This document shows positions 1 through 52,585 of a DNA stretch of 52,585 bases, piece after piece. The first letter of the stretch is position 1; each line of letters starts with the position of its first letter. Source of the stretch: Paludibacter sp. (GTDB lineage Bacteria > Bacteroidota > Bacteroidia > Bacteroidales > Paludibacteraceae). The notes beneath the pieces were generated by a model, which was not told the DNA's origin, searched no databases, and saw nothing but the letters and a program-made list of their open reading frames with translations. The stretch spans positions 1 to 52,585 of the forward strand of contig JAQTTH010000026.1 in the NCBI GenBank assembly GCA_028710895.1, written 5' to 3'. Both the position numbers and the translations under genes were made by a program.

Positions 1-101
<101 letters not shown>

Positions 102-155
102 TCAAAGATTATTTAATAATTAATTTAATATGTTTTATAAAAGCTCACAAAGTTG

Positions 156-227
<72 letters not shown>

Positions 228-234
228 AAAAAAA

Positions 235-310
235 TGGAGCGGAAGACGGGACTCAAACCCGCGACCCTCAGCTTGGAAGGCTAATGCTCTATCAACTGAG
301 CTACTTCCGC
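235..310 (-). tRNA. tRNA-Gly (anticodon TCC)
   Basis: On the minus strand, acceptor GCGGAAG pairs with CTTCCGC, the anticodon loop is CTTCCAA (anticodon TCC, reads GGA) and the T arm GGGTTTGAGTCCC is standard. The CCA end is encoded (235-237), unlike in the two threonine tRNAs of the same cluster. Confidence 0.96.
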
Positions 311-379
311 AATTTTTTTTCAATTGCTCAATCTACAATTGTTCTAATTGGAAATCGGGCATTGCATCATTGAAAATTG

Positions 380-465
380 TGGTGGGCAGTGAAGGATTCG
401 AACCTCCGAAGTCGAAAGACAGCTGAGTTACAGTCAGCCCCAGTTGGCCACTTTGGTAACTGCCC
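380..465 (-). tRNA. tRNA-Tyr (anticodon GTA)
   Basis: On the minus strand, acceptor GGGCAGT pairs with ACTGCCC, the anticodon loop is CTGTAAC (anticodon GTA), and there is a long variable arm as expected for bacterial tRNA-Tyr. The T arm is GGTTCGAATCC. CCA is encoded at 380-382. Confidence 0.96.
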
Positions 466-501
466 AATTTCCATTTTTTTACATTCATACAAAGAACGTT
501 G

Positions 502-575
502 AGCCTCTTGTCGGATTCGAACCAACGACCCCGAGATTACAAATCACGTGCTCTGGCCAACTGAGCTAAAGAGGC
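502..575 (-). tRNA. tRNA-Thr (anticodon TGT)
   Basis: On the minus strand, acceptor GCCTCTT pairs with AAGAGGC, the anticodon loop is TTTGTAA (anticodon TGT, reads ACA) and the T arm is GGTTCGAATCC. One T-T mismatch sits in the anticodon stem. CCA is not encoded. It is the first tRNA of the cluster in transcription order. Confidence 0.95.
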
Positions 576-605
576 AAAGTGCTATAATATAGCGTTTTTG
601 GCGTT

Positions 606-641
606 TAAAAAGCCGTTTAAATACTGCTATTCAAACGGCTT
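606..641 (-). terminator. Stem-loop with short U-tract between hpf and the tRNA cluster
   Basis: AAGCCGTTT (610-618) and AAACGGCTT (633-641) form a perfect 9-bp stem. Read on the minus strand the stem runs into TTTTT, so it looks like an intrinsic terminator for transcripts coming from rpsU-xerC-hpf. A promoter for the tRNAs overlaps its upstream arm (see 643-671). Confidence 0.55.
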
Positions 642-642
642 G

Positions 643-671
643 CAAATGTACGGAAATATTTTGGACTACAA
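643..671 (-). promoter_or_regulatory. Candidate promoter for the tRNA-tuf cluster
   Basis: The minus strand carries TTG (669-671), an 18-nt spacer and TACATTTG (643-650), matching the Bacteroidetes consensus TTG...TAnnTTTG. The start site would fall near 636-637, just inside the upstream stem-loop, so transcripts begun here would lack most of one arm and escape it. Confidence 0.5.
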
Positions 672-689
672 AACATTTGCCATGAAATT

Positions 690-989
690 TTATTTTTTAG
701 TTGATTTTTCTTTGTGTTTTCGTATCTGTTTGTCTAGTGCATCGAGAGTTAGGTCTACGGCCTCTTCAAATGTGTCACATGTTTTTGAAGCAAAAAAATC
801 GACATTTGGTATCGAAACCTTGATTTCTGCTTCTTTATTGGTGGCAGTTTCAGGTTTTACTACTTTTAAATACACTTCTATATTGATAATGTCATCAAAA
901 TTCTTTTCTAATTTCAACATTTTTTTGTTGATATACGATTCCAGACCTGTAGTTGCATCAAAATTGATGGATTGAATCCTTAGTTTCAT
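690..989 (-). CDS. hpf: Ribosome hibernation-promoting factor, short form (HPF/RaiA)
   Basis: A 99-residue protein of the S30AE/RaiA family. In this family the protein binds in the 30S decoding channel and silences ribosomes in slow growth. The N-terminus (MKLRIQSINFDAT) and the basic C-terminus (DALDKQIRKHKEK) fit the short form, which has no C-terminal dimerisation domain. It begins 14 nt after xerC ends and is likely transcribed from the rpsU promoter. The order rpsU-xerC-hpf-tRNAs-tuf is common in Bacteroidales and keeps translation genes together. Confidence 0.93.
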   Translation of the reverse strand: MKLRIQSINFDATTGLESYINKKMLKLEKNFDDIINIEVYLKVVKPETATNKEAEIKVSIPNVDFFASKTCDTFEEAVDLTLDALDKQIRKHKEKSTKK

Positions 990-1003
990 AATTGCCTCCT
1001 TTT

Positions 1004-1885
1004 TTATTTTGCTCTTGGATGAGCGTGTTTATATATATTGTGTAATTCGTCGAAACTCGTATGTGTGTACACTTGTGTTGCTGCCAGGCTGCTGTGTCCC
1101 AATAATTCTTTCACGGCGTTGATGTCGGCTCCGCCATTGAGCATTCCTGTGGCAAAAGTGTGACGAAGCACATGCGGGCTTCTTTTGTGTAAACTGCTTA
1201 CTTGTGACATGCTGTTGTGAACCAGGTTATATACCATTTTTGGATACATTTTTAGTCCATTGTTTCGAATAAATAAATGCGATTCTAAAGCGATTGCTAT
1301 TTCGTTTCGAAGATTTATGTAATGTTCGATAGATTCGCATAGCTCTTTGCCGATGGGGATAATTCGTTGTTTGTTTCGTTTTCCAATAACCCGCAGATTT
1401 CCTTCGCGTAAATCGATGTCATCGTCTTTTATATTTATCAATTCAGAAAGGCGGATTCCGGTCATATAAAATACTTCCAGTATTAATTGGTTGCGTATCG
1501 GTTCAAAACTGTCGGGGGTGGATGTGTTGTCTAATACAGAATCCATCTCGTTTGCTTTAAAAAACGCAGGGAGCGGTTTTTTTGTTTTGGGTAAAACGAT
1601 TTTTAACGTAGGGTTTTTTGTTGCATAACTCCTGCTTAAGAGGAATCGCCAAAGCGACTTGAGTGTAGATATTTTTCGTGATAATGTGCTTGCCGAAGTT
1701 TCTTTGGTCATAAGCGACAAAATCCATTGCTGGATTTGTTGTGAGCTTATTTCCGAAGGGTTGAGCGATTCGGGAGGAATCTGCAGAAAGTCGCAAAATT
1801 GTAATAGGTCGGTATGATATGACAAAACAGTATGAGAAGAATAATTCTTCTCATACTGTAAATATTGCAGAAATTCGTTCATCAT
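1004..1885 (-). CDS. xerC: Tyrosine recombinase XerC/XerD family
   Basis: 293 residues, the normal length for Xer recombinases. An N-terminal SAM-like DNA-binding domain covers about residues 1-85 and the catalytic domain about 105-290. All catalytic residues are visible: R145 (TGIRLSEL), K169, H238 and R241 (HVLRHTFA), H264 (GHSSLAATQ) and the nucleophile Y273. Xer proteins resolve chromosome dimers at dif. The housekeeping context (rpsU upstream, hpf downstream) argues for the chromosomal Xer enzyme and not a mobile-element integrase. XerC versus XerD cannot be settled here. The start could also be the second Met. Confidence 0.88.
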   Translation of the reverse strand: MMNEFLQYLQYEKNYSSHTVLSYHTDLLQFCDFLQIPPESLNPSEISSQQIQQWILSLMTKETSASTLSRKISTLKSLWRFLLSRSYATKNPTLKIVLPKTKKPLPAFFKANEMDSVLDNTSTPDSFEPIRNQLILEVFYMTGIRLSELINIKDDDIDLREGNLRVIGKRNKQRIIPIGKELCESIEHYINLRNEIAIALESHLFIRNNGLKMYPKMVYNLVHNSMSQVSSLHKRSPHVLRHTFATGMLNGGADINAVKELLGHSSLAATQVYTHTSFDELHNIYKHAHPRAK

Positions 1886-1959
1886 AACCGTATGCTCAAA
1901 TCTGCAACGAAAATAGCATAAATAAATCGGGAAAACAAGTTTTCCTGCGGTTTTATTTA

Positions 1960-2151
1960 CTATTCTTCGCCTAATTGCATTTTTTGAACGTAAATCGCGT
2001 GCATTTTTTCTTCGCGACCTACAATAGAAGGTTTGTCAAAACATTGACGACGACGCAATTCTTTAACAACACCTGTTTTCTCGAATTTACGTTTGAATTT
2101 TTTCAATGCTCTTTCAATGTTTTCGCCTTCTTTTACTGGAACTACGATCAT
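1960..2151 (-). CDS. rpsU: Small ribosomal subunit protein bS21
   Basis: A 63-residue basic protein with the bS21 signature: a variable N-terminus, then ERALKKFKRKFEKTGVVKELRRR and a Lys/Arg-rich tail. It binds the 30S platform near the anti-SD end of 16S rRNA. In Bacteroidetes bS21 has been implicated in occluding that sequence, in line with the weak Shine-Dalgarno sites here. It is the first gene of the minus-strand translation operon and has a near-perfect promoter about 45 nt upstream. Confidence 0.96.
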   Translation of the reverse strand: MIVVPVKEGENIERALKKFKRKFEKTGVVKELRRRQCFDKPSIVGREEKMHAIYVQKMQLGEE

Positions 2152-2199
2152 AATTACTAATTATTTAATGGGTAAAATTTTGTTTTTTATTTTGGACTG

Positions 2200-2229
2200 C
2201 AAAGATAGAGAATGATTTTTGAATTGCAA
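2200..2229 (-). promoter_or_regulatory. rpsU operon promoter (Bacteroidetes type)
   Basis: The minus strand reads TTG (2227-2229), exactly 19 nt, then TATCTTTG (2200-2207), an ideal match to the -33/-7 consensus of the Bacteroidetes primary sigma factor. The predicted start site near 2194 gives a leader of about 43 nt to the rpsU ATG. Confidence 0.8.
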
Positions 2230-2338
2230 TGAGAAAAGTAAGAAAATTTTTAATCCTCACGTTTGATCTCCTTGAATTTGCTACATCATTCATTTCAAAC
2301 CCAATGTAGATCTCCACAGCATTGGTTGCATGCAATGA

Positions 2339-3028
2339 TTATGCTTTTAGATACTTTTCGCGTAGTTCAATCATGCCTTCACTTGCTCCTTTTTGAATAA
2401 TTGTAACGTGCGATGGCAATTTGTCAATCGGACGAGGATCTATCAGATAAACAGGAATGTCCGTGTTTACCTGATTTATCAAACCAGCAGCCGGATACAC
2501 TTGCAATGAAGTTCCAATAACAAGTAATATGTCAGCCTGTTTAGTCAGTCGTTCTGCTTCATCCATAAGTGTTACAGCCTCGCCAAACCAAACAATGTGA
2601 GGTCGGAGCTGAAAGCCTTTCGGGCATTTATCTCCAACATGTGTTTCGTACTTATCTTCTGTTAGGTTGTAAACTTCTGCTCCATGACCCGTAGAACGCA
2701 CTTTCATTAATTCACCGTGAAGATGTAATATGTTGGTACTTCCGGCGCGCTCATGCAAATTGTCTACATTTTGAGTTATGATTTGCACTTCGAACTGTTT
2801 TTCAAGTTCGGCTAAGGCTAGATGGCCCGCATTGGGTTCGACATTGAAGAGTTGTTTGCGTCTTTGATTGTAGAAGTCTAAAACCAGTGCCTTGTTTTTT
2901 CTCCACGCATTCGGTGTCGCAACGTCGTCAATTTTATATTTCTCCCAAAGACCACCTTCATCCCGAAAAGTGCTGATTCCGCTTTCGGCGCTCATGCCAG
3001 CACCGGTAAGTACTACAAGTTTTTTCAT
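2339..3028 (-). CDS. cobB: NAD-dependent protein deacylase, sirtuin (zinc-site residues missing)
   Basis: 229 residues, a compact class III (CobB/SIRT5-like) sirtuin. Visible motifs: the NAD-binding GAGMSAESGISTFR at 9-22, QNVD at 86-89, catalytic His104 in LHLHGE, and GTSLQVYPA near the C-terminus. Y53 and R56 (FYNQRR) match the YxxR pair that lets class III sirtuins read succinyl- or malonyl-lysine. The oddity is the zinc module: canonical enzymes have four Cys, but this protein has one Cys in total (C135). Desuccinylase activity is inferred from YxxR, not shown. Confidence 0.9.
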   Translation of the reverse strand: MKKLVVLTGAGMSAESGISTFRDEGGLWEKYKIDDVATPNAWRKNKALVLDFYNQRRKQLFNVEPNAGHLALAELEKQFEVQIITQNVDNLHERAGSTNILHLHGELMKVRSTGHGAEVYNLTEDKYETHVGDKCPKGFQLRPHIVWFGEAVTLMDEAERLTKQADILLVIGTSLQVYPAAGLINQVNTDIPVYLIDPRPIDKLPSHVTIIQKGASEGMIELREKYLKA

Positions 3029-3105
3029 ACAGATAATAATTGTTTAGTATTATTAGATAAATGCATTGGATGACGCATTTGTCTCTCCTTTTTTATAAAC
3101 GGCTG

Positions 3106-3113
3106 CAAAGATA
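3106..3113 (-). promoter_or_regulatory. Candidate -7 element for cobB
   Basis: The minus strand has TATCTTTG here, matching TAnnTTTG, about 80 nt upstream of the cobB ATG. No TTG lies at the ideal distance upstream, so only the -7 half is supported. Confidence 0.45.
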
Positions 3114-3314
3114 TATAATATTTAAGAAAAAACATACATTGTGTAGAAAATAATTAACTAGATATGAGCTTCATTTGAAACAAATAAAATTAATAATTAA
3201 TACACAAGGATTTATTAGAACTTTGAAATAAATAACCCTTGTAAATTCATGTCCGGATAATTCTCGTTGATTAAACTTTTTCCCTACATTTGTCGGACTT
3301 TTAATTGATACAAT

Positions 3315-3845
3315 ATGATACAAGAATTAATATCGAACAATTATGTACGCATTGTTTTTAGTACACTGATTATCTACCTTTTTATTGTAATTGCTATTCG
3401 TTTATTCGGAAAAAAGGAACTGGCTCAGCTTTCTGTTGTGGATATGGTTTTCATTCTGCTTATAAGCAATGCAGTGCAAAATGCTATGGTTGGGTCCGAC
3501 TCAACACTTTCAGGTGGATTGGTTGCAGCAACTACGTTATTTGTAGTGAACTATGTTTTGAAATATTTGCAATATAAGTTTCCAAAGTTTGGAAAGATAG
3601 TTGAAGGCGATGCTACCATGTTGATTTATAAAGGAAAAATACTGCAATCGCATTTGAAAATGGCAAAAATAACCGAAGATGAACTTATGCAAGCTGTTCG
3701 GGAGCATGGTGTTGCCTCTGTAAAAGAAGTGGACTTAGCCATCATGGAAGTTGATGGAAATATCAGTGTGCTTTCTAATTCATATCAAAAGAAAACCGTC
3801 AAAAGACGCAAAGCGCACAAAATATTGAATAAAACGGAAGGCTGA
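3315..3845 (+). CDS. DUF421 (YetF/YcaP) family inner-membrane protein
   Basis: 176 residues. The first 85 or so contain three hydrophobic segments (about 12-30, 40-55, 65-85), followed by a soluble YetF domain with the family pattern GDATMLIYKGKI, LMQAVREHGV and DLAIMEVDGNISVL. This family is widespread and its function poorly defined; some members are linked to spore or stress phenotypes. No partner gene is evident: the next gene, a GNAT acetyltransferase, starts 45 nt later on the same strand. A TACATTTG at 3285-3292 could be its promoter, but the upstream TTG is only 15 nt away. Confidence 0.85.
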   Translation: MIQELISNNYVRIVFSTLIIYLFIVIAIRLFGKKELAQLSVVDMVFILLISNAVQNAMVGSDSTLSGGLVAATTLFVVNYVLKYLQYKFPKFGKIVEGDATMLIYKGKILQSHLKMAKITEDELMQAVREHGVASVKEVDLAIMEVDGNISVLSNSYQKKTVKRRKAHKILNKTEG

Positions 3846-3890
3846 TTTTTGGTTTTCCCCTGAAAATTACAATTAATATTACAATGATAT

Positions 3891-4415
3891 ATGAAGTTTG
3901 AATTAAAACCCTGTACAGAAAAGCAATTACCTGAAATCCTCGACATTTTTAATGATGCTATATTGAATTCAACTGCGTTGTATGATTATAAAATCCGCAC
4001 GTTGGAGACGATGAATGTCTGGTATGCTGATAAACTGAAGTCTAACTCGCCGATTGTCGGTGCGTTTGATGCCGACAATGTTTTGCTTGGATTTGCTACT
4101 TATGGTATGTTTCGTGTTCGCCCTGCTTATAAATATACTGTAGAGCATTCCGTGTATGTTCGTCCTGATAAACGCGGGTGTGGTATTGGCAAAGTGCTTT
4201 TGCGCGAAATTGTACAAAAAGCGCAGGAACAAAATTACCATGTATTGATAGGCGTAATTGATGCATCGAATGCTGTGAGCATCAAATTGCACGAAAATGA
4301 AGGTTTTGTCTTGAGTGGTATTATGAAAGAAACCGGATATAAATTTGGGAAATGGTTGGATGCAGCTTTTTATCAATTGATTTTAAAGACACCGGAACAC
4401 CCCAATGAGGACTGA
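3891..4415 (+). CDS. GNAT N-acetyltransferase, phosphinothricin-acetyltransferase-like
   Basis: 174 residues with the GNAT fold. The acetyl-CoA pyrophosphate loop is RGCGIGKVLL (about 98-107), followed by a helix and GVIDASNAVSIKLHENEGF, which is typical of the Pat/Bar subgroup (in relatives, ASNxxSIxLHexxGF). The end, GYKFGKWLDAAFYQL, also fits that subgroup. It would move an acetyl group from acetyl-CoA to an amine; the substrate cannot be read from sequence, and a role in antibiotic resistance should not be assumed. It is followed after 37 nt by an exported esterase. Confidence 0.85.
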   Translation: MKFELKPCTEKQLPEILDIFNDAILNSTALYDYKIRTLETMNVWYADKLKSNSPIVGAFDADNVLLGFATYGMFRVRPAYKYTVEHSVYVRPDKRGCGIGKVLLREIVQKAQEQNYHVLIGVIDASNAVSIKLHENEGFVLSGIMKETGYKFGKWLDAAFYQLILKTPEHPNED

Positions 4416-4452
4416 ATTCGATAAATTGACTTCTAAATAAGAGATTGAAGAG

Positions 4453-5298
4453 ATGAATAATTTGAAAAGGAAAATTTTTATAGTTATATTGCTGAGTATT
4501 GGACTGTTGGTTTCTGCTCAGCAGACAGAATATGTAACCCGGCTTGACGTGCCTTATTATAGTGATTCAATAACTTCTGCGAATCAATATATGAAAGAGC
4601 GCTGTAAATTGGATATTTATTACCCGAGAAATCAGAAAGGATTTGCTACAATCATTTGGTTTCATGGTGGTGGGCTAACTGCCGGGAGTAAAGAAATACC
4701 CGAAGCACTTAAAGAAAAAGGGTATTGTGTGGTTGGGGTAAATTATCGTTTAAGTCCCAAAGTGACTGCGCCGGCTTATATTGAGGATGCTGCAGCTGCT
4801 GTAACGTGGGTTTTCAGGAATATCGCATCATTTGGTGGTGATGAATCGTTGATATTTGTTTCGGGTCATTCGGCAGGTGCTTATCTCGGAGCGATGATAG
4901 GCTTGGATAAAAGTTGGTTGCAACATTATAATATAGATGCGAACAAGATTGCAGGCTTGATTCCATTCAGTGCTCAAACAATCACCCATTTTACAATTCG
5001 TAAAGAGAGAGGTGTGCCTGAAACACAACCCGTAATTGATAATTTTGCACCGTTGTATTTTGTTCGGGCCGATGCGCCACCTCTTTTGTTGATTACGGGT
5101 GACCGCGAGATGGAATTGTTGGGTCGGTATGAAGAAAATGCTTATTTGATGAGGATGATGAAAGTTGCCGGACATAAAGATACCCGATTATTGGAATTGC
5201 AGGGCTATGACCACGGTGGCATGGCTCAACCTGCTTTCCCTTTGTTACTAAAGGAAGTGAAACGTATTATAGATAAAAGGAAAGTTGCATCTAAATAA
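4453..5298 (+). CDS. Exported alpha/beta-hydrolase (carboxylesterase, Aes/BD-FAE type)
   Basis: 281 residues. A signal peptide ends ...LLVSAQ, with Gln at the likely +1 position, so the protein is probably periplasmic or surface-exposed. Oxyanion-hole motif HGGG lies at about 72-75, the nucleophile elbow GHSAG at about 138-142, the acid in the TGDREMELL region at about 215, and the catalytic His in GYDHGGM near 254. This is the fold of small-ester carboxylesterases and hemicellulose or feruloyl esterases in Bacteroidota; the substrate is unknown. It is followed 57 nt later by an SDR gene on the same strand. Confidence 0.83.
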   Translation: MNNLKRKIFIVILLSIGLLVSAQQTEYVTRLDVPYYSDSITSANQYMKERCKLDIYYPRNQKGFATIIWFHGGGLTAGSKEIPEALKEKGYCVVGVNYRLSPKVTAPAYIEDAAAAVTWVFRNIASFGGDESLIFVSGHSAGAYLGAMIGLDKSWLQHYNIDANKIAGLIPFSAQTITHFTIRKERGVPETQPVIDNFAPLYFVRADAPPLLLITGDREMELLGRYEENAYLMRMMKVAGHKDTRLLELQGYDHGGMAQPAFPLLLKEVKRIIDKRKVASK

Positions 5299-5355
5299 AC
5301 ATTATATCGTGGCTGTTGTTAGGTTTGTAAACAAAAAATAAATTGACAAATTGAT

Positions 5356-6144
5356 ATGAATAAAACTGCATTAATTACAGGAGCTTCTAGCGGATTGGGA
5401 GTGGAGTTTGCCCGCATTCATGCTTCAAAGGGAGATAATCTGGTGCTTGTTGCCCGGAATGTTGATAGGATGAACGCTTTGAAAGATGAGCTTGAAAAGC
5501 AATTTAGAAATATCTCGATATATGTTATTGGTAAGGATTTGTCGGAGCCATCCGCCGCAAAAGCAATTCATGAAGAACTGCAAAGTAAGAAAATCAGGGT
5601 GGATTATCTGATAAATAATGCAGGTTTTGGCGATTTTGGTGTTTTTGCCGAATGTAACTTGGAAAAACAACTGGAGATGATAAACCTCAATGTTTCGGCT
5701 CTGACTTATCTCACTCGTATGTTTTTACCCGACATGATTGAAAATAAGTTTGGTAGAGTACTGAATGTTGCTTCAACTGCTGCTTTTCAACCTGGCCCAA
5801 CCATGTCAGTCTATTTTGCAACCAAAGCTTATGTGTTGAGCTTTTCGGAGGCAATTGCTTATGAACTAAAGGAAACCGGTGTTACAGTTACGGCTTTATG
5901 TCCTGGTGCAACTGATACAGGTTTTAAAGTGGCTGCTGCATTGGGAGCAAGCAATCTGTTTAAAGGAAATGGAATAGCAGGTTCAAAAGATGTGGCTGAG
6001 TTTGGATACAAGGCAATGATGAAAGGAAAAACTGTTGTTGTTCATGGGTTCATGAACTCGCTCATGGCGCAGTCTGTACGGTTTGCTCCCCGTAATATTG
6101 TAACAGCCATTGCCCAACTAAAACTGAAGGAGATAAAGAAATAA
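5356..6144 (+). CDS. Short-chain dehydrogenase/reductase (DltE/YqjQ type)
   Basis: 262 residues, classical SDR length. The Rossmann motif TGASSGLG lies at 8-15, NNAG at about 89-92, the catalytic Ser in NVASTAAF near 139, and YxxxK (YFATK) near 153-157. CPGATDTGF follows, as in the DltE-like subgroup that acts on ketones and aldehydes with NADP(H). The protein has no signal peptide and is cytoplasmic. The substrate cannot be deduced; neighbours give no pathway. Confidence 0.85.
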   Translation: MNKTALITGASSGLGVEFARIHASKGDNLVLVARNVDRMNALKDELEKQFRNISIYVIGKDLSEPSAAKAIHEELQSKKIRVDYLINNAGFGDFGVFAECNLEKQLEMINLNVSALTYLTRMFLPDMIENKFGRVLNVASTAAFQPGPTMSVYFATKAYVLSFSEAIAYELKETGVTVTALCPGATDTGFKVAAALGASNLFKGNGIAGSKDVAEFGYKAMMKGKTVVVHGFMNSLMAQSVRFAPRNIVTAIAQLKLKEIKK

Positions 6145-6276
6145 TTATTTCGTTCATTATCAGTTTTAAAGGTTGATTCATTCCTTTCTTTAGGGCTTAG
6201 GAGGGGCAAAACAAAAAATATTTCAGTTGTTTGTAGAATATTTTTTAAAAAACAGTGATTTATAATTATATAACAC

Positions 6277-6284
6277 TATCTTTG
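6277..6284 (+). promoter_or_regulatory. -7 element of the cold-shock gene promoter
   Basis: TATCTTTG matches TAnnTTTG perfectly and lies 29 nt before the start codon of the cold-shock gene. No TTG is seen at 19-20 nt upstream; the region there is very AT-rich. The short leader leaves little room for the long thermosensing 5' UTR known from E. coli cspA. Confidence 0.55.
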
Positions 6285-6312
6285 TCGGACATTAAAATAA
6301 TAATTATCAACA

Positions 6313-6504
6313 ATGAGTAAAGGAACAGTTAAATTCTTCAATGAATCTAAAGGATTTGGATTCATCAGCGAAGATGGTTCAAAAAAAGAACATTTTGTAC
6401 ACATTTCTGGTTTAATCGATCAAATTCGTGAAGGCGATACCGTAGAATTCGATTTGCAAGAAGGCAAAAAAGGATTGAATGCAGTAAATGTAAAAGTAAT
6501 CTAG
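6313..6504 (+). CDS. Cold-shock domain protein (CspA family)
   Basis: 63 residues, a single OB-fold cold-shock domain. RNP1 is KGFGFI (residues 13-18) and RNP2 is HFVHIS (27-32), the aromatic patches that bind single-stranded RNA. Such proteins melt RNA structure at low temperature or act as general RNA chaperones. It is a monocistronic unit bounded by a promoter at 6277 and a terminator at 6540. Confidence 0.95.
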   Translation: MSKGTVKFFNESKGFGFISEDGSKKEHFVHISGLIDQIREGDTVEFDLQEGKKGLNAVNVKVI

Positions 6505-6539
6505 TATATACTATTTGACTTTTGTCACACGTCTGAAGA

Positions 6540-6570
6540 GTCTATCATTATTTGATAGGCTTTTTTTTTT
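6540..6570 (+). terminator. Intrinsic terminator of the cold-shock gene
   Basis: The stem is 6540-6547 paired with 6553-6560 (8 bp, one G-U), with a 5-nt loop and ten T at 6561-6570. It lies 36 nt after the stop codon. Confidence 0.88.
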
Positions 6571-6823
6571 GCCTTTTTGGTTCGTTTTTTGATGTAAATT
6601 TTCGTTCCTGATTAAACGTTTTTACAAAGTATAAGTCAAATCAGAACATTGTTGGATTATTAAATTTAATAATACGAAAAATATGATAGATTTATGACTT
6701 TTTTTGATAGTTTTGTGGTGATTTTGTGTTAATCAAAATCTTTTGCCTGTATTTCCCTTAAAATCAATATTGAATAAGGATTTAAAATGTTTCCGTTTTA
6801 TTTCTTGAATAAAAATTTACAGT
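6571..6823 (+). other. Non-coding region upstream of the MG2/plug protein
   Basis: AT-rich stretch with no credible gene. The only promoter-like element seen is TAGTTTTG at 6708-6715 (TAnnTTTG), without a well-placed TTG. It would give a leader of about 100 nt to the next gene. Confidence 0.4.
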
Positions 6824-9472
6824 ATGAAAATTGCACTTCGTTTTTTTATCTTCGCTTTGGCCCTCTCTCTTTCGATAACATCTTTCTCACAAAAAAGCAG
6901 TACACAAACATTTACTAAAGTTATTGGTGCCCGATTTGCCAAGCAGTGGAGCAACGAGCAGCAAGAGAAGGCATATTTGCATACTGACAAACCCTATTAC
7001 AGTGCGGGAGAAGATATTTGGTTTAAGGGTTATGTTGTAAATGCAACAACGCACATTCCTAAGTCATTAAGTCGTTTTTTGTATGTGGAACTGATAGATA
7101 AGTCGAATGCAGTTGTTACGCGTGTAAAAATCAAGAAAGATTCGCTAGGATTTTCAGGTTGTTTAAAACTTCAACCAGAGTTAAAAGCCGGTGATTACGC
7201 TCTTCGGGCATATACCTATTGGATGCAAAATGCAACTCCTGATTTCTTTTTCAGCAAGAACATCTATATTGGAAACGCGATTGATGACTATGTGAAAAGT
7301 CAGATTACTTATGGAAAGACGATTAATGGAAAAATAATTGCCACAATCAGTTTTACGGATGCCAACAGAAATCCGGTTTCAGGAAAAATCGTGGATGTTT
7401 TTCAGAACTGGAACAATCCTCAAAGCAAGAAGGGTACTCAGACAACGAATAAGGACGGAAAAATTAATGTAGAGTTGTCGGTTGATTCAACGAATCATGC
7501 ATTGAAAATAATTGATGTGTCGATAAATGAACCTGGTAATAAATATAAAACCCGGTTTTTTATGCCTGAATTCGGAGATGATTTCGATGTCCAATTTTTC
7601 CCCGAAAGCGGTTCGTTGTTAAGTGGTGAACTTCAGGTTGTAGGTTTTAAAGCAATTGGCCCGGATGGTATATCAGTTGATGTTACGGGTAAAATATATA
7701 CATCAAAAGGTCAGGATATAGCAGATTTCAGCTCTTTAAATAAAGGGATGGGAAAATTCACTATGGAGCCCGAAGTTGGTGAAACGTATTATGCTATAGT
7801 AAAGTCTTCAAAAGGTGTTGAGCGTAAGTTTAATCTACCTGTACCAGTCAATAATGGTATTATCTTACATTTGGTAAGTAACCGGGGGAAGATTTATTAT
7901 GAAATGAAGAATCGCACAGGGCTTCCGAACGACCGTTATAATTTGCTTGTGCATTCGCGCGGTAGAGCTTTAGCATTGCTCGCGCTAAAGGACAGTGTGG
8001 GTCAGGTTTCTGAGGCGCTGTTGCCTCCCGGTGTTATTTCTTTCTCTGTAATTGACACATTATATAATACCTATTGTGAGAGGTTGTTTTTTGTTCCGAG
8101 AACTGTTAACCCAACTGTTTCTATGGTAAGTGATAAACCCGTTTATGGTAAGCGACAAGCAGTGAATCTGGATTTAAATCTACAGTCGGCTACAGGGAAA
8201 GTAGCACAGGGTAATTTTTCAATTAGCGTGACTGATAGCAAAACCGTAAAGCTAGATTCGCTGGGTGGAGATATTTTGAGTTATCTGCTTTTAAGTTCTG
8301 ATATTAAAGGGTACATTGAAGAGCCGGGTAGCTATTTTCTTGACAATACGATGGTTGGAAGAGAAAAACTAGATGTGTTGATGTTAACACAGGGTTGGAA
8401 ACGATTCAGCACAGCTGCAGTTGTGAAAGCAAATTTCAAAGAACCGGCTTATTATATGGAAGTTGGTCAAGCGTTGACAGGTAAGGTGCTGGATATCTTC
8501 AATAAGCCAGCTAAAAAATGTGGTATAATTATGCTCTCGCCTATGAAGGGAATGATTAAGCTGGCGCAAACAGATAGCCTTGGACGTTATTTGATTGATG
8601 GGTTTGAATTTGCCGATAGTACATCGTTTGTTGTGAAAGCAAAAAGAGAAAAAGGATTTGGCGATGTAGAGATAGTTGCTGATGCCGATGTTTTTCCCAC
8701 ATCATCTCTTTTTATACCTACAACGCCGCTTAAAACGGCATTGACATCTTCTGATTATTTTCAACAAAGTAAAGAAAAGTATTATTCGGATGGAGGGATG
8801 CGGGTTGTTGATTTGGGAGAAGTTACCGTAAAAGCTGCAAAAATAAACAAGAATGAGACGAAGCATTATTATGATGGAAGTGAAGATGTGAAAATGACAT
8901 CAGAGAAACTGGAGGATTATCCGGGAATGGGTGTGCTTGAAATTTTATCCATGATGGCCGGAATACAGGTAAATGGCGATCAGGTCTCAATTCGTGGAAG
9001 CTCAGGTAATCCATTGTTTTTGATAGATGAAATAGAATCGTTAAGTATGGATGATATAACGTATCTGACTTCGAATGATATTGAGTCGATTTCAGTATTC
9101 AAAGGGGTCAATACAGCTATTTTTGGGTCTAAGGGAGGCAATGGTGTAGTGGCAATATCCCTCAAGAAAGGTTTTGTACGTAAGGCAGATACGCCTATAA
9201 GTATGACGACGGTTACTCCATTGGGGCTTCAAAAACCAACAGCATTTTATGTGCCTAAATATAATGTTGATAGTGTTCGCTTAAATAGAAAGTCGGATTT
9301 GAGAACAACTATCTATTGGAATCCAAAACTTGTATCTGATAGTACAGGGACGGTACATGTGAAATTTTTCACAGCTGATAAGGCTAATAATTATTCAGTA
9401 GTTTTAGAGGGGATTAGTAATACCGGTGAAATTTTCCGATATGTAGGAATGCTAAGGAGAGAGGGAGAATGA
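6824..9472 (+). CDS. Exported MG2-like protein with C-terminal TonB-plug domain (no barrel)
   Basis: 882 residues with a signal peptide ending ...ITSFSQ. Residues 35-145 resemble the macroglobulin MG2 domain (YLHTDKPYYSAGEDIWFKGY; ends DYALRAYTYWMQ), and further beta-sandwich segments follow. Residues about 660-785 form a TonB-dependent-receptor plug (LGEVTVKA, then PGMGVLEILSMMAGIQV, ...SIRGSSGNPLFLIDE, GGNGVVAISLKKG). About 100 residues of one more beta domain finish the protein, so no 22-strand barrel can follow. Similar chimeras are common in Bacteroidetes, and their role is not established. The protein is probably in the periplasm or on the outer membrane. Confidence 0.75.
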   Translation: MKIALRFFIFALALSLSITSFSQKSSTQTFTKVIGARFAKQWSNEQQEKAYLHTDKPYYSAGEDIWFKGYVVNATTHIPKSLSRFLYVELIDKSNAVVTRVKIKKDSLGFSGCLKLQPELKAGDYALRAYTYWMQNATPDFFFSKNIYIGNAIDDYVKSQITYGKTINGKIIATISFTDANRNPVSGKIVDVFQNWNNPQSKKGTQTTNKDGKINVELSVDSTNHALKIIDVSINEPGNKYKTRFFMPEFGDDFDVQFFPESGSLLSGELQVVGFKAIGPDGISVDVTGKIYTSKGQDIADFSSLNKGMGKFTMEPEVGETYYAIVKSSKGVERKFNLPVPVNNGIILHLVSNRGKIYYEMKNRTGLPNDRYNLLVHSRGRALALLALKDSVGQVSEALLPPGVISFSVIDTLYNTYCERLFFVPRTVNPTVSMVSDKPVYGKRQAVNLDLNLQSATGKVAQGNFSISVTDSKTVKLDSLGGDILSYLLLSSDIKGYIEEPGSYFLDNTMVGREKLDVLMLTQGWKRFSTAAVVKANFKEPAYYMEVGQALTGKVLDIFNKPAKKCGIIMLSPMKGMIKLAQTDSLGRYLIDGFEFADSTSFVVKAKREKGFGDVEIVADADVFPTSSLFIPTTPLKTALTSSDYFQQSKEKYYSDGGMRVVDLGEVTVKAAKINKNETKHYYDGSEDVKMTSEKLEDYPGMGVLEILSMMAGIQVNGDQVSIRGSSGNPLFLIDEIESLSMDDITYLTSNDIESISVFKGVNTAIFGSKGGNGVVAISLKKGFVRKADTPISMTTVTPLGLQKPTAFYVPKYNVDSVRLNRKSDLRTTIYWNPKLVSDSTGTVHVKFFTADKANNYSVVLEGISNTGEIFRYVGMLRREGE

Positions 9473-9490
9473 AAACAATAGAAAATAATA

Positions 9491-9526
9491 AAAACGTCCC
9501 GAAATTTAATATTTCGGGACGTTTTT
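9491..9526. terminator. Bidirectional terminator between convergent genes
   Basis: An 11-bp perfect stem, CGTCCCGAAAT/ATTTCGGGACG, around a 5-nt loop, flanked by AAAA on the left and TTTTT on the right. It works on both strands and serves both the plus-strand MG2/plug gene and the minus-strand etf operon. Confidence 0.92.
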
Positions 9527-9545
9527 GTGTTTATTCGGTTGACTT

Positions 9546-11258
9546 TTATTGAACTTTGTAAATGTCAATATGTTCTACTTCGAATTTCTTGATAAATGCT
9601 GCATGACGACGAACTTCCACTTCGCCAAAGTTGATATAGACTTCAGCAGATTTGCGGAATTGGTCTTCGGTATCGCGCGAAGCATCAATTAGCAATAAAT
9701 AGCCCATTACAATATGTCCGGCCATTTCTACCATACGACGAGCCTGGAAATCAAGATATTCCTGATTCTTAGTTTCGTTTACACGGGCAACAGTATTTTC
9801 GAACAAATTAGTCATAATCTGCAAGCGTTTGCGCAACGAGGTAAATTCAGGATTAATTGGCTGTGCATCGTAATCACGAATGATTTTCAGGTAATTACCG
9901 GTTGTTACGTGGCGGATAGCCGCTACAACTTGCAATTGTGAAGTTCCTTCGTAAATGGTCATAATACGTGCATCGCGGAAGTGACGTTCGCAGGCATAAT
10001 CTTTCATGAAACCTGAGCCACCATGTACCTGAATTGAATCATAAGCATTTTGGTTGGCATATTCGCTGGTAAACATTTTAAGCATTGGAGTCAAAGCATC
10101 TGCCAGTTTAGCATACTCTTTATATTCTGCTTTTTCTTCCGGTTCCAGTTTGCGTTCGCTTTCAATGGCTTCGTAGATTTTATAAATATCTACAAAACGG
10201 GTTGTTTCGTAAAGCAATGAGCGTGAAGCATCCAATTTGGCTTTGATAACCGATACCATTTCGAATACAGCAGGGAATTCAATAATAGCTTTTCCAAATT
10301 GTTTACGATCGCGGGCATACGCTAACGCTTCGTTGTAAGCTGCAGCTGAAAGACCAACCGATTGAGCACCAATACCCAAACGAGCACCGTTCATCAATGA
10401 CATAACGTATTTGATAAGTCCCATGCGGCGTGTTCCAACCAATTTGGCCGGTGTGTTGTTAAATACCAACTCGCAGGTTGGAGAACCTTTGATACCTAAT
10501 TTGTTTTCGATACGACGAACTAATACTGTGTTATCATGCTTATTATCTGCAACGAAATAAGAAAGTCCGCGACCATCGCTGGTACCTTCTTCGGAACGGG
10601 CCAATACAAGTTTAATTTGAGCGTCACCGTTGGTAATAAAACGTTTTACACCATTCAAATACCACATGCCATCAGCTTCGTTGAAAGTTGCTTTCAACTG
10701 AACAGCTTGCAAGTCAGAGCCCGCATCTGGTTCAGTTAAGTCCATTGAGCATGTTGCACCCTGAGTTACACGGGGCAGAAATTCAGCTTTGATTTCTTCA
10801 GAAGCAAATTCCGAAATCGTTTCGGCACAGTCCTGAAGTCCCCAAATGTTTGCAAAGCCGGCATCGGCACGTGATACCATTTCGCCCGACATTACGTAGG
10901 CCACCATTGGGAAATTTAAACCTCCGTATTGGCGTGGCAAAGTGATACCATATACACCGGCCTGAGTTAGTGCTTCGTGGTTTTCCTGAGTCCCGCGGGC
11001 ATATTTTACGCGGCTGTTGATTACTTCCGGGCCGTCGTGATCAACACTTTCGGCATTGGGGGCAATAATATCACCACAAATTTCCCCGATAATTTCAAGT
11101 ACTTTTTTGTAGTTGTCGATAGCATCTTCAAAATCGCGTGATGCATAATCGTATTTGTCTTTTTCAGCGAAGTTGCGCTCCTTGAGTGCAACGATTTTTT
11201 GCATCAACGGATGCGAAAGCTGAAATTTGATGGCAGGATTGTCGTTAAAAAAGTTCAT
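9546..11258 (-). CDS. Acyl-CoA dehydrogenase, long form with C-terminal extension
   Basis: 570 residues against about 380 for standard acyl-CoA dehydrogenases. The core has the N-terminal helical domain, the FAD/substrate segment MDLTEPDAGSDL, the beta domain with GIKGSPTCEL, and the C-terminal helical domain with the catalytic Glu in IYEGTSQLQ. About 125-170 extra residues follow, as in a Bacteroidetes/long-chain subgroup. It oxidises an acyl-CoA to the enoyl-CoA and passes electrons to the ETF encoded by the two upstream genes (1-nt gap to etfA). Chain-length preference cannot be read from the sequence. Confidence 0.93.
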   Translation of the reverse strand: MNFFNDNPAIKFQLSHPLMQKIVALKERNFAEKDKYDYASRDFEDAIDNYKKVLEIIGEICGDIIAPNAESVDHDGPEVINSRVKYARGTQENHEALTQAGVYGITLPRQYGGLNFPMVAYVMSGEMVSRADAGFANIWGLQDCAETISEFASEEIKAEFLPRVTQGATCSMDLTEPDAGSDLQAVQLKATFNEADGMWYLNGVKRFITNGDAQIKLVLARSEEGTSDGRGLSYFVADNKHDNTVLVRRIENKLGIKGSPTCELVFNNTPAKLVGTRRMGLIKYVMSLMNGARLGIGAQSVGLSAAAYNEALAYARDRKQFGKAIIEFPAVFEMVSVIKAKLDASRSLLYETTRFVDIYKIYEAIESERKLEPEEKAEYKEYAKLADALTPMLKMFTSEYANQNAYDSIQVHGGSGFMKDYACERHFRDARIMTIYEGTSQLQVVAAIRHVTTGNYLKIIRDYDAQPINPEFTSLRKRLQIMTNLFENTVARVNETKNQEYLDFQARRMVEMAGHIVMGYLLLIDASRDTEDQFRKSAEVYINFGEVEVRRHAAFIKKFEVEHIDIYKVQ

Positions 11259-11259
11259 G

Positions 11260-12279
11260 TTATTTCGAGTTCTTTTTGTAATACTTAATCATTTTAGGAA
11301 GCACTTCTTCTACCGTTCCGGTAATTACATAATCGGCAATTTGGTTGATGGGTGCTTTTGGGTCGCTGTTGATGGCGATGATCATAGCACTTTCCTGCAT
11401 ACCGGCAATGTGTTGAATTTGTCCTGATATACCGCAAGCGATATACAATTTTGGACGAACGGTTGTACCTGTCTGACCAATTTGACGTTCATGTTCAGAG
11501 AATCCGGCATCTACAGCCGCACGCGAAGCACCAACTTCTCCACCAAGGGTAGCAGCCAGCTCGTGCAATAATTGAAAATTGTCTGCACTTCCAACTCCAT
11601 ACCCCCCGGCAACAATAATTGGTGAGCCTTTGATATTAAGTTTCGACTTTTCCATGTGGCGTTCGATAACCTCAACCACAAAATCAGTATCTTCAACGTA
11701 TTTTGCAACTTCCAGTTTGCGGGTTTTCCCTACAAACTTAGCATCTTTAATTTCTTTTTTCATCACACCTTCGCGAACTGTAGCCATTTGTGGGCGACAA
11801 TCAGGATTCACGATAGTTGCAACGATATTTCCACCAAAAGCAGGACGAATCTGATAAAGCAGATTGTCGTACACTTTACCCGCTTTTTTGTCTTCGTAAG
11901 TACCAATTTCCAACGAGGTACAATCGGCAGTAAGTCCGCTAAATAAAGCCGACGAAACACGGGGACCTAAGTCGCGACCAATAGAGGTAGCGCCCATAAG
12001 ACATATCTGTGGTTTTTCTTCTTTAAAAAGATTTACAAGCAACGAAGTGTGAGGTAATGATGTATAAGGAGCCAAACGTTTATCGTCGGCAAGGTGAAGA
12101 ATATCCACACCATAAGGGAAAACCTGCGCTCCAATACCATCCAGTTTATGGCCTGCTGCAACAGCTTCTAATTTACAGTTCAATTGTTTGGCCAGGCTAC
12201 GGCCTTTGGTGAGCAATTCTAAGCTAACGTCGCCTACAATGCCATCTTCTATTTCAAGATATACAAATATATTGTTCAT
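11260..12279 (-). CDS. etfA: Electron transfer flavoprotein alpha subunit
   Basis: 339 residues. The C-terminal FAD domain carries the ETF-alpha signature: IVAGGYGVGS, then GASRAAVDAGF, QIGQTGTTVRPKLYIACGISGQIQHIAGM and INSDPKAPI. EtfA with EtfB forms the soluble dimer that accepts electrons from the adjacent acyl-CoA dehydrogenase. It is the middle gene of a tight operon (6 nt after etfB, 1 nt before the dehydrogenase). Whether this ETF bifurcates electrons (NADH to ferredoxin plus crotonyl-CoA) is open. Confidence 0.95.
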   Translation of the reverse strand: MNNIFVYLEIEDGIVGDVSLELLTKGRSLAKQLNCKLEAVAAGHKLDGIGAQVFPYGVDILHLADDKRLAPYTSLPHTSLLVNLFKEEKPQICLMGATSIGRDLGPRVSSALFSGLTADCTSLEIGTYEDKKAGKVYDNLLYQIRPAFGGNIVATIVNPDCRPQMATVREGVMKKEIKDAKFVGKTRKLEVAKYVEDTDFVVEVIERHMEKSKLNIKGSPIIVAGGYGVGSADNFQLLHELAATLGGEVGASRAAVDAGFSEHERQIGQTGTTVRPKLYIACGISGQIQHIAGMQESAMIIAINSDPKAPINQIADYVITGTVEEVLPKMIKYYKKNSK

Positions 12280-12285
12280 GGTAAA

Positions 12286-13158
12286 TTATCCTATCGTGTG
12301 ATTAGCAATTAATTCTTTTATCAAATCTTCAACTTCAACATCTGCAGCCGTCAGGCGTTTGCTTTCTTTGGCGGTAAATACCACGTTCTCGATTTGCTTA
12401 ACTTTGGTTGGAGAACCGCTGAGTCCAAGCCATTGAATTTCGTGTTCTATGTCGCTTACTCCCCACTCGCTTATATTTAAATAAGGTCGTAAATCATAGA
12501 AATCAGAATAATCATTCCCGGCTTCCTGTTTTTCGGTAGGGGTGGCTGCACGTTTAAACTTCATGGTTAGTTTGGCGTGGCGTGGACGACATTCAGGAGC
12601 AGAGCCATTTACAGTGATAACCATTGGAAGAGGACCTCGCACTACTTCAACGCCGCGTTCGAGGCGACGTTTAACGGTGATTTTATTATCGGATAGATCC
12701 AGAATTTCTTCGGCATATGTGATTTGTGGCATTCCCAGTTTTTCGGCAACCTGCGGTCCAACCTGAGCTGTATCACCATCGATGGCTTGACGACCGCACA
12801 CGATTAAATCAACTTTACCCATTTTGCGGATAGCGCATGCAAGTGCATACGAAGTGGCAAGAGTATCTGAACCGGCGAATTCACGACCGCTCAAGAGGTA
12901 ACCACCGTCGGCACCACGATACATACTTTCTCGGATAATTTCAGCGGCACGCGCAGGTCCCATAGTCAGGACATGAACTGTAGCACCTTCAATTTTACTT
13001 TTCAAGCGGAGAGCTTGTTCAAGCGCATTTAAATCTTCGGGATTGTAGATTGCAGGAAGCGCAGCACGGTTTACGGTACCATCGGCTTTCATTGCATCTT
13101 TCCCTACGTTGCGCGTGTCGGGTACTTGCTTGGCAAGAACAACAATGTTAAAACTCAT
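12286..13158 (-). CDS. etfB: Electron transfer flavoprotein beta subunit
   Basis: 290 residues. It has the ETF-beta N-terminus (NIVVLAKQVPDTRN), GRQAIDGDTAQVGPQVAEKLG, and the C-terminal signature region VRGPLPMVITVNGSAPECRPR. The segment REFAGSDTLATSYALACAI is like that of anaerobic, possibly bifurcating ETFs, although this is an impression and not a test. It is the first gene of the operon and has a clear promoter about 125 nt upstream. Confidence 0.95.
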   Translation of the reverse strand: MSFNIVVLAKQVPDTRNVGKDAMKADGTVNRAALPAIYNPEDLNALEQALRLKSKIEGATVHVLTMGPARAAEIIRESMYRGADGGYLLSGREFAGSDTLATSYALACAIRKMGKVDLIVCGRQAIDGDTAQVGPQVAEKLGMPQITYAEEILDLSDNKITVKRRLERGVEVVRGPLPMVITVNGSAPECRPRHAKLTMKFKRAATPTEKQEAGNDYSDFYDLRPYLNISEWGVSDIEHEIQWLGLSGSPTKVKQIENVVFTAKESKRLTAADVEVEDLIKELIANHTIG

Positions 13159-13285
13159 TTTCTGATAATTAGATTAATATATTATGACTAAATAAAACTT
13201 CTGAGACTTTGTATATTCTTGCTTTTTTGCGGGCGTGACTTACTGATTATAATTTTAAGGCCGCTCTTTGTTGAAAAAAGCCTCG

Positions 13286-13315
13286 CAAAAATACCACTAA
13301 ATCTTGAAATTGCAA
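13286..13315 (-). promoter_or_regulatory. etf operon promoter
   Basis: The minus strand reads TTG (13313-13315), 19 nt, TATTTTTG (13286-13293). The start site would be near 13280, leaving a leader of about 120 nt before etfB. Confidence 0.7.
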
Positions 13316-13370
13316 TTTTTTATTGCACAAAAATCCTAAAATGTGCATAAAATATTTCGGTATAAATTGC

Positions 13371-13409
13371 ATAAAAAAACCGTGAGACTTTTCACAAAGT
13401 CTCACGGTT
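13371..13409 (-). terminator. Strong intrinsic terminator, minus strand
   Basis: A perfect 12-bp stem (13378-13389 with 13398-13409) and an 8-nt loop. On the minus strand it runs directly into seven T (plus-strand A at 13371-13379). There is no T-run on the plus side, so it acts on minus-strand transcripts only. Confidence 0.85.
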
Positions 13410-13698
13410 AAATAGGTATTAGTTTTTTAAGGTATAAAAAAGATTGTGTTGTTTAGTTAACGGTGGCAAAATAACGGGAAATTTTCCATCGGCACAAATA
13501 AAAAAACATGTTTTATAACCTGTTTTTCGTGTTTTTTGACCGAATTTTATCCTTTTTGTTGTTTGGTTTGTGTGTAATATTTTGGTTTATAGGCGTGTAG
13601 GTCTATGGTTGAATAATTGCTCAAAATTGAATGATTTTTGGGAAAAGATTGATTTATTATGAAATAAGTCAAAATTATAAACCCGTAATTGAGAAATT
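13371..13698 (-). ncRNA. Candidate small non-coding RNA
   Basis: Between a predicted minus-strand promoter (13705-13735) and a very strong minus-strand terminator (13371-13409) lie about 300 nt with no credible open frame. The etf operon has its own promoter beyond the terminator, so this is a separate unit of about 328 nt. The terminator has no protein gene upstream to serve, which is the main argument for an RNA gene. I do not recognise the sequence as tmRNA, RNase P, SRP or 6S RNA. Expression is inferred only. Confidence 0.4.
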
Positions 13699-13704
13699 AT
13701 TCCG

Positions 13705-13735
13705 CAAAGCTACAAAAATCGATTGGAAATTTCAA
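13705..13735 (-). promoter_or_regulatory. Promoter of the candidate small RNA
   Basis: The minus strand reads TTG (13733-13735), 20 nt, TAGCTTTG (13705-13712), fitting TTG...TAnnTTTG. It diverges from the plus-strand promoter at 13761-13791. Confidence 0.5.
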
Positions 13736-13760
13736 AAGAAAGAAATAGAAGCATTAAGAT

Positions 13761-13791
13761 TTGTAAAAATGTAATGAATAAATTATCTTTG
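13761..13791 (+). promoter_or_regulatory. Promoter of the DUF5020 gene
   Basis: TTG (13761-13763), 20 nt, TATCTTTG (13784-13791). The start site would be near 13798, about 23 nt before the start codon. Confidence 0.75.
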
Positions 13792-13820
13792 CACCCATTA
13801 CTAATAAAATGTAAAACACA

Positions 13821-14507
13821 ATGAGAAAAAAAACAGCACTTTTATTGCTTTTCTTGCCTATAGGTTTAATGGCACAGAATCTTCAGTTGCTCTATGATTT
13901 CGGTAAAGATCATAATTATGCAACAACAACACTCGAAATGTTTAAGCCTGATAAATGGGGTAATACCTTCTATTTTGTAGACTTTTATTACGATATGGGA
14001 CCCCAAAAACATCCATCTGGAGCTTATATGGAGATTGCAAGAAATTTGAATTTTTGGAATGGCCCATTGAGTGTTCACGTAGAATACAATGGTGGGTTGG
14101 GTTCTTTCCCCAAACCACTACCTTCAACCGAGCGTTTAGCTTTCCCTATAAATAATGCCTGGTTAATTGGTGCGGATTATGGATTTCATAATGCAGATTT
14201 TAGTAAGACATTGAATTTGCAGGCCATGTATAAACATATAGTTGGAAAACAAGAATCGGCCCAGATGACGGCAGTTTGGGGACTCCATTTTTTTAAACAC
14301 AAATTAAGTTTCACAGGATTTGCCGATTTTTGGTTTGAAAATAATGCCGCGAACACAACGAGTACTGTTTTTCTAACACAGCCACAGCTTTGGTATAATT
14401 TTACTGACCATTTGTCGGCAGGGACAGAGGTTGAATTTGCCAATAATTTTGCAGAAACGCAGGGATTTATTGTGAGACCAAGACTTGCAGTTAAATGGAA
14501 CTTTTAA
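13821..14507 (+). CDS. DUF5020 family outer-membrane protein (Tsx-like barrel)
   Basis: 228 residues with a signal peptide ending ...IGLMAQ (Gln at +1). The mature part alternates aromatic and polar residues in strand-length stretches (LQLLYDFGKDH, FYFVDFYYDMG, LSVHVEYNGGLG, and a final FIVRPRLAVKWNF ending in Phe), as expected of a small outer-membrane beta-barrel recognised by the BAM complex. It resembles the nucleoside channel Tsx in length and layout, but transport of nucleosides is only inferred. It is a single-gene unit between its own promoter and terminator. Confidence 0.75.
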   Translation: MRKKTALLLLFLPIGLMAQNLQLLYDFGKDHNYATTTLEMFKPDKWGNTFYFVDFYYDMGPQKHPSGAYMEIARNLNFWNGPLSVHVEYNGGLGSFPKPLPSTERLAFPINNAWLIGADYGFHNADFSKTLNLQAMYKHIVGKQESAQMTAVWGLHFFKHKLSFTGFADFWFENNAANTTSTVFLTQPQLWYNFTDHLSAGTEVEFANNFAETQGFIVRPRLAVKWNF

Positions 14508-14536
14508 AATTCTGCAGTTAAAGATTTAAATTACTG

Positions 14537-14570
14537 AACCGTATCTGCTTTCTGGCGGGTGCGGTTTTTT
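14537..14570 (+). terminator. Terminator of the DUF5020 gene
   Basis: A 12-bp stem with three G-U pairs (14537-14548 with 14555-14566), a 6-nt loop and a T-rich tail continuing to 14570, starting 30 nt after the stop. Confidence 0.85.
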
Positions 14571-14634
14571 CTTTTGGTAATGGTTTGACTGACTTTTTGA
14601 AGGTTAATAAAACATTCCTTTCCTGAAAATTGAG

Positions 14635-14642
14635 TATCTTTG
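14635..14642 (+). promoter_or_regulatory. -7 element for the glutaminyl cyclase gene
   Basis: TATCTTTG matches TAnnTTTG. It overlaps an upstream in-frame TTG (14640), which rules that TTG out as the start codon and points to the ATG at 14661, 19 nt downstream of the element. Confidence 0.6.
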
Positions 14643-14660
14643 TTGTTCATTAAATTAAAT

Positions 14661-15635
14661 ATGCGAAAAATATTCATTATCCTGCTGGCAGTTTCACAGC
14701 TTGTTTCCTGTAATAAGGCAGCTCAGCAATCTAAAACTGAAGAAAAGGTAGTTGTAGTTCCCGGATTTTCCTCAGATTCGGCTTATAGTTACATTCAAAA
14801 GCAAGTTGATTTTGGTGCAAGAGTGCCAAATACTGTTGCGCACGATGAATGTGCAAAATACTTGTCGGCTAAACTACGGAGTTTCGGAGCTGAGGTTGTT
14901 GAGCAAAATGCTAATCTGAATGCATTTGATGGTACTGTTCTAAAATCTGTCAATATTATTGGTTCTTATAATGTGAAAACCGAAAACAGAGTCGTACTTT
15001 TTTCACACTGGGATTCCCGTCCGTGGGCCGACAATGACCCAAATCCAAAGAACCATAAAAAACCTGTTATGGCTGCCAACGATGGTGCAAGTGGGGTAGG
15101 AGTGCTATTGGAAATGGCAAGATTGATCCATAAAAACGAACCAACGATTGGGGTAGATATTGTTTTTCTGGATTCGGAGGACTATGGTCAGTCAGAAGCA
15201 GTCGGAGGTCAGGCCAATGAAGATTCTTGGTGTTTGGGTACACAGTATTGGGCTGCAAATCCCCATGTTCAGGGATATCGTGCCCGCTATGGTATACTGC
15301 TTGATATGGTTGGTGGAAAACAAGCTACTTTTTACAGGGAGCAGGCATCGGAATATTATGCAGGAAGTGTTGTGAGTACTGTGTGGTCGCAAGCCAAGAG
15401 CCTGGGATTTGGTCAGTACTTTGTCGATGAAAAAGGAGGTGCAATTACGGATGATCACATATATGTGAACAAAATAATTGGAATACCATGTATCGATATT
15501 ATTCAGTACGACCCTAATACCGGTGGCTTTGCAAAATATTGGCATACGGTGAATGATACGATGGAAAATGTAGATAAAAATACCTTGTTTGCAGTGGGGA
15601 CAACACTGATGCATGTTATTTATAATGAGAAATAA
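14661..15635 (+). CDS. Glutaminyl-peptide cyclotransferase-like M28 lipoprotein
   Basis: 324 residues from ATG 14661. The signal peptide ends in the lipobox LVSC, so the protein is membrane-anchored in the periplasm. The M28 zinc-hydrolase fold has the metal ligands of glutaminyl cyclases: SHWDSRPWAD, AANDGASG, the acidic LDSEDYG, and a late His in DDHIYV. Such enzymes convert N-terminal Gln to pyroglutamate. In Bacteroidetes, signal-peptidase substrates often start with Gln and this cyclase is reported essential in P. gingivalis. Several exported proteins of this window have Gln at +1, which fits. It is followed 8 nt later by proB. Confidence 0.87.
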   Translation: MRKIFIILLAVSQLVSCNKAAQQSKTEEKVVVVPGFSSDSAYSYIQKQVDFGARVPNTVAHDECAKYLSAKLRSFGAEVVEQNANLNAFDGTVLKSVNIIGSYNVKTENRVVLFSHWDSRPWADNDPNPKNHKKPVMAANDGASGVGVLLEMARLIHKNEPTIGVDIVFLDSEDYGQSEAVGGQANEDSWCLGTQYWAANPHVQGYRARYGILLDMVGGKQATFYREQASEYYAGSVVSTVWSQAKSLGFGQYFVDEKGGAITDDHIYVNKIIGIPCIDIIQYDPNTGGFAKYWHTVNDTMENVDKNTLFAVGTTLMHVIYNEK

Positions 15636-15643
15636 AATAAATT

Positions 15644-16726
15644 ATGTCATTGCGATTTAAAAGAATAGCTGTAAAGATTGGTAGTAATGTTCTGACCCGG
15701 GCTGATGGAACCCTGGATATTACACGCATGTCGGCTTTGGTGGATCAGATAGCTCAACTACATAAAAAAGGTGTTGAGATTGTATTGATTTCGTCGGGTG
15801 CTGTGGCCTCGGGTCGAAGTGTGCTGGGTATTAGCAAGAAAATGGATGTAGTTGATCAGCGTCAACTTTATTCGGCAGTTGGGCAGGCTAAACTGATAAA
15901 TCATTACTATGATCTTTTTCGTGAACATGGTATCACCGTTGGACAGGTGTTGACTACCAAAGAAAATTTCAGCAGCCGTCGTCATTACCTCAATCAGCGA
16001 AACTGTATGCGGGTTATGTTCGAAAATCGTGTTATTCCAATTGTAAATGAGAATGATACAGTGTCTGTCACTGAACTTATGTTTACCGATAACGATGAAC
16101 TATCCGGGCTAATTGCCTCCATGATGGATATGCATGCGTTGATAATTCTCAGCAATATTGATGGCATTTTCAATGGATCTCCCGCTAATCAGGAATCTAA
16201 AGTAATTCGACAGATTGATAAAGGGCAGGATATCTCGGATTTTATACAAAGTTCAAAATCTACGTTTGGACGTGGTGGCATGTTGACCAAAACATCCATT
16301 GCACGTAAAATTGCTGACGAAGGAATTGATGTATATATTGCAAATGGAAAACGTGACAGTATTTTGTTGCAATTACTTGATAAAAAGCAGGATGTTGTTT
16401 GTACGCGTTTTGTAGCATCGGCTGATGAAGTTTCGAGCGTGAAAAAATGGATTGCTCACAGCGAAGGATTTGCAAAAGGTGAAATTCATGTCAATGAGAA
16501 TGCAGCCATTGCACTTACAGGCGAAAAGGCCGTGAGCTTATTGCCTATTGGAGCTACCGAAATTATTGGTGATTTTGAAAAAGATGATATTGTAAAGATT
16601 GTTGACCAGAATGGTCACTCACTTGGGGTTGGCAAGGTTCAGTATGATAGCGATAAGGCGCGTGAAATGTTAGGAAAGAAAAATCAGAAGCCACTTGTGC
16701 ATTGCGACTATTTGTATTTGGAATAA
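15644..16726 (+). CDS. proB: Glutamate 5-kinase
   Basis: 360 residues: an amino-acid-kinase domain (about 1-255; KIGSNVLTRADGTLD, LISSGAVASGR, NENDTVSV, FGRGGMLTK) and a C-terminal PUA domain (about 272-355). It phosphorylates glutamate, the first step of proline synthesis in the cytoplasm. The PUA domain is that of the full-length feedback-inhibited enzyme. It is separated from proA by one small gene of unknown function. Confidence 0.96.
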   Translation: MSLRFKRIAVKIGSNVLTRADGTLDITRMSALVDQIAQLHKKGVEIVLISSGAVASGRSVLGISKKMDVVDQRQLYSAVGQAKLINHYYDLFREHGITVGQVLTTKENFSSRRHYLNQRNCMRVMFENRVIPIVNENDTVSVTELMFTDNDELSGLIASMMDMHALIILSNIDGIFNGSPANQESKVIRQIDKGQDISDFIQSSKSTFGRGGMLTKTSIARKIADEGIDVYIANGKRDSILLQLLDKKQDVVCTRFVASADEVSSVKKWIAHSEGFAKGEIHVNENAAIALTGEKAVSLLPIGATEIIGDFEKDDIVKIVDQNGHSLGVGKVQYDSDKAREMLGKKNQKPLVHCDYLYLE

Positions 16727-16740
16727 ATTGACTTGCCCAT

Positions 16741-17286
16741 ATGAACATAAGAATCTTTATCAATCGAACTTTACTCGTGATTTTTGCATTATTTGGATTA
16801 AGCGCTGCTGTTTCATCCGAAAATGCTTATGGGTATATTATTACGCTAAATTCTGATACTATACACGGAATTGTTCAACTCAGCCATTTCGACCAGGTTA
16901 CAGGTGGATTGATTCTGAATGGGATTGAAGAAGAGTCTTTTCATTCGAGAGTTGTTTTTATTGCGAAGAATGAAAAAAGATTTAAGGCTTATTTTCCGGA
17001 AATGTTATTAGGCTTCGGGTTTACGTACAGATCAGTAAATTATGTGTATCAGCGGCTTCTTGAGCAACGAAAAAGTATTTTTAAAAACGATCGACAGCAA
17101 TATCGGTTTATGCGATTGGTTTGTCAGGAAGCGGGCGGTGTGAGGTATAAAGATGTGAGAATGGCACCTAATCCCGGCTTACAATCGAACGAGGATGAAT
17201 ATCTGAAATTCAATATGCATTTGTTTAAGATAAAGAGAGGGGCTAAAATACAAGCTGAAAAACGAGATACTATAAAAAGTTTATAA
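16741..17286 (+). CDS. Exported protein of unknown function between proB and proA
   Basis: 181 residues. A hydrophobic N-terminal segment (about 8-25) looks like a signal peptide. The mature protein opens with YIITLNSDTIHGIV, a pattern seen in many Bacteroidetes exported proteins that consist of short beta-hairpins. I do not recognise a catalytic motif. It sits 14 nt after proB and 21 nt before proA, so it is surely co-transcribed with them, but a link to proline synthesis is not evident and an exported product would be an odd partner. Confidence 0.65.
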   Translation: MNIRIFINRTLLVIFALFGLSAAVSSENAYGYIITLNSDTIHGIVQLSHFDQVTGGLILNGIEEESFHSRVVFIAKNEKRFKAYFPEMLLGFGFTYRSVNYVYQRLLEQRKSIFKNDRQQYRFMRLVCQEAGGVRYKDVRMAPNPGLQSNEDEYLKFNMHLFKIKRGAKIQAEKRDTIKSL

Positions 17287-17307
17287 TCAGAGCTACTTTA
17301 AACGACA

Positions 17308-18567
17308 ATGAATAATACGAATATACAATCAGACTGGAAACAGGTTTCAGTAATTGCTTCGCGCTCGCTGAATTTGGTGACTAATGATGTGATTAATGCG
17401 GTTTTACTTGCTTTGGCTGATGAGGCAGAGGCCCAATCTGAAACCATTTTGAGTGAGAATGTGAAGGATTTGACTGTCATGGACAAATCAAACCCGATGT
17501 TTGATCGTCTTTTGCTAAGCAAAGAGCGTATAGCAGGAATTGCAGCTGATATACGAAATGTAGCTTCATTACCTTCTCCACTTGGCAAGCAGTTGATGGA
17601 AATCGAACGGCCAAATGGAATGCGAATTTCAAAAATCACAGTTCCGTTTGGTGTGGTCGGAATCATTTATGAAGCTCGACCAAATGTAAGTTTCGATGTC
17701 TTTTCGCTTTGCCTGAAATCGGGTAATGCTTGTGTGCTAAAGGGTGGAACCGATGCTCATAATTCTAATTTGGCAATAGTAAATGTCATTCAATCTGTGT
17801 TAGTGAAATTTGGATTAGATAAAAATATCGTCACGCTGTTGCCAGCTGGTCGTGAAGCTACAGCCGAGTTGATGAATGCTGTTGGTTTTGTTGATGTAAT
17901 TATCCCACGTGGTGGCAAAGGGTTGATCGATTTTGTGCGCGATAATTCCCGAATTCCGGTTATAGAAACCGGCGCCGGTATCTGCCATACTTATTTTGAT
18001 GAGTTTGGCGATTTGGAAAAAGGAAAACGAATCGTTTTTAATGCTAAGACTCGTCGCGTAAGCGTTTGTAATACATTAGATTGTCTTGTGATTCATGAAA
18101 AACGGTTGGCTGATTTGCCAGCACTTTGTGAAAAATTAGCCACTAAGAATGTTATTATATACGCCGATGTAAAAGCATATACCTTTTTGAATGGTAAATA
18201 TCCAACTCATTTGCTTCAGAAAGCAACGGAAGAAAGTTTTGGCATTGAATTCCTTGATTATAAAATGGCTGTAAAAACAGTTGAATCAATAAAAGAAGCA
18301 ACCGATCATATCGCTCATTTTAGTTCGAAGCACAGCGAATGTATTGTGAGTGAAAACGAGCTAAATATCAATTACTTCGATAAAGTTGTGGATGCAGCCT
18401 GTGTTTACACAAATGTTTCTACAGCCTTTACCGATGGCGCTCAGTTTGGGTTGGGTGCCGAAATAGGCATCAGCACGCAAAAACTACATGCTCGTGGTCC
18501 AATGGCACTGGCAGAATTGTGCTCTTATAAGTGGATTGTGAAGGGGGAAGGACAGGTTCGTGAATAA
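17308..18567 (+). CDS. proA: Gamma-glutamyl phosphate reductase
   Basis: 419 residues of the aldehyde-dehydrogenase superfamily. Family motifs include [37 protein letters not shown], and the catalytic Cys in [11 protein letters not shown]. It reduces glutamyl-5-phosphate to glutamate semialdehyde with NADPH, the step after ProB. The end motif [25 protein letters not shown] is diagnostic. A 9-bp stem-loop (18582-18603) just past the stop may mark the transcript end, though it lacks a T-run. Confidence 0.97.
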
Positions 18568-18626
18568 TCATAATGTTTTTGTTTAAGTGATTATTCACTT
18601 AAATTCAAATATATTTACACAAATAG

Positions 18627-18657
18627 TTGTACAATCGAAAATAATTGACTTCCTTTG
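18627..18657 (+). promoter_or_regulatory. Probable promoter of the RRM gene
   Basis: TTG (18627-18629), 20 nt, TTCCTTTG (18650-18657). The -7 element deviates from TAnnTTTG at its second base. A start site near 18664 gives a leader of about 120 nt. Confidence 0.4.
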
Positions 18658-18663
18658 TAACCG

Positions 18664-18787
18664 AAAAGAAAGTTTAATTTTCGTATGGTTATTTCCGGCT
18701 CTCCTGTTTCAAGGTCAGAATTGCATTAACCTCGTTTCTTTATACTGTTCTTGAAACAATTTTTATTCAATTTTTTATTTTTATTTT
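18664..18787 (+). promoter_or_regulatory. Structured 5' leader of the RRM gene
   Basis: TGTTTCAAG (18705-18713) is perfectly complementary to CTTGAAACA (18750-18758). The 9-bp stem closes a 36-nt loop and is followed by several T-runs up to the start codon, so it could act as an attenuator or temperature-responsive element. The fold is visible; the function is inferred. Confidence 0.35.
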
Positions 18788-19033
18788 ATGAACATTTACG
18801 TAGGTAACTTAAGTTACAAAGTTCGCGAAAACGACCTTCAAGGGGTTATTGAAGAGTATGGTCAAGTTGAATCTTGCAAAATCATCAAAGATCGCGAAAC
18901 AGGAAAATCAAAAGGATTTGCATTTGTAGAAATGGCTGACGATGCTGCTGCTGCAAAAGTAATCGAAGAATTAAACGGTGCTGAATTTGATGGCCGCTCA
19001 ATGGTTGTTAAAGAAGCTCGTCCAAGAAACTAA
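18788..19033 (+). CDS. Single-RRM RNA-binding protein
   Basis: 81 residues, one RNA-recognition motif. RNP2 is IYVGNL (3-8) and RNP1 is KGFAFVEM (about 41-48). The short basic tail (VVKEARPRN) lacks the glycine-rich region of cyanobacterial Rbp proteins. Such proteins are abundant in Bacteroidetes, which usually lack Hfq, and are thought to act as general RNA chaperones. The gene is monocistronic, with a structured leader and a strong terminator. Confidence 0.93.
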   Translation: MNIYVGNLSYKVRENDLQGVIEEYGQVESCKIIKDRETGKSKGFAFVEMADDAAAAKVIEELNGAEFDGRSMVVKEARPRN

Positions 19034-19055
19034 GATTTTTTAAAGACACAAAGAG

Positions 19056-19090
19056 AACTTCTGTTGCCGAAAGGTGGCAGAAGTTTTTTT
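19056..19090 (+). terminator. Terminator of the RRM gene
   Basis: A 13-bp stem (19056-19068 with 19073-19085, three G-U pairs) capped by a GAAA tetraloop and followed by TTTTT (19086-19090). Confidence 0.92.
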
Positions 19091-19112
19091 GTAAATACTA
19101 TTCAATATAGCT

Positions 19113-19991
19113 ATGTTAAAAGGCCTTTTTTCTCAAAGCGGAATTATATCCAAAATACTGATTTTGTTCGGTATCTCTTGTTTTACAGTAGTTCTGGGGG
19201 CTATTGTAATGCTTTTAGTTCCTCATGCTGATGTGCAGGATGTTAGTTATTTGAAAAGTATGCAACTTGTTGAATCTGTCGGCATGTTTGTGATTCCTCC
19301 GTTCATCTTGGCCTATTTCTGTAGCGAAAATGCTATGGTTTTTTTACACTTCAATAAGAAGACGAATTGGCTTCACATTGCATTGGTGGTTCTTTTTATG
19401 CTAATGATAATTCCCGGGATAAATTTGATTTCGAGTCTTAATCAACAGTTGGTCTTGCCCAAAGCTTTTGCAGGAATTGAGGTATGGATGAAAACATCGG
19501 AAGCTCAGGCGGCTAAGCTGACGGAGCAGTTGCTGAATATTCATAGTTTGCAGGCTTTGTTATTTAATATTCTGTTGATTGCAATGATTCCGGCTTTAGG
19601 TGAAGAGCTTTTCTTTCGTGGTGCAATACAAGGTATCTTTGGCGAAAAAATGAATATCCGGTTTGCAATCTGGATTAGTGCTATCGTTTTCAGTGCCATT
19701 CATTTGCAATTTTACGGATTTTTCCCACGCTTGTTGATGGGTGCATTTTTCGGTTATTTGTTGTTTTGGAGTGAAAACCTCTGGTTGCCAATTGCTGCCC
19801 ACTTTACGAATAATGCAATTGCTGTTGTTTTTTATTACCTGAAGTTTAACGGGCATACACTTCCGGATATTGATACGATAGGAACCGGAAATACCTTATG
19901 GCTCGGACTTTTAAGTGCGATATTGGCTATTTGTGGTTTCTTCTGGCTAAAAAAACTCCTGTACAAGCAAAAGCCGGTTTCATTGGAATAG
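19113..19991 (+). CDS. CPBP family intramembrane glutamic endopeptidase
   Basis: 292 residues with about eight hydrophobic segments. The family motifs are present: EExxxR in GEELFFRGAIQGIF (about 167-180), the second motif with a catalytic His in FSAIHLQFYGFFPRLLMGAFFGYLLFW, and a third His in PIAAHFTNN. These are Rce1/CAAX-protease-like enzymes of the inner membrane; bacterial substrates are mostly unknown. It starts 22 nt after the RRM terminator. About 245 nt without any gene follow before porW, in which I see nothing definite. Confidence 0.88.
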   Translation: MLKGLFSQSGIISKILILFGISCFTVVLGAIVMLLVPHADVQDVSYLKSMQLVESVGMFVIPPFILAYFCSENAMVFLHFNKKTNWLHIALVVLFMLMIIPGINLISSLNQQLVLPKAFAGIEVWMKTSEAQAAKLTEQLLNIHSLQALLFNILLIAMIPALGEELFFRGAIQGIFGEKMNIRFAIWISAIVFSAIHLQFYGFFPRLLMGAFFGYLLFWSENLWLPIAAHFTNNAIAVVFYYLKFNGHTLPDIDTIGTGNTLWLGLLSAILAICGFFWLKKLLYKQKPVSLE

Positions 19992-20235
19992 CAGCTTCAA
20001 CTTCCCTTATTTGCTATTTTTCACTTACTTCCACAATGTTTATCCATATTGTGTTGCCGTTTTTTGCTGCAAAATGTGTATTTTTGTGAGTTAAAAGGCA
20101 ATAGAAAGCGATTTTTAAAGTTTCTATTATCGGGTTGCTGGCTTTATCAATTAGTTTGACTAAAATTTGTCAGAAATGTTGTGTTTAACTTGATTTGATG
20201 CAACTTGAGTTCGAACTGTAAATTCATATTTATTT

Positions 20236-23200
20236 TTGAAAAAGATATCTCTACATAAAATTCTCCTGATTTTGCTGATAATGTTTATCAGTGCTTGTTC
20301 TACGAAAAAAAATACATGGGCAAGCCGGGAAATTCAGGCAGTGAATACACGGTTCAATGTGTATTTTAATGGGTATACGAGCTATAATGAAGGATTGAAA
20401 AATATCCTTAAAGCAAATAAAGAAGATTATTCGAATGTGATACCAATGTATCCGATTAGTCATCACTCCAATGCACAATCTGCAATTTCTGATATGGATC
20501 GGACCATTGAAAAATGCCGTAAAGCCATAAAATTACATTCCATTAAAGTAAAGCCTACTAAGAATTTAAAGAAAATGTATTCTCCCGAATACAAGCTTTT
20601 TTATAATCAGGAGGAATTTAACCCTGCAATGAAAGATGCGTGGTTATTACTTGCTAAAGCAGAATTTCATAAAGCCGATTTTATGGGTTCGGTTGGAACC
20701 TTCTCGTATATTGCCCGTCATTACAATTCGGATAAGGAGTTGGAGAGCATTTGTCAATTATGGATAGCGCGGGCTTATGGCGAAATGGGTTGGATTTACG
20801 AAGCAGAACAAGTACTTTCAAAATTGAAACAAGATAACCTGAAGCGTTCAAATACTGGCCTTTTCGCGTCGGTGAATGCGGATTTACTGTTGAAAAAGCA
20901 CCAATATAAAGAAGCTATCCCGTTTTTAGAACTGGCATTAGCCAATGAAGATAACAGGGACATGCAAATTCGGTTTGGTTATTTACTGGGGCAACTTTAC
21001 CAGAAAACAAATGACAATAAGGCAGCGTATGAAGCTTATGGCAAGGTAATTAAAAGGAATCCCCCGTATGAAATGGACTTTAATGCCCGCATTAGCCAGA
21101 TACAATTGAATGTTGGCAATGTGTCCGGACTTCGGAATGAACTGAAGAAGATGATGAAAAATCCCAATAACAAAGATTATCTGGATCAGTTGTATTTTGT
21201 AATGGGTAACACGTATTTGACTAGAAAAGATACGGTTAAAGCAATTGAGAATTTCAAATTATCGGTTGAAAAGAGCAAAAGAAAAGGAATAGATAAAGCC
21301 ATAACGCTGATAACACTGGGTGATATTTATTATGAAAAACGAAAATATGTACTTGCACAACCTTGTTACGATGAGGCTTCGAAAATAATTACAAACGAAC
21401 AAGAGGATTTTGCTCGGGTCAGCAAACGGGCAGAAACACTGAGCGAACTGGTTACCCAAAACGATATTGTTACGTTACAAGACAGCCTTCAGGCTTTGGC
21501 GGCTTTACCGGAAGCCAGGCGGCTGGATATTGTTGATAATGTGATAAGAAAATTGATTGCTGATGAAAAAGCTGCGGCTGAGAAAGCAAGAAAAGATAGT
21601 GAGCAACGGAGTAGAAATCCGGAAGGTGAGGATGGTGATTTGACCGGACCTCCAATTGGAATGAGTTCTGTGGGTGGATGGTATTTCTATAACCCGGAAA
21701 TTATTCGCAATGGCCAAAGCGAGTTCCTGAAGCGTTGGGGAAAGCGTAAACTGGAAGATAACTGGAGAAGAACAAATAAATCGACTTCGCTTTTTGCAGA
21801 AGAACCAACTGATACTACCCGACTTGCAAATGACTCAACAACAGCTAAAAAGGCTAAAGAAATAAACGATAATAAAAAACCGGAATTTTATCTGAGTCAG
21901 ATTCCGTTGTCACCAACTCAAATTGCAAAATCCAATGCTGAAATTGCAACTGCTTTGTTCTCAATGGGGGAGATTTATAAAGATAAGGTAGAAGATTTTC
22001 CGTTAGCAATAAGCACATTTAATAAGTTTATTAACCGTTTTGGAAATGACGAACGTGTGGCTGATGCCTATTTTGATATTTACATGATTCAAAAGAAACT
22101 TGGTAATCTGAGTGACGCTGAAAATTCACGAAATGTTTTAGTTACAAAATATCCGAATTCTAAATACCAGAAAATTTTATCGCAATCTGATTACTCCGAG
22201 CGACTTGAACGGATGTATCACGATCAGGATTCGGTGTATAGTTTGACTTATAAAGCCTATAACGATAGTAAATTCAATGATGTATTTACCAAAGTTGCTT
22301 ATATTAAGAAGAATTATCCATTGTCGACATTAATGCCAAAATTCTTATTCCTGAATGCATTGAGCATTGGCAAAACAGATTCACAGGACAAATTCAGAAC
22401 AGCGTTGGATTCATTGGTTGTAACTTATCCACAAAGTGATGTGACCGCGATGGCCAAAGATATTTTGGCCCTGATGAAACAAGGACAGGAATCTAAAACG
22501 GGCACGTCGCACGGTTCATTGCTGACCCGACGTGATGAAGCAGAGAGATTAGAAGTGAAAGAAATGACTGATGTTCAATTCTCATCAGATAAACAAACAA
22601 GGCATCGACTGTTGTTAGTTAGTTCAACTGAACAAGGGAACATGAATAAGTTGCAATATGACGTTGCATCTTTCAATTTTTCCCGATTCCTGATTAAAGA
22701 TTTTGATTTGGTAATCAATAAATTAGATACTACCCGAAATAGCTTGTCGGTTACTAACTTTGATTCGTACGATGAGGCTAATTCGTACTTAAACTCGATA
22801 AATTCTGATGCAGCTCTTACACGGTTGATGAATGATCTTCAGGTTCAGAAAGTTATTATTTCGGAAGATAACTATGCGCTTGTAAGAACGTCATCGAGTT
22901 TAGAAAACTATCAGGCTTTTCTTTTGAATCCGGTTGTGACGAAGCCGAAAGCAGCTCCATTAGTAGTTAATAGCCAGAAAAAACTGGAATCGGTTACTGC
23001 TGTTGCTAAAGCTAATAATACAAAGAATGCTGTTGTTAAGGAGGTGAAACCTGCTGAAAAACAACTGCTAGAAAAGCCGGCTGATAAACCTGTAAATAAG
23101 ACTATTGAAACAACTGTTCAAAATAAACCGACAGAGGCAAAAACGATTGAACCGAAACCAACTGAAAAGCAAGTACAAAAACCAACAGACACTCCTGTTC

Positions 23201-23670
23201 AAAAAGCTCAGGATTCAAAGCCAGAAGTAAAGCCCACTGCTGCAGTTACGGCACCGGTAGTTGTTGCTCAACCAAAGCAGGATGACGTGCCATTGTTTAA
23301 GGGATTATTTGCGTATAGAGCCAATGAACCACATTATGTTGCTATTTACGTACTTTCGGGAACTTTTGATTTTGAAAAGATAAGAACGACTTATGAAGCT
23401 TACAACAAGCAGAATTTTGCCGGAATGAATTTGAAAGTAAGCCTGGAAAAAATGGATAAAACACAGGTTGTAATTATTGGAAGTTTTACTGATGCGGCAA
23501 CAGCGAAATCATATTTGTTGCGTATGGTGAAGGAAAAAACACTTTTCGAAGGATTGAAAGGTGCCAGTTATCGTAATTTGCTTGGTTCACAAAAGAATTT
23601 GAACACTGTTTTTCAACAAAATGCCCTCAATACCTATTTTGAGTTTATGCAACAATATTATTTGAAGTAG
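20236..23670 (+). CDS. porW: Type IX secretion system TPR lipoprotein PorW/SprE
   Basis: 1144 residues. The lipoprotein signal peptide ends ISAC, followed by the PorW/SprE opening: STKKNTWASREIQAVNTRFN, then VYFNGYTSYNEG. Tetratricopeptide repeats cover about residues 130-400 and 570-760, then comes a Lys/Pro/Thr-rich low-complexity linker (about 910-1010) and a C-terminal domain. PorW is an outer-membrane-attached factor needed for T9SS export and gliding. The start codon is TTG at 20236: later ATGs would cut the hydrophobic core. The next gene is porX, which supports the T9SS assignment. Confidence 0.88.
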   Translation: MKKISLHKILLILLIMFISACSTKKNTWASREIQAVNTRFNVYFNGYTSYNEGLKNILKANKEDYSNVIPMYPISHHSNAQSAISDMDRTIEKCRKAIKLHSIKVKPTKNLKKMYSPEYKLFYNQEEFNPAMKDAWLLLAKAEFHKADFMGSVGTFSYIARHYNSDKELESICQLWIARAYGEMGWIYEAEQVLSKLKQDNLKRSNTGLFASVNADLLLKKHQYKEAIPFLELALANEDNRDMQIRFGYLLGQLYQKTNDNKAAYEAYGKVIKRNPPYEMDFNARISQIQLNVGNVSGLRNELKKMMKNPNNKDYLDQLYFVMGNTYLTRKDTVKAIENFKLSVEKSKRKGIDKAITLITLGDIYYEKRKYVLAQPCYDEASKIITNEQEDFARVSKRAETLSELVTQNDIVTLQDSLQALAALPEARRLDIVDNVIRKLIADEKAAAEKARKDSEQRSRNPEGEDGDLTGPPIGMSSVGGWYFYNPEIIRNGQSEFLKRWGKRKLEDNWRRTNKSTSLFAEEPTDTTRLANDSTTAKKAKEINDNKKPEFYLSQIPLSPTQIAKSNAEIATALFSMGEIYKDKVEDFPLAISTFNKFINRFGNDERVADAYFDIYMIQKKLGNLSDAENSRNVLVTKYPNSKYQKILSQSDYSERLERMYHDQDSVYSLTYKAYNDSKFNDVFTKVAYIKKNYPLSTLMPKFLFLNALSIGKTDSQDKFRTALDSLVVTYPQSDVTAMAKDILALMKQGQESKTGTSHGSLLTRRDEAERLEVKEMTDVQFSSDKQTRHRLLLVSSTEQGNMNKLQYDVASFNFSRFLIKDFDLVINKLDTTRNSLSVTNFDSYDEANSYLNSINSDAALTRLMNDLQVQKVIISEDNYALVRTSSSLENYQAFLLNPVVTKPKAAPLVVNSQKKLESVTAVAKANNTKNAVVKEVKPAEKQLLEKPADKPVNKTIETTVQNKPTEAKTIEPKPTEKQVQKPTDTPVQKAQDSKPEVKPTAAVTAPVVVAQPKQDDVPLFKGLFAYRANEPHYVAIYVLSGTFDFEKIRTTYEAYNKQNFAGMNLKVSLEKMDKTQVVIIGSFTDAATAKSYLLRMVKEKTLFEGLKGASYRNLLGSQKNLNTVFQQNALNTYFEFMQQYYLK

Positions 23671-23705
23671 TATTTTTATAACCAAGACTTTAATTGAAAA
23701 ATATC

Positions 23706-25253
23706 ATGAAAAAAGACCGCATACTTTGGGCTGACGACGAAATGGATTTGCTGCGCCCTTATATTTTATTTCTCGAAGAAAAAGGATACGAAGTGATAAC
23801 TGCCACCAATGGAAAGGATGCAGTAGAACTTTGCCAAAAGGAAAGTTTTGATATTATTTTTCTGGATGAGAATATGCCGGGTTTGAGTGGGTTGGAAACA
23901 TTGGCATTGATTAAAGATATTGATCCGAATGTGCCCATGGTTATGATTACCAAAAGTGAAGAGGAAAATATCATGAATATGGCAATCGGTAGCAAGATAG
24001 CCGATTATCTTACAAAACCGGTAAATCCGAGTCAGATATTGCTGACCCTGAAGAAAAACATTCACAAAAAGGAAATTGTTACGGAACACACCACTTCTAC
24101 TTATCAATCGCAATTTGGGCGCATTGGAATGCAGATAAATGACTCGTTGACTTATGAAGATTGGGTGGAAGTGTATAAGAAGCTTGTTTATTGGGAACTG
24201 GAGCTTGCCGAAACGGACAACGGCATGGATGAGATGCTCAAAATGCAGAAAACTGAAGCAAATAATACTTTCACCAAGTTCATAAAAAAGAATTATGTTG
24301 ATTGGTTTGAGCATCCCGAAAAGCGGCCACTTATGAGTCCTGATTTGTTCAAAACCAAGGTTTTTCCCTTGCTGGACAAAGGTGAAAAGGTGTTCTTTAT
24401 CGTTGTTGATAATTTCCGTTACGATCAATGGAAAGTAATACGCGAAATGCTGAGCGAATTTTACCAGTTCACGGATGAAGGAATGTATTGCAGTATGCTC
24501 CCAACAGCAACGCAATATGCCCGGAATGCTATTTTTTCAGGACTTCTACCGGTTCAGATTCAACAAATGTTTCCGAATCTTTGGGTAGAAGAAGAGGATG
24601 AGGAAGGGAAAAATCTTTTCGAAAAAGATCTGTTGCAAACTCAGTTAGATCGATTCCGGAAGAAATACAGCTTTTCGTATCACAAAATAAATGATTCTAA
24701 TTCGTGCGAAAGATTAATAGATCAACTGTCACGCATTGATAATAATCAATTGAATGTTTGTGTGTTGAACTTTATTGATATGCTTTCACATGCCCGCACC
24801 GAATCTAAAATGATGCGTGAATTGGCCAACGATGCTGAAGCTTACCGTTCGCTAACGCTTTCGTGGTTTAAGCACTCAGCGACTTACGAACTGTTTAAGG
24901 CGATTGCTCAGCGAGGTTATAAAGTTGTTTTCACCACCGATCATGGAACTATTCAGGTTGACAATGCTATTAAAGTAATTGGAGATAAAAACACAAATAC
25001 AAATTTACGGTACAAAGTTGGTAAAAATTTGAGTTATAACAAAAAAGAAGTTTTTGAAATAACGAAACCTTCTGTAGTTGGTTTACCAAGCCCAAATGTT
25101 AGCTCTGCTTATATTTTTGCTTGTAATGACGACTTTTTTGCTTATCCAAATAATTATAATCACTACGTAAGTTACTATAAAAACACATTCCAGCATGGTG
25201 GAATTTCATTGGAAGAAATGCTGATTCCGCTTGTTGTAATGGAACCCAAATAA
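23706..25253 (+). CDS. porX: Type IX secretion response regulator PorX (receiver + PglZ domain)
   Basis: 515 residues from ATG 23706; the TTG at 23694 would add four residues. The receiver domain (about 4-120) has acidic residues D10-D11, phospho-acceptor D54 in FLDENMPG, T82 and K104 (LTKP). In place of a DNA-binding domain it has an alkaline-phosphatase-superfamily PglZ domain (about 205-515), with FFIVVDNFRYDQW, ATQYARNAIFSG, FIDMLSHAR and TTDHGT. This architecture defines PorX, which with the kinase PorY controls T9SS gene expression. It has a 1-nt gap to argF' downstream. Confidence 0.92.
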   Translation: MKKDRILWADDEMDLLRPYILFLEEKGYEVITATNGKDAVELCQKESFDIIFLDENMPGLSGLETLALIKDIDPNVPMVMITKSEEENIMNMAIGSKIADYLTKPVNPSQILLTLKKNIHKKEIVTEHTTSTYQSQFGRIGMQINDSLTYEDWVEVYKKLVYWELELAETDNGMDEMLKMQKTEANNTFTKFIKKNYVDWFEHPEKRPLMSPDLFKTKVFPLLDKGEKVFFIVVDNFRYDQWKVIREMLSEFYQFTDEGMYCSMLPTATQYARNAIFSGLLPVQIQQMFPNLWVEEEDEEGKNLFEKDLLQTQLDRFRKKYSFSYHKINDSNSCERLIDQLSRIDNNQLNVCVLNFIDMLSHARTESKMMRELANDAEAYRSLTLSWFKHSATYELFKAIAQRGYKVVFTTDHGTIQVDNAIKVIGDKNTNTNLRYKVGKNLSYNKKEVFEITKPSVVGLPSPNVSSAYIFACNDDFFAYPNNYNHYVSYYKNTFQHGGISLEEMLIPLVVMEPK

Positions 25254-25254
25254 T

Positions 25255-26211
25255 ATGAAAACCTATACAAATGTAAAAGACCTCGGAAACTTGCAGGATG
25301 CAGTGAAAGAGGCATTAGAGATTAAGAAAAACCGTTTCGGTTATAAGCAAATTGGTGAAAATAAAACTTTATTGATGGTATTTTTCAATTCCAGTCTGCG
25401 TACTCGTTTGAGTACACAAAAGGCGGGAATGAACCTTGGAATGAATACCATGGTGCTTGATGTGAATGCAGGTGCATGGAAGCTGGAAACCGAACGTGGT
25501 GTAATTATGGATGGTGATAAACCGGAGCACATATTGGAAGCCATTCCGGTTATGGCCAGTTACTGCGATGTGATTGGAGTACGTGCTTTTGCTGGTTTAG
25601 AAGATAAAAAATTCGATTACGAGGAAACCATCATCAACCAGTTTATCAAATATTCGGGCAAACCGGTTTTTAGTATGGAGGCTGCCACAATGCATCCATT
25701 GCAGGCATTTGCCGATTTGATTACGATTGAAGAATATAAAAAGACTGCGCGTCCCAAAGTTGTTTTGACATGGGCACCGCACCCAAAAGCATTACCTCAG
25801 GCAGTACCAAACTCATTCGCAGATTTTATGAATGAGGCTGATGTGGATTTTGTGATTACGCACCCCAAAGGCTATGAGTTGGCACCTGAATTTGCTCGTG
25901 GAGCGCATATAGAATACGACCAAATGAAAGCATTCGAAGGCGCTGATTTCATTTACGCTAAAAACTGGTCGGCATATGCTGATCCAAATTATGGTCAGAT
26001 TTTGAGTAAAGATATGGACTGGACAGTAAGCAGCCGCCAAATGGCAGTAACAAACAATGCCCATTTTATGCACTGTTTACCTGTTCGCCGGAATATGATT
26101 GTGACAGACGAGGTAATTGAAAGCCCACAATCCATTGTGATTCCCGAAGCGGCAAACCGCGAGATTTCGGCACAAGTTGTAATTAAACGATTATTAGAAA
26201 ACATTCAATAA
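25255..26211 (+). CDS. argF': N-succinylornithine carbamoyltransferase (ArgF')
   Basis: 318 residues. The carbamoyl-phosphate site is FFNSSLRTRLS (SxRTR) and the late motif is HCLPVRR. Residue 90 is Pro (DGDKPEH). In the Bacteroides fragilis enzyme this proline sets specificity for N-succinylornithine, while N-acetylornithine transcarbamylases have Glu there. The pathway therefore probably runs on succinylated intermediates up to citrulline. argB and argE lie in the same gene run. It starts 2 nt after the porX stop. Confidence 0.9.
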   Translation: MKTYTNVKDLGNLQDAVKEALEIKKNRFGYKQIGENKTLLMVFFNSSLRTRLSTQKAGMNLGMNTMVLDVNAGAWKLETERGVIMDGDKPEHILEAIPVMASYCDVIGVRAFAGLEDKKFDYEETIINQFIKYSGKPVFSMEAATMHPLQAFADLITIEEYKKTARPKVVLTWAPHPKALPQAVPNSFADFMNEADVDFVITHPKGYELAPEFARGAHIEYDQMKAFEGADFIYAKNWSAYADPNYGQILSKDMDWTVSSRQMAVTNNAHFMHCLPVRRNMIVTDEVIESPQSIVIPEAANREISAQVVIKRLLENIQ

Positions 26212-26213
26212 AA

Positions 26214-26738
26214 ATGAATTTAGAACAAGTTGCCGCTTCCATTCGGAACGTACCGGATTTTCCCAAGCCCGGAATTTTATTTAAGGATATTACCACTGCC
26301 ATGAAAGATGCCGAAGTGCTGAAATTTATTGCAGACGAACTTTATGAGTATTATAAAGACAAGGGAATCACCAAAGTAGTAGGTGTTGAAAGCCGAGGTT
26401 TTGTTTTGGGTAGTATACTGGCATATCGTCTTGGGGCAGGGTTTGTGTTGCTCCGCAAACCTGGAAAACTTCCGGCTGAAACATTCAAAGTGGATTATGA
26501 TCTTGAATATGGAACTGATTCATTGGAGATTCACAAAGACTCAATAGATGAGAACGATGTCGTTTTACTTCATGATGATTTATTGGCAACCGGTGGTAGT
26601 GCAAGTGCCGCTTTGGAGTTGCTTACTCAATTTTCGCACAGTTCTGTGTATGTGAGTTTTTTGATAGAACTAACATTTTTAAACGGTCGCCCAAGGTTGA
26701 GTGGAGCTAAAGATATACATTCATTAATTCAATTTTAA
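26214..26738 (+). CDS. apt: Adenine phosphoribosyltransferase
   Basis: 174 residues. The N-terminus (VPDFPKPGILFKDIT) and VVGVESRGFVLGSILAYRLGAGFVLLRKPGKLP are characteristic of APRT, and VVLLHDDLLATGGSA is the PRPP-binding loop. It salvages adenine to AMP in the cytoplasm. It starts 2 nt after argF' and so sits inside the arginine gene run, from which a repeat element of about 108 nt separates it on the other side. Confidence 0.96.
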   Translation: MNLEQVAASIRNVPDFPKPGILFKDITTAMKDAEVLKFIADELYEYYKDKGITKVVGVESRGFVLGSILAYRLGAGFVLLRKPGKLPAETFKVDYDLEYGTDSLEIHKDSIDENDVVLLHDDLLATGGSASAALELLTQFSHSSVYVSFLIELTFLNGRPRLSGAKDIHSLIQF

Positions 26739-26739
26739 A

Positions 26740-26847
26740 TTTTTATAACCACTAAGACACATAGTTCCACTAAGTTTCACGTAGAATTTTTCTATTGTTG
26801 ACACTACTTAGTGATTCTTTGTCTTCTTAGTGTCTAAGTGATAAAAA
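26740..26847 (+). repeat. Inverted CACTAAG-type intergenic repeat between apt and argB
   Basis: The outer arms are near-perfect inverted repeats: 26740-26760 (TTTTTATAACCACTAAGACAC) against the reverse complement of 26830-26847, ending one base before the argB ATG. Inside, CACTAAG or its complement recurs four times. It is a palindromic, REP-like sequence of unknown role. It could form a long hairpin in the polycistronic mRNA and change argB expression. Confidence 0.6.
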
Positions 26848-27618
26848 ATGGAAAAACTTACTCTTGTAAAAGTTGGTGGAAAGATTGTGGAGGAAGCGGC
26901 AAGCCTAAAACAACTATTAGCTGATTTCTCTCAAATTGAAGGATACAAAGTGCTTGTACATGGTGGTGGTCGTTCGGCTACTGCCATTGCTGCTAAATTA
27001 GGGATTGAAAGTCAAATGGTGAACGGCCGTCGGATCACCGACGAAGAAACCCTGAAAGTGGTTACAATGGTGTATGGCGGTTTGGTAAACAAGCAAATTG
27101 TTGCCGGACTTCAGGCAATTGGTGTAAATGCCTTGGGATTAACCGGTGCTGATATGAATTATATGCGCTCGGAAAAACGTCCGGTGAAGGATGTTGATTA
27201 CGGCTTTGTTGGCGATGTAAAAGAAGTAAATGCCGGTTTATTGGCCGACCTGATTGCAAAAGGTGTTGTTCCTGTTCTTGCACCACTAACTCACGACAAT
27301 GCCGGAAATATGCTCAATACAAATGCCGATACCATTGCCGGGGAAGCTGCTAAAGCGTTGGCAAAACATTTTGATGTAACATTGATGTACTGTTTCGAGA
27401 AAAAAGGAGTTTTATTGAATGAAACAGATGACGAAAGTGTGATTGCTCGCATAACTCCCGAACTTTACCAAAAATATGTGACTGAAGGCATTATATCGGG
27501 TGGGATGATTCCAAAACTGGATAATTCGTTCGAAGCACTGAATGCCGGTGTAAAACAAGTTGTTATTACCCGGGCGGATTTAATTCATACTGAAGGTGGA
27601 ACAAAAATCTCATTATAA
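26848..27618 (+). CDS. argB: Acetylglutamate (probably N-succinylglutamate) kinase
   Basis: 256 residues, amino-acid-kinase fold. Motifs are LVKVGGKI, LVHGGGRSATA, NGRRITDEETL, and NTNADTIAGEAAKAL for nucleotide binding, with SGGMIPKLDN near the end. It makes the N-acyl-glutamyl phosphate in arginine synthesis. Since ArgF' here has the succinyl-specific Pro90, the natural substrate is likely N-succinylglutamate; that step is inference. No ArgA, ArgC, ArgD or ArgG is in the window. Confidence 0.94.
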   Translation: MEKLTLVKVGGKIVEEAASLKQLLADFSQIEGYKVLVHGGGRSATAIAAKLGIESQMVNGRRITDEETLKVVTMVYGGLVNKQIVAGLQAIGVNALGLTGADMNYMRSEKRPVKDVDYGFVGDVKEVNAGLLADLIAKGVVPVLAPLTHDNAGNMLNTNADTIAGEAAKALAKHFDVTLMYCFEKKGVLLNETDDESVIARITPELYQKYVTEGIISGGMIPKLDNSFEALNAGVKQVVITRADLIHTEGGTKISL

Positions 27619-27629
27619 ACTATTTTGAA

Positions 27630-28499
27630 ATGAAAAAAATATATTTTCTGCTGATTTCTTTACTCGTTCTTACAGGAGTCATTAATGCGCAGCAAGAAGT
27701 CAAACTTTATCCCAATGGCCCCAAAGAGAGTAACGGCATAACCGAAAAGGAAGTGATGCAACGGGGCGATTTTGTTGTTAATATCACTGAGCCACGTATG
27801 TACTATTACGCTGCACCCAAAGAAAATGCAAGTGGAACAGCCGTGTTGATTTGCCCCGGAGGTGGTTATATGGGTGTCTCGGTCATCAAAGAAGGCGAGG
27901 AGATTGCTAAATGGTTTAACGAATTGGGTGTTACTGCATTTGTGCTTTATTACCGCATGCCAAACGGACATAGAACCGTTCCGTTGACTGATGCCCAGAC
28001 GGCGTTGAAAATCATTCAAAAACGTGCCAACGAGTGGAATATCAACAAGGATAAAATCGGAATTATGGGCTTTTCGGCCGGAGGACATTTAGCTTCAACG
28101 GTAGGCACGCACTTTAAAACAAAATCGGAGCGTCCGGCGTTTATGATATTAGGATATCCGGTGGTTACAATGAAAAAGGAACTCACACACGGTGGTTCAC
28201 GTAAAAATCTGATTGGGGAAACTCCAACACCGGCAATTGAGAATTTGTATTCGAACGAATTGCAGGTGACGAAGAATACACCTCCAACATTCATTGTGCA
28301 TAACCGTGATGATAAGGTTGTTCCAATTGAAAACAGTATTCAGATCTATAAAGCTTTGCAGGATAAAAAAGTGGTGGCTGAACTGGATACTTTTGCTGTT
28401 GGAGGACATGGATTTGGAATGCGGAAACACGGTATTCCGGTAGATAACTGGCCGGATTTATTGAAAGCCTGGTTGAAAAACAATAAACTGATTAATTAA
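27630..28499 (+). CDS. Exported alpha/beta-hydrolase (acetyl/xylan esterase-like) in the arg run
   Basis: 289 residues with a signal peptide ending ...GVINAQ (Gln at +1). It has the CPGGGYMG oxyanion-hole motif, the nucleophile in GFSAGGHLAS (about residue 150), the Asp in HNRDDKVVP and the His in GGHGFGMRKHG. This is the Aes/BaeB-type esterase family often found in plant-polysaccharide loci. It starts 12 nt after argB and ends 3 nt before argE, so it is co-transcribed with them, although an exported esterase has no obvious place in arginine synthesis. Confidence 0.85.
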   Translation: MKKIYFLLISLLVLTGVINAQQEVKLYPNGPKESNGITEKEVMQRGDFVVNITEPRMYYYAAPKENASGTAVLICPGGGYMGVSVIKEGEEIAKWFNELGVTAFVLYYRMPNGHRTVPLTDAQTALKIIQKRANEWNINKDKIGIMGFSAGGHLASTVGTHFKTKSERPAFMILGYPVVTMKKELTHGGSRKNLIGETPTPAIENLYSNELQVTKNTPPTFIVHNRDDKVVPIENSIQIYKALQDKKVVAELDTFAVGGHGFGMRKHGIPVDNWPDLLKAWLKNNKLIN

Positions 28500-28502
28500 A
28501 AT

Positions 28503-29561
28503 ATGCTGCAAGTAGAAACCAACGACGCTGTTGCCTTACTTCAACAACTGATTGCTATTCCATCGTTTAGTCGCGAAGAAACTGCCGTTGCTAATTTTTT
28601 AGAGCGCTATATCGAGATAAAGGGCTATGTGGCTTCCCGCAAGGATAATAATGTATGGATATTGAGTCCCGGATTCGATTCTTCGCGTCCCACTGTTTTG
28701 CTCAATTCTCACATCGACACCGTGAAGCCAGTTGCGGGTTGGGTGCGCGATCCATTTGCTCCGACCATTGAAAATGGTAAGCTCTATGGTTTGGGAAGTA
28801 ACGATGCCGGAGCTTCTGTTGTGAGTTTACTGCACGCTTTTTTTTATCTGATACAAAAACAACAAACCTACAATTTGATTTTTGCAGCTACTGCCGAAGA
28901 AGAAGTTTCCGGGAAAAATGGTATTGAAAGTTTGTTGCAGGAATTACCAAAAATAGATTTCGCGATTGTGGGTGAGCCAACTCAAATGAATCTGGCTGTT
29001 GCCGAAAAGGGTTTAATGGTGCTTGATTGTGTCGCAACCGGAAAAGCCGGCCATGCAGCCCGTAACGAAGGCGACAATGCTATTTACAAAGCTCTAAAAG
29101 ATATCGAATGGTTTCGCACGTATGACTTTATTAAAAAGACAAGTTTACTCGGACCAGTGAAAATGTCGGTGACGCAAATCACGGCAGGCACACAACACAA
29201 TGTAGTTCCGGATAAATGCTCGTTTGTTGTGGATGTTCGGAGTAACGAAATGTATTCGAACGACGCGATACTGGAAGAAATTCGCAGGAATGTAGCTTGT
29301 GATGTGCAACCACGTTCAACGCGCCTGAGTTCTACTGCTACACCGCTTGATCACCCAATTGTAAAACGCGGACGTGAATTGAACCGAAGCGTTTTTGGTT
29401 CCCCAACTTTGTCCGATCAGGCATTGATGACTTTTTCCAGTTTGAAAATGGGGCCTGGTGATTCAGCTCGTTCTCACACGGCAGACGAATATATACAGAC
29501 TAATGAAATTGTGGAAGCAGTTGGAATTTATGTTCAATTGCTGGATGGATTGAATCTTTAG
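28503..29561 (+). CDS. argE: M20 deacylase, acetyl/succinyl-citrulline or -ornithine deacylase (ArgE-type)
   Basis: 352 residues of the M20/DapE/ArgE family. Metal ligands and the catalytic pair are visible: HIDTV, the bridging Asp in GLGSNDAGAS, EEEVSGKNG with the general base Glu, and GEPTQMN. In the Bacteroides-type pathway the transcarbamylase acts on the N-acylated compound, so this enzyme would remove the acyl group from N-succinylcitrulline. Its stop overlaps the stop of the convergent radical SAM gene by 4 nt. Confidence 0.88.
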   Translation: MLQVETNDAVALLQQLIAIPSFSREETAVANFLERYIEIKGYVASRKDNNVWILSPGFDSSRPTVLLNSHIDTVKPVAGWVRDPFAPTIENGKLYGLGSNDAGASVVSLLHAFFYLIQKQQTYNLIFAATAEEEVSGKNGIESLLQELPKIDFAIVGEPTQMNLAVAEKGLMVLDCVATGKAGHAARNEGDNAIYKALKDIEWFRTYDFIKKTSLLGPVKMSVTQITAGTQHNVVPDKCSFVVDVRSNEMYSNDAILEEIRRNVACDVQPRSTRLSSTATPLDHPIVKRGRELNRSVFGSPTLSDQALMTFSSLKMGPGDSARSHTADEYIQTNEIVEAVGIYVQLLDGLNL

Positions 29562-30403
29562 TCGATTATAAAACCGCAGGTAGCACAAATGGGTTCGACA
29601 ACTTTTCGTTGTTCGAACCCTTTTTTCATGTTCGTTGCACGTTCGGTTTGGAGGATATCTGAAAGTTCTTCGGTAAAGATATTCCCCAGTTTCATATTTG
29701 CATCAGCATCGAGACAGCATGGAACAACTTGCCCATCAGCCAAAATGGCTATGTGGTCCCGAAGGGCATAGCATGTTTTTTTTGTCTGAGTTTGTTGCCC
29801 ATTCTCATCCGGCCATTCGAAACGTGGTGCCCGTTGAAGGAAAATATGTTCTGCTAGTTTTACTCCGTTTCCATTGGTTTTCTCATTCAACAATTCTGTT
29901 GTAAGATTGAATGTAGAGCTAATCTTGTCTAAACACAGCTTATTGAATTCCGCACTGGAACTATTTGTTGTGTTCCATAACCGAAGGGATACATAGCTGT
30001 TTTGTGCAGCAATGGTTGAAAAATCGAGTACCGATTGCAGATATTCCTCCCACTTATCCGGTGTTATATTCTCTTCAGCATCATGTAATGATATGTTTAT
30101 CTGTCGTATGGAGTGACGAAGTAGCATATCTTTTTTCCGTTCCAGCAAACCTCCATTTGTTGTAATGTTTATATTTAGTCCGGTGGATTCAGCAATGTCC
30201 AAAATCTCATTTAATCGGGGATGCAGTAGTGGTTCTCCCAACACATGGAGATAAATATAATTGGTAAATGGACGAATTTTTTCCACAACAACCCTAAACT
30301 CGTCGGGCGTCATAAACTTTGTTGCCCGTGAGGTTTTAAAACAAAAGCTGCAAGCAAAATTGCAGCTATTTGTTATTTCAATATATATTTTTTTGAATTT
30401 CAA
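29558..30403 (-). CDS. Radical SAM / SPASM domain protein
   Basis: 281 residues. The CxxxCxxC cluster motif is CNFACSFC (about 14-21), which binds the 4Fe-4S cluster and S-adenosylmethionine. The C-terminal SPASM region has spaced cysteines (CYALRDHI, VPCCLDADANMKLGNI, CATCGF) for auxiliary clusters. Such proteins modify peptides, proteins or small molecules; nothing in the neighbourhood fixes the substrate. It is transcribed alone, divergently from the glycosyltransferase run. Confidence 0.87.
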   Translation of the reverse strand: MKFKKIYIEITNSCNFACSFCFKTSRATKFMTPDEFRVVVEKIRPFTNYIYLHVLGEPLLHPRLNEILDIAESTGLNINITTNGGLLERKKDMLLRHSIRQINISLHDAEENITPDKWEEYLQSVLDFSTIAAQNSYVSLRLWNTTNSSSAEFNKLCLDKISSTFNLTTELLNEKTNGNGVKLAEHIFLQRAPRFEWPDENGQQTQTKKTCYALRDHIAILADGQVVPCCLDADANMKLGNIFTEELSDILQTERATNMKKGFEQRKVVEPICATCGFIID

Positions 30404-30452
30404 TTGAATCCTTATTCCTTTTTGTTTCTTTGAATGTCTTTATATAAAAACA

Positions 30453-30460
30453 CAAAGATA
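30453..30460 (-). promoter_or_regulatory. Candidate -7 element of the radical SAM gene
   Basis: The minus strand reads TATCTTTG, 50 nt upstream of the start codon. No TTG stands at 18-20 nt, so support is partial. Confidence 0.45.
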
Positions 30461-30526
30461 GATATTTAATACTGACTTGAACACCAAACTGATAGTCTAT
30501 ACTAGAGTTTTAATGTTTATAACACT

Positions 30527-30557
30527 TTGGGGTTTTAAAATAATTGCTGTATCTTTG
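30527..30557 (+). promoter_or_regulatory. Promoter of the glycosyltransferase run
   Basis: TTG (30527-30529), 20 nt, TATCTTTG (30550-30557). The start site would be about 30564. An ATG at 30570 would leave only about 6 nt of leader, so the in-frame ATG at 30603 is preferred as the start of the first gene. Confidence 0.75.
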
Positions 30558-30602
30558 TTATAACATTAAATGGCTAATGACTCACTAGAAAAGCATTTTG
30601 AA

Positions 30603-31436
30603 ATGAAAAAAATAGCTGCCATTACTATGGCCAGAAATGATGAATTCTTTTTAGGAAGATGGATTAAGTATTATACTTCACAATTAGGGGACGAAAATTT
30701 ATACATTTATCTTGATGGAGAAGATCAACAGATTCCCGTTAATGCAGGTAAAGCTACTGTAATACATTGTAAACGCATTCCAGGCCAGGTGGTGAGCGCT
30801 GAAAAACGTCGTTTGGCACTTTTGTCGCAAGTTGCAGGTGAATTACTACAGACTTATGACCTTGTGATAGGAGTTGATGCAGATGAGTTTTTAGTGGTTG
30901 ATCCGAAATGTAATCAGACACTAAAGGAATATCTAAGCCAAATAGAAGTTGCGCCTTGTGTATCGGGTTTGGGTATCGACATTGGTCAACATTTACAGAA
31001 TGAATTAGCATTGGATTATGACAAAAATTTTCTGGAACAACGTAGTTATGCTTATTTGTCATCCAGATACACCAAACCATCTGTAATTTCAAAACCAGTA
31101 AAATGGGGTTCAGGTTTCCATCGAGTAAAAGGACATAACTTTCATATTGATCCGAATCTGTTTTTGTTTCACTTCGGATCCGTCGATATGAAAATGATTC
31201 AAATGAGATTTCAGGATAAGGATAGAATGGCTACCGGCCGCGAAAAGCACATTCATAAACGAGCCAAAACCATGCATATCATAACAAGGAACAAAGTATT
31301 GGAACATGAAAACTGGTTTTGTTTTGCCCGCTTTTTTCAAACTCTTATCCGCCCCGTTTATGCTTTGAATAAACCTTCAATGGCTTTTCTGAAATTGGTA
31401 GTTAAAGTTCCCGAGAGATTTAAACATATTATTTAG
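30603..31436 (+). CDS. Glycosyltransferase, PF13704 (Glyco_tranf_2_4) type
   Basis: 277 residues from ATG 30603. The GT-A-like N-terminus IAAITMARNDEFFLGRWIKYY is the family hallmark, followed by an acidic DVDADEFL-like motif (VIGVDADEFLVV, about 93-104) that would bind the metal-nucleotide sugar. Late in the protein RMATGREKHIHKRAK is a basic stretch. Cytoplasmic face of the inner membrane is likely. It is the first of four co-directional transferase genes for a surface glycan; donor and acceptor are unknown. Confidence 0.8.
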   Translation: MKKIAAITMARNDEFFLGRWIKYYTSQLGDENLYIYLDGEDQQIPVNAGKATVIHCKRIPGQVVSAEKRRLALLSQVAGELLQTYDLVIGVDADEFLVVDPKCNQTLKEYLSQIEVAPCVSGLGIDIGQHLQNELALDYDKNFLEQRSYAYLSSRYTKPSVISKPVKWGSGFHRVKGHNFHIDPNLFLFHFGSVDMKMIQMRFQDKDRMATGREKHIHKRAKTMHIITRNKVLEHENWFCFARFFQTLIRPVYALNKPSMAFLKLVVKVPERFKHII

Positions 31437-31441
31437 AGTAA

Positions 31442-32419
31442 ATGAGTAAAATTCAACCTGTAGATGTAGTTATATCGTGGGTAGATGGTAATACCTCGGC
31501 TCATAAAGAAAAAATGCAGCCTTTTTTGAGTTCACGAGCCCGAAAATCTGAGGATATAGCCGGACCAACGAGATATAATTCTGTCGGAGAAATTTTTTAT
31601 TCAGTTGCTTCAATTTACAGGTTTGCTCCCTTTGTAAGAAAAATTTTTATTATTACTGATGGGCAAAATCCAGATTTGGATGCTTTTATTCAAAATAATT
31701 TTCCTGATAGTAACATTCAAATAGAGATTGTTGATCATAGCGTTCTTTTCAGGGGGCATGAACATGTTTTACCTGTATTTAATAGCAGAGCTATAGAAAC
31801 TTGTACTTATAGAATCCCAGACTTGAGTGAAAACTATGTTTATCTGAATGATGATTTCTTCCTAATCAGACCCGTTAAGTATGAAGATTGGTTTAATGAT
31901 GATAGTATTGTAGCTTATGGTCATTGGCGTAGTATTATAATGGATCGATTGCTGTGGTTGATTAAACCAATGAAAAATGGTCATAAGCCAATTGGGTTTA
32001 AAGATGCCATGATTACATCAGCCAGAAAATTAAACAGGAAATGGTGTTATTTTCATTTGGAACATATGCCTCACCCAATGAAAAAGAGCATTATGGCAAA
32101 TTTCTTTTCTGCACAACCTGATTTATTTCAATCTAATATCTCCTTTAAATTTAGAAGTGCAAAACAATTTAATACGCAAGCATTATATTATTTATTGATG
32201 TTTGAGGCGGGGAGAGCAGTACAAACTAGCACAAAGAATGTGTTTCTTTATTTGAAGCCTGTAAAAAGAGGCAATAATTATGTCAACAGAAAATTGAATG
32301 ATTATAAGAACAATCCTGGGTTGAAATTTTGTTGTATTGGCTCGCTTGATCTTGCAACAGACAATGACCGTAAGGTCTTATTAGCTTGGTTGCAAGAAAT
32401 ACTTCATATCGTTTTCTGA
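31442..32419 (+). CDS. Stealth-family sugar-1-phosphate transferase
   Basis: 325 residues. Conserved region 1 is VDVVISWVDGN (about 7-17). Region 2 spans the segments FVRKIFIITDGQNP, LPVFNSRAIE and YVYLNDDFFLI, with the acidic NDD. Region 3 follows with HMPHPM. Stealth proteins link sugars in polymers by phosphodiesters (for example GlcNAc-1-P transfer in capsules). Its presence suggests that the surface polymer here has phosphodiester bonds. It begins 6 nt after the previous transferase. Confidence 0.87.
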   Translation: MSKIQPVDVVISWVDGNTSAHKEKMQPFLSSRARKSEDIAGPTRYNSVGEIFYSVASIYRFAPFVRKIFIITDGQNPDLDAFIQNNFPDSNIQIEIVDHSVLFRGHEHVLPVFNSRAIETCTYRIPDLSENYVYLNDDFFLIRPVKYEDWFNDDSIVAYGHWRSIIMDRLLWLIKPMKNGHKPIGFKDAMITSARKLNRKWCYFHLEHMPHPMKKSIMANFFSAQPDLFQSNISFKFRSAKQFNTQALYYLLMFEAGRAVQTSTKNVFLYLKPVKRGNNYVNRKLNDYKNNPGLKFCCIGSLDLATDNDRKVLLAWLQEILHIVF

Positions 32420-32444
32420 GATAATCTACAATTATTCAAAATAA

Positions 32445-33407
32445 ATGATCAATATAACTATAATTATACCTGTCTATAATGCGGGCAAATATCTGCAGGA
32501 TACTTTAGAATCCGTAAAACAACAGACCTTTACAAGTTGGGAGTGTATTTGTATAAACGATGGAAGCACTGATAGCTCGTCAGATGTTATTAAGAGTTTT
32601 ATGGATAAAGACAACCGATTCAAATTAGTTGAACAAATAAACTCTGGGGTTTCAGTCTCTCGTAATGTAGGATTGGATGCTGCAACCGGAAAATACGTAG
32701 CATTTTTAGATCAAGATGACCTGATGCCCCCAAGCGCACTGGAAGGTTTGTATGTTTTAGCTGAGGAGTATAATGTCAATTTGGTTCGTGGGAGAAGGAT
32801 GAATATTCCGGATGATTATGAGTTAAATGCATTAGAAAGTTTAAAAATAAATACGAAGCATCGAATCATTTCTTCTCTCACTATATTGAAGTTGAAAATG
32901 TTGCCCCGACGTTGGATGTATGTTTGGCTTTGCTTATTTAATCGGGATTTTTTAAGCAATATTCGGTTTTACGAACCGCTAAAATCTGGTGCAGAAGATA
33001 ATATCTTTATGTTTGATGTGTTTAATAAGATTCAGTCTTTTGTACAATGTGATAATATTGTTTGTTTGCATCGGAAGTCTTTGACAAGTACAACTCAAAA
33101 TGGGTTTAAGCTTTCTCATATTCAGACTATTGAGATTGCAGTAAGTAAGTTTGTGGAGTTAACAAAAAGCAACCCTAATCAATTAAGTCGATATTTGTTT
33201 AAAAAGCAGATGAGAAATTTTTTTCGTGGATCTGTATATAAATCCCTCGAAACTAGAGAACACACTATTGAAACTCAGGAAATGCTACAAAGAATCTATC
33301 CGCATATCAAACATGTTTTAAAAATTAAGCATAGAATTATAACTTATCTTTTTTCTCGAAATAATATTGGAACAGCGGCTTTTGTGAAAAAAGTAATGAT
33401 ATTTTGA
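32445..33407 (+). CDS. Family 2 glycosyltransferase
   Basis: 320 residues with the GT2 opening (ITIIIPVYNAGKYLQDTLESV), the NDGSTDSS nucleotide-sugar motif and the metal-binding FLDQDD (about 88-93). The C-terminal third is variable and basic, as in acceptor-binding domains, with no clear transmembrane segment. Third gene in the transferase run. Confidence 0.92.
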   Translation: MINITIIIPVYNAGKYLQDTLESVKQQTFTSWECICINDGSTDSSSDVIKSFMDKDNRFKLVEQINSGVSVSRNVGLDAATGKYVAFLDQDDLMPPSALEGLYVLAEEYNVNLVRGRRMNIPDDYELNALESLKINTKHRIISSLTILKLKMLPRRWMYVWLCLFNRDFLSNIRFYEPLKSGAEDNIFMFDVFNKIQSFVQCDNIVCLHRKSLTSTTQNGFKLSHIQTIEIAVSKFVELTKSNPNQLSRYLFKKQMRNFFRGSVYKSLETREHTIETQEMLQRIYPHIKHVLKIKHRIITYLFSRNNIGTAAFVKKVMIF

Positions 33408-33450
33408 GATTTAATTCAATTTTACAGAACCTATCAGATTTAAATAGAAT

Positions 33451-34365
33451 ATGATCTCAGTTGTAATTTGTTCCAGAAAGTCTAATATTCCAATCTATTT
33501 AGAAGAAAACATAAAAACCACAATTGGAGTTGATTGTGAAATTATTGTTATTGACAATTCAGAAAATAGATATTCGATATTTACCGCATATAACAAAGGA
33601 TTCAATCTAAGCAAATTCCCTGTTTTGTGCTTTGTGCATGAGGATGTATATTTCAAAACAGTAAACTGGGGAAGCAGGATAATTGAACATTTGAACGATG
33701 AAACTTGTGGAATAATTGGAGTTGCCGGAGGTAAAATAGCTACAAAAGTCCCCGCACAGTGGTCCGCAGAAAAGAGTTATCTCCATATTATTCAACACTC
33801 AAATAAGGGAAGATATTCCACTCTTCTTAAAGAACCTAAGTCATTTTCGGGAGTTCGCCAAGCTGCAATTGTAGTTGATGGTGTATTTCTGTCAATGAGA
33901 CGAGATATATTTCTTAAAATAAAGTTTGATGAAAGTTTGGATGGATTTCATGGATATGATTATGATATTTCCATACAGTCAATTGTAGCGGGCTATAAGA
34001 ACTATATTATTTATGATGTATTAATGGAGCATTATTCTGAAGGTTATAAGGATATTAGATATTATAATAGTTTATTGAAAATACATAAAAAATGGATAGC
34101 TTCATTACCATTGTTTACGGATGATAATCAAAAAAGTAAAAGTGAAATTCAACTAATCGAGACCAAAAGACTTAAGAAAATTATTCGTAGAATGGCACGT
34201 ACAGGTTTTCCACTAAAAGATGCGGTAGCCAATACAAGTTATTTTATTCAAAGTCTAAAATCGGATGATATCAATTTGGAAATCAATGGAGTTAAGCTTA
34301 GATTTTTTTCTGTAAGGCTCTTGCGATTTGTTCGCAATTTGTTTTCAATGAAGAACAGTCGTTAA
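33451..34365 (+). CDS. Glycosyltransferase, StrF-like (GT2 superfamily)
   Basis: 304 residues. The N-terminus MISVVICSRKSNI and EIIVIDNSENRYSIFTAYN with FVHEDVYF (acidic motif) fit the glycosyltransferase-like domain of StrF and related proteins. FHGYDYDISIQS is its second conserved block. AT-rich codon use suits the rest of this region. Its stop codon and that of the convergent polymerase gene share TTAA at 34362-34365. Confidence 0.78.
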   Translation: MISVVICSRKSNIPIYLEENIKTTIGVDCEIIVIDNSENRYSIFTAYNKGFNLSKFPVLCFVHEDVYFKTVNWGSRIIEHLNDETCGIIGVAGGKIATKVPAQWSAEKSYLHIIQHSNKGRYSTLLKEPKSFSGVRQAAIVVDGVFLSMRRDIFLKIKFDESLDGFHGYDYDISIQSIVAGYKNYIIYDVLMEHYSEGYKDIRYYNSLLKIHKKWIASLPLFTDDNQKSKSEIQLIETKRLKKIIRRMARTGFPLKDAVANTSYFIQSLKSDDINLEINGVKLRFFSVRLLRFVRNLFSMKNSR

Positions 34366-35579
34366 TCTAGCGATTTTGGACTAGGATGGGATTGAGAATT
34401 TTCAAATTTATCTTGTTGTACAATTAGGATTATAGTCAATAAATACACCATTGGATTTAAATCTCGTTCAAAGCTACCTACAAATAATTGTAAAAAAGTA
34501 ATCAACGTAAGTAATAAAACCATAAATCTGAAATTTGCACTAACTGTATAGCAGCCGAAAACAAACATTGACAAAATAACTACAAATCCGAGAACCCCAT
34601 ATTCTAATGTGCTTTGTAGGAGTATATTATGAGTGTGCTTGTTATTAATCATTCCTCTAATTGCAAATTGATTCTTCATGTCGTATGCTGCAGTACTCGC
34701 CCCAACTCCTAAAAAGTTAGATTTTACTATTTCGTCATATGCAACTGCCCATATTTCCTGACGAGGTTCATGCTTAATGCTAGAGGTGCTTAAACGTGGA
34801 TTTTGTTGTATTAATATTGTGACTAATAATATAAATAGCGAAGTCGAAATTAGAGTAAGGCGTTTACTTTTTTCCCAAAAATAATGAACAATGTATATCA
34901 CTAATATTATAATACTTGAAAGAAGTCCTATTCTACCTTCTGATAAAAATAGATTAAGAATTATAACGATAGATGACAAAACGAGTGAAAGCCGTTGCCA
35001 AAAGGCTTTTTTACCTTTCAAAGATACAATAATATAGTAAATACATATTAGTGAAACATTCAAATAGTAATTAAATTTCATGTGACTATTGATATACTTT
35101 ATACGAACTAACCCTAATAGTTCATTTCGGTTTACACTACTTAAAATTTCACTATTTAAATTTGAAAGTAAAAAAGCACCCAATATAAATGAAGTTGCAA
35201 TAAAAGTCCATGCAAAATATTTCAGTTTGAAATATTTGTTAAAGCCGAATAAACCAACAATTCCAAAAATCAAAAACGGAATTCTTTCTTCAATAATCGT
35301 CCCGAAAAAACTCGTATTTTTTTCAAATGGAAAAAATATAAACTGTAGTACAAAGAAGAAAATGACAATGATAAAAAATATTTGTCTTGAGCTTCTGTCC
35401 CATTTAAATTGCTTCCATTTTTTCTCAACAATTGCTTCAATAGTATAAGAAATAAATGCGACAGCAAAAGCTAGTCGCTGAAAAATATTTATGTATAAGG
35501 ATAGCTCGACGACTAGAAATAACATACTAAAAAGATTAATAAGTCTAACAATCCTCAAAAATTTACTTTCTATTTCCAT
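34362..35579 (-). CDS. O-antigen polymerase/ligase family membrane protein (Wzy/WaaL-like)
   Basis: 405 residues with about ten to twelve hydrophobic segments over the whole length. The large periplasmic loop has the O-antigen ligase family signature NNKHTHNILLQSTLEYGVLGF, and a basic/His-rich loop (SSIKHEPRQEIW) precedes it. Wzy polymerises and WaaL ligates lipid-linked repeat units on the periplasmic side; the two cannot be told apart from sequence. It is the last gene of the minus-strand run that includes wzi. Confidence 0.85.
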   Translation of the reverse strand: MEIESKFLRIVRLINLFSMLFLVVELSLYINIFQRLAFAVAFISYTIEAIVEKKWKQFKWDRSSRQIFFIIVIFFFVLQFIFFPFEKNTSFFGTIIEERIPFLIFGIVGLFGFNKYFKLKYFAWTFIATSFILGAFLLSNLNSEILSSVNRNELLGLVRIKYINSHMKFNYYLNVSLICIYYIIVSLKGKKAFWQRLSLVLSSIVIILNLFLSEGRIGLLSSIIILVIYIVHYFWEKSKRLTLISTSLFILLVTILIQQNPRLSTSSIKHEPRQEIWAVAYDEIVKSNFLGVGASTAAYDMKNQFAIRGMINNKHTHNILLQSTLEYGVLGFVVILSMFVFGCYTVSANFRFMVLLLTLITFLQLFVGSFERDLNPMVYLLTIILIVQQDKFENSQSHPSPKSLD

Positions 35580-35594
35580 GTATCTTGTATTTGT

Positions 35595-37028
35595 CTATTT
35601 ATTTGTAGTCTTACATGAAGGGAAAAAATACCCATATTTACTAATCTTAAACATTAGTCCAAGATTATTTCCATAGGCTTTGCCTGCATCCAGAGCAACT
35701 GAGATTCCTGCATCAATTTGATAGAATTTTTCAAAATGCTTACTAACTTCAAGTAACATATTTGTAGATCTAAGCATATCCTGAGTTGGATAATTTGAAT
35801 ATGTACCGTAATTTTTGCTGAACGAACTAATTCCTTTATATTTATACCCGTTATATTCTCCTTCCAGACCAATATGATGTACTTGAACACGGTTATTTAA
35901 TAGGCCAATTTCATTGTTCTTATTATAAATCGGTGAAGTTATAAATGAAGTTCCTATTGTCCTTCTATAATATGACCATCCATTCTTGTAAAGGTAATTG
36001 TTGAAATAGTTATCTGAACCTCCGTAAACAACTCCATCATAGTCGTGATATGGGCCGGATTGATCTGTTGTATTTAAATATTCGTAGATAATCTTTTGAA
36101 TAAATGGAAATTTTTTATTTTGGATAGTTATGCCCCATAGCCCATCTGAAATATTTGGAGTATTCCATATGAACTTAATGGGTTTATCTTCCATTAGGTT
36201 CTGCCAGTAAGCGCATATATCGACGTTTTTTAATGTGATCTCTGCCTTTGTACTTTGTGAAATGATGTGGTTTCCTCCAACATTAATTTGGTCGTAAATA
36301 CTTGCGCCTGATGAACCGCTTCTTGCAAAAAACACGTTTATGAAGTCGCTGAGACCAGATGGTTGTCTACCGTATACTGGTGATACCCCTCCCCATTGTG
36401 CTACATGATCCACACCGTATTGTAGATGTACTGGACTTTTTTTACCCCCAAATCGCAGGTAGCCATATTTGTGGTGAAAGAGAAGATCTTTGGTGTAAAT
36501 TTGATCTGTGAACCAACCATGAGATATCCCTCCTTTCAATTCCACAAATCCATTTCTAAATAAAATTGGAGTGAAGTTTTCTATTCCAATAAATATTTTG
36601 GGCATTGGACGTGAATTATTTGAGAATAAGAGTCCACCACTTGATAATCCAGTGTCTTGATTTCCAATTGTTTCTTCGTGCATTCCAACACTTGCATTAA
36701 AAATCCATAGATGTGCATTTAAATAGAATTCATGTAATTTAATAGCGCTTTCATTTTTGCTTATGTTTGCATAGCAACTTGCCACAAAGCTATAATCGAA
36801 GAATTTCTCAATTGTTGATTCTTTCTTATTGACACGCAGTAATAACGTTGTACTATTTGGGTCAAAAGGAGTAATTCCATATTGATTGTTTTGAAACCAA
36901 AATGGAGAAGACAGACCACTAGCAATTCGTGTATTCAAACTAACATTATATTGAATAGTGTCGGTTTGAGCTAAAATTGCATTAGCAAGTAGCATGGTCA
37001 GAAATAAAAAAAATATTCTTGATCTCAT
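35595..37028 (-). CDS. wzi: Capsule assembly protein Wzi family
   Basis: 477 residues with a signal peptide ending ...NAILAQ (Gln at +1), then a predicted 18-strand outer-membrane barrel rich in alternating aromatic residues. Family landmarks are ASGLSSPFWFQNNQYGI near the start, GIENFTPILFRNG, KYGYLRFGGKKSPVHLQYG and DHVAQWGGVSPVYGRQ. Wzi binds capsular polysaccharide at the cell surface and organises the capsule. It has the same orientation as the polymerase gene 15 nt further on and the kelch gene before it. Confidence 0.87.
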   Translation of the reverse strand: MRSRIFFLFLTMLLANAILAQTDTIQYNVSLNTRIASGLSSPFWFQNNQYGITPFDPNSTTLLLRVNKKESTIEKFFDYSFVASCYANISKNESAIKLHEFYLNAHLWIFNASVGMHEETIGNQDTGLSSGGLLFSNNSRPMPKIFIGIENFTPILFRNGFVELKGGISHGWFTDQIYTKDLLFHHKYGYLRFGGKKSPVHLQYGVDHVAQWGGVSPVYGRQPSGLSDFINVFFARSGSSGASIYDQINVGGNHIISQSTKAEITLKNVDICAYWQNLMEDKPIKFIWNTPNISDGLWGITIQNKKFPFIQKIIYEYLNTTDQSGPYHDYDGVVYGGSDNYFNNYLYKNGWSYYRRTIGTSFITSPIYNKNNEIGLLNNRVQVHHIGLEGEYNGYKYKGISSFSKNYGTYSNYPTQDMLRSTNMLLEVSKHFEKFYQIDAGISVALDAGKAYGNNLGLMFKISKYGYFFPSCKTTNK

Positions 37029-37054
37029 TGATTACTCCAATTTTTATACTACGA

Positions 37055-38065
37055 TCAAGGTTCAAAGCTCCATAAATCATTGAAGCGGATTTCATCGGTT
37101 TCTCCCAACCCTAAGTAGGCCTTATTACCTATTACAAATGCTATTGCATTTTCTCTGCCTTGTGTCGGGACTGTTCCCCGTTTGTACCAGGCATCATTTA
37201 AAGCATCATACTCCACGATGTCGTTAAAAAATTTACCTATTGTTAATGAGCCACCCATATATCTGCCTGTGGCAATAAAAAAACGATGATTCACAGAAAA
37301 TGCTATTGCATTCACTCGTCCTTTTCCCGGCAAAGAATTTAATTGTATCCACTTGTCTTTTTCAGGAAAATACTCCCACCAATCGTTTCGATTACCACCA
37401 CCAAGGCCATAATAATAATGTGTACCATCTGTACAACTTACGGCTGCGGTTCGAGCTGCACCAGGGAAATTTGACAATTGTTCCCATTTATCACTCTCGG
37501 TGTCATATCTCCAGACTTCTTTGTTCGAATGAGTTTGAGCACTAAGCGAAAATAGATATATCCATTTTTTGTAAGTGAAACTAGAACAGGAATTAACCGG
37601 GGCGTCTTTGCTGTCAGACCTCGTTGGAAAGCTTGCTTTTTGTGTCCATTTGTTAGTGAGTGGGTCGTACATCCAGAAATCAGAAAATATAGTTGTATCT
37701 GATGCGTATACAAATAGATCGGTGTTATATCCTAATCCGACATAAGCTTTTCCGGCAACTGCTTCAGCAATTGCACCCACTCTGCCATGTCCCGGAAAAT
37801 CAGTTTTACGATTCCAACTGCTATCTGAGGGATTATACTCCCAGCAATCTTTTATGCTGCTTGTGTGTTTACCGCCGATTCTGCCTAGTGTGATATATGC
37901 CTTATTATTTATTACAAATGAAGTTGCAGTTGCACGCGCTAAATTTGGAATTGTATTGATTTGGCTTAGTTTTAAGGTAGGATAAGGCGAATCAACAAAA
38001 TCAATGCATGAAATCAATGAAAATATAATAAGAGGAAATGTTAGATTTGCGAATTTAAATCTCAT
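37055..38065 (-). CDS. Kelch-repeat lipoprotein
   Basis: 336 residues. The signal peptide ends in the lipobox LISC. At least five kelch blades follow, each with an aromatic-Trp pattern such as DCWEYNPSDSSWNRK, DFWMYDPLTNKWTQK, EVWRYDTESDKWEQL, DWWEYFPEKDKWIQL and DIVEYDALNDAWYKR, so a beta-propeller is likely. It resembles the N-acetylneuraminate epimerase NanM in layout, but no catalytic residues can be assigned. It is probably surface- or periplasm-anchored. Given its neighbours, binding of the surface polysaccharide is a fair guess. Confidence 0.8.
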   Translation of the reverse strand: MRFKFANLTFPLIIFSLISCIDFVDSPYPTLKLSQINTIPNLARATATSFVINNKAYITLGRIGGKHTSSIKDCWEYNPSDSSWNRKTDFPGHGRVGAIAEAVAGKAYVGLGYNTDLFVYASDTTIFSDFWMYDPLTNKWTQKASFPTRSDSKDAPVNSCSSFTYKKWIYLFSLSAQTHSNKEVWRYDTESDKWEQLSNFPGAARTAAVSCTDGTHYYYGLGGGNRNDWWEYFPEKDKWIQLNSLPGKGRVNAIAFSVNHRFFIATGRYMGGSLTIGKFFNDIVEYDALNDAWYKRGTVPTQGRENAIAFVIGNKAYLGLGETDEIRFNDLWSFEP

Positions 38066-38081
38066 TATAAGCTATCTAGTC

Positions 38082-39398
38082 TTAGTTTGCATACACTCTC
38101 ACCCAGTCAACCTCAATAGATCCTGCACTCCCGCGTTGTCTTTCCGAAATAAAAGAATTAAATGATAAGAACATCTCTTCATTTGGAACATTACTCGAAG
38201 TACGATAAACCTCAAGATCATTTATCATCCATATCAATTCTTTTTTATTCCAGATTAATGTGTAGATGAAGTATTCTGATGGGTTAAGTCCACCAATTTT
38301 TACGCTATCAAAGAGATTAATGTTGGCATTTCCAACACTGATTTTTTTACCATCAAAATGAAAAATGTTGATATGAGGAAGCTTTCCATCTGAACCCAGC
38401 CAAAATGCATGTTGAACTTTGCCCGTGCAGCGAAGTTTTGCCCGAATGATTCCATATTTCTGGTTAAAAGTATCTGCAGTTTGTAGAACGTCCGATGTAA
38501 AGTGATATTCCTTTTCCATAAAACCTCTTCGGGGATGCCAGGCGCGTGCAGTTGCTTTTTCGTGTTTTGTTGCAAGCTTCAAAATGCCATCTTCAACGGA
38601 TATATTTTTACCCGAGTTATTTGCTTGTTTCTCGTTTGCAAACGAGTGATCACCAATTAAGTCAGGACTTTTGTAGTGAAATCCAAAGTTCCAGTGAGAC
38701 TTGTCGAGCGTGTTCCAATCAAATTCGTCGCTAAATGTAAGTTTCATAGAACGGTATTTTTCAAAACGCTCTGGCTTTTCGTTCTCAAAAAACTCAATAT
38801 CCGGATTTTTTGCTAATTCGTAAAAACGCTCTTGTTTCGCAAATTCAGGTGTGCTGTGCCAACGGTTATTATTGGCCCAGAATTCGTTCGCTTTGACAAA
38901 TTCAGGGGTTGATACCTTCGTTTTTATTTCTTCGTAATCTTTGATGATGTACGATTCGTGAAAGCGGCTATAAACTTTAAAAGCATTTGATTTTTCAAAT
39001 GCTTTCATCTTTTTGAGGTGTTCAGAAGCTTTAAGTTTCTTTTTGTCTCCCAAAGACTCATATTCGGGTGTGGCTTTGAAATCAAGATATTGTTTCAACT
39101 CTTCTGAGTTTAAAACTTTGTAGTAAAGTTGAATAGAAGCAGATGTGTGTAGCTTTTTATACTTCTTACTTACTCTGAATTCCTCTGTGTCTTTGTATTT
39201 CCGATTCTGAAGGATTTTCTTATTTTTCTGAAATTCAGCTGATTTTACAATATGAAAAAGCTTTTTATATTCAGCCAGTTCAACTGATTTCTCTACTTCT
39301 TCATAACGATGCATGGCTTTTACCAAATCTGCTTCGTTTTTTTCGAGTTTGGCTGTCGGAGTAATTTTTCCAAAGAGTTTTTTCCAAAACAGATTCAT
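38082..39398 (-). CDS. GH16-fold protein with lost catalytic motif and helical N-terminal repeats
   Basis: 438 residues, no signal peptide. Residues about 25-215 are charged, helical and built of repeated units of about 25 residues around F/Y-x-x-L (SAEFQKNKK, TEEFRVSKKY, TPEYESLG, TPEFVKANEF, TPEFAKQERF). Residues about 218-438 are a concanavalin-like GH16 domain (FSDEFDW, LDKSHWNF, WHPRRGFMEKEYHF, YGIIRAKLRCTG, ending VDWVRVYAN). The hydrolase motif ExDxxE is replaced: H342, N344 and H347 stand at its three catalytic positions. The protein is therefore probably a lectin-like binder, not an enzyme. Confidence 0.78.
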   Translation of the reverse strand: MNLFWKKLFGKITPTAKLEKNEADLVKAMHRYEEVEKSVELAEYKKLFHIVKSAEFQKNKKILQNRKYKDTEEFRVSKKYKKLHTSASIQLYYKVLNSEELKQYLDFKATPEYESLGDKKKLKASEHLKKMKAFEKSNAFKVYSRFHESYIIKDYEEIKTKVSTPEFVKANEFWANNNRWHSTPEFAKQERFYELAKNPDIEFFENEKPERFEKYRSMKLTFSDEFDWNTLDKSHWNFGFHYKSPDLIGDHSFANEKQANNSGKNISVEDGILKLATKHEKATARAWHPRRGFMEKEYHFTSDVLQTADTFNQKYGIIRAKLRCTGKVQHAFWLGSDGKLPHINIFHFDGKKISVGNANINLFDSVKIGGLNPSEYFIYTLIWNKKELIWMINDLEVYRTSSNVPNEEMFLSFNSFISERQRGSAGSIEVDWVRVYAN

Positions 39399-39410
39399 GA
39401 TGCAATGTTA

Positions 39411-39959
39411 TTATGAATTTTTATTTGACAATTTAATTAACTCTATACATTGATTAATCTCGGAAACAATAATCGGTTTGTATTTTTCTTCTAACGGTAT
39501 AAATGATTCGGTACGCATTAAATCAATTTGACTAAGAAATAAATCGTAAAACCCATTTTGATTCAGAATAATCAGTGGCTTTTTATGTTCGCCAACCACA
39601 CCCGATGCCACTATGTCTAACATTTCATCCAGTGTTCCATAACTTCCGGGAAGTACAACAAAAATGTCAGTTAATACTTTCATTTCTGCTTTCCGTTCGC
39701 TCATTGTTTCAACCGTTATCAGATTTGTTGGTAACGAACTTTGACGGTTCATTTTGATAACTGCATTCGGAATAACCCCGATAATTTCACCGTTTTTGCT
39801 GTGAGCACCTTCTGATACTGAGTCCATCAAACCTCCGGTTGCACCACCATAAACAAGTGTATTTCCACTTTCAGCTATAAATTCGCCTAACTGAAACGCC
39901 ACTTTTTTATATTGGTTGGCAATGTGATTACTCGAAGAACAAAAAACGGCTATTTTCAT
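39411..39959 (-). CDS. LOG family protein (TIGR00730 Rossmann fold)
   Basis: 182 residues. Family motifs are KIAVFCSSS at the start, YGGATGGLMDSVSEGA, and VLPGSYGTLDEMLDI. The usual PGGxGTxxE is here PGSYGTLDE, a Gly-to-Ser change. Characterised members are nucleotide 5'-monophosphate phosphoribohydrolases (LOG, cytokinin-activating in plants); in bacteria they likely process purine nucleotides. It follows gyrB on the same strand with a hairpin-forming spacer between. Confidence 0.87.
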   Translation of the reverse strand: MKIAVFCSSSNHIANQYKKVAFQLGEFIAESGNTLVYGGATGGLMDSVSEGAHSKNGEIIGVIPNAVIKMNRQSSLPTNLITVETMSERKAEMKVLTDIFVVLPGSYGTLDEMLDIVASGVVGEHKKPLIILNQNGFYDLFLSQIDLMRTESFIPLEEKYKPIIVSEINQCIELIKLSNKNS

Positions 39960-39966
39960 TTTTTAA

Positions 39967-40021
39967 GTTGATAATTGATGATTGACAGTTGATTGAACAA
40001 AATCAACTGTCAATTATCAAC
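39967..40021 (-). repeat. Imperfect 21-bp hairpin in the gyrB-LOG spacer
   Basis: The right arm (40001-40021) pairs with a left arm (39967-39994) that carries a 7-nt duplication, so one side bulges; the loop is 6 nt. No T-run follows on either strand, so it is not a typical terminator. It resembles other AT-rich palindromic spacers of this window (45512-45536, 47948-48001). Confidence 0.6.
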
Positions 40022-40025
40022 TGAA

Positions 40026-42011
<1,986 letters not shown>

Positions 42012-42077
42012 TTACAGTCGTTTGGAGATTGCATTTTCTTTATGTTTAATAAAAAAAATACTTTCTCGAAAAACAGA

Positions 42078-42085
42078 CAAATATA
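42078..42085 (-). promoter_or_regulatory. Candidate -7 element for gyrB
   Basis: The minus strand reads TATATTTG (TAnnTTTG), about 88 nt before the start codon. The expected TTG is not found at 18-20 nt upstream. Confidence 0.35.
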
Positions 42086-42175
42086 CAATAAATATTTGAG
42101 ATGGGAGCTATGATTTTGGATGAAATATTAAACAGAAATAAGCCTCCTGATAGACCTTGATAATCGAATTTATGC

Positions 42176-42218
42176 AAAAAAATAATCTGCCATTTGTTTA
42201 CACAGATGGCAGATTATT
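42176..42218 (-). terminator. Terminator of the chorismate mutase-aldolase operon
   Basis: A perfect 13-bp stem (42181-42193 with 42206-42218) and a 12-nt loop. On the minus strand it is followed by six T (plus-strand A at 42176-42181). A weaker T-run on the plus side (after CG) hints at partial bidirectional use. Confidence 0.88.
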
Positions 42219-42242
42219 CGTTTTTCAGATAGAAATTTTGTC

Positions 42243-43253
42243 CTATTCCAGTACTTCGTTGTCGTGCATTTCTTTCATAAAAGTCACGAAATCATTTTTG
42301 CGGTCAGAATCCATCCATTCCAGACTTTTGCGAGGATGCGCATTCAGAGCACCTGAAATAAGGTACGGAATGTGGTAACCCCAGTCGATTTGACTTTGCA
42401 TTGGGTGAACATAGTCCTGAATCACCTGTAATAAAGGCAATAGTCGATATTTTGGATTTTTGAGGAAGGCGATCAGAATTTCAATGGGGCAGTTTCCTGC
42501 ACCACGTCCAAGTCCCATCAACGTTGCATCGAGCATTGTACAGCCTTCCATTATCGCAGTGTAGGTGTTTGACATAGCCATTTGCATGTTATTGTGCGCA
42601 TGAATTCCAATTTCCTTACCGGGAAGTGCGGCCATATATTTGCGAACCAAATGCTGGATTGACTCAACATACATGCTACCGAAACTGTCAACAGCATAAA
42701 AGGTTTTTACGCGTGAAGCAGCAATATCTTTCAATGCTTCGTCCAGTTCATGTTCGTTTACAGTAGAAACGGCCATTAAATTAATACAAACTTCGTAGCC
42801 TTTGTCCATACAGTGATGAGCCAGGGCAACGGCTTTGTCGACCTGATGCACATAACAAGCCACACGAATCATATCCAGCAAACTATCTTCTGCCATTGGT
42901 ATATCCTCTAAATCGATACGGCCTATATCAGCCATGGCAGAAAGTTTCAGCTTTGTTTCATTTTTACCAACAATGCGTTCAAGGTCTTTTTGATGACAGA
43001 ATTTCCATGGACCGTATACGCTGCGATCGAATGCTTTTTCGCTGCTCAGGTAGCCGATTTCCATGTAATCTACCCCTGCTTCCACGCAGGCATTATAAAC
43101 TCCTCGAACGAAATCGTCCGAAAATTGCCACTTATTCATCAATCCACCGTCGCGTACGGTGCAATCCATTACTTTAATTTCTTGTTTGAACATGCTAATT
43201 TTATTTGCTATTATTTTATTTTCAATTTCTTCTTTCCAGTTTTCTGATTTCAT
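42243..43253 (-). CDS. DRE-TIM metallolyase / HMGL-like aldolase
   Basis: 336 residues from ATG 43253. This start overlaps the stop of the preceding chorismate mutase as TAATG; a later Met (43193) is possible. The TIM-barrel has the superfamily metal and substrate motifs: DCTVRDGGL (the R-D pair of DRE-TIM enzymes) and HAHNN (divalent-metal histidines), plus GLGRGAGNCP. Relatives include 4-hydroxy-2-oxovalerate aldolase, isopropylmalate synthase and HMG-CoA lyase. The reaction here is unknown. Coupling to chorismate mutase hints at an aromatic or 2-oxoacid substrate. Confidence 0.82.
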   Translation of the reverse strand: MKSENWKEEIENKIIANKISMFKQEIKVMDCTVRDGGLMNKWQFSDDFVRGVYNACVEAGVDYMEIGYLSSEKAFDRSVYGPWKFCHQKDLERIVGKNETKLKLSAMADIGRIDLEDIPMAEDSLLDMIRVACYVHQVDKAVALAHHCMDKGYEVCINLMAVSTVNEHELDEALKDIAASRVKTFYAVDSFGSMYVESIQHLVRKYMAALPGKEIGIHAHNNMQMAMSNTYTAIMEGCTMLDATLMGLGRGAGNCPIEILIAFLKNPKYRLLPLLQVIQDYVHPMQSQIDWGYHIPYLISGALNAHPRKSLEWMDSDRKNDFVTFMKEMHDNEVLE

Positions 43254-43570
43254 TAGCTCACAGATTTGGGTCTTTTTTCCAAAATTTCTAACTCTTTTCC
43301 AATGTTGTGATCTACTAAAAAACGATAGATTTGTTCGAAAGTTTGTTTGTCCAATCCATGTTCGGCAGCCCATTCTCCGCGGGCTTTTATTACGTGGTTC
43401 TTTCGGTCTTCGGCCACAACGCTTTCAACATCGGTTTTGTATTTCACAATTTCACTAACATACTGAAAACGTTGGGCAAAGAGTGAAATTATTTCTTTGT
43501 CAATTACATCAATTTGCTGGCGAATTTCTTCTTTGGATATACAGTCGGAAGGTAATTTTGCTAAGTTCAC
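43253..43570 (-). CDS. Chorismate mutase, AroQ (type II) family
   Basis: 105 residues with a GTG start at 43570. An upstream in-frame TTG at 43606 lies inside the promoter and can be excluded. The AroQ pattern is visible: ISKEEIRQQIDVIDKEIISLFAQR (first helix, with the active-site Arg and the D-K pair), YVSEIVKYK, then RKNHVIKARGEWAAEHGL and FLVDHNIGKELE. It converts chorismate to prephenate. It is a stand-alone domain, coupled to the downstream aldolase by a 1-nt overlap. Confidence 0.87.
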   Translation of the reverse strand: MNLAKLPSDCISKEEIRQQIDVIDKEIISLFAQRFQYVSEIVKYKTDVESVVAEDRKNHVIKARGEWAAEHGLDKQTFEQIYRFLVDHNIGKELEILEKRPKSVS

Positions 43571-43603
43571 GTTGGGATAAATTTGGTTTTGTTTTAAACT
43601 GCG

Positions 43604-43634
43604 CAAAAGTAATGGTTTTTCGTTTCATTTTCAA
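43604..43634 (-). promoter_or_regulatory. Promoter of the chorismate mutase-aldolase operon
   Basis: The minus strand reads TTG (43632-43634), 20 nt, TACTTTTG (43604-43611). The start site near 43597 leaves a leader of about 27 nt to the GTG start. Confidence 0.7.
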
Positions 43635-43713
43635 ACAATATATAATCTTTTTCTTTTAATTGATAATGTTTTACATATTTATGTACTATTCTATATATTG
43701 GTTTCCACAAAAC

Positions 43714-43746
43714 AAAAAGAACCGAACATTTCTGTCCGGTTCTTTT
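43714..43746 (-). terminator. Terminator of the cysJ-cysI operon
   Basis: A stem of GAACCG/CGGTTC extended by ACA/TGT across one mismatch, with flanking A and T runs on both sides. On the minus strand it ends in five T (plus A at 43714-43718), 22 nt after the cysI stop. Confidence 0.82.
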
Positions 43747-43767
43747 CTTATCTATACTGTAAAAAGC

Positions 43768-45480
43768 TTATTTTTGAAATGGCTTAATATCTTTGTGGAA
43801 TTGGAGTCCTTCGATGGTGGCATTCACATATCCTTTGCGAACAACAAAATCTCCAAATCGTTCAGCATTGTTTCTATTCGAAGCATAATCGGCTAAAATA
43901 GGACGTAATGCAGCCAGTATTTCTTCTTCCGATAGCAGCTCGGCATACAACTTATTCAATCGGTTTCCGGTGAATCCGGCTCCTAAATACAGATTGTATT
44001 TGCCGGGTGATTTACCAACCAAACCAATCTCACCAAGGTACGGGCGGGCGCAACCATTCGGGCAGCCAGTCATACGTAAGATGATATCTTCTTCTTCGAT
44101 ATGAAGTGCTTTCAGTTCTACTTCAATCTTATCAACCAACGAAGGAAGATAGCGTTCAGCTTCAGCAAAAGCCATTCCGCAGAGTGGAAGTGCCACACAA
44201 GCCAGGCTGTTGCGACGCATGCCACCAAAATGCTTGTTTAGTTTCCATTTCTCAAGCAACTTTTCGATTTTTGCTTTATCGGCTTCTTCTACGTCGGCAA
44301 TTACAAGGTTTTGATTTCCGGTAAGAATGAAGTTCCCTGTATGGTTTTGAGCAATTTCCTGCAGAGCAGTTTTAAGTTGAAGCTTGTGATCATTTTTTAC
44401 TTTTCCACCTTCAACATACAATGTGAAATACCATTTACCATTGAACCCTTTTTCCCATCCGTATTTATCGCCGTTGCTGTCGAAATGGAAGGGTCTTGCT
44501 TCTTCCAACTTGTCGCCTAATGCTGTTCGGATTGCATTTTTGAATATGTTCAGACCCAGACGATCAATTGTATACTTCAATCGGGCATTCTTCCTGTCAG
44601 AGCGGTTTCCGTTGTCGCGTTGCCATATAATTACAGCTTTTGCTGCTTCAACCACATATTCCGGTTTTACAAAACCAATTAAATTACCCAAACGTGGATA
44701 GGTTGTTTCAATTCCAAAAGTCATTCCCATACCGCCTCCGGCAAGGATATTATATCCAAGTAATTTCCCATTTTCGGCAATGGCAATAAAGCCAAGGTCG
44801 TTGGCATAAACATCAACATCGTTGCGTGGAGGAATTGCAATAGCCACTTTAAACTTACGGGGCAAGTAGGTTTTGCCATACAACGGTTCGAAATCTTCTT
44901 TCTTCTCGCCACCGGCAACCAGTTCGTCGCCCACCCAAATTTCATGATAAGCGGTTGTTTGTGGCGATAAATCGGTGTGTAAAGCACGTGCATCGTTATA
45001 AACCTGTTGGTGAACTTCACTTTCCCACGGGTTGGCCGAAGACATGACGTTACGATTCACATCACCACAAGCTGCCAAAGTATCCAACAAAGTTTTGTTG
45101 ATACCGTTGATGGTGGCACGGAGTTTCCGTTTTACAACGCCGTGTAATTCAAATGCCTGACGGGTAGTTAATTTGATTGTTGGGTTTCCGTATATGTCAG
45201 CCAGTTTGTCTATGTCAAGCCATTGTTTGGCTGTTGCAACACCTCCCGGAACACGCACACGAATAAGGAAGCTATAAAGTGGCTCCAGTTTCTGCTTGCG
45301 ACGCTCTTCATCTAAATCGCGATCTTGTTGCTGATACGAACCGTGAAGCTTCATCAACTGCTGATTATCTTCACTCACTCCGGCGGTAATTGGGTTGGCC
45401 AGGTCTTCCACAATATTTCCACGCAGGTAGTTACTTTCTATTTTAATCCGTTCTACTTCGGATAGTTTTATTTCGCTCAT
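43768..45480 (-). CDS. cysI: Assimilatory sulfite reductase, hemoprotein (beta) subunit
   Basis: 570 residues, the length of E. coli CysI. The siroheme-4Fe4S cysteines are present: C428 and C434 (CVALPLC) and C473 and C477 (TGCPNGC). The ferrite-like domain pattern IRVRVPGG and KLTTRQAFELHGV is typical. With CysJ it reduces sulfite to sulfide using NADPH in the cytoplasm. It follows cysJ on the minus strand after a 55-nt spacer containing an inverted repeat, and diverges from the sulfur-carrier operon. Confidence 0.95.
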   Translation of the reverse strand: MSEIKLSEVERIKIESNYLRGNIVEDLANPITAGVSEDNQQLMKLHGSYQQQDRDLDEERRKQKLEPLYSFLIRVRVPGGVATAKQWLDIDKLADIYGNPTIKLTTRQAFELHGVVKRKLRATINGINKTLLDTLAACGDVNRNVMSSANPWESEVHQQVYNDARALHTDLSPQTTAYHEIWVGDELVAGGEKKEDFEPLYGKTYLPRKFKVAIAIPPRNDVDVYANDLGFIAIAENGKLLGYNILAGGGMGMTFGIETTYPRLGNLIGFVKPEYVVEAAKAVIIWQRDNGNRSDRKNARLKYTIDRLGLNIFKNAIRTALGDKLEEARPFHFDSNGDKYGWEKGFNGKWYFTLYVEGGKVKNDHKLQLKTALQEIAQNHTGNFILTGNQNLVIADVEEADKAKIEKLLEKWKLNKHFGGMRRNSLACVALPLCGMAFAEAERYLPSLVDKIEVELKALHIEEEDIILRMTGCPNGCARPYLGEIGLVGKSPGKYNLYLGAGFTGNRLNKLYAELLSEEEILAALRPILADYASNRNNAERFGDFVVRKGYVNATIEGLQFHKDIKPFQK

Positions 45481-45511
45481 ATTAAATATTAATTCAAAGT
45501 TTTTAATTCAT

Positions 45512-45536
45512 AATTCATAATGGAGGATTATGAATT
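45512..45536 (-). repeat. 10-bp inverted repeat in the cysJ-cysI spacer
   Basis: AATTCATAAT (45512-45521) and ATTATGAATT (45527-45536) flank GGAGG. The right arm reaches the last base of the cysJ stop codon. It could fold in the mRNA and tune cysI translation; it may simply be one of the AT-rich spacer palindromes seen elsewhere here. Confidence 0.5.
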
Positions 45537-47362
45537 TAATAAACGTCAGTTTGGTAACGACGTTGGTGTTGAAGGCTTAGTACGTATGCTTCAGCGGCTT
45601 CTTTATTCATTCCGCCGTGATCCTGAATTACTTCCAGTAAGGCGTTATTGACATCGTGTGCCATCTTTTTCATATCGCCGCAAACATAAAAATGCGCCCT
45701 TTTTTCCAACCATTCGAAAAGTAATTTACCCTGTTCGCGAATGCGGTCCTGAACATATACTTTTTCCTCAGAATCACGGGAGAAAGCTACATCCAATCGG
45801 GTAAGAGCTCCTTCACGCAACAGTCGTTGCCATTCGAGCTGATATAGAAATTCGCTTTCGGAGTGTCGGTTTCCAAAAATCAACCAGTTTTTTCCTCTTT
45901 TTTCATCAAGTTCCCGATGTTGAATGAATGCACGGTAAGGTGCAATTCCAGTTCCTGCTCCAACCATGATGATAGGTGTTTCAGGATTCTCAGGAAGTCG
46001 GAAGTTCTTGTTTTTCTCAATAAACACAGGCGCAGTTTCGTTTTCTCCTGTTCGGTCTGATAAAAATACTGAACAAAGTCCTGTTTTTTCTCTGTCGCCA
46101 TGTTGGTATTTTACAACTCCCACAGTTAAGTGAACTTCGTCAGGATTAGCCAGCGGGCTTGACGAAATGGAATACAAACGAGGTTGCATTGGACGCAATA
46201 ACGAAATGAACTGTTCTGCGGTTATTTTTTCCGGGAAAAGCGTAAATAAATCGACAACGTCTTTGCCGTAAATAAACTCTTTTACCGTTTCGTGTGAAGC
46301 CAGTATTTGTTTAAGCTTTTCGTTGTCTGTTAGTTTTGCAAGACGGTTTAAAACGTCCGGTGTAATTTGAGTCAACTCGTAGTTTTTGAAAAGCGTGTCA
46401 CGCAACGAGATCGGTTTATTCTCCCATTTTACAATTTCATCGGGCGATAAATTTACTGTTTGCAGCAAATGGTCTACTAATTCGGGTGGGTTAGTGGCAA
46501 AAACTCCCAGAGAATCACCCGGTTCATAAGTTAGACCTGAATTTTCAAGTGACAATTCTACGTGAAGCGTTTGCCGGTTGCTATCGCGTCCATGTAAAAA
46601 GACTTTTTCCAATACCTGTGCCTGAAATGGATTATTTTTCTCAAACTCGCTACCTGATTCCGATTCTTCAACTTCAGAAACTGATTCAACAACTTCGGCA
46701 TCACTTTTCTTATCATTCAATGCGGCTAAGCTATCGGTAATCCATTCCAATGCTTGCGCACGGAAATTTACATCACAATCTACCCGTTGTAAAATACGTT
46801 TTGCACCTAGTTCCTCCAGGCGATTGTCAAATTCAACTCCGGTCTGGCAAAATTTCAAATAAGAGCTATCTCCCAATGCCAATACCGCAAAATTTAATCC
46901 CTCCAGTTTTGGAGCGCGTTTACTATGCAAAAATTCATGGAATGTTTTAGCCTGAAACGGTGGTTCACCTTCGCCATGCGTACTCACAATTACCAACAGG
47001 TTTGTTTCTGACTTTAAGTCGTTGTTTTTGTAGCTTTCCATGCTTTTAAGCTTTGCATCAAAACCCAAAGCCGTTGCATTTTTCAATGCCTGTTTTGCCA
47101 CTCCTTCGCCATTTCCGGTTCTGGAACCGTATAATATTGTGAGTGATTTACTTTTCTCGGCCGGTTTAGATACAGTTGGAGCATTAAACGTAAAAGCTTT
47201 AGCTGGCTTTTCAGCTACGGATCCAACTCTTAATCCCTGAGCCGAAAGTCCTGTAAAATAACCCGAAACCCAATTGATTTGCTCGGGTGAAAGCGAGTTC
47301 GACAGTTCGGTAAGTAAATTCTGTTGTTCCTCTGACAGTGGAATAAAGTTATTTTTAATCAT
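45536..47362 (-). CDS. cysJ: Assimilatory sulfite reductase, flavoprotein (alpha) subunit
   Basis: 608 residues from ATG 47362; the TTG at 47389 lies within the -7 element and is rejected. A flavodoxin domain (about 72-215; LYGSRTGNGEGVAKQ, VSTHGEGEPP, LALGDSSYLKF) binds FMN. A connecting FAD domain follows (PRLYSISSSP) and an NADP-binding domain (MVGAGTGIAPYRAFIQHR, FGNRHSESEFLY, YVCGDMKKMA). A Glu/Ser-rich linker separates the flavodoxin and FAD domains. It passes NADPH electrons to CysI. Confidence 0.95.
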   Translation of the reverse strand: MIKNNFIPLSEEQQNLLTELSNSLSPEQINWVSGYFTGLSAQGLRVGSVAEKPAKAFTFNAPTVSKPAEKSKSLTILYGSRTGNGEGVAKQALKNATALGFDAKLKSMESYKNNDLKSETNLLVIVSTHGEGEPPFQAKTFHEFLHSKRAPKLEGLNFAVLALGDSSYLKFCQTGVEFDNRLEELGAKRILQRVDCDVNFRAQALEWITDSLAALNDKKSDAEVVESVSEVEESESGSEFEKNNPFQAQVLEKVFLHGRDSNRQTLHVELSLENSGLTYEPGDSLGVFATNPPELVDHLLQTVNLSPDEIVKWENKPISLRDTLFKNYELTQITPDVLNRLAKLTDNEKLKQILASHETVKEFIYGKDVVDLFTLFPEKITAEQFISLLRPMQPRLYSISSSPLANPDEVHLTVGVVKYQHGDREKTGLCSVFLSDRTGENETAPVFIEKNKNFRLPENPETPIIMVGAGTGIAPYRAFIQHRELDEKRGKNWLIFGNRHSESEFLYQLEWQRLLREGALTRLDVAFSRDSEEKVYVQDRIREQGKLLFEWLEKRAHFYVCGDMKKMAHDVNNALLEVIQDHGGMNKEAAEAYVLSLQHQRRYQTDVY

Positions 47363-47386
47363 TCTAAGTTTGTAATTATTATTGTG

Positions 47387-47394
47387 CAAAGATA
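47387..47394 (-). promoter_or_regulatory. -7 element of the cysJ promoter
   Basis: The minus strand reads TATCTTTG, a perfect TAnnTTTG, with the predicted start site about 18 nt before the cysJ ATG. No TTG is found at 18-20 nt upstream, which may point to an activator-dependent promoter. Confidence 0.55.
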
Positions 47395-47411
47395 GCTAAT
47401 ACCCAAAGTTT

Positions 47412-47458
47412 GGTAAATACCGCTTTTCATGTAAATTGTATACCACAAACAGGGTATA
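47412..47458. promoter_or_regulatory. Candidate operator in the divergent cysJ / sulfur-carrier region
   Basis: Two symmetric elements lie just upstream of the cysJ promoter: GGTAAATACC (47412-47421) and TATACC-8 nt-GGTATA (47439-47458). Similar half-sites (TAATACC, TGGTATT) flank them. They could be the site of a regulator controlling both arms. No regulator gene is in the window. Confidence 0.3.
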
Positions 47459-47714
47459 AAAATGCCCGATGAATGGTATTTCAGATTTTATTTCGAATCC
47501 TGACCTTTGTATCGTAAAATTCAACACATTAAAATCAGTTGAAAGGCACTTAAACCTGAATCTCTGAGTTCGCGGGCTTCGAGCAGCAAAACAAGCAACA
47601 TGTTATAATTGTTGAGTCGTTCGATTAATTTAATCGGAAATTGCAATTGTCCTTGGCTATAAAAAATTGATTAGCGGAAAACTAAAAGATACAAACAAGA
47701 TAAATTCTAACAAA
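47459..47714 (+). other. Leader region of the sulfur-carrier operon
   Basis: About 255 nt without a gene. I see no clean TAnnTTTG promoter; GACCTTTG near 47505-47512 is the closest. The stretch contains small inverted repeats (for example CGATTA/TAATCG and CAAC/GTTG pairs near 47600-47640). A sulfur- or amino-acid-sensing leader is possible, but I cannot match it to a known riboswitch. Confidence 0.3.
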
Positions 47715-47927
47715 ATGAGTAAAATTTCGGTAAACGGTAAAGCACAGGAGGTAGAAAGACCTATCTCAATTACAGAATTAATTAAATTAAATAATGTGGC
47801 TCAGCCGGAAATGGTTTCAATCCAGCTAAACGGTCAGTTTGTAAACCGCGATGATTTCGACAACACACAAGTTGCAGAAGGTGACGAATTGGATTTTCTT
47901 TATTTTATGGGTGGAGGCTCTTTTTAA
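47715..47927 (+). CDS. ThiS-like sulfur-carrier protein with C-terminal GGGSF tail
   Basis: 70 residues from ATG 47715; an upstream TTG would add 16 unlikely residues. It has the ubiquitin-like ThiS/MoaD fold pattern: SVNGKAQEV, ISITELI, MVSIQLNGQFV, EGDELDFLYFMGGG. The carrier glycines are not terminal: Ser69 and Phe70 follow G66-G68. Such a tail must be removed before the E1 can adenylate the glycine, and the JAMM protease gene four genes downstream could do this. Thiamine enzymes (ThiG, ThiC) are absent here, so a role in thiamine synthesis is unlikely. Confidence 0.87.
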   Translation: MSKISVNGKAQEVERPISITELIKLNNVAQPEMVSIQLNGQFVNRDDFDNTQVAEGDELDFLYFMGGGSF

Positions 47928-47947
47928 TTGACCATTTGAAAATTGAC

Positions 47948-48001
47948 CATTTACTATTTAGAGTTAGTAATGGTAAATAGTAAATGACTAAATAGTAAAT
48001 G
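47948..48001 (+). repeat. Inverted and direct TAAATAGTAAATG repeats before the E1 gene
   Basis: TAAATAGTAAATG occurs at 47974-47986 and again at 47989-48001, and its reverse complement at 47948-47960. Either direct copy can pair with the inverted one, so two alternative 13-bp hairpins are possible; the second ends 5 nt before the start codon of the E1 gene. It could tune translation of the downstream genes relative to the carrier. Confidence 0.6.
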
Positions 48002-48006
48002 AAATA

Positions 48007-48831
48007 ATGGATTTTACAGAAGAACAAATACAAAGATATAGTCGACACATACTACTGCAAGATGTAGGAGTGGAAGGGCAAGAAAAAATAAATAACGGCA
48101 AAGTGCTGATAGTTGGTGCCGGTGGACTTGGTGCGCCAATTGCCTTGTATCTGGCAGCAGCCGGTGTAGGAACGATTGGAATTATTGATGGTGATGTAGT
48201 TGATTTAAGCAATCTGCAACGTCAGGTTATTCACTTTACTCCGGATGTAAACAAACCCAAAGTAATTTCGGCAAAGGAGAAAATCAACCTGATTAATCCG
48301 GATGTAAAAGTGATTGCGTATCAGAAATTACTGACAGCTGAAAATGCATTGGAAATCATACAGGACTATGATTTTGTAGTTGACGGAACAGATAATTTCC
48401 CCGTAAAGTTCCTGATAAACGATGCCTGCGTTATTGCCAAAAAACCATTTTCGCACGGTGGAATTCTTCGCTTCGATGGACAAACACTTACTTACAAACC
48501 CGGAACAGCTTGTTATCGCTGTTTGTTCCACTCACCACCACCGCCAAATGCAGTACCAACCTGTTCGCAGGCAGGAGTTTTGGGAGCTATTGCCGGTATG
48601 TTGGGCACTATTCAGGCTGCAGAAGTATTGAAATATCTGACCGGAGTTGGCGACTTGCTGACCAACCGTTTGCTGACATTCAATGCCAAAACAATGGAAT
48701 TCAGAACTATCAAATCAAAACCAAACGATAATTGCCCGGTTTGTGGTAGTCACCCAACTGTAACAGGTTTAGTTGATTACGAACAAGCGGTTTGCGATAT
48801 CGAAAGTCATAGAAAGAATAAAAACAAATAA
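48007..48831 (+). CDS. E1-like adenylyltransferase/sulfurtransferase (ThiF/MoeB family, no rhodanese domain)
   Basis: 274 residues. Motifs: N-terminal RYSRHILL, GAGGLGAP (ATP loop, 37-44), DGDVVDLSNLQRQ (61-73), DGTDNFPVK (127-134), zinc cysteines C169/C172 and C243/C246, and Cys186 in PTCSQAG, at the position where ThiF-type enzymes form the acyl-persulfide. It would adenylate the C-terminal glycine of the upstream carrier. The C-terminal rhodanese domain of MoeZ/MOCS3 is missing, so sulfur must come from elsewhere: free sulfide or the TusA/DsrE proteins. It is 2 nt from the next gene. Confidence 0.88.
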   Translation: MDFTEEQIQRYSRHILLQDVGVEGQEKINNGKVLIVGAGGLGAPIALYLAAAGVGTIGIIDGDVVDLSNLQRQVIHFTPDVNKPKVISAKEKINLINPDVKVIAYQKLLTAENALEIIQDYDFVVDGTDNFPVKFLINDACVIAKKPFSHGGILRFDGQTLTYKPGTACYRCLFHSPPPPNAVPTCSQAGVLGAIAGMLGTIQAAEVLKYLTGVGDLLTNRLLTFNAKTMEFRTIKSKPNDNCPVCGSHPTVTGLVDYEQAVCDIESHRKNKNK

Positions 48832-48833
48832 TC

Positions 48834-49337
48834 ATGGCAACAACAGAAATTAAACTCGATCCGAATACAAAAAAACTTTCTTTGATTGGCTTCAGCGGCG
48901 ATTTCGACAAGCTGGTAGCAGTATTCACATTGGCCACCGGCGCTGCTGCCGTTGGTTACGAAGTAAACTTGTTCTTCACCTTTTGGGGATTGGACGGTAT
49001 AAAAATCAAACAAGGTCGTAGTCCGGTTGGTAAAGGATTTTTACCGAAAGTATTCGGTGTATTTATGGGCGGCCTGAAAAGTGCTCCCGTAAGTCGGTTG
49101 AACTTTGGCGGTATTAGTCCGAAGATTTTCCGCTATTTAATGCGCAAAAACAACGTGGCAACGCTCGAAGAACTGGTAGAAGCTGCCAAAGTGTTAGGTG
49201 TAAACTTCTACGCCTGCGAAATGGCGATGCATATTCTGGGCATTCAAAAATCGGATTTAATTCCCGAAGTAAAAGATGTGCTTGGAGTGGCTACCTTCCT
49301 GAAAATCGCCGACGGAGGTCAAACACTTTTTATTTAA
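48834..49337 (+). CDS. DsrE-family (DsrE2-like) sulfur-relay protein
   Basis: 167 residues. The fold pattern is LSLIGFSGDFDKLVAVFTLATGAAA, with the conserved Cys128 in NFYACEMAMHILGI, which aligns with the active Cys of DsrE2-type proteins. In sulfur-oxidising bacteria DsrE2 and TusA are co-encoded and exchange persulfide sulfur. Here it is flanked by an E1 and a TusA gene, so it likely hands sulfur to, or buffers sulfur for, the carrier-protein pathway. It is not fused to a membrane segment. Confidence 0.82.
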   Translation: MATTEIKLDPNTKKLSLIGFSGDFDKLVAVFTLATGAAAVGYEVNLFFTFWGLDGIKIKQGRSPVGKGFLPKVFGVFMGGLKSAPVSRLNFGGISPKIFRYLMRKNNVATLEELVEAAKVLGVNFYACEMAMHILGIQKSDLIPEVKDVLGVATFLKIADGGQTLFI

Positions 49338-49370
49338 TGCATAATTCACAATTTATAATTCAGAACTAAG

Positions 49371-49598
49371 ATGGCAAACTATAATTTAGATATTACAAAA
49401 GAGCATTGTCCAATGACTTTTGTAAAGACAAAAATCGAACTTTCGAAACTGAAATCGGGCGATACGCTTGAAGTACTTCTTACCGAAGGAGAGCCACTGG
49501 AAAACGTGCCAAGAAGTTCAACCGAACAGGGATTTACAGTGCTTTCGATCACCGAAGCCGAAGTAAAAGGTACCCATAAAGTTTTGATTCAGAAATGA
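49371..49598 (+). CDS. TusA-family sulfur-transfer protein
   Basis: 75 residues. Cys13 lies in the motif HCPMTFVKTK, matching the TusA/SirA CPxxxxK signature, followed by KLKSGDTLEVLLTEGEPLENVPR as in the family. TusA carries a persulfide on this Cys and passes it to an acceptor. It ends with a 4-nt overlap (ATGA) into the JAMM gene, indicating translational coupling and joint function. Confidence 0.87.
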   Translation: MANYNLDITKEHCPMTFVKTKIELSKLKSGDTLEVLLTEGEPLENVPRSSTEQGFTVLSITEAEVKGTHKVLIQK

Positions 49599-49990
49599 TA
49601 CGCATACCAACAGCTATTTATGACGGTATAGTGGGACAGGCTTATGCCGAACTGCCAAACGAAGCTTGCGGGTTATTGGTGGGTACAGCGGGTGAGGTTG
49701 TAAAGCAACATGCTCTGACGAATATCGACCACAGTCCCGAGCATTTTTCGTTTGATCCGGCCGAACAATTTCAGGTGTTTCGCTCGGCACGTACCGAAGG
49801 ATTGGAAATCATTGCCAACTATCACAGTCACCCCGAAACGCCTTCGCGTCCATCAGTAGAAGATATCCGTTTGGCTTTTGATCCGAATATCTTGTACCTG
49901 ATTGTATCCCTGGCAGAAGAAATTCCGGTTTTAAAAGCTTTTGATATTCAGAATGGAGTCAGCACAGAAGTGCCGATTGAAGTGTTTTAG
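49595..49990 (+). CDS. JAMM/MPN+ metalloprotease (Mov34/Mec/QbsD-like)
   Basis: 131 residues. The full JAMM motif is present: Glu23, then H77-S-H79-P, seven residues, S87, two residues, D90 (YHSHPETPSRPSVED). These zinc peptidases trim or hydrolyse ThiS-like carriers: QbsD and HcyD remove residues after the di-glycine, and Mycobacterium Mec releases cysteine from the CysO-cysteine adduct. Either role fits the carrier ending GGGSF. It starts inside the tusA stop codon; no signal peptide. Confidence 0.9.
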   Translation: MIRIPTAIYDGIVGQAYAELPNEACGLLVGTAGEVVKQHALTNIDHSPEHFSFDPAEQFQVFRSARTEGLEIIANYHSHPETPSRPSVEDIRLAFDPNILYLIVSLAEEIPVLKAFDIQNGVSTEVPIEVF

Positions 49991-50044
49991 AAGATACAAC
50001 ATGCTATTTTCTAACCTATTATTGCATTAATTGAGATAACTGTC

Positions 50045-50073
50045 TTGTAACTCGTAACTAAATCCTTGTAACT
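50045..50073 (+). repeat. Direct TTGTAACT repeat before cysE
   Basis: TTGTAACT occurs at 50045-50052 and 50066-50073, with a partial copy (CGTAACT) between. It is 4 nt from the cysE start codon. It is probably a minor spacer repeat, or a site for the operon's regulator. Confidence 0.4.
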
Positions 50074-50077
50074 AACG

Positions 50078-50986
50078 ATGAAGCCTACAATAATCAATGT
50101 TATTCAAAAAAATATATCGTTATTAATTAGCGATTCCGTTGAGGAGTATCAATACATTCCATTGCATGACAAGCCACTGCCTTCGTTGCAAAAATTGTCT
50201 GAGATTGTTGATCTTTTTCGTAGTGTTATTTTTCCGGGTTATTTCGGAGATACAGTTAGTGATACCGATACGTTGAGTTTTCACCTGGGAGTAAATCTTG
50301 AGCGACTCTATTTATTGCTGAAAGATCAGGTGAAAAATGGTTTGTGTTTTGAAGCTACCGAAGATCAATGCATTGAATCGGAAAAACTGGCACCGGAAAT
50401 TGCCAAGGCGTTGATAAATAAATTGCCGGAACTTAAACGAATAGTTGCGACCGATATAAAAGCTACTTTCGATAGTGATCCGGCTGCTAAAAGTTATGGA
50501 GAAGTCATCTTTTCCTATCCAACCATTCGGGCAGTATTTAATTACCGCATTGCACATGAATTGTTGAAACTGGGCGTGCCGATTATACCCCGTGTGATAA
50601 CAGAGTTGGCCCATTCAGAGACCGGAATTGATATCCATCCGGCAGCCAAAATTGGTGAGTATTTCAGTATCGATCACGGAACCGGTGTTGTTATTGGTGA
50701 AACAAGTGTCATTGGCAATCGCGTGAAACTTTATCAGGGAGTTACATTGGGAGCAAAAAGTTTTACACTTGACGAAAACGGCAAACCCAAAAACATACCG
50801 CGTCATCCAATTTTGGAAGACAACGTGGTGGTTTATGCCAATACGAGTATTCTTGGGCGAATCACCATTGGACATGACTCAACGATTGGTGGAAACGTTT
50901 GGCTGACAAACAGTGTTCCACCCGAATCAAAAATCCTGCAATCGAAAGCCACCATTACTGCATTTCATGATGGACTTGGGATTTGA
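50078..50986 (+). CDS. cysE: Serine O-acetyltransferase
   Basis: 302 residues. A helical N-terminal half is followed by a left-handed beta-helix of hexapeptide repeats (about 185-290; IHPAAKIGEYFSIDHGTGVVIGETSVIG, NRVKLYQGVTLGA, with His in IDHGTG). It makes O-acetylserine from serine and acetyl-CoA, the acceptor of sulfide in cysteine synthesis. It is 87 nt after the JAMM gene on the same strand, so cysteine is the likely end product of this operon. No cysK or cysM is within the window. Confidence 0.93.
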   Translation: MKPTIINVIQKNISLLISDSVEEYQYIPLHDKPLPSLQKLSEIVDLFRSVIFPGYFGDTVSDTDTLSFHLGVNLERLYLLLKDQVKNGLCFEATEDQCIESEKLAPEIAKALINKLPELKRIVATDIKATFDSDPAAKSYGEVIFSYPTIRAVFNYRIAHELLKLGVPIIPRVITELAHSETGIDIHPAAKIGEYFSIDHGTGVVIGETSVIGNRVKLYQGVTLGAKSFTLDENGKPKNIPRHPILEDNVVVYANTSILGRITIGHDSTIGGNVWLTNSVPPESKILQSKATITAFHDGLGI

Positions 50987-51074
50987 AATTCAGTTAGGTC
51001 TTAATGCGTTATTTTCAATAGTACTTTGAAAATCTCCTGTAAGATATTTTCTTTAAATGTTACCCGTTACGCTC

Positions 51075-51111
51075 AACCGTTCTGTTCCGCAAGGATTTGA
51101 ACGGTTTTTTT
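51075..51111 (+). terminator. Terminator of the sulfur-carrier/cysE operon
   Basis: AACCGTTC (51075-51082) pairs with GAACGGTT (51099-51106); inside is a short TCC/GGA stem with a GCAA loop, and a T-run follows to 51111. It is 88 nt past the cysE stop. Confidence 0.85.
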
Positions 51112-51163
51112 ATTTTGTATTAACTTTGTTGACTGAATTATGGTAATAATCAAAAACAATTAT

Positions 51164-51171
51164 TAACTTTG
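51164..51171 (+). promoter_or_regulatory. Candidate -7 element for the bPH-like membrane protein gene
   Basis: TAACTTTG fits TAnnTTTG and is 16 nt before the start codon; a second TAACTTTG lies at 51121-51128. Neither has a clear TTG at the right distance. Confidence 0.4.
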
Positions 51172-51187
51172 GAGCCAAAAATAATGA

Positions 51188-51769
51188 ATGCCTAAATGGG
51201 AAATAAAGAAAAAGAACTATAAAAATATTACAGATAAAATAATTATGTTATACAACGGGAAAGCAAAGGTCGTCGATACTTTCGATGAATTAAGCATCGA
51301 AATTCCAACGAAGAAAAACTGGTTCATTCTAATATGTGTGCCAATATGGCTATGTTTTTGGTTTATGGGAATAACAGATACTATAGCGAGTTTTGGTGTT
51401 GATGCATTTAGTACCATTTGGTTGATTGGATGGACTATTGGTGGATTTTCAGCAATTTACTTTTTAATATGGGGTCTGTTAGGTAAGGAGATTATCCTAA
51501 TTGATTATGAGTATCTGACAATCGAAAGATCCATTTTAGGTGTTGGAATAAAAAAGCGATTAGAAATTGCAGAAATACAAAATATAAGATATGAATTTGT
51601 TGATACAAGTTTATCATTTGAAAATCGCAACAGCTTATCTACAATAGGAATGGGAACAGGACCAATCAGAATTGATTATGGATTAAAAACCTATTCTTTT
51701 GGATTGGCTGTAGATGAGGCCGAGGCAAGTTATTTGATAGAATTGATTAAAAAGAAAACGAAAAAATAA
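51188..51769 (+). CDS. Membrane protein with bPH-like C-terminal domain, unknown function
   Basis: 193 residues. The N-terminal part is cytoplasmic and polar, then two transmembrane segments (about 45-62 and 75-98), then a C-terminal part of short strands (EIILIDYEYLTIERSILGVGIKKRLEIAEIQNIRYEF) of the type seen in bacterial PH/YcxB-like domains. I do not recognise a specific family. The start at 51188 follows the promoter closely; ATG at 51245 is an alternative that would remove the first 19 residues. Confidence 0.6.
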   Translation: MPKWEIKKKNYKNITDKIIMLYNGKAKVVDTFDELSIEIPTKKNWFILICVPIWLCFWFMGITDTIASFGVDAFSTIWLIGWTIGGFSAIYFLIWGLLGKEIILIDYEYLTIERSILGVGIKKRLEIAEIQNIRYEFVDTSLSFENRNSLSTIGMGTGPIRIDYGLKTYSFGLAVDEAEASYLIELIKKKTKK

Positions 51770-51830
51770 TTACTCTGTCATTTTTTGTGGTATAAAGAAA
51801 AGAAAATAAGAAAATGGATATATTAAAACA

Positions 51831-52484
51831 ATGAAGAGAAAAACGTACTATCTTTTTGTGTTATGCATGTGCCTCATTTTTTCAGGATGTGAGAAACATG
51901 ATATAAACCATTTCTTTAAAAATGGATTGAAGGCGGCAAACGCAGGGAATTTAAAAGATGCCATCCTGAATTTCTCAACGGTAATTATTATCAATAATCA
52001 TGCTACTGAGGCTTATCTCAACAGAGGTATTGCTTATCAAAAAATGAATAATTTCGAATTGGCTATTCAGGATTTTAGCCATGGTATACAACTGAACCCG
52101 AGGATTCAATTTGCACATTCAAACAGGGGCTATTGCTATAGTAAAATAGGCAAATATAACCTGGCACTACTAGACTATGCAGCCGAATTGAAGCTTTATC
52201 CAACTGAAATGGATGTGTATCACAAAAGAATAGAGCTATATTCTCAACTGCATAAATCCGATTTACAAATCAAAGATTTAACCACCTGTCTTAGGCTTGA
52301 TCCACACGATATTATGTGCTATTATAACAGAGCTATGGTATATCGTGATTTGAAAAAATATACATTAGCTATAGAGGATTTTGATTCATTGATTGCCCGG
52401 GACTCATCGGTTCGCTATGCCCATACTTACAGAGGGCATATACACTACTTATTAAAAGAACCCGTAGTGCATTTAGAGAAATAG
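51831..52484 (+). CDS. TPR-repeat lipoprotein
   Basis: 217 residues. The signal peptide ends in the lipobox FSGC. Five or six TPR units follow, with the pattern of consecutive units such as TEAYLNRGIAYQKMNNFELAI, QFAHSNRGYCYSKIGKYNLAL and IMCYYNRAMVYRDLKKYTLAI. TPR lipoproteins scaffold protein complexes on membranes; the partner is unknown. The last repeat breaks off in an unusual short end (HYLLKEPVVHLEK), so the protein may be slightly truncated relative to its family. Confidence 0.78.
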   Translation: MKRKTYYLFVLCMCLIFSGCEKHDINHFFKNGLKAANAGNLKDAILNFSTVIIINNHATEAYLNRGIAYQKMNNFELAIQDFSHGIQLNPRIQFAHSNRGYCYSKIGKYNLALLDYAAELKLYPTEMDVYHKRIELYSQLHKSDLQIKDLTTCLRLDPHDIMCYYNRAMVYRDLKKYTLAIEDFDSLIARDSSVRYAHTYRGHIHYLLKEPVVHLEK

Positions 52485-52491
52485 CATAAAA

Positions 52492-52563
52492 AAAGTTGTT
52501 CATTTCGGATAAAATCCGTATATTTATCTGACTACCAATCATATAAATACCATGAACAACTTT
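52492..52563. repeat. 12-bp inverted repeat spanning a gene start
   Basis: AAAGTTGTTCAT (52492-52503) is perfectly complementary to ATGAACAACTTT (52552-52563), which includes the start codon of the last gene. Between them is a small hairpin CGGAT-AAA-ATCCG (52506-52518). The layout suits either a mobile-element end or mRNA structure that masks the start codon. Confidence 0.5.
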
Positions 52564-52585
52564 CTAGCAAAGTACGAGAAAATTC
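52552..52585 (+). CDS. Start of an unidentified gene (runs off the right edge)
   Basis: ATG at 52552 opens an uninterrupted frame (MNNFLAKYEKI...) to the window end. Only eleven codons are visible, too few to identify the protein. The flanking inverted repeat would fit a transposase of an insertion sequence, but that is a guess. Confidence 0.4.
   Translation, partial: MNNFLAKYEKI

Follow-up and report, generated by a model that had tools for sequence, protein, structure and literature searches.

A tailed sulfur-carrier operon divergent from cysJI in Paludibacter sp. and its probable role in cysteine synthesis by a predicted protein-thiocarboxylate route

The window analyzed here (52,585 nt, contig JAQTTH010000026.1 of Paludibacter sp.) contains six co-directional genes that, judged from their sequences, are likely to make cysteine by a protein-thiocarboxylate route, in which a small ubiquitin-like protein, and not free sulfide, probably delivers the sulfur for cysteine. 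The operon seems to be a reduced form, lacking the heading cysK and the terminal encapsulin and desulfurase found in some of its nearest relatives. That some close relatives have these three genes as well (cysK, family 2B encapsulin and cysteine desulfurase) could not be read from the window by itself. The genes of the operon and the divergent sulfite reductase genes are the following:

43768..45480, minus strand: cysI, NADPH sulfite reductase hemoprotein (TIGR02041, above cut-off)
45536..47359, minus strand: cysJ, sulfite reductase flavoprotein (TIGR01931, above cut-off)
47715..47927, plus strand: ThiS-like sulfur carrier of 70 aa, ending with FMGGGSF (PF02597, TIGR01683)
47919..47924, plus strand: Ser-Phe tail codons after GGG, with expected removal by the JAMM protein (sequence)
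48007..48831, plus strand: E1-like adenylyltransferase (PF00899 only)
48834..49337, plus strand: DsrE2-type protein (PF13686)
49371..49598, plus strand: TusA sulfurtransferase (PF01206)
49595..49990, plus strand: JAMM/JAB metallopeptidase with complete motif (PF14464)
50078..50986, plus strand: serine acetyltransferase of the CysE/EpsC type (NF041874 above cut-off, TIGR01172 below cut-off)

The six open reading frames are all located where the first-pass annotation had placed them, divergent from cysJI on the minus strand, and profile matches link them to the ThiS, ThiF/MoeB, DrsE_2, TusA, Prok-JAB and serine acetyltransferase families. The start of cysJ is the ATG at 47359, with a TTG at 47389 as possible alternative. 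The tight spacing noted earlier applies to the 2-nt gap between E1 and DsrE and to the 4-nt overlap of TusA and JAMM, but the spacing is not uniformly tight, with 79 nt between carrier and E1, 33 nt between DsrE and TusA, and 87 nt between JAMM and CysE. The operon encodes neither MetY nor any cysteine synthase.

The carrier indeed ends with GGGSF, the open reading frame being ...FMGGGSF-stop. In the other loci, each of the 63 mapped carriers has the motif [DE]FL[YF]FMGGG followed by a tail, and a tail is present in 118 of the 120 carrier homologues listed, the other two ending at GGG. The JAMM motif is complete, as had been claimed, with E23, H77-x-H79, S87 and D90 each at least 95% conserved (80 rows); its nearest solved chain is 2kks. 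Two marks of a tail-processed carrier can thus be read from the sequence: residues that extend past the terminal glycine, and an intact JAMM motif. The E1 (274 aa) consists of a ThiF domain only, without a rhodanese domain, and has a conserved Cys186 along with four likewise conserved presumed zinc cysteines. DsrE has one conserved cysteine (Cys128), and Cys13 of TusA is conserved in the peptide HCPMTFV.

In the proposed pathway, the JAMM protein would trim the Ser-Phe tail to expose Gly68 of the carrier, which would then be adenylated by E1 and ATP. A persulfide relay from DsrE Cys128 via TusA Cys13 to the activated carrier would take the place of a rhodanese, and a CysK-type synthase would use the carrier thiocarboxylate on O-acetylserine made by CysE. 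The JAMM protein may also cleave a carrier-cysteine adduct, like Mec+ in Mycobacterium. The genome has its cysK on another contig (C25), directly followed by metY. Its product scores above the cysK model (not cysM) and is 71% identical to one CysK in locus L090 and one in L095, being closer to these than to the operon CysKs of L062, L063, L067 and L051 (64-66%). Because of this lower identity and the missing operon synthase, we can only infer that CysK is the sulfur acceptor in this genome. CysE and CysK can do without a carrier and use the free sulfide that CysJI makes, which is a point against the carrier route.

The QbsE/QbsD system, which makes a siderophore thiocarboxylate, shares carrier, E1 and JAB with the window, but its E1 has a rhodanese. 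This quinolobactin class corresponds to row 4a of PMC1779556. The window fits class 4e, an operon class predicted by Iyer, Burroughs and Aravind in 2006 (row 4e, PMC1779556). Both have a ThiS/MoaD-like carrier protein, JAB, an E1 without rhodanese, and SirA/TusA, and both are linked to sulfur assimilation, class 4e to sulfite reductase, PAPS reductase, ATP sulfurylase and O-acetylhomoserine sulfhydrylase, and the window to the divergent cysJI. TusA had initially been regarded as an addition to the described systems, together with DsrE. This view has to be abandoned for TusA, which is standard, since class 4e always contains SirA/TusA (Iyer et al., 2006; PMC1779556). DsrE is the addition and is unnamed in the main text of PMC1779556; CysE, encapsulin and desulfurase do not appear in its row 4e. 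The CysO/CysM/Mec+ system of Mycobacterium also resembles the proposed route in its carrier thiocarboxylate, cysteine-freeing protease and cysteine synthase, but it uses MoeZ with a rhodanese and a CysM acting on O-phosphoserine, whereas the window has a rhodanese-less E1 with TusA and DsrE, and the synthase encoded in relatives is CysK, in many cases together with CysE (PMC3227635). No CysM-type synthase is encoded in the window operon; the operon CysK of a relative (L132) scores above the cysK model and not as cysM, with 2q3b (Cysteine synthase A) as the nearest solved chain of the operon cysK product. A relay in which a DsrE protein passes a sulfur group to TusA, as proposed here, is described for dissimilatory sulfur oxidation, but with DsrE3A, whereas the window protein is of the DsrE2 type (PMC4175335).

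We compared the window with 79 relative loci, 50 of them fully covered, from 73 assemblies. The order carrier-E1-DsrE-TusA-JAMM is found in 47 of the 79 loci, a recurrence that is more than chance. Among the other 32 loci, 18 have no visible carrier, including 13 with less than 3 kb of contig upstream. The NADPH-type cysJI that adjoins the operon in the window was found next to none of the 79 loci. Another sulfite reductase occurs in 13 loci. A fused TusA domain is present in nine out of 11 full-length sulfite reductases (that of the window's genome included), and missing TusA genes may be explained by such fusions. The close loci L064, L065 and L066 also lack cysK, and L065 in addition lacks DsrE and TusA. 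The window proteins are closely similar to those of L051, L062 and L047, where the operon is full (E1 96-98% identical, DsrE 93-98%, TusA 89-97%), and the window E1 is 98% identical to that of L063, a locus with cysK and encapsulin. The carrier route is probably dispensable, because 16 of 24 same-genus genomes have no JAMM match, although several of these genomes are incomplete.

The first-pass annotation had left the product of the route as cysteine or homocysteine. The view that sulfur assimilation here uses a tailed carrier served by a dedicated E1 and JAMM protein is supported, and the neighbours point most likely towards cysteine: cysK lies no more than 400 bp from the carrier in 26 of the 50 fully covered loci and metY beside E1 in ten, with both in none. 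The Wolinella proteins HcyS, HcyD and HcyF form a tailed carrier, E1 and JAMM set that serves a homocysteine route with MetY. The metY-type operons among the relatives resemble this set, and it is conceivable, if rather unlikely, that the carrier feeds homocysteine (methionine) synthesis via MetY in this organism too, alone or besides cysteine. MetY is encoded between carrier and E1 in those ten loci, cysK and metY share one operon in L089, and metY directly follows cysK on C25, its product scoring above the O-acetylhomoserine/O-acetylserine sulfhydrylase model. However, the window operon has CysE and DsrE and no metY, and cysE is also present in the cysK-headed operons of L062, L063, L051 and L067. 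Moreover, the C25 MetY shares no more than 33-40% identity with the MetYs encoded between carrier and E1, its best match (73%) being the product of a metY further downstream in L090.

A candidate operator also links the carrier genes with sulfur metabolism. The region between cysJ and the carrier contains these elements:

47399..47416, no strand: first copy of the palindrome ATACC-N8-GGTAT, with one mismatch (sequence)
47440..47457, no strand: second copy, an exact match to ATACC-N8-GGTAT; candidate operator located between the carrier operon and cysJ (sequence)
47462..47479, no strand: third copy, with one mismatch (sequence)
47440..47484, plus strand: stretch 93% identical to the cysK leader of L051 (P. 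propionicigenes WB4)
47502..47509, plus strand: GACCTTTG, candidate -7 box (sequence)

One further copy of the palindrome is located upstream of the siroheme and cysD-cysN-cysH genes in the window's own genome, and in relatives the palindrome stands upstream of carrier genes, cysK, metY or sulfite reductase genes. It has 42 matches in 1.26 Mb, compared with 0-2 in five simulations, and 32 of these are close upstream of the operon or of sulfur genes. It offers a handle on the sulfur regulon of Bacteroidales. The window cysJI would share this candidate operator region with the carrier operon. The L051-like leader has no cysK behind it, and tblastn found no cysK remnant in the window. We take GACCTTTG to resemble the Bacteroidota -7 box TAnnTTTG, and a DNA operator near this -7-like box seems likelier than an RNA element; the single Rfam match was at chance level (E 0.53).

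The missing cysK and encapsulin could also mean that the gene set is a drifting remnant and that cysteine is made from free sulfide, the genome having kept cysJI, cysDNH and cysK. We regard this as improbable in view of the intact catalytic residues, the palindromes that were kept and the identity to L051, L062 and L047 given above. Still less probable is ubiquitin-like conjugation, with E1 coupling the carrier to other proteins and the JAMM protein cleaving it off again. E1 scores 322 bits against the archaeal SAMP E1 and JAMM 69 bits against desampylase, both below cut-off, but none of the six operon proteins has an E2-like match, and the loci are frequently linked with genes for siroheme synthesis and sulfite reductase and with cysK and metY, and share their palindrome with sulfur genes. 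A role in thiamine or molybdopterin biosynthesis, suggested by curated models that name the carrier ThiS and the E1 MoeB, can be dismissed almost entirely: the 99.95% complete genome has no detectable ThiG (14 of 14 controls matched), which excludes thiamine, its only other ThiS/MoaD match is a separate MoaD ending with FSGG in a molybdopterin cluster, which argues against molybdopterin, and no such gene is among the recurrent neighbours identified at relative loci.

The carrier genes are accompanied by a shell protein gene in some relatives. Three of the seven near loci, one of them from P. propionicigenes WB4, have the organization cysK-carrier-E1-DsrE-TusA-JAMM-cysE-encapsulin(2B)-cysteine desulfurase. 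A shell with a cNMP domain is encoded in 33 of the 79 relative loci, with the desulfurase beside it in 31, and among 393 genomes of the order, JAMM is present in eight of the nine that carry a family 2B shell. No encapsulin shell was found in the window's genome by a protein query that matched the positive controls G311 and G314. Presence of DsrE with encapsulin (Fisher p 6.7e-5) and absence of DsrE with sulfite reductase (6.6e-4) were associated over 50 loci. On the E1 tree only four and five independent supported-branch pairs are available, respectively, and neither test comes near significance; these associations are therefore not claimed.

The relatives' shell belongs to a type that is regarded as a probable sulfur store. 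It shares the cNMP domain and SrpI-like fold with family 2B cysteine-desulfurase encapsulins, and the desulfurase with N-terminal extension and the CysE neighbour are common to both (PMC8346489, PMC8049743, PMC12407261). The carrier-E1-DsrE-TusA-JAMM-cysK block is not part of these family 2B accounts (PMC8346489, PMC8049743, PMC12407261), and the main text of PMC8346489 does not mention ThiF, ubiquitin, TusA, DsrE, MoaD or a sulfur carrier. In the relatives, the operon may serve to draw sulfur back out of such a store. As a tentative and rather doubtful extension, the encapsulated desulfurase would bank sulfur from surplus cysteine in the shell; DsrE, TusA, E1, tailed carrier, JAMM, CysK and CysE would bring it back into cysteine in the form of a protein thiocarboxylate, with no free sulfide on the way; a single operator (ATACC-N8-GGTAT) would control both the bank and sulfate assimilation; and the window lineage would have lost the bank, with cysJI now under that operator. 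Since one compact operon joins thiocarboxylate carrier and encapsulin desulfurase in a cultured type strain, WB4, sulfur exit from the shell and the role of the thiocarboxylate carriers of Bacteroidota become testable. The WB4 carrier is annotated in databases as thiamine biosynthesis protein ThiS, a label that can mislead pathway predictions.

Re-examination of the window sequence bore out the six open reading frames proposed in the first-pass annotation, their order (carrier, E1, DsrE, TusA, JAMM, CysE) and both spacings it quoted, a 2-nt gap between E1 and DsrE and a 4-nt overlap between TusA and JAMM. The carrier has 70 residues and ends with FMGGG-Ser-Phe. ThiF is the sole domain matched in the E1, while the remaining genes clearly match the TusA, DsrE2-type, Prok-JAB and serine acetyltransferase families; cysJ and cysI, on the opposite strand, score above the NCBI cut-offs. 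Residues with 95% or higher conservation across the alignments are kept in the window E1 (R13, K85, D129, C186, C169, C172, C243 and C246), DsrE (C128), TusA (C13) and JAMM (E23, H77, H79, S87 and D90), and their roles are presumably those known from the respective families. By eye, the intergenic spacers at 47928-48006 and 49338-49370 consist of repeated short A+T-rich words.

Using the JAMM as query on genome contigs, we found 79 loci in 73 assemblies. Neighbourhoods were annotated by profiles from clustered ORFs, and Pfam and NCBIfam served to name representatives of the larger clusters. Within the window's genus 8 of 24 genomes have the JAMM, the window's genome counted, as do 16 of 393 genomes of the order sample (E 1e-15). 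The relatives follow three layouts. In one, cysK-carrier-E1-DsrE-TusA-JAMM, an encapsulin and a desulfurase frequently come next; a second is carrier-metY-E1-DsrE-TusA-JAMM; the third, carrier-E1-JAMM, lacks DsrE and often lies downstream of a sulfite reductase (SIR). The core five genes occur in the order carrier-E1-DsrE-TusA-JAMM in 47 of the 79 loci. NADPH-type cysJI was not found adjoining any of the 79. The upstream side of the JAMM is covered for 3.5 kb or more in 58 loci; in these, the same strand carries the carrier in 53, E1 in 55, DsrE in 46, TusA in 47, cysK in 31, metY in 14 and a SIR match in 10. Where both sides are covered (50 loci), 26 loci have cysK no more than 400 bp from the carrier and 10 have metY equally close to E1, and the two arrangements never occur together; locus L089, not among the 50, has both genes. 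Some assemblies have two carrier operons (L123/L131, L129/L136 and L092/L097), with an encapsulin in L131 and none in L123. An opposite-strand cluster of TonB receptor, FecR and ECF sigma factor adjoins mostly operons of the metY type; it lies beside the JAMM in L098, L101, L104, L105, L109, L110, L112 and L114 and beside the operon also in L092 and L058.

All 63 carriers of the tail set (L054-L140: 61 loci out of the 79, plus L054 and L055) share the motif [DE]FL[YF]FMGGG followed by a tail of 1 to 40 residues, two residues long in 30. Tails open with S in 24 carriers, with Q and with A in 11 each, with C in 8, with R in 6, and with G, K or N in a single carrier each. Such variable tails behind an invariant motif fit a peptidase requiring only Gly-X. 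In the protein database, 118 of the best 120 of 604 homologues, the window's own included, carry a tail (117 by motif, P0075 by eye); P0017 and P0083 end at GGG and are perhaps incomplete. Long tails such as NSYQLTVIS recur (P0075; L065) and may represent read-through into repeated intergenic sequence.

The window operon fits an operon class that Iyer et al. (2006; PMC1779556, row 4e) had predicted, relative to which DsrE is an addition in the window and the encapsulin module an addition in some relatives. By analogy with the CysO and HcyS systems, the carrier tail would be trimmed and the carrier adenylated, sulfur would pass from DsrE via TusA to the carrier, CysK would use the carrier-borne sulfur, and the JAMM would release the product. 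Tails beginning with Cys resemble a carrier-cysteine product, and in Mycobacterium Mec+ cleaves the CysO-cysteine adduct (PMC3227635); one and the same JAMM may therefore perform both precursor trimming and product release. A search of mainly open-access literature yielded no paper combining DsrE with thiocarboxylate, nor encapsulin with TusA or with a sulfur carrier.

Of the 69 loci covered for 2 kb or more downstream of the JAMM, 32 have an encapsulin shell gene on that side, 27 of them within 260 bp (open-frame distances). Counting every locus, 33 have a shell gene, and 31 of those encode a desulfurase too. A representative shell scores above the family 2B model cut-off, and that of L062 matches the solved shells 9bje, 9bhu and 6x8m. 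In the L062 desulfurase the match to SufS-type chains starts only near residue 147, which leaves an N-terminal extension like that described for encapsulin cargo proteins (PMC8346489). In the order sample, the shell is found in nine genomes (E 1e-20) and the JAMM in 16; eight have both, against 0.37 expected (Fisher 9e-12, kinship ignored). In six of these eight, the two genes are same-strand neighbours at most 1.1 kb apart; in G381 they are 19 kb apart and in G428 on separate contigs. G555 (65% complete) has a shell without a JAMM. No shell was found in the window's genome, and 2 of 24 same-genus genomes have one, G311 among them.

The palindrome ATACC-N(7-9)-GGTAT has 42 matches (34 with spacing 8) in 1,260,838 bases of 88 loci, compared with 2, 0, 0, 1 and 1 in five first-order simulations. 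In 32 cases it lies at most 600 bp before, or just within the open frame of, a cysK, carrier, SIR, metY, PstS-like, ABC, DsrE or encapsulin gene; two others adjoin LuxR-type genes and eight have no profiled gene behind them. It is near the operon start in 13 of 55 loci and hence not universal. The window has five matches at up to one mismatch, three of them between cysJ and the carrier with starts 41 and 22 bp apart; shuffled windows average 0.86 and never reach five (0/100). Contig C37 of the same genome, which carries cysH, cysN, cysD and a uroporphyrinogen-III methyltransferase, has one exact palindrome 67 bp before a CysG-type frame. The methyltransferase, cysD, cysN and cysH come after it in the same orientation, with a gap of about 600 bp behind the CysG-type frame. 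This frame is recognised by a custom profile only (no NCBIfam match at 1e-30).

Window positions 47440-47484 are 93% identical to the stretch preceding cysK in L051 (Paludibacter propionicigenes WB4), and no trace of cysK was found after them. The E1 tree places the window in a supported group of eight, in which L062, L063 and L051 have cysK, cysE, shell and desulfurase; the E1 proteins of L063 and the window share 98% identity. In L067 cysK is present and the contig ends within cysE, and L064, L065 and L066 have no cysK, the first two also no shell (L066 is covered for only 1.1 kb downstream). Loss of cysK behind a kept promoter is the simpler reading, because many relatives have cysK at that place; the alternative is that cysK was inserted in the other lineages. 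On the tree the shell needs at least 7 changes, cysK 10, DsrE 6 and operon metY 4, no direction being assigned.

The window's genome (4.9 Mb, 41 contigs) is 99.95% complete, and a ThiG search that was positive in 14 of 14 control genomes found none in it, so that a thiazole auxotroph is probable. Its sole other ThiS/MoaD match lies within a molybdopterin cluster and ends in FSGG without a tail. One of four PALP proteins passes the cysK model, with metY directly after it on contig C25; the other three are, judged by eye, two TrpB-type proteins and a threonine synthase. The genome also encodes a second SIR:

L161:14266-16590 (contig C37), NirA-like second SIR, 774 residues, below model cut-offs

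Its last 69 residues form a TusA domain. Of the 11 full-length SIRs examined, 9 have such a C-terminal fusion, this one among them, which suggests sulfur transfer from the siroheme site to TusA. Elsewhere, a 464-aa ThiF-domain protein with a further JAB protein (170 aa) behind it (L004, C25:39557-42856) differs from the window pair and recalls bacterial ubiquitin-like or defence operons. Two adjacent ORFs of 442 and 546 aa on the reverse strand of stretch L160 (3322-6278), reverse-transcriptase-like by eye (YVDD), are possibly a defence pair.
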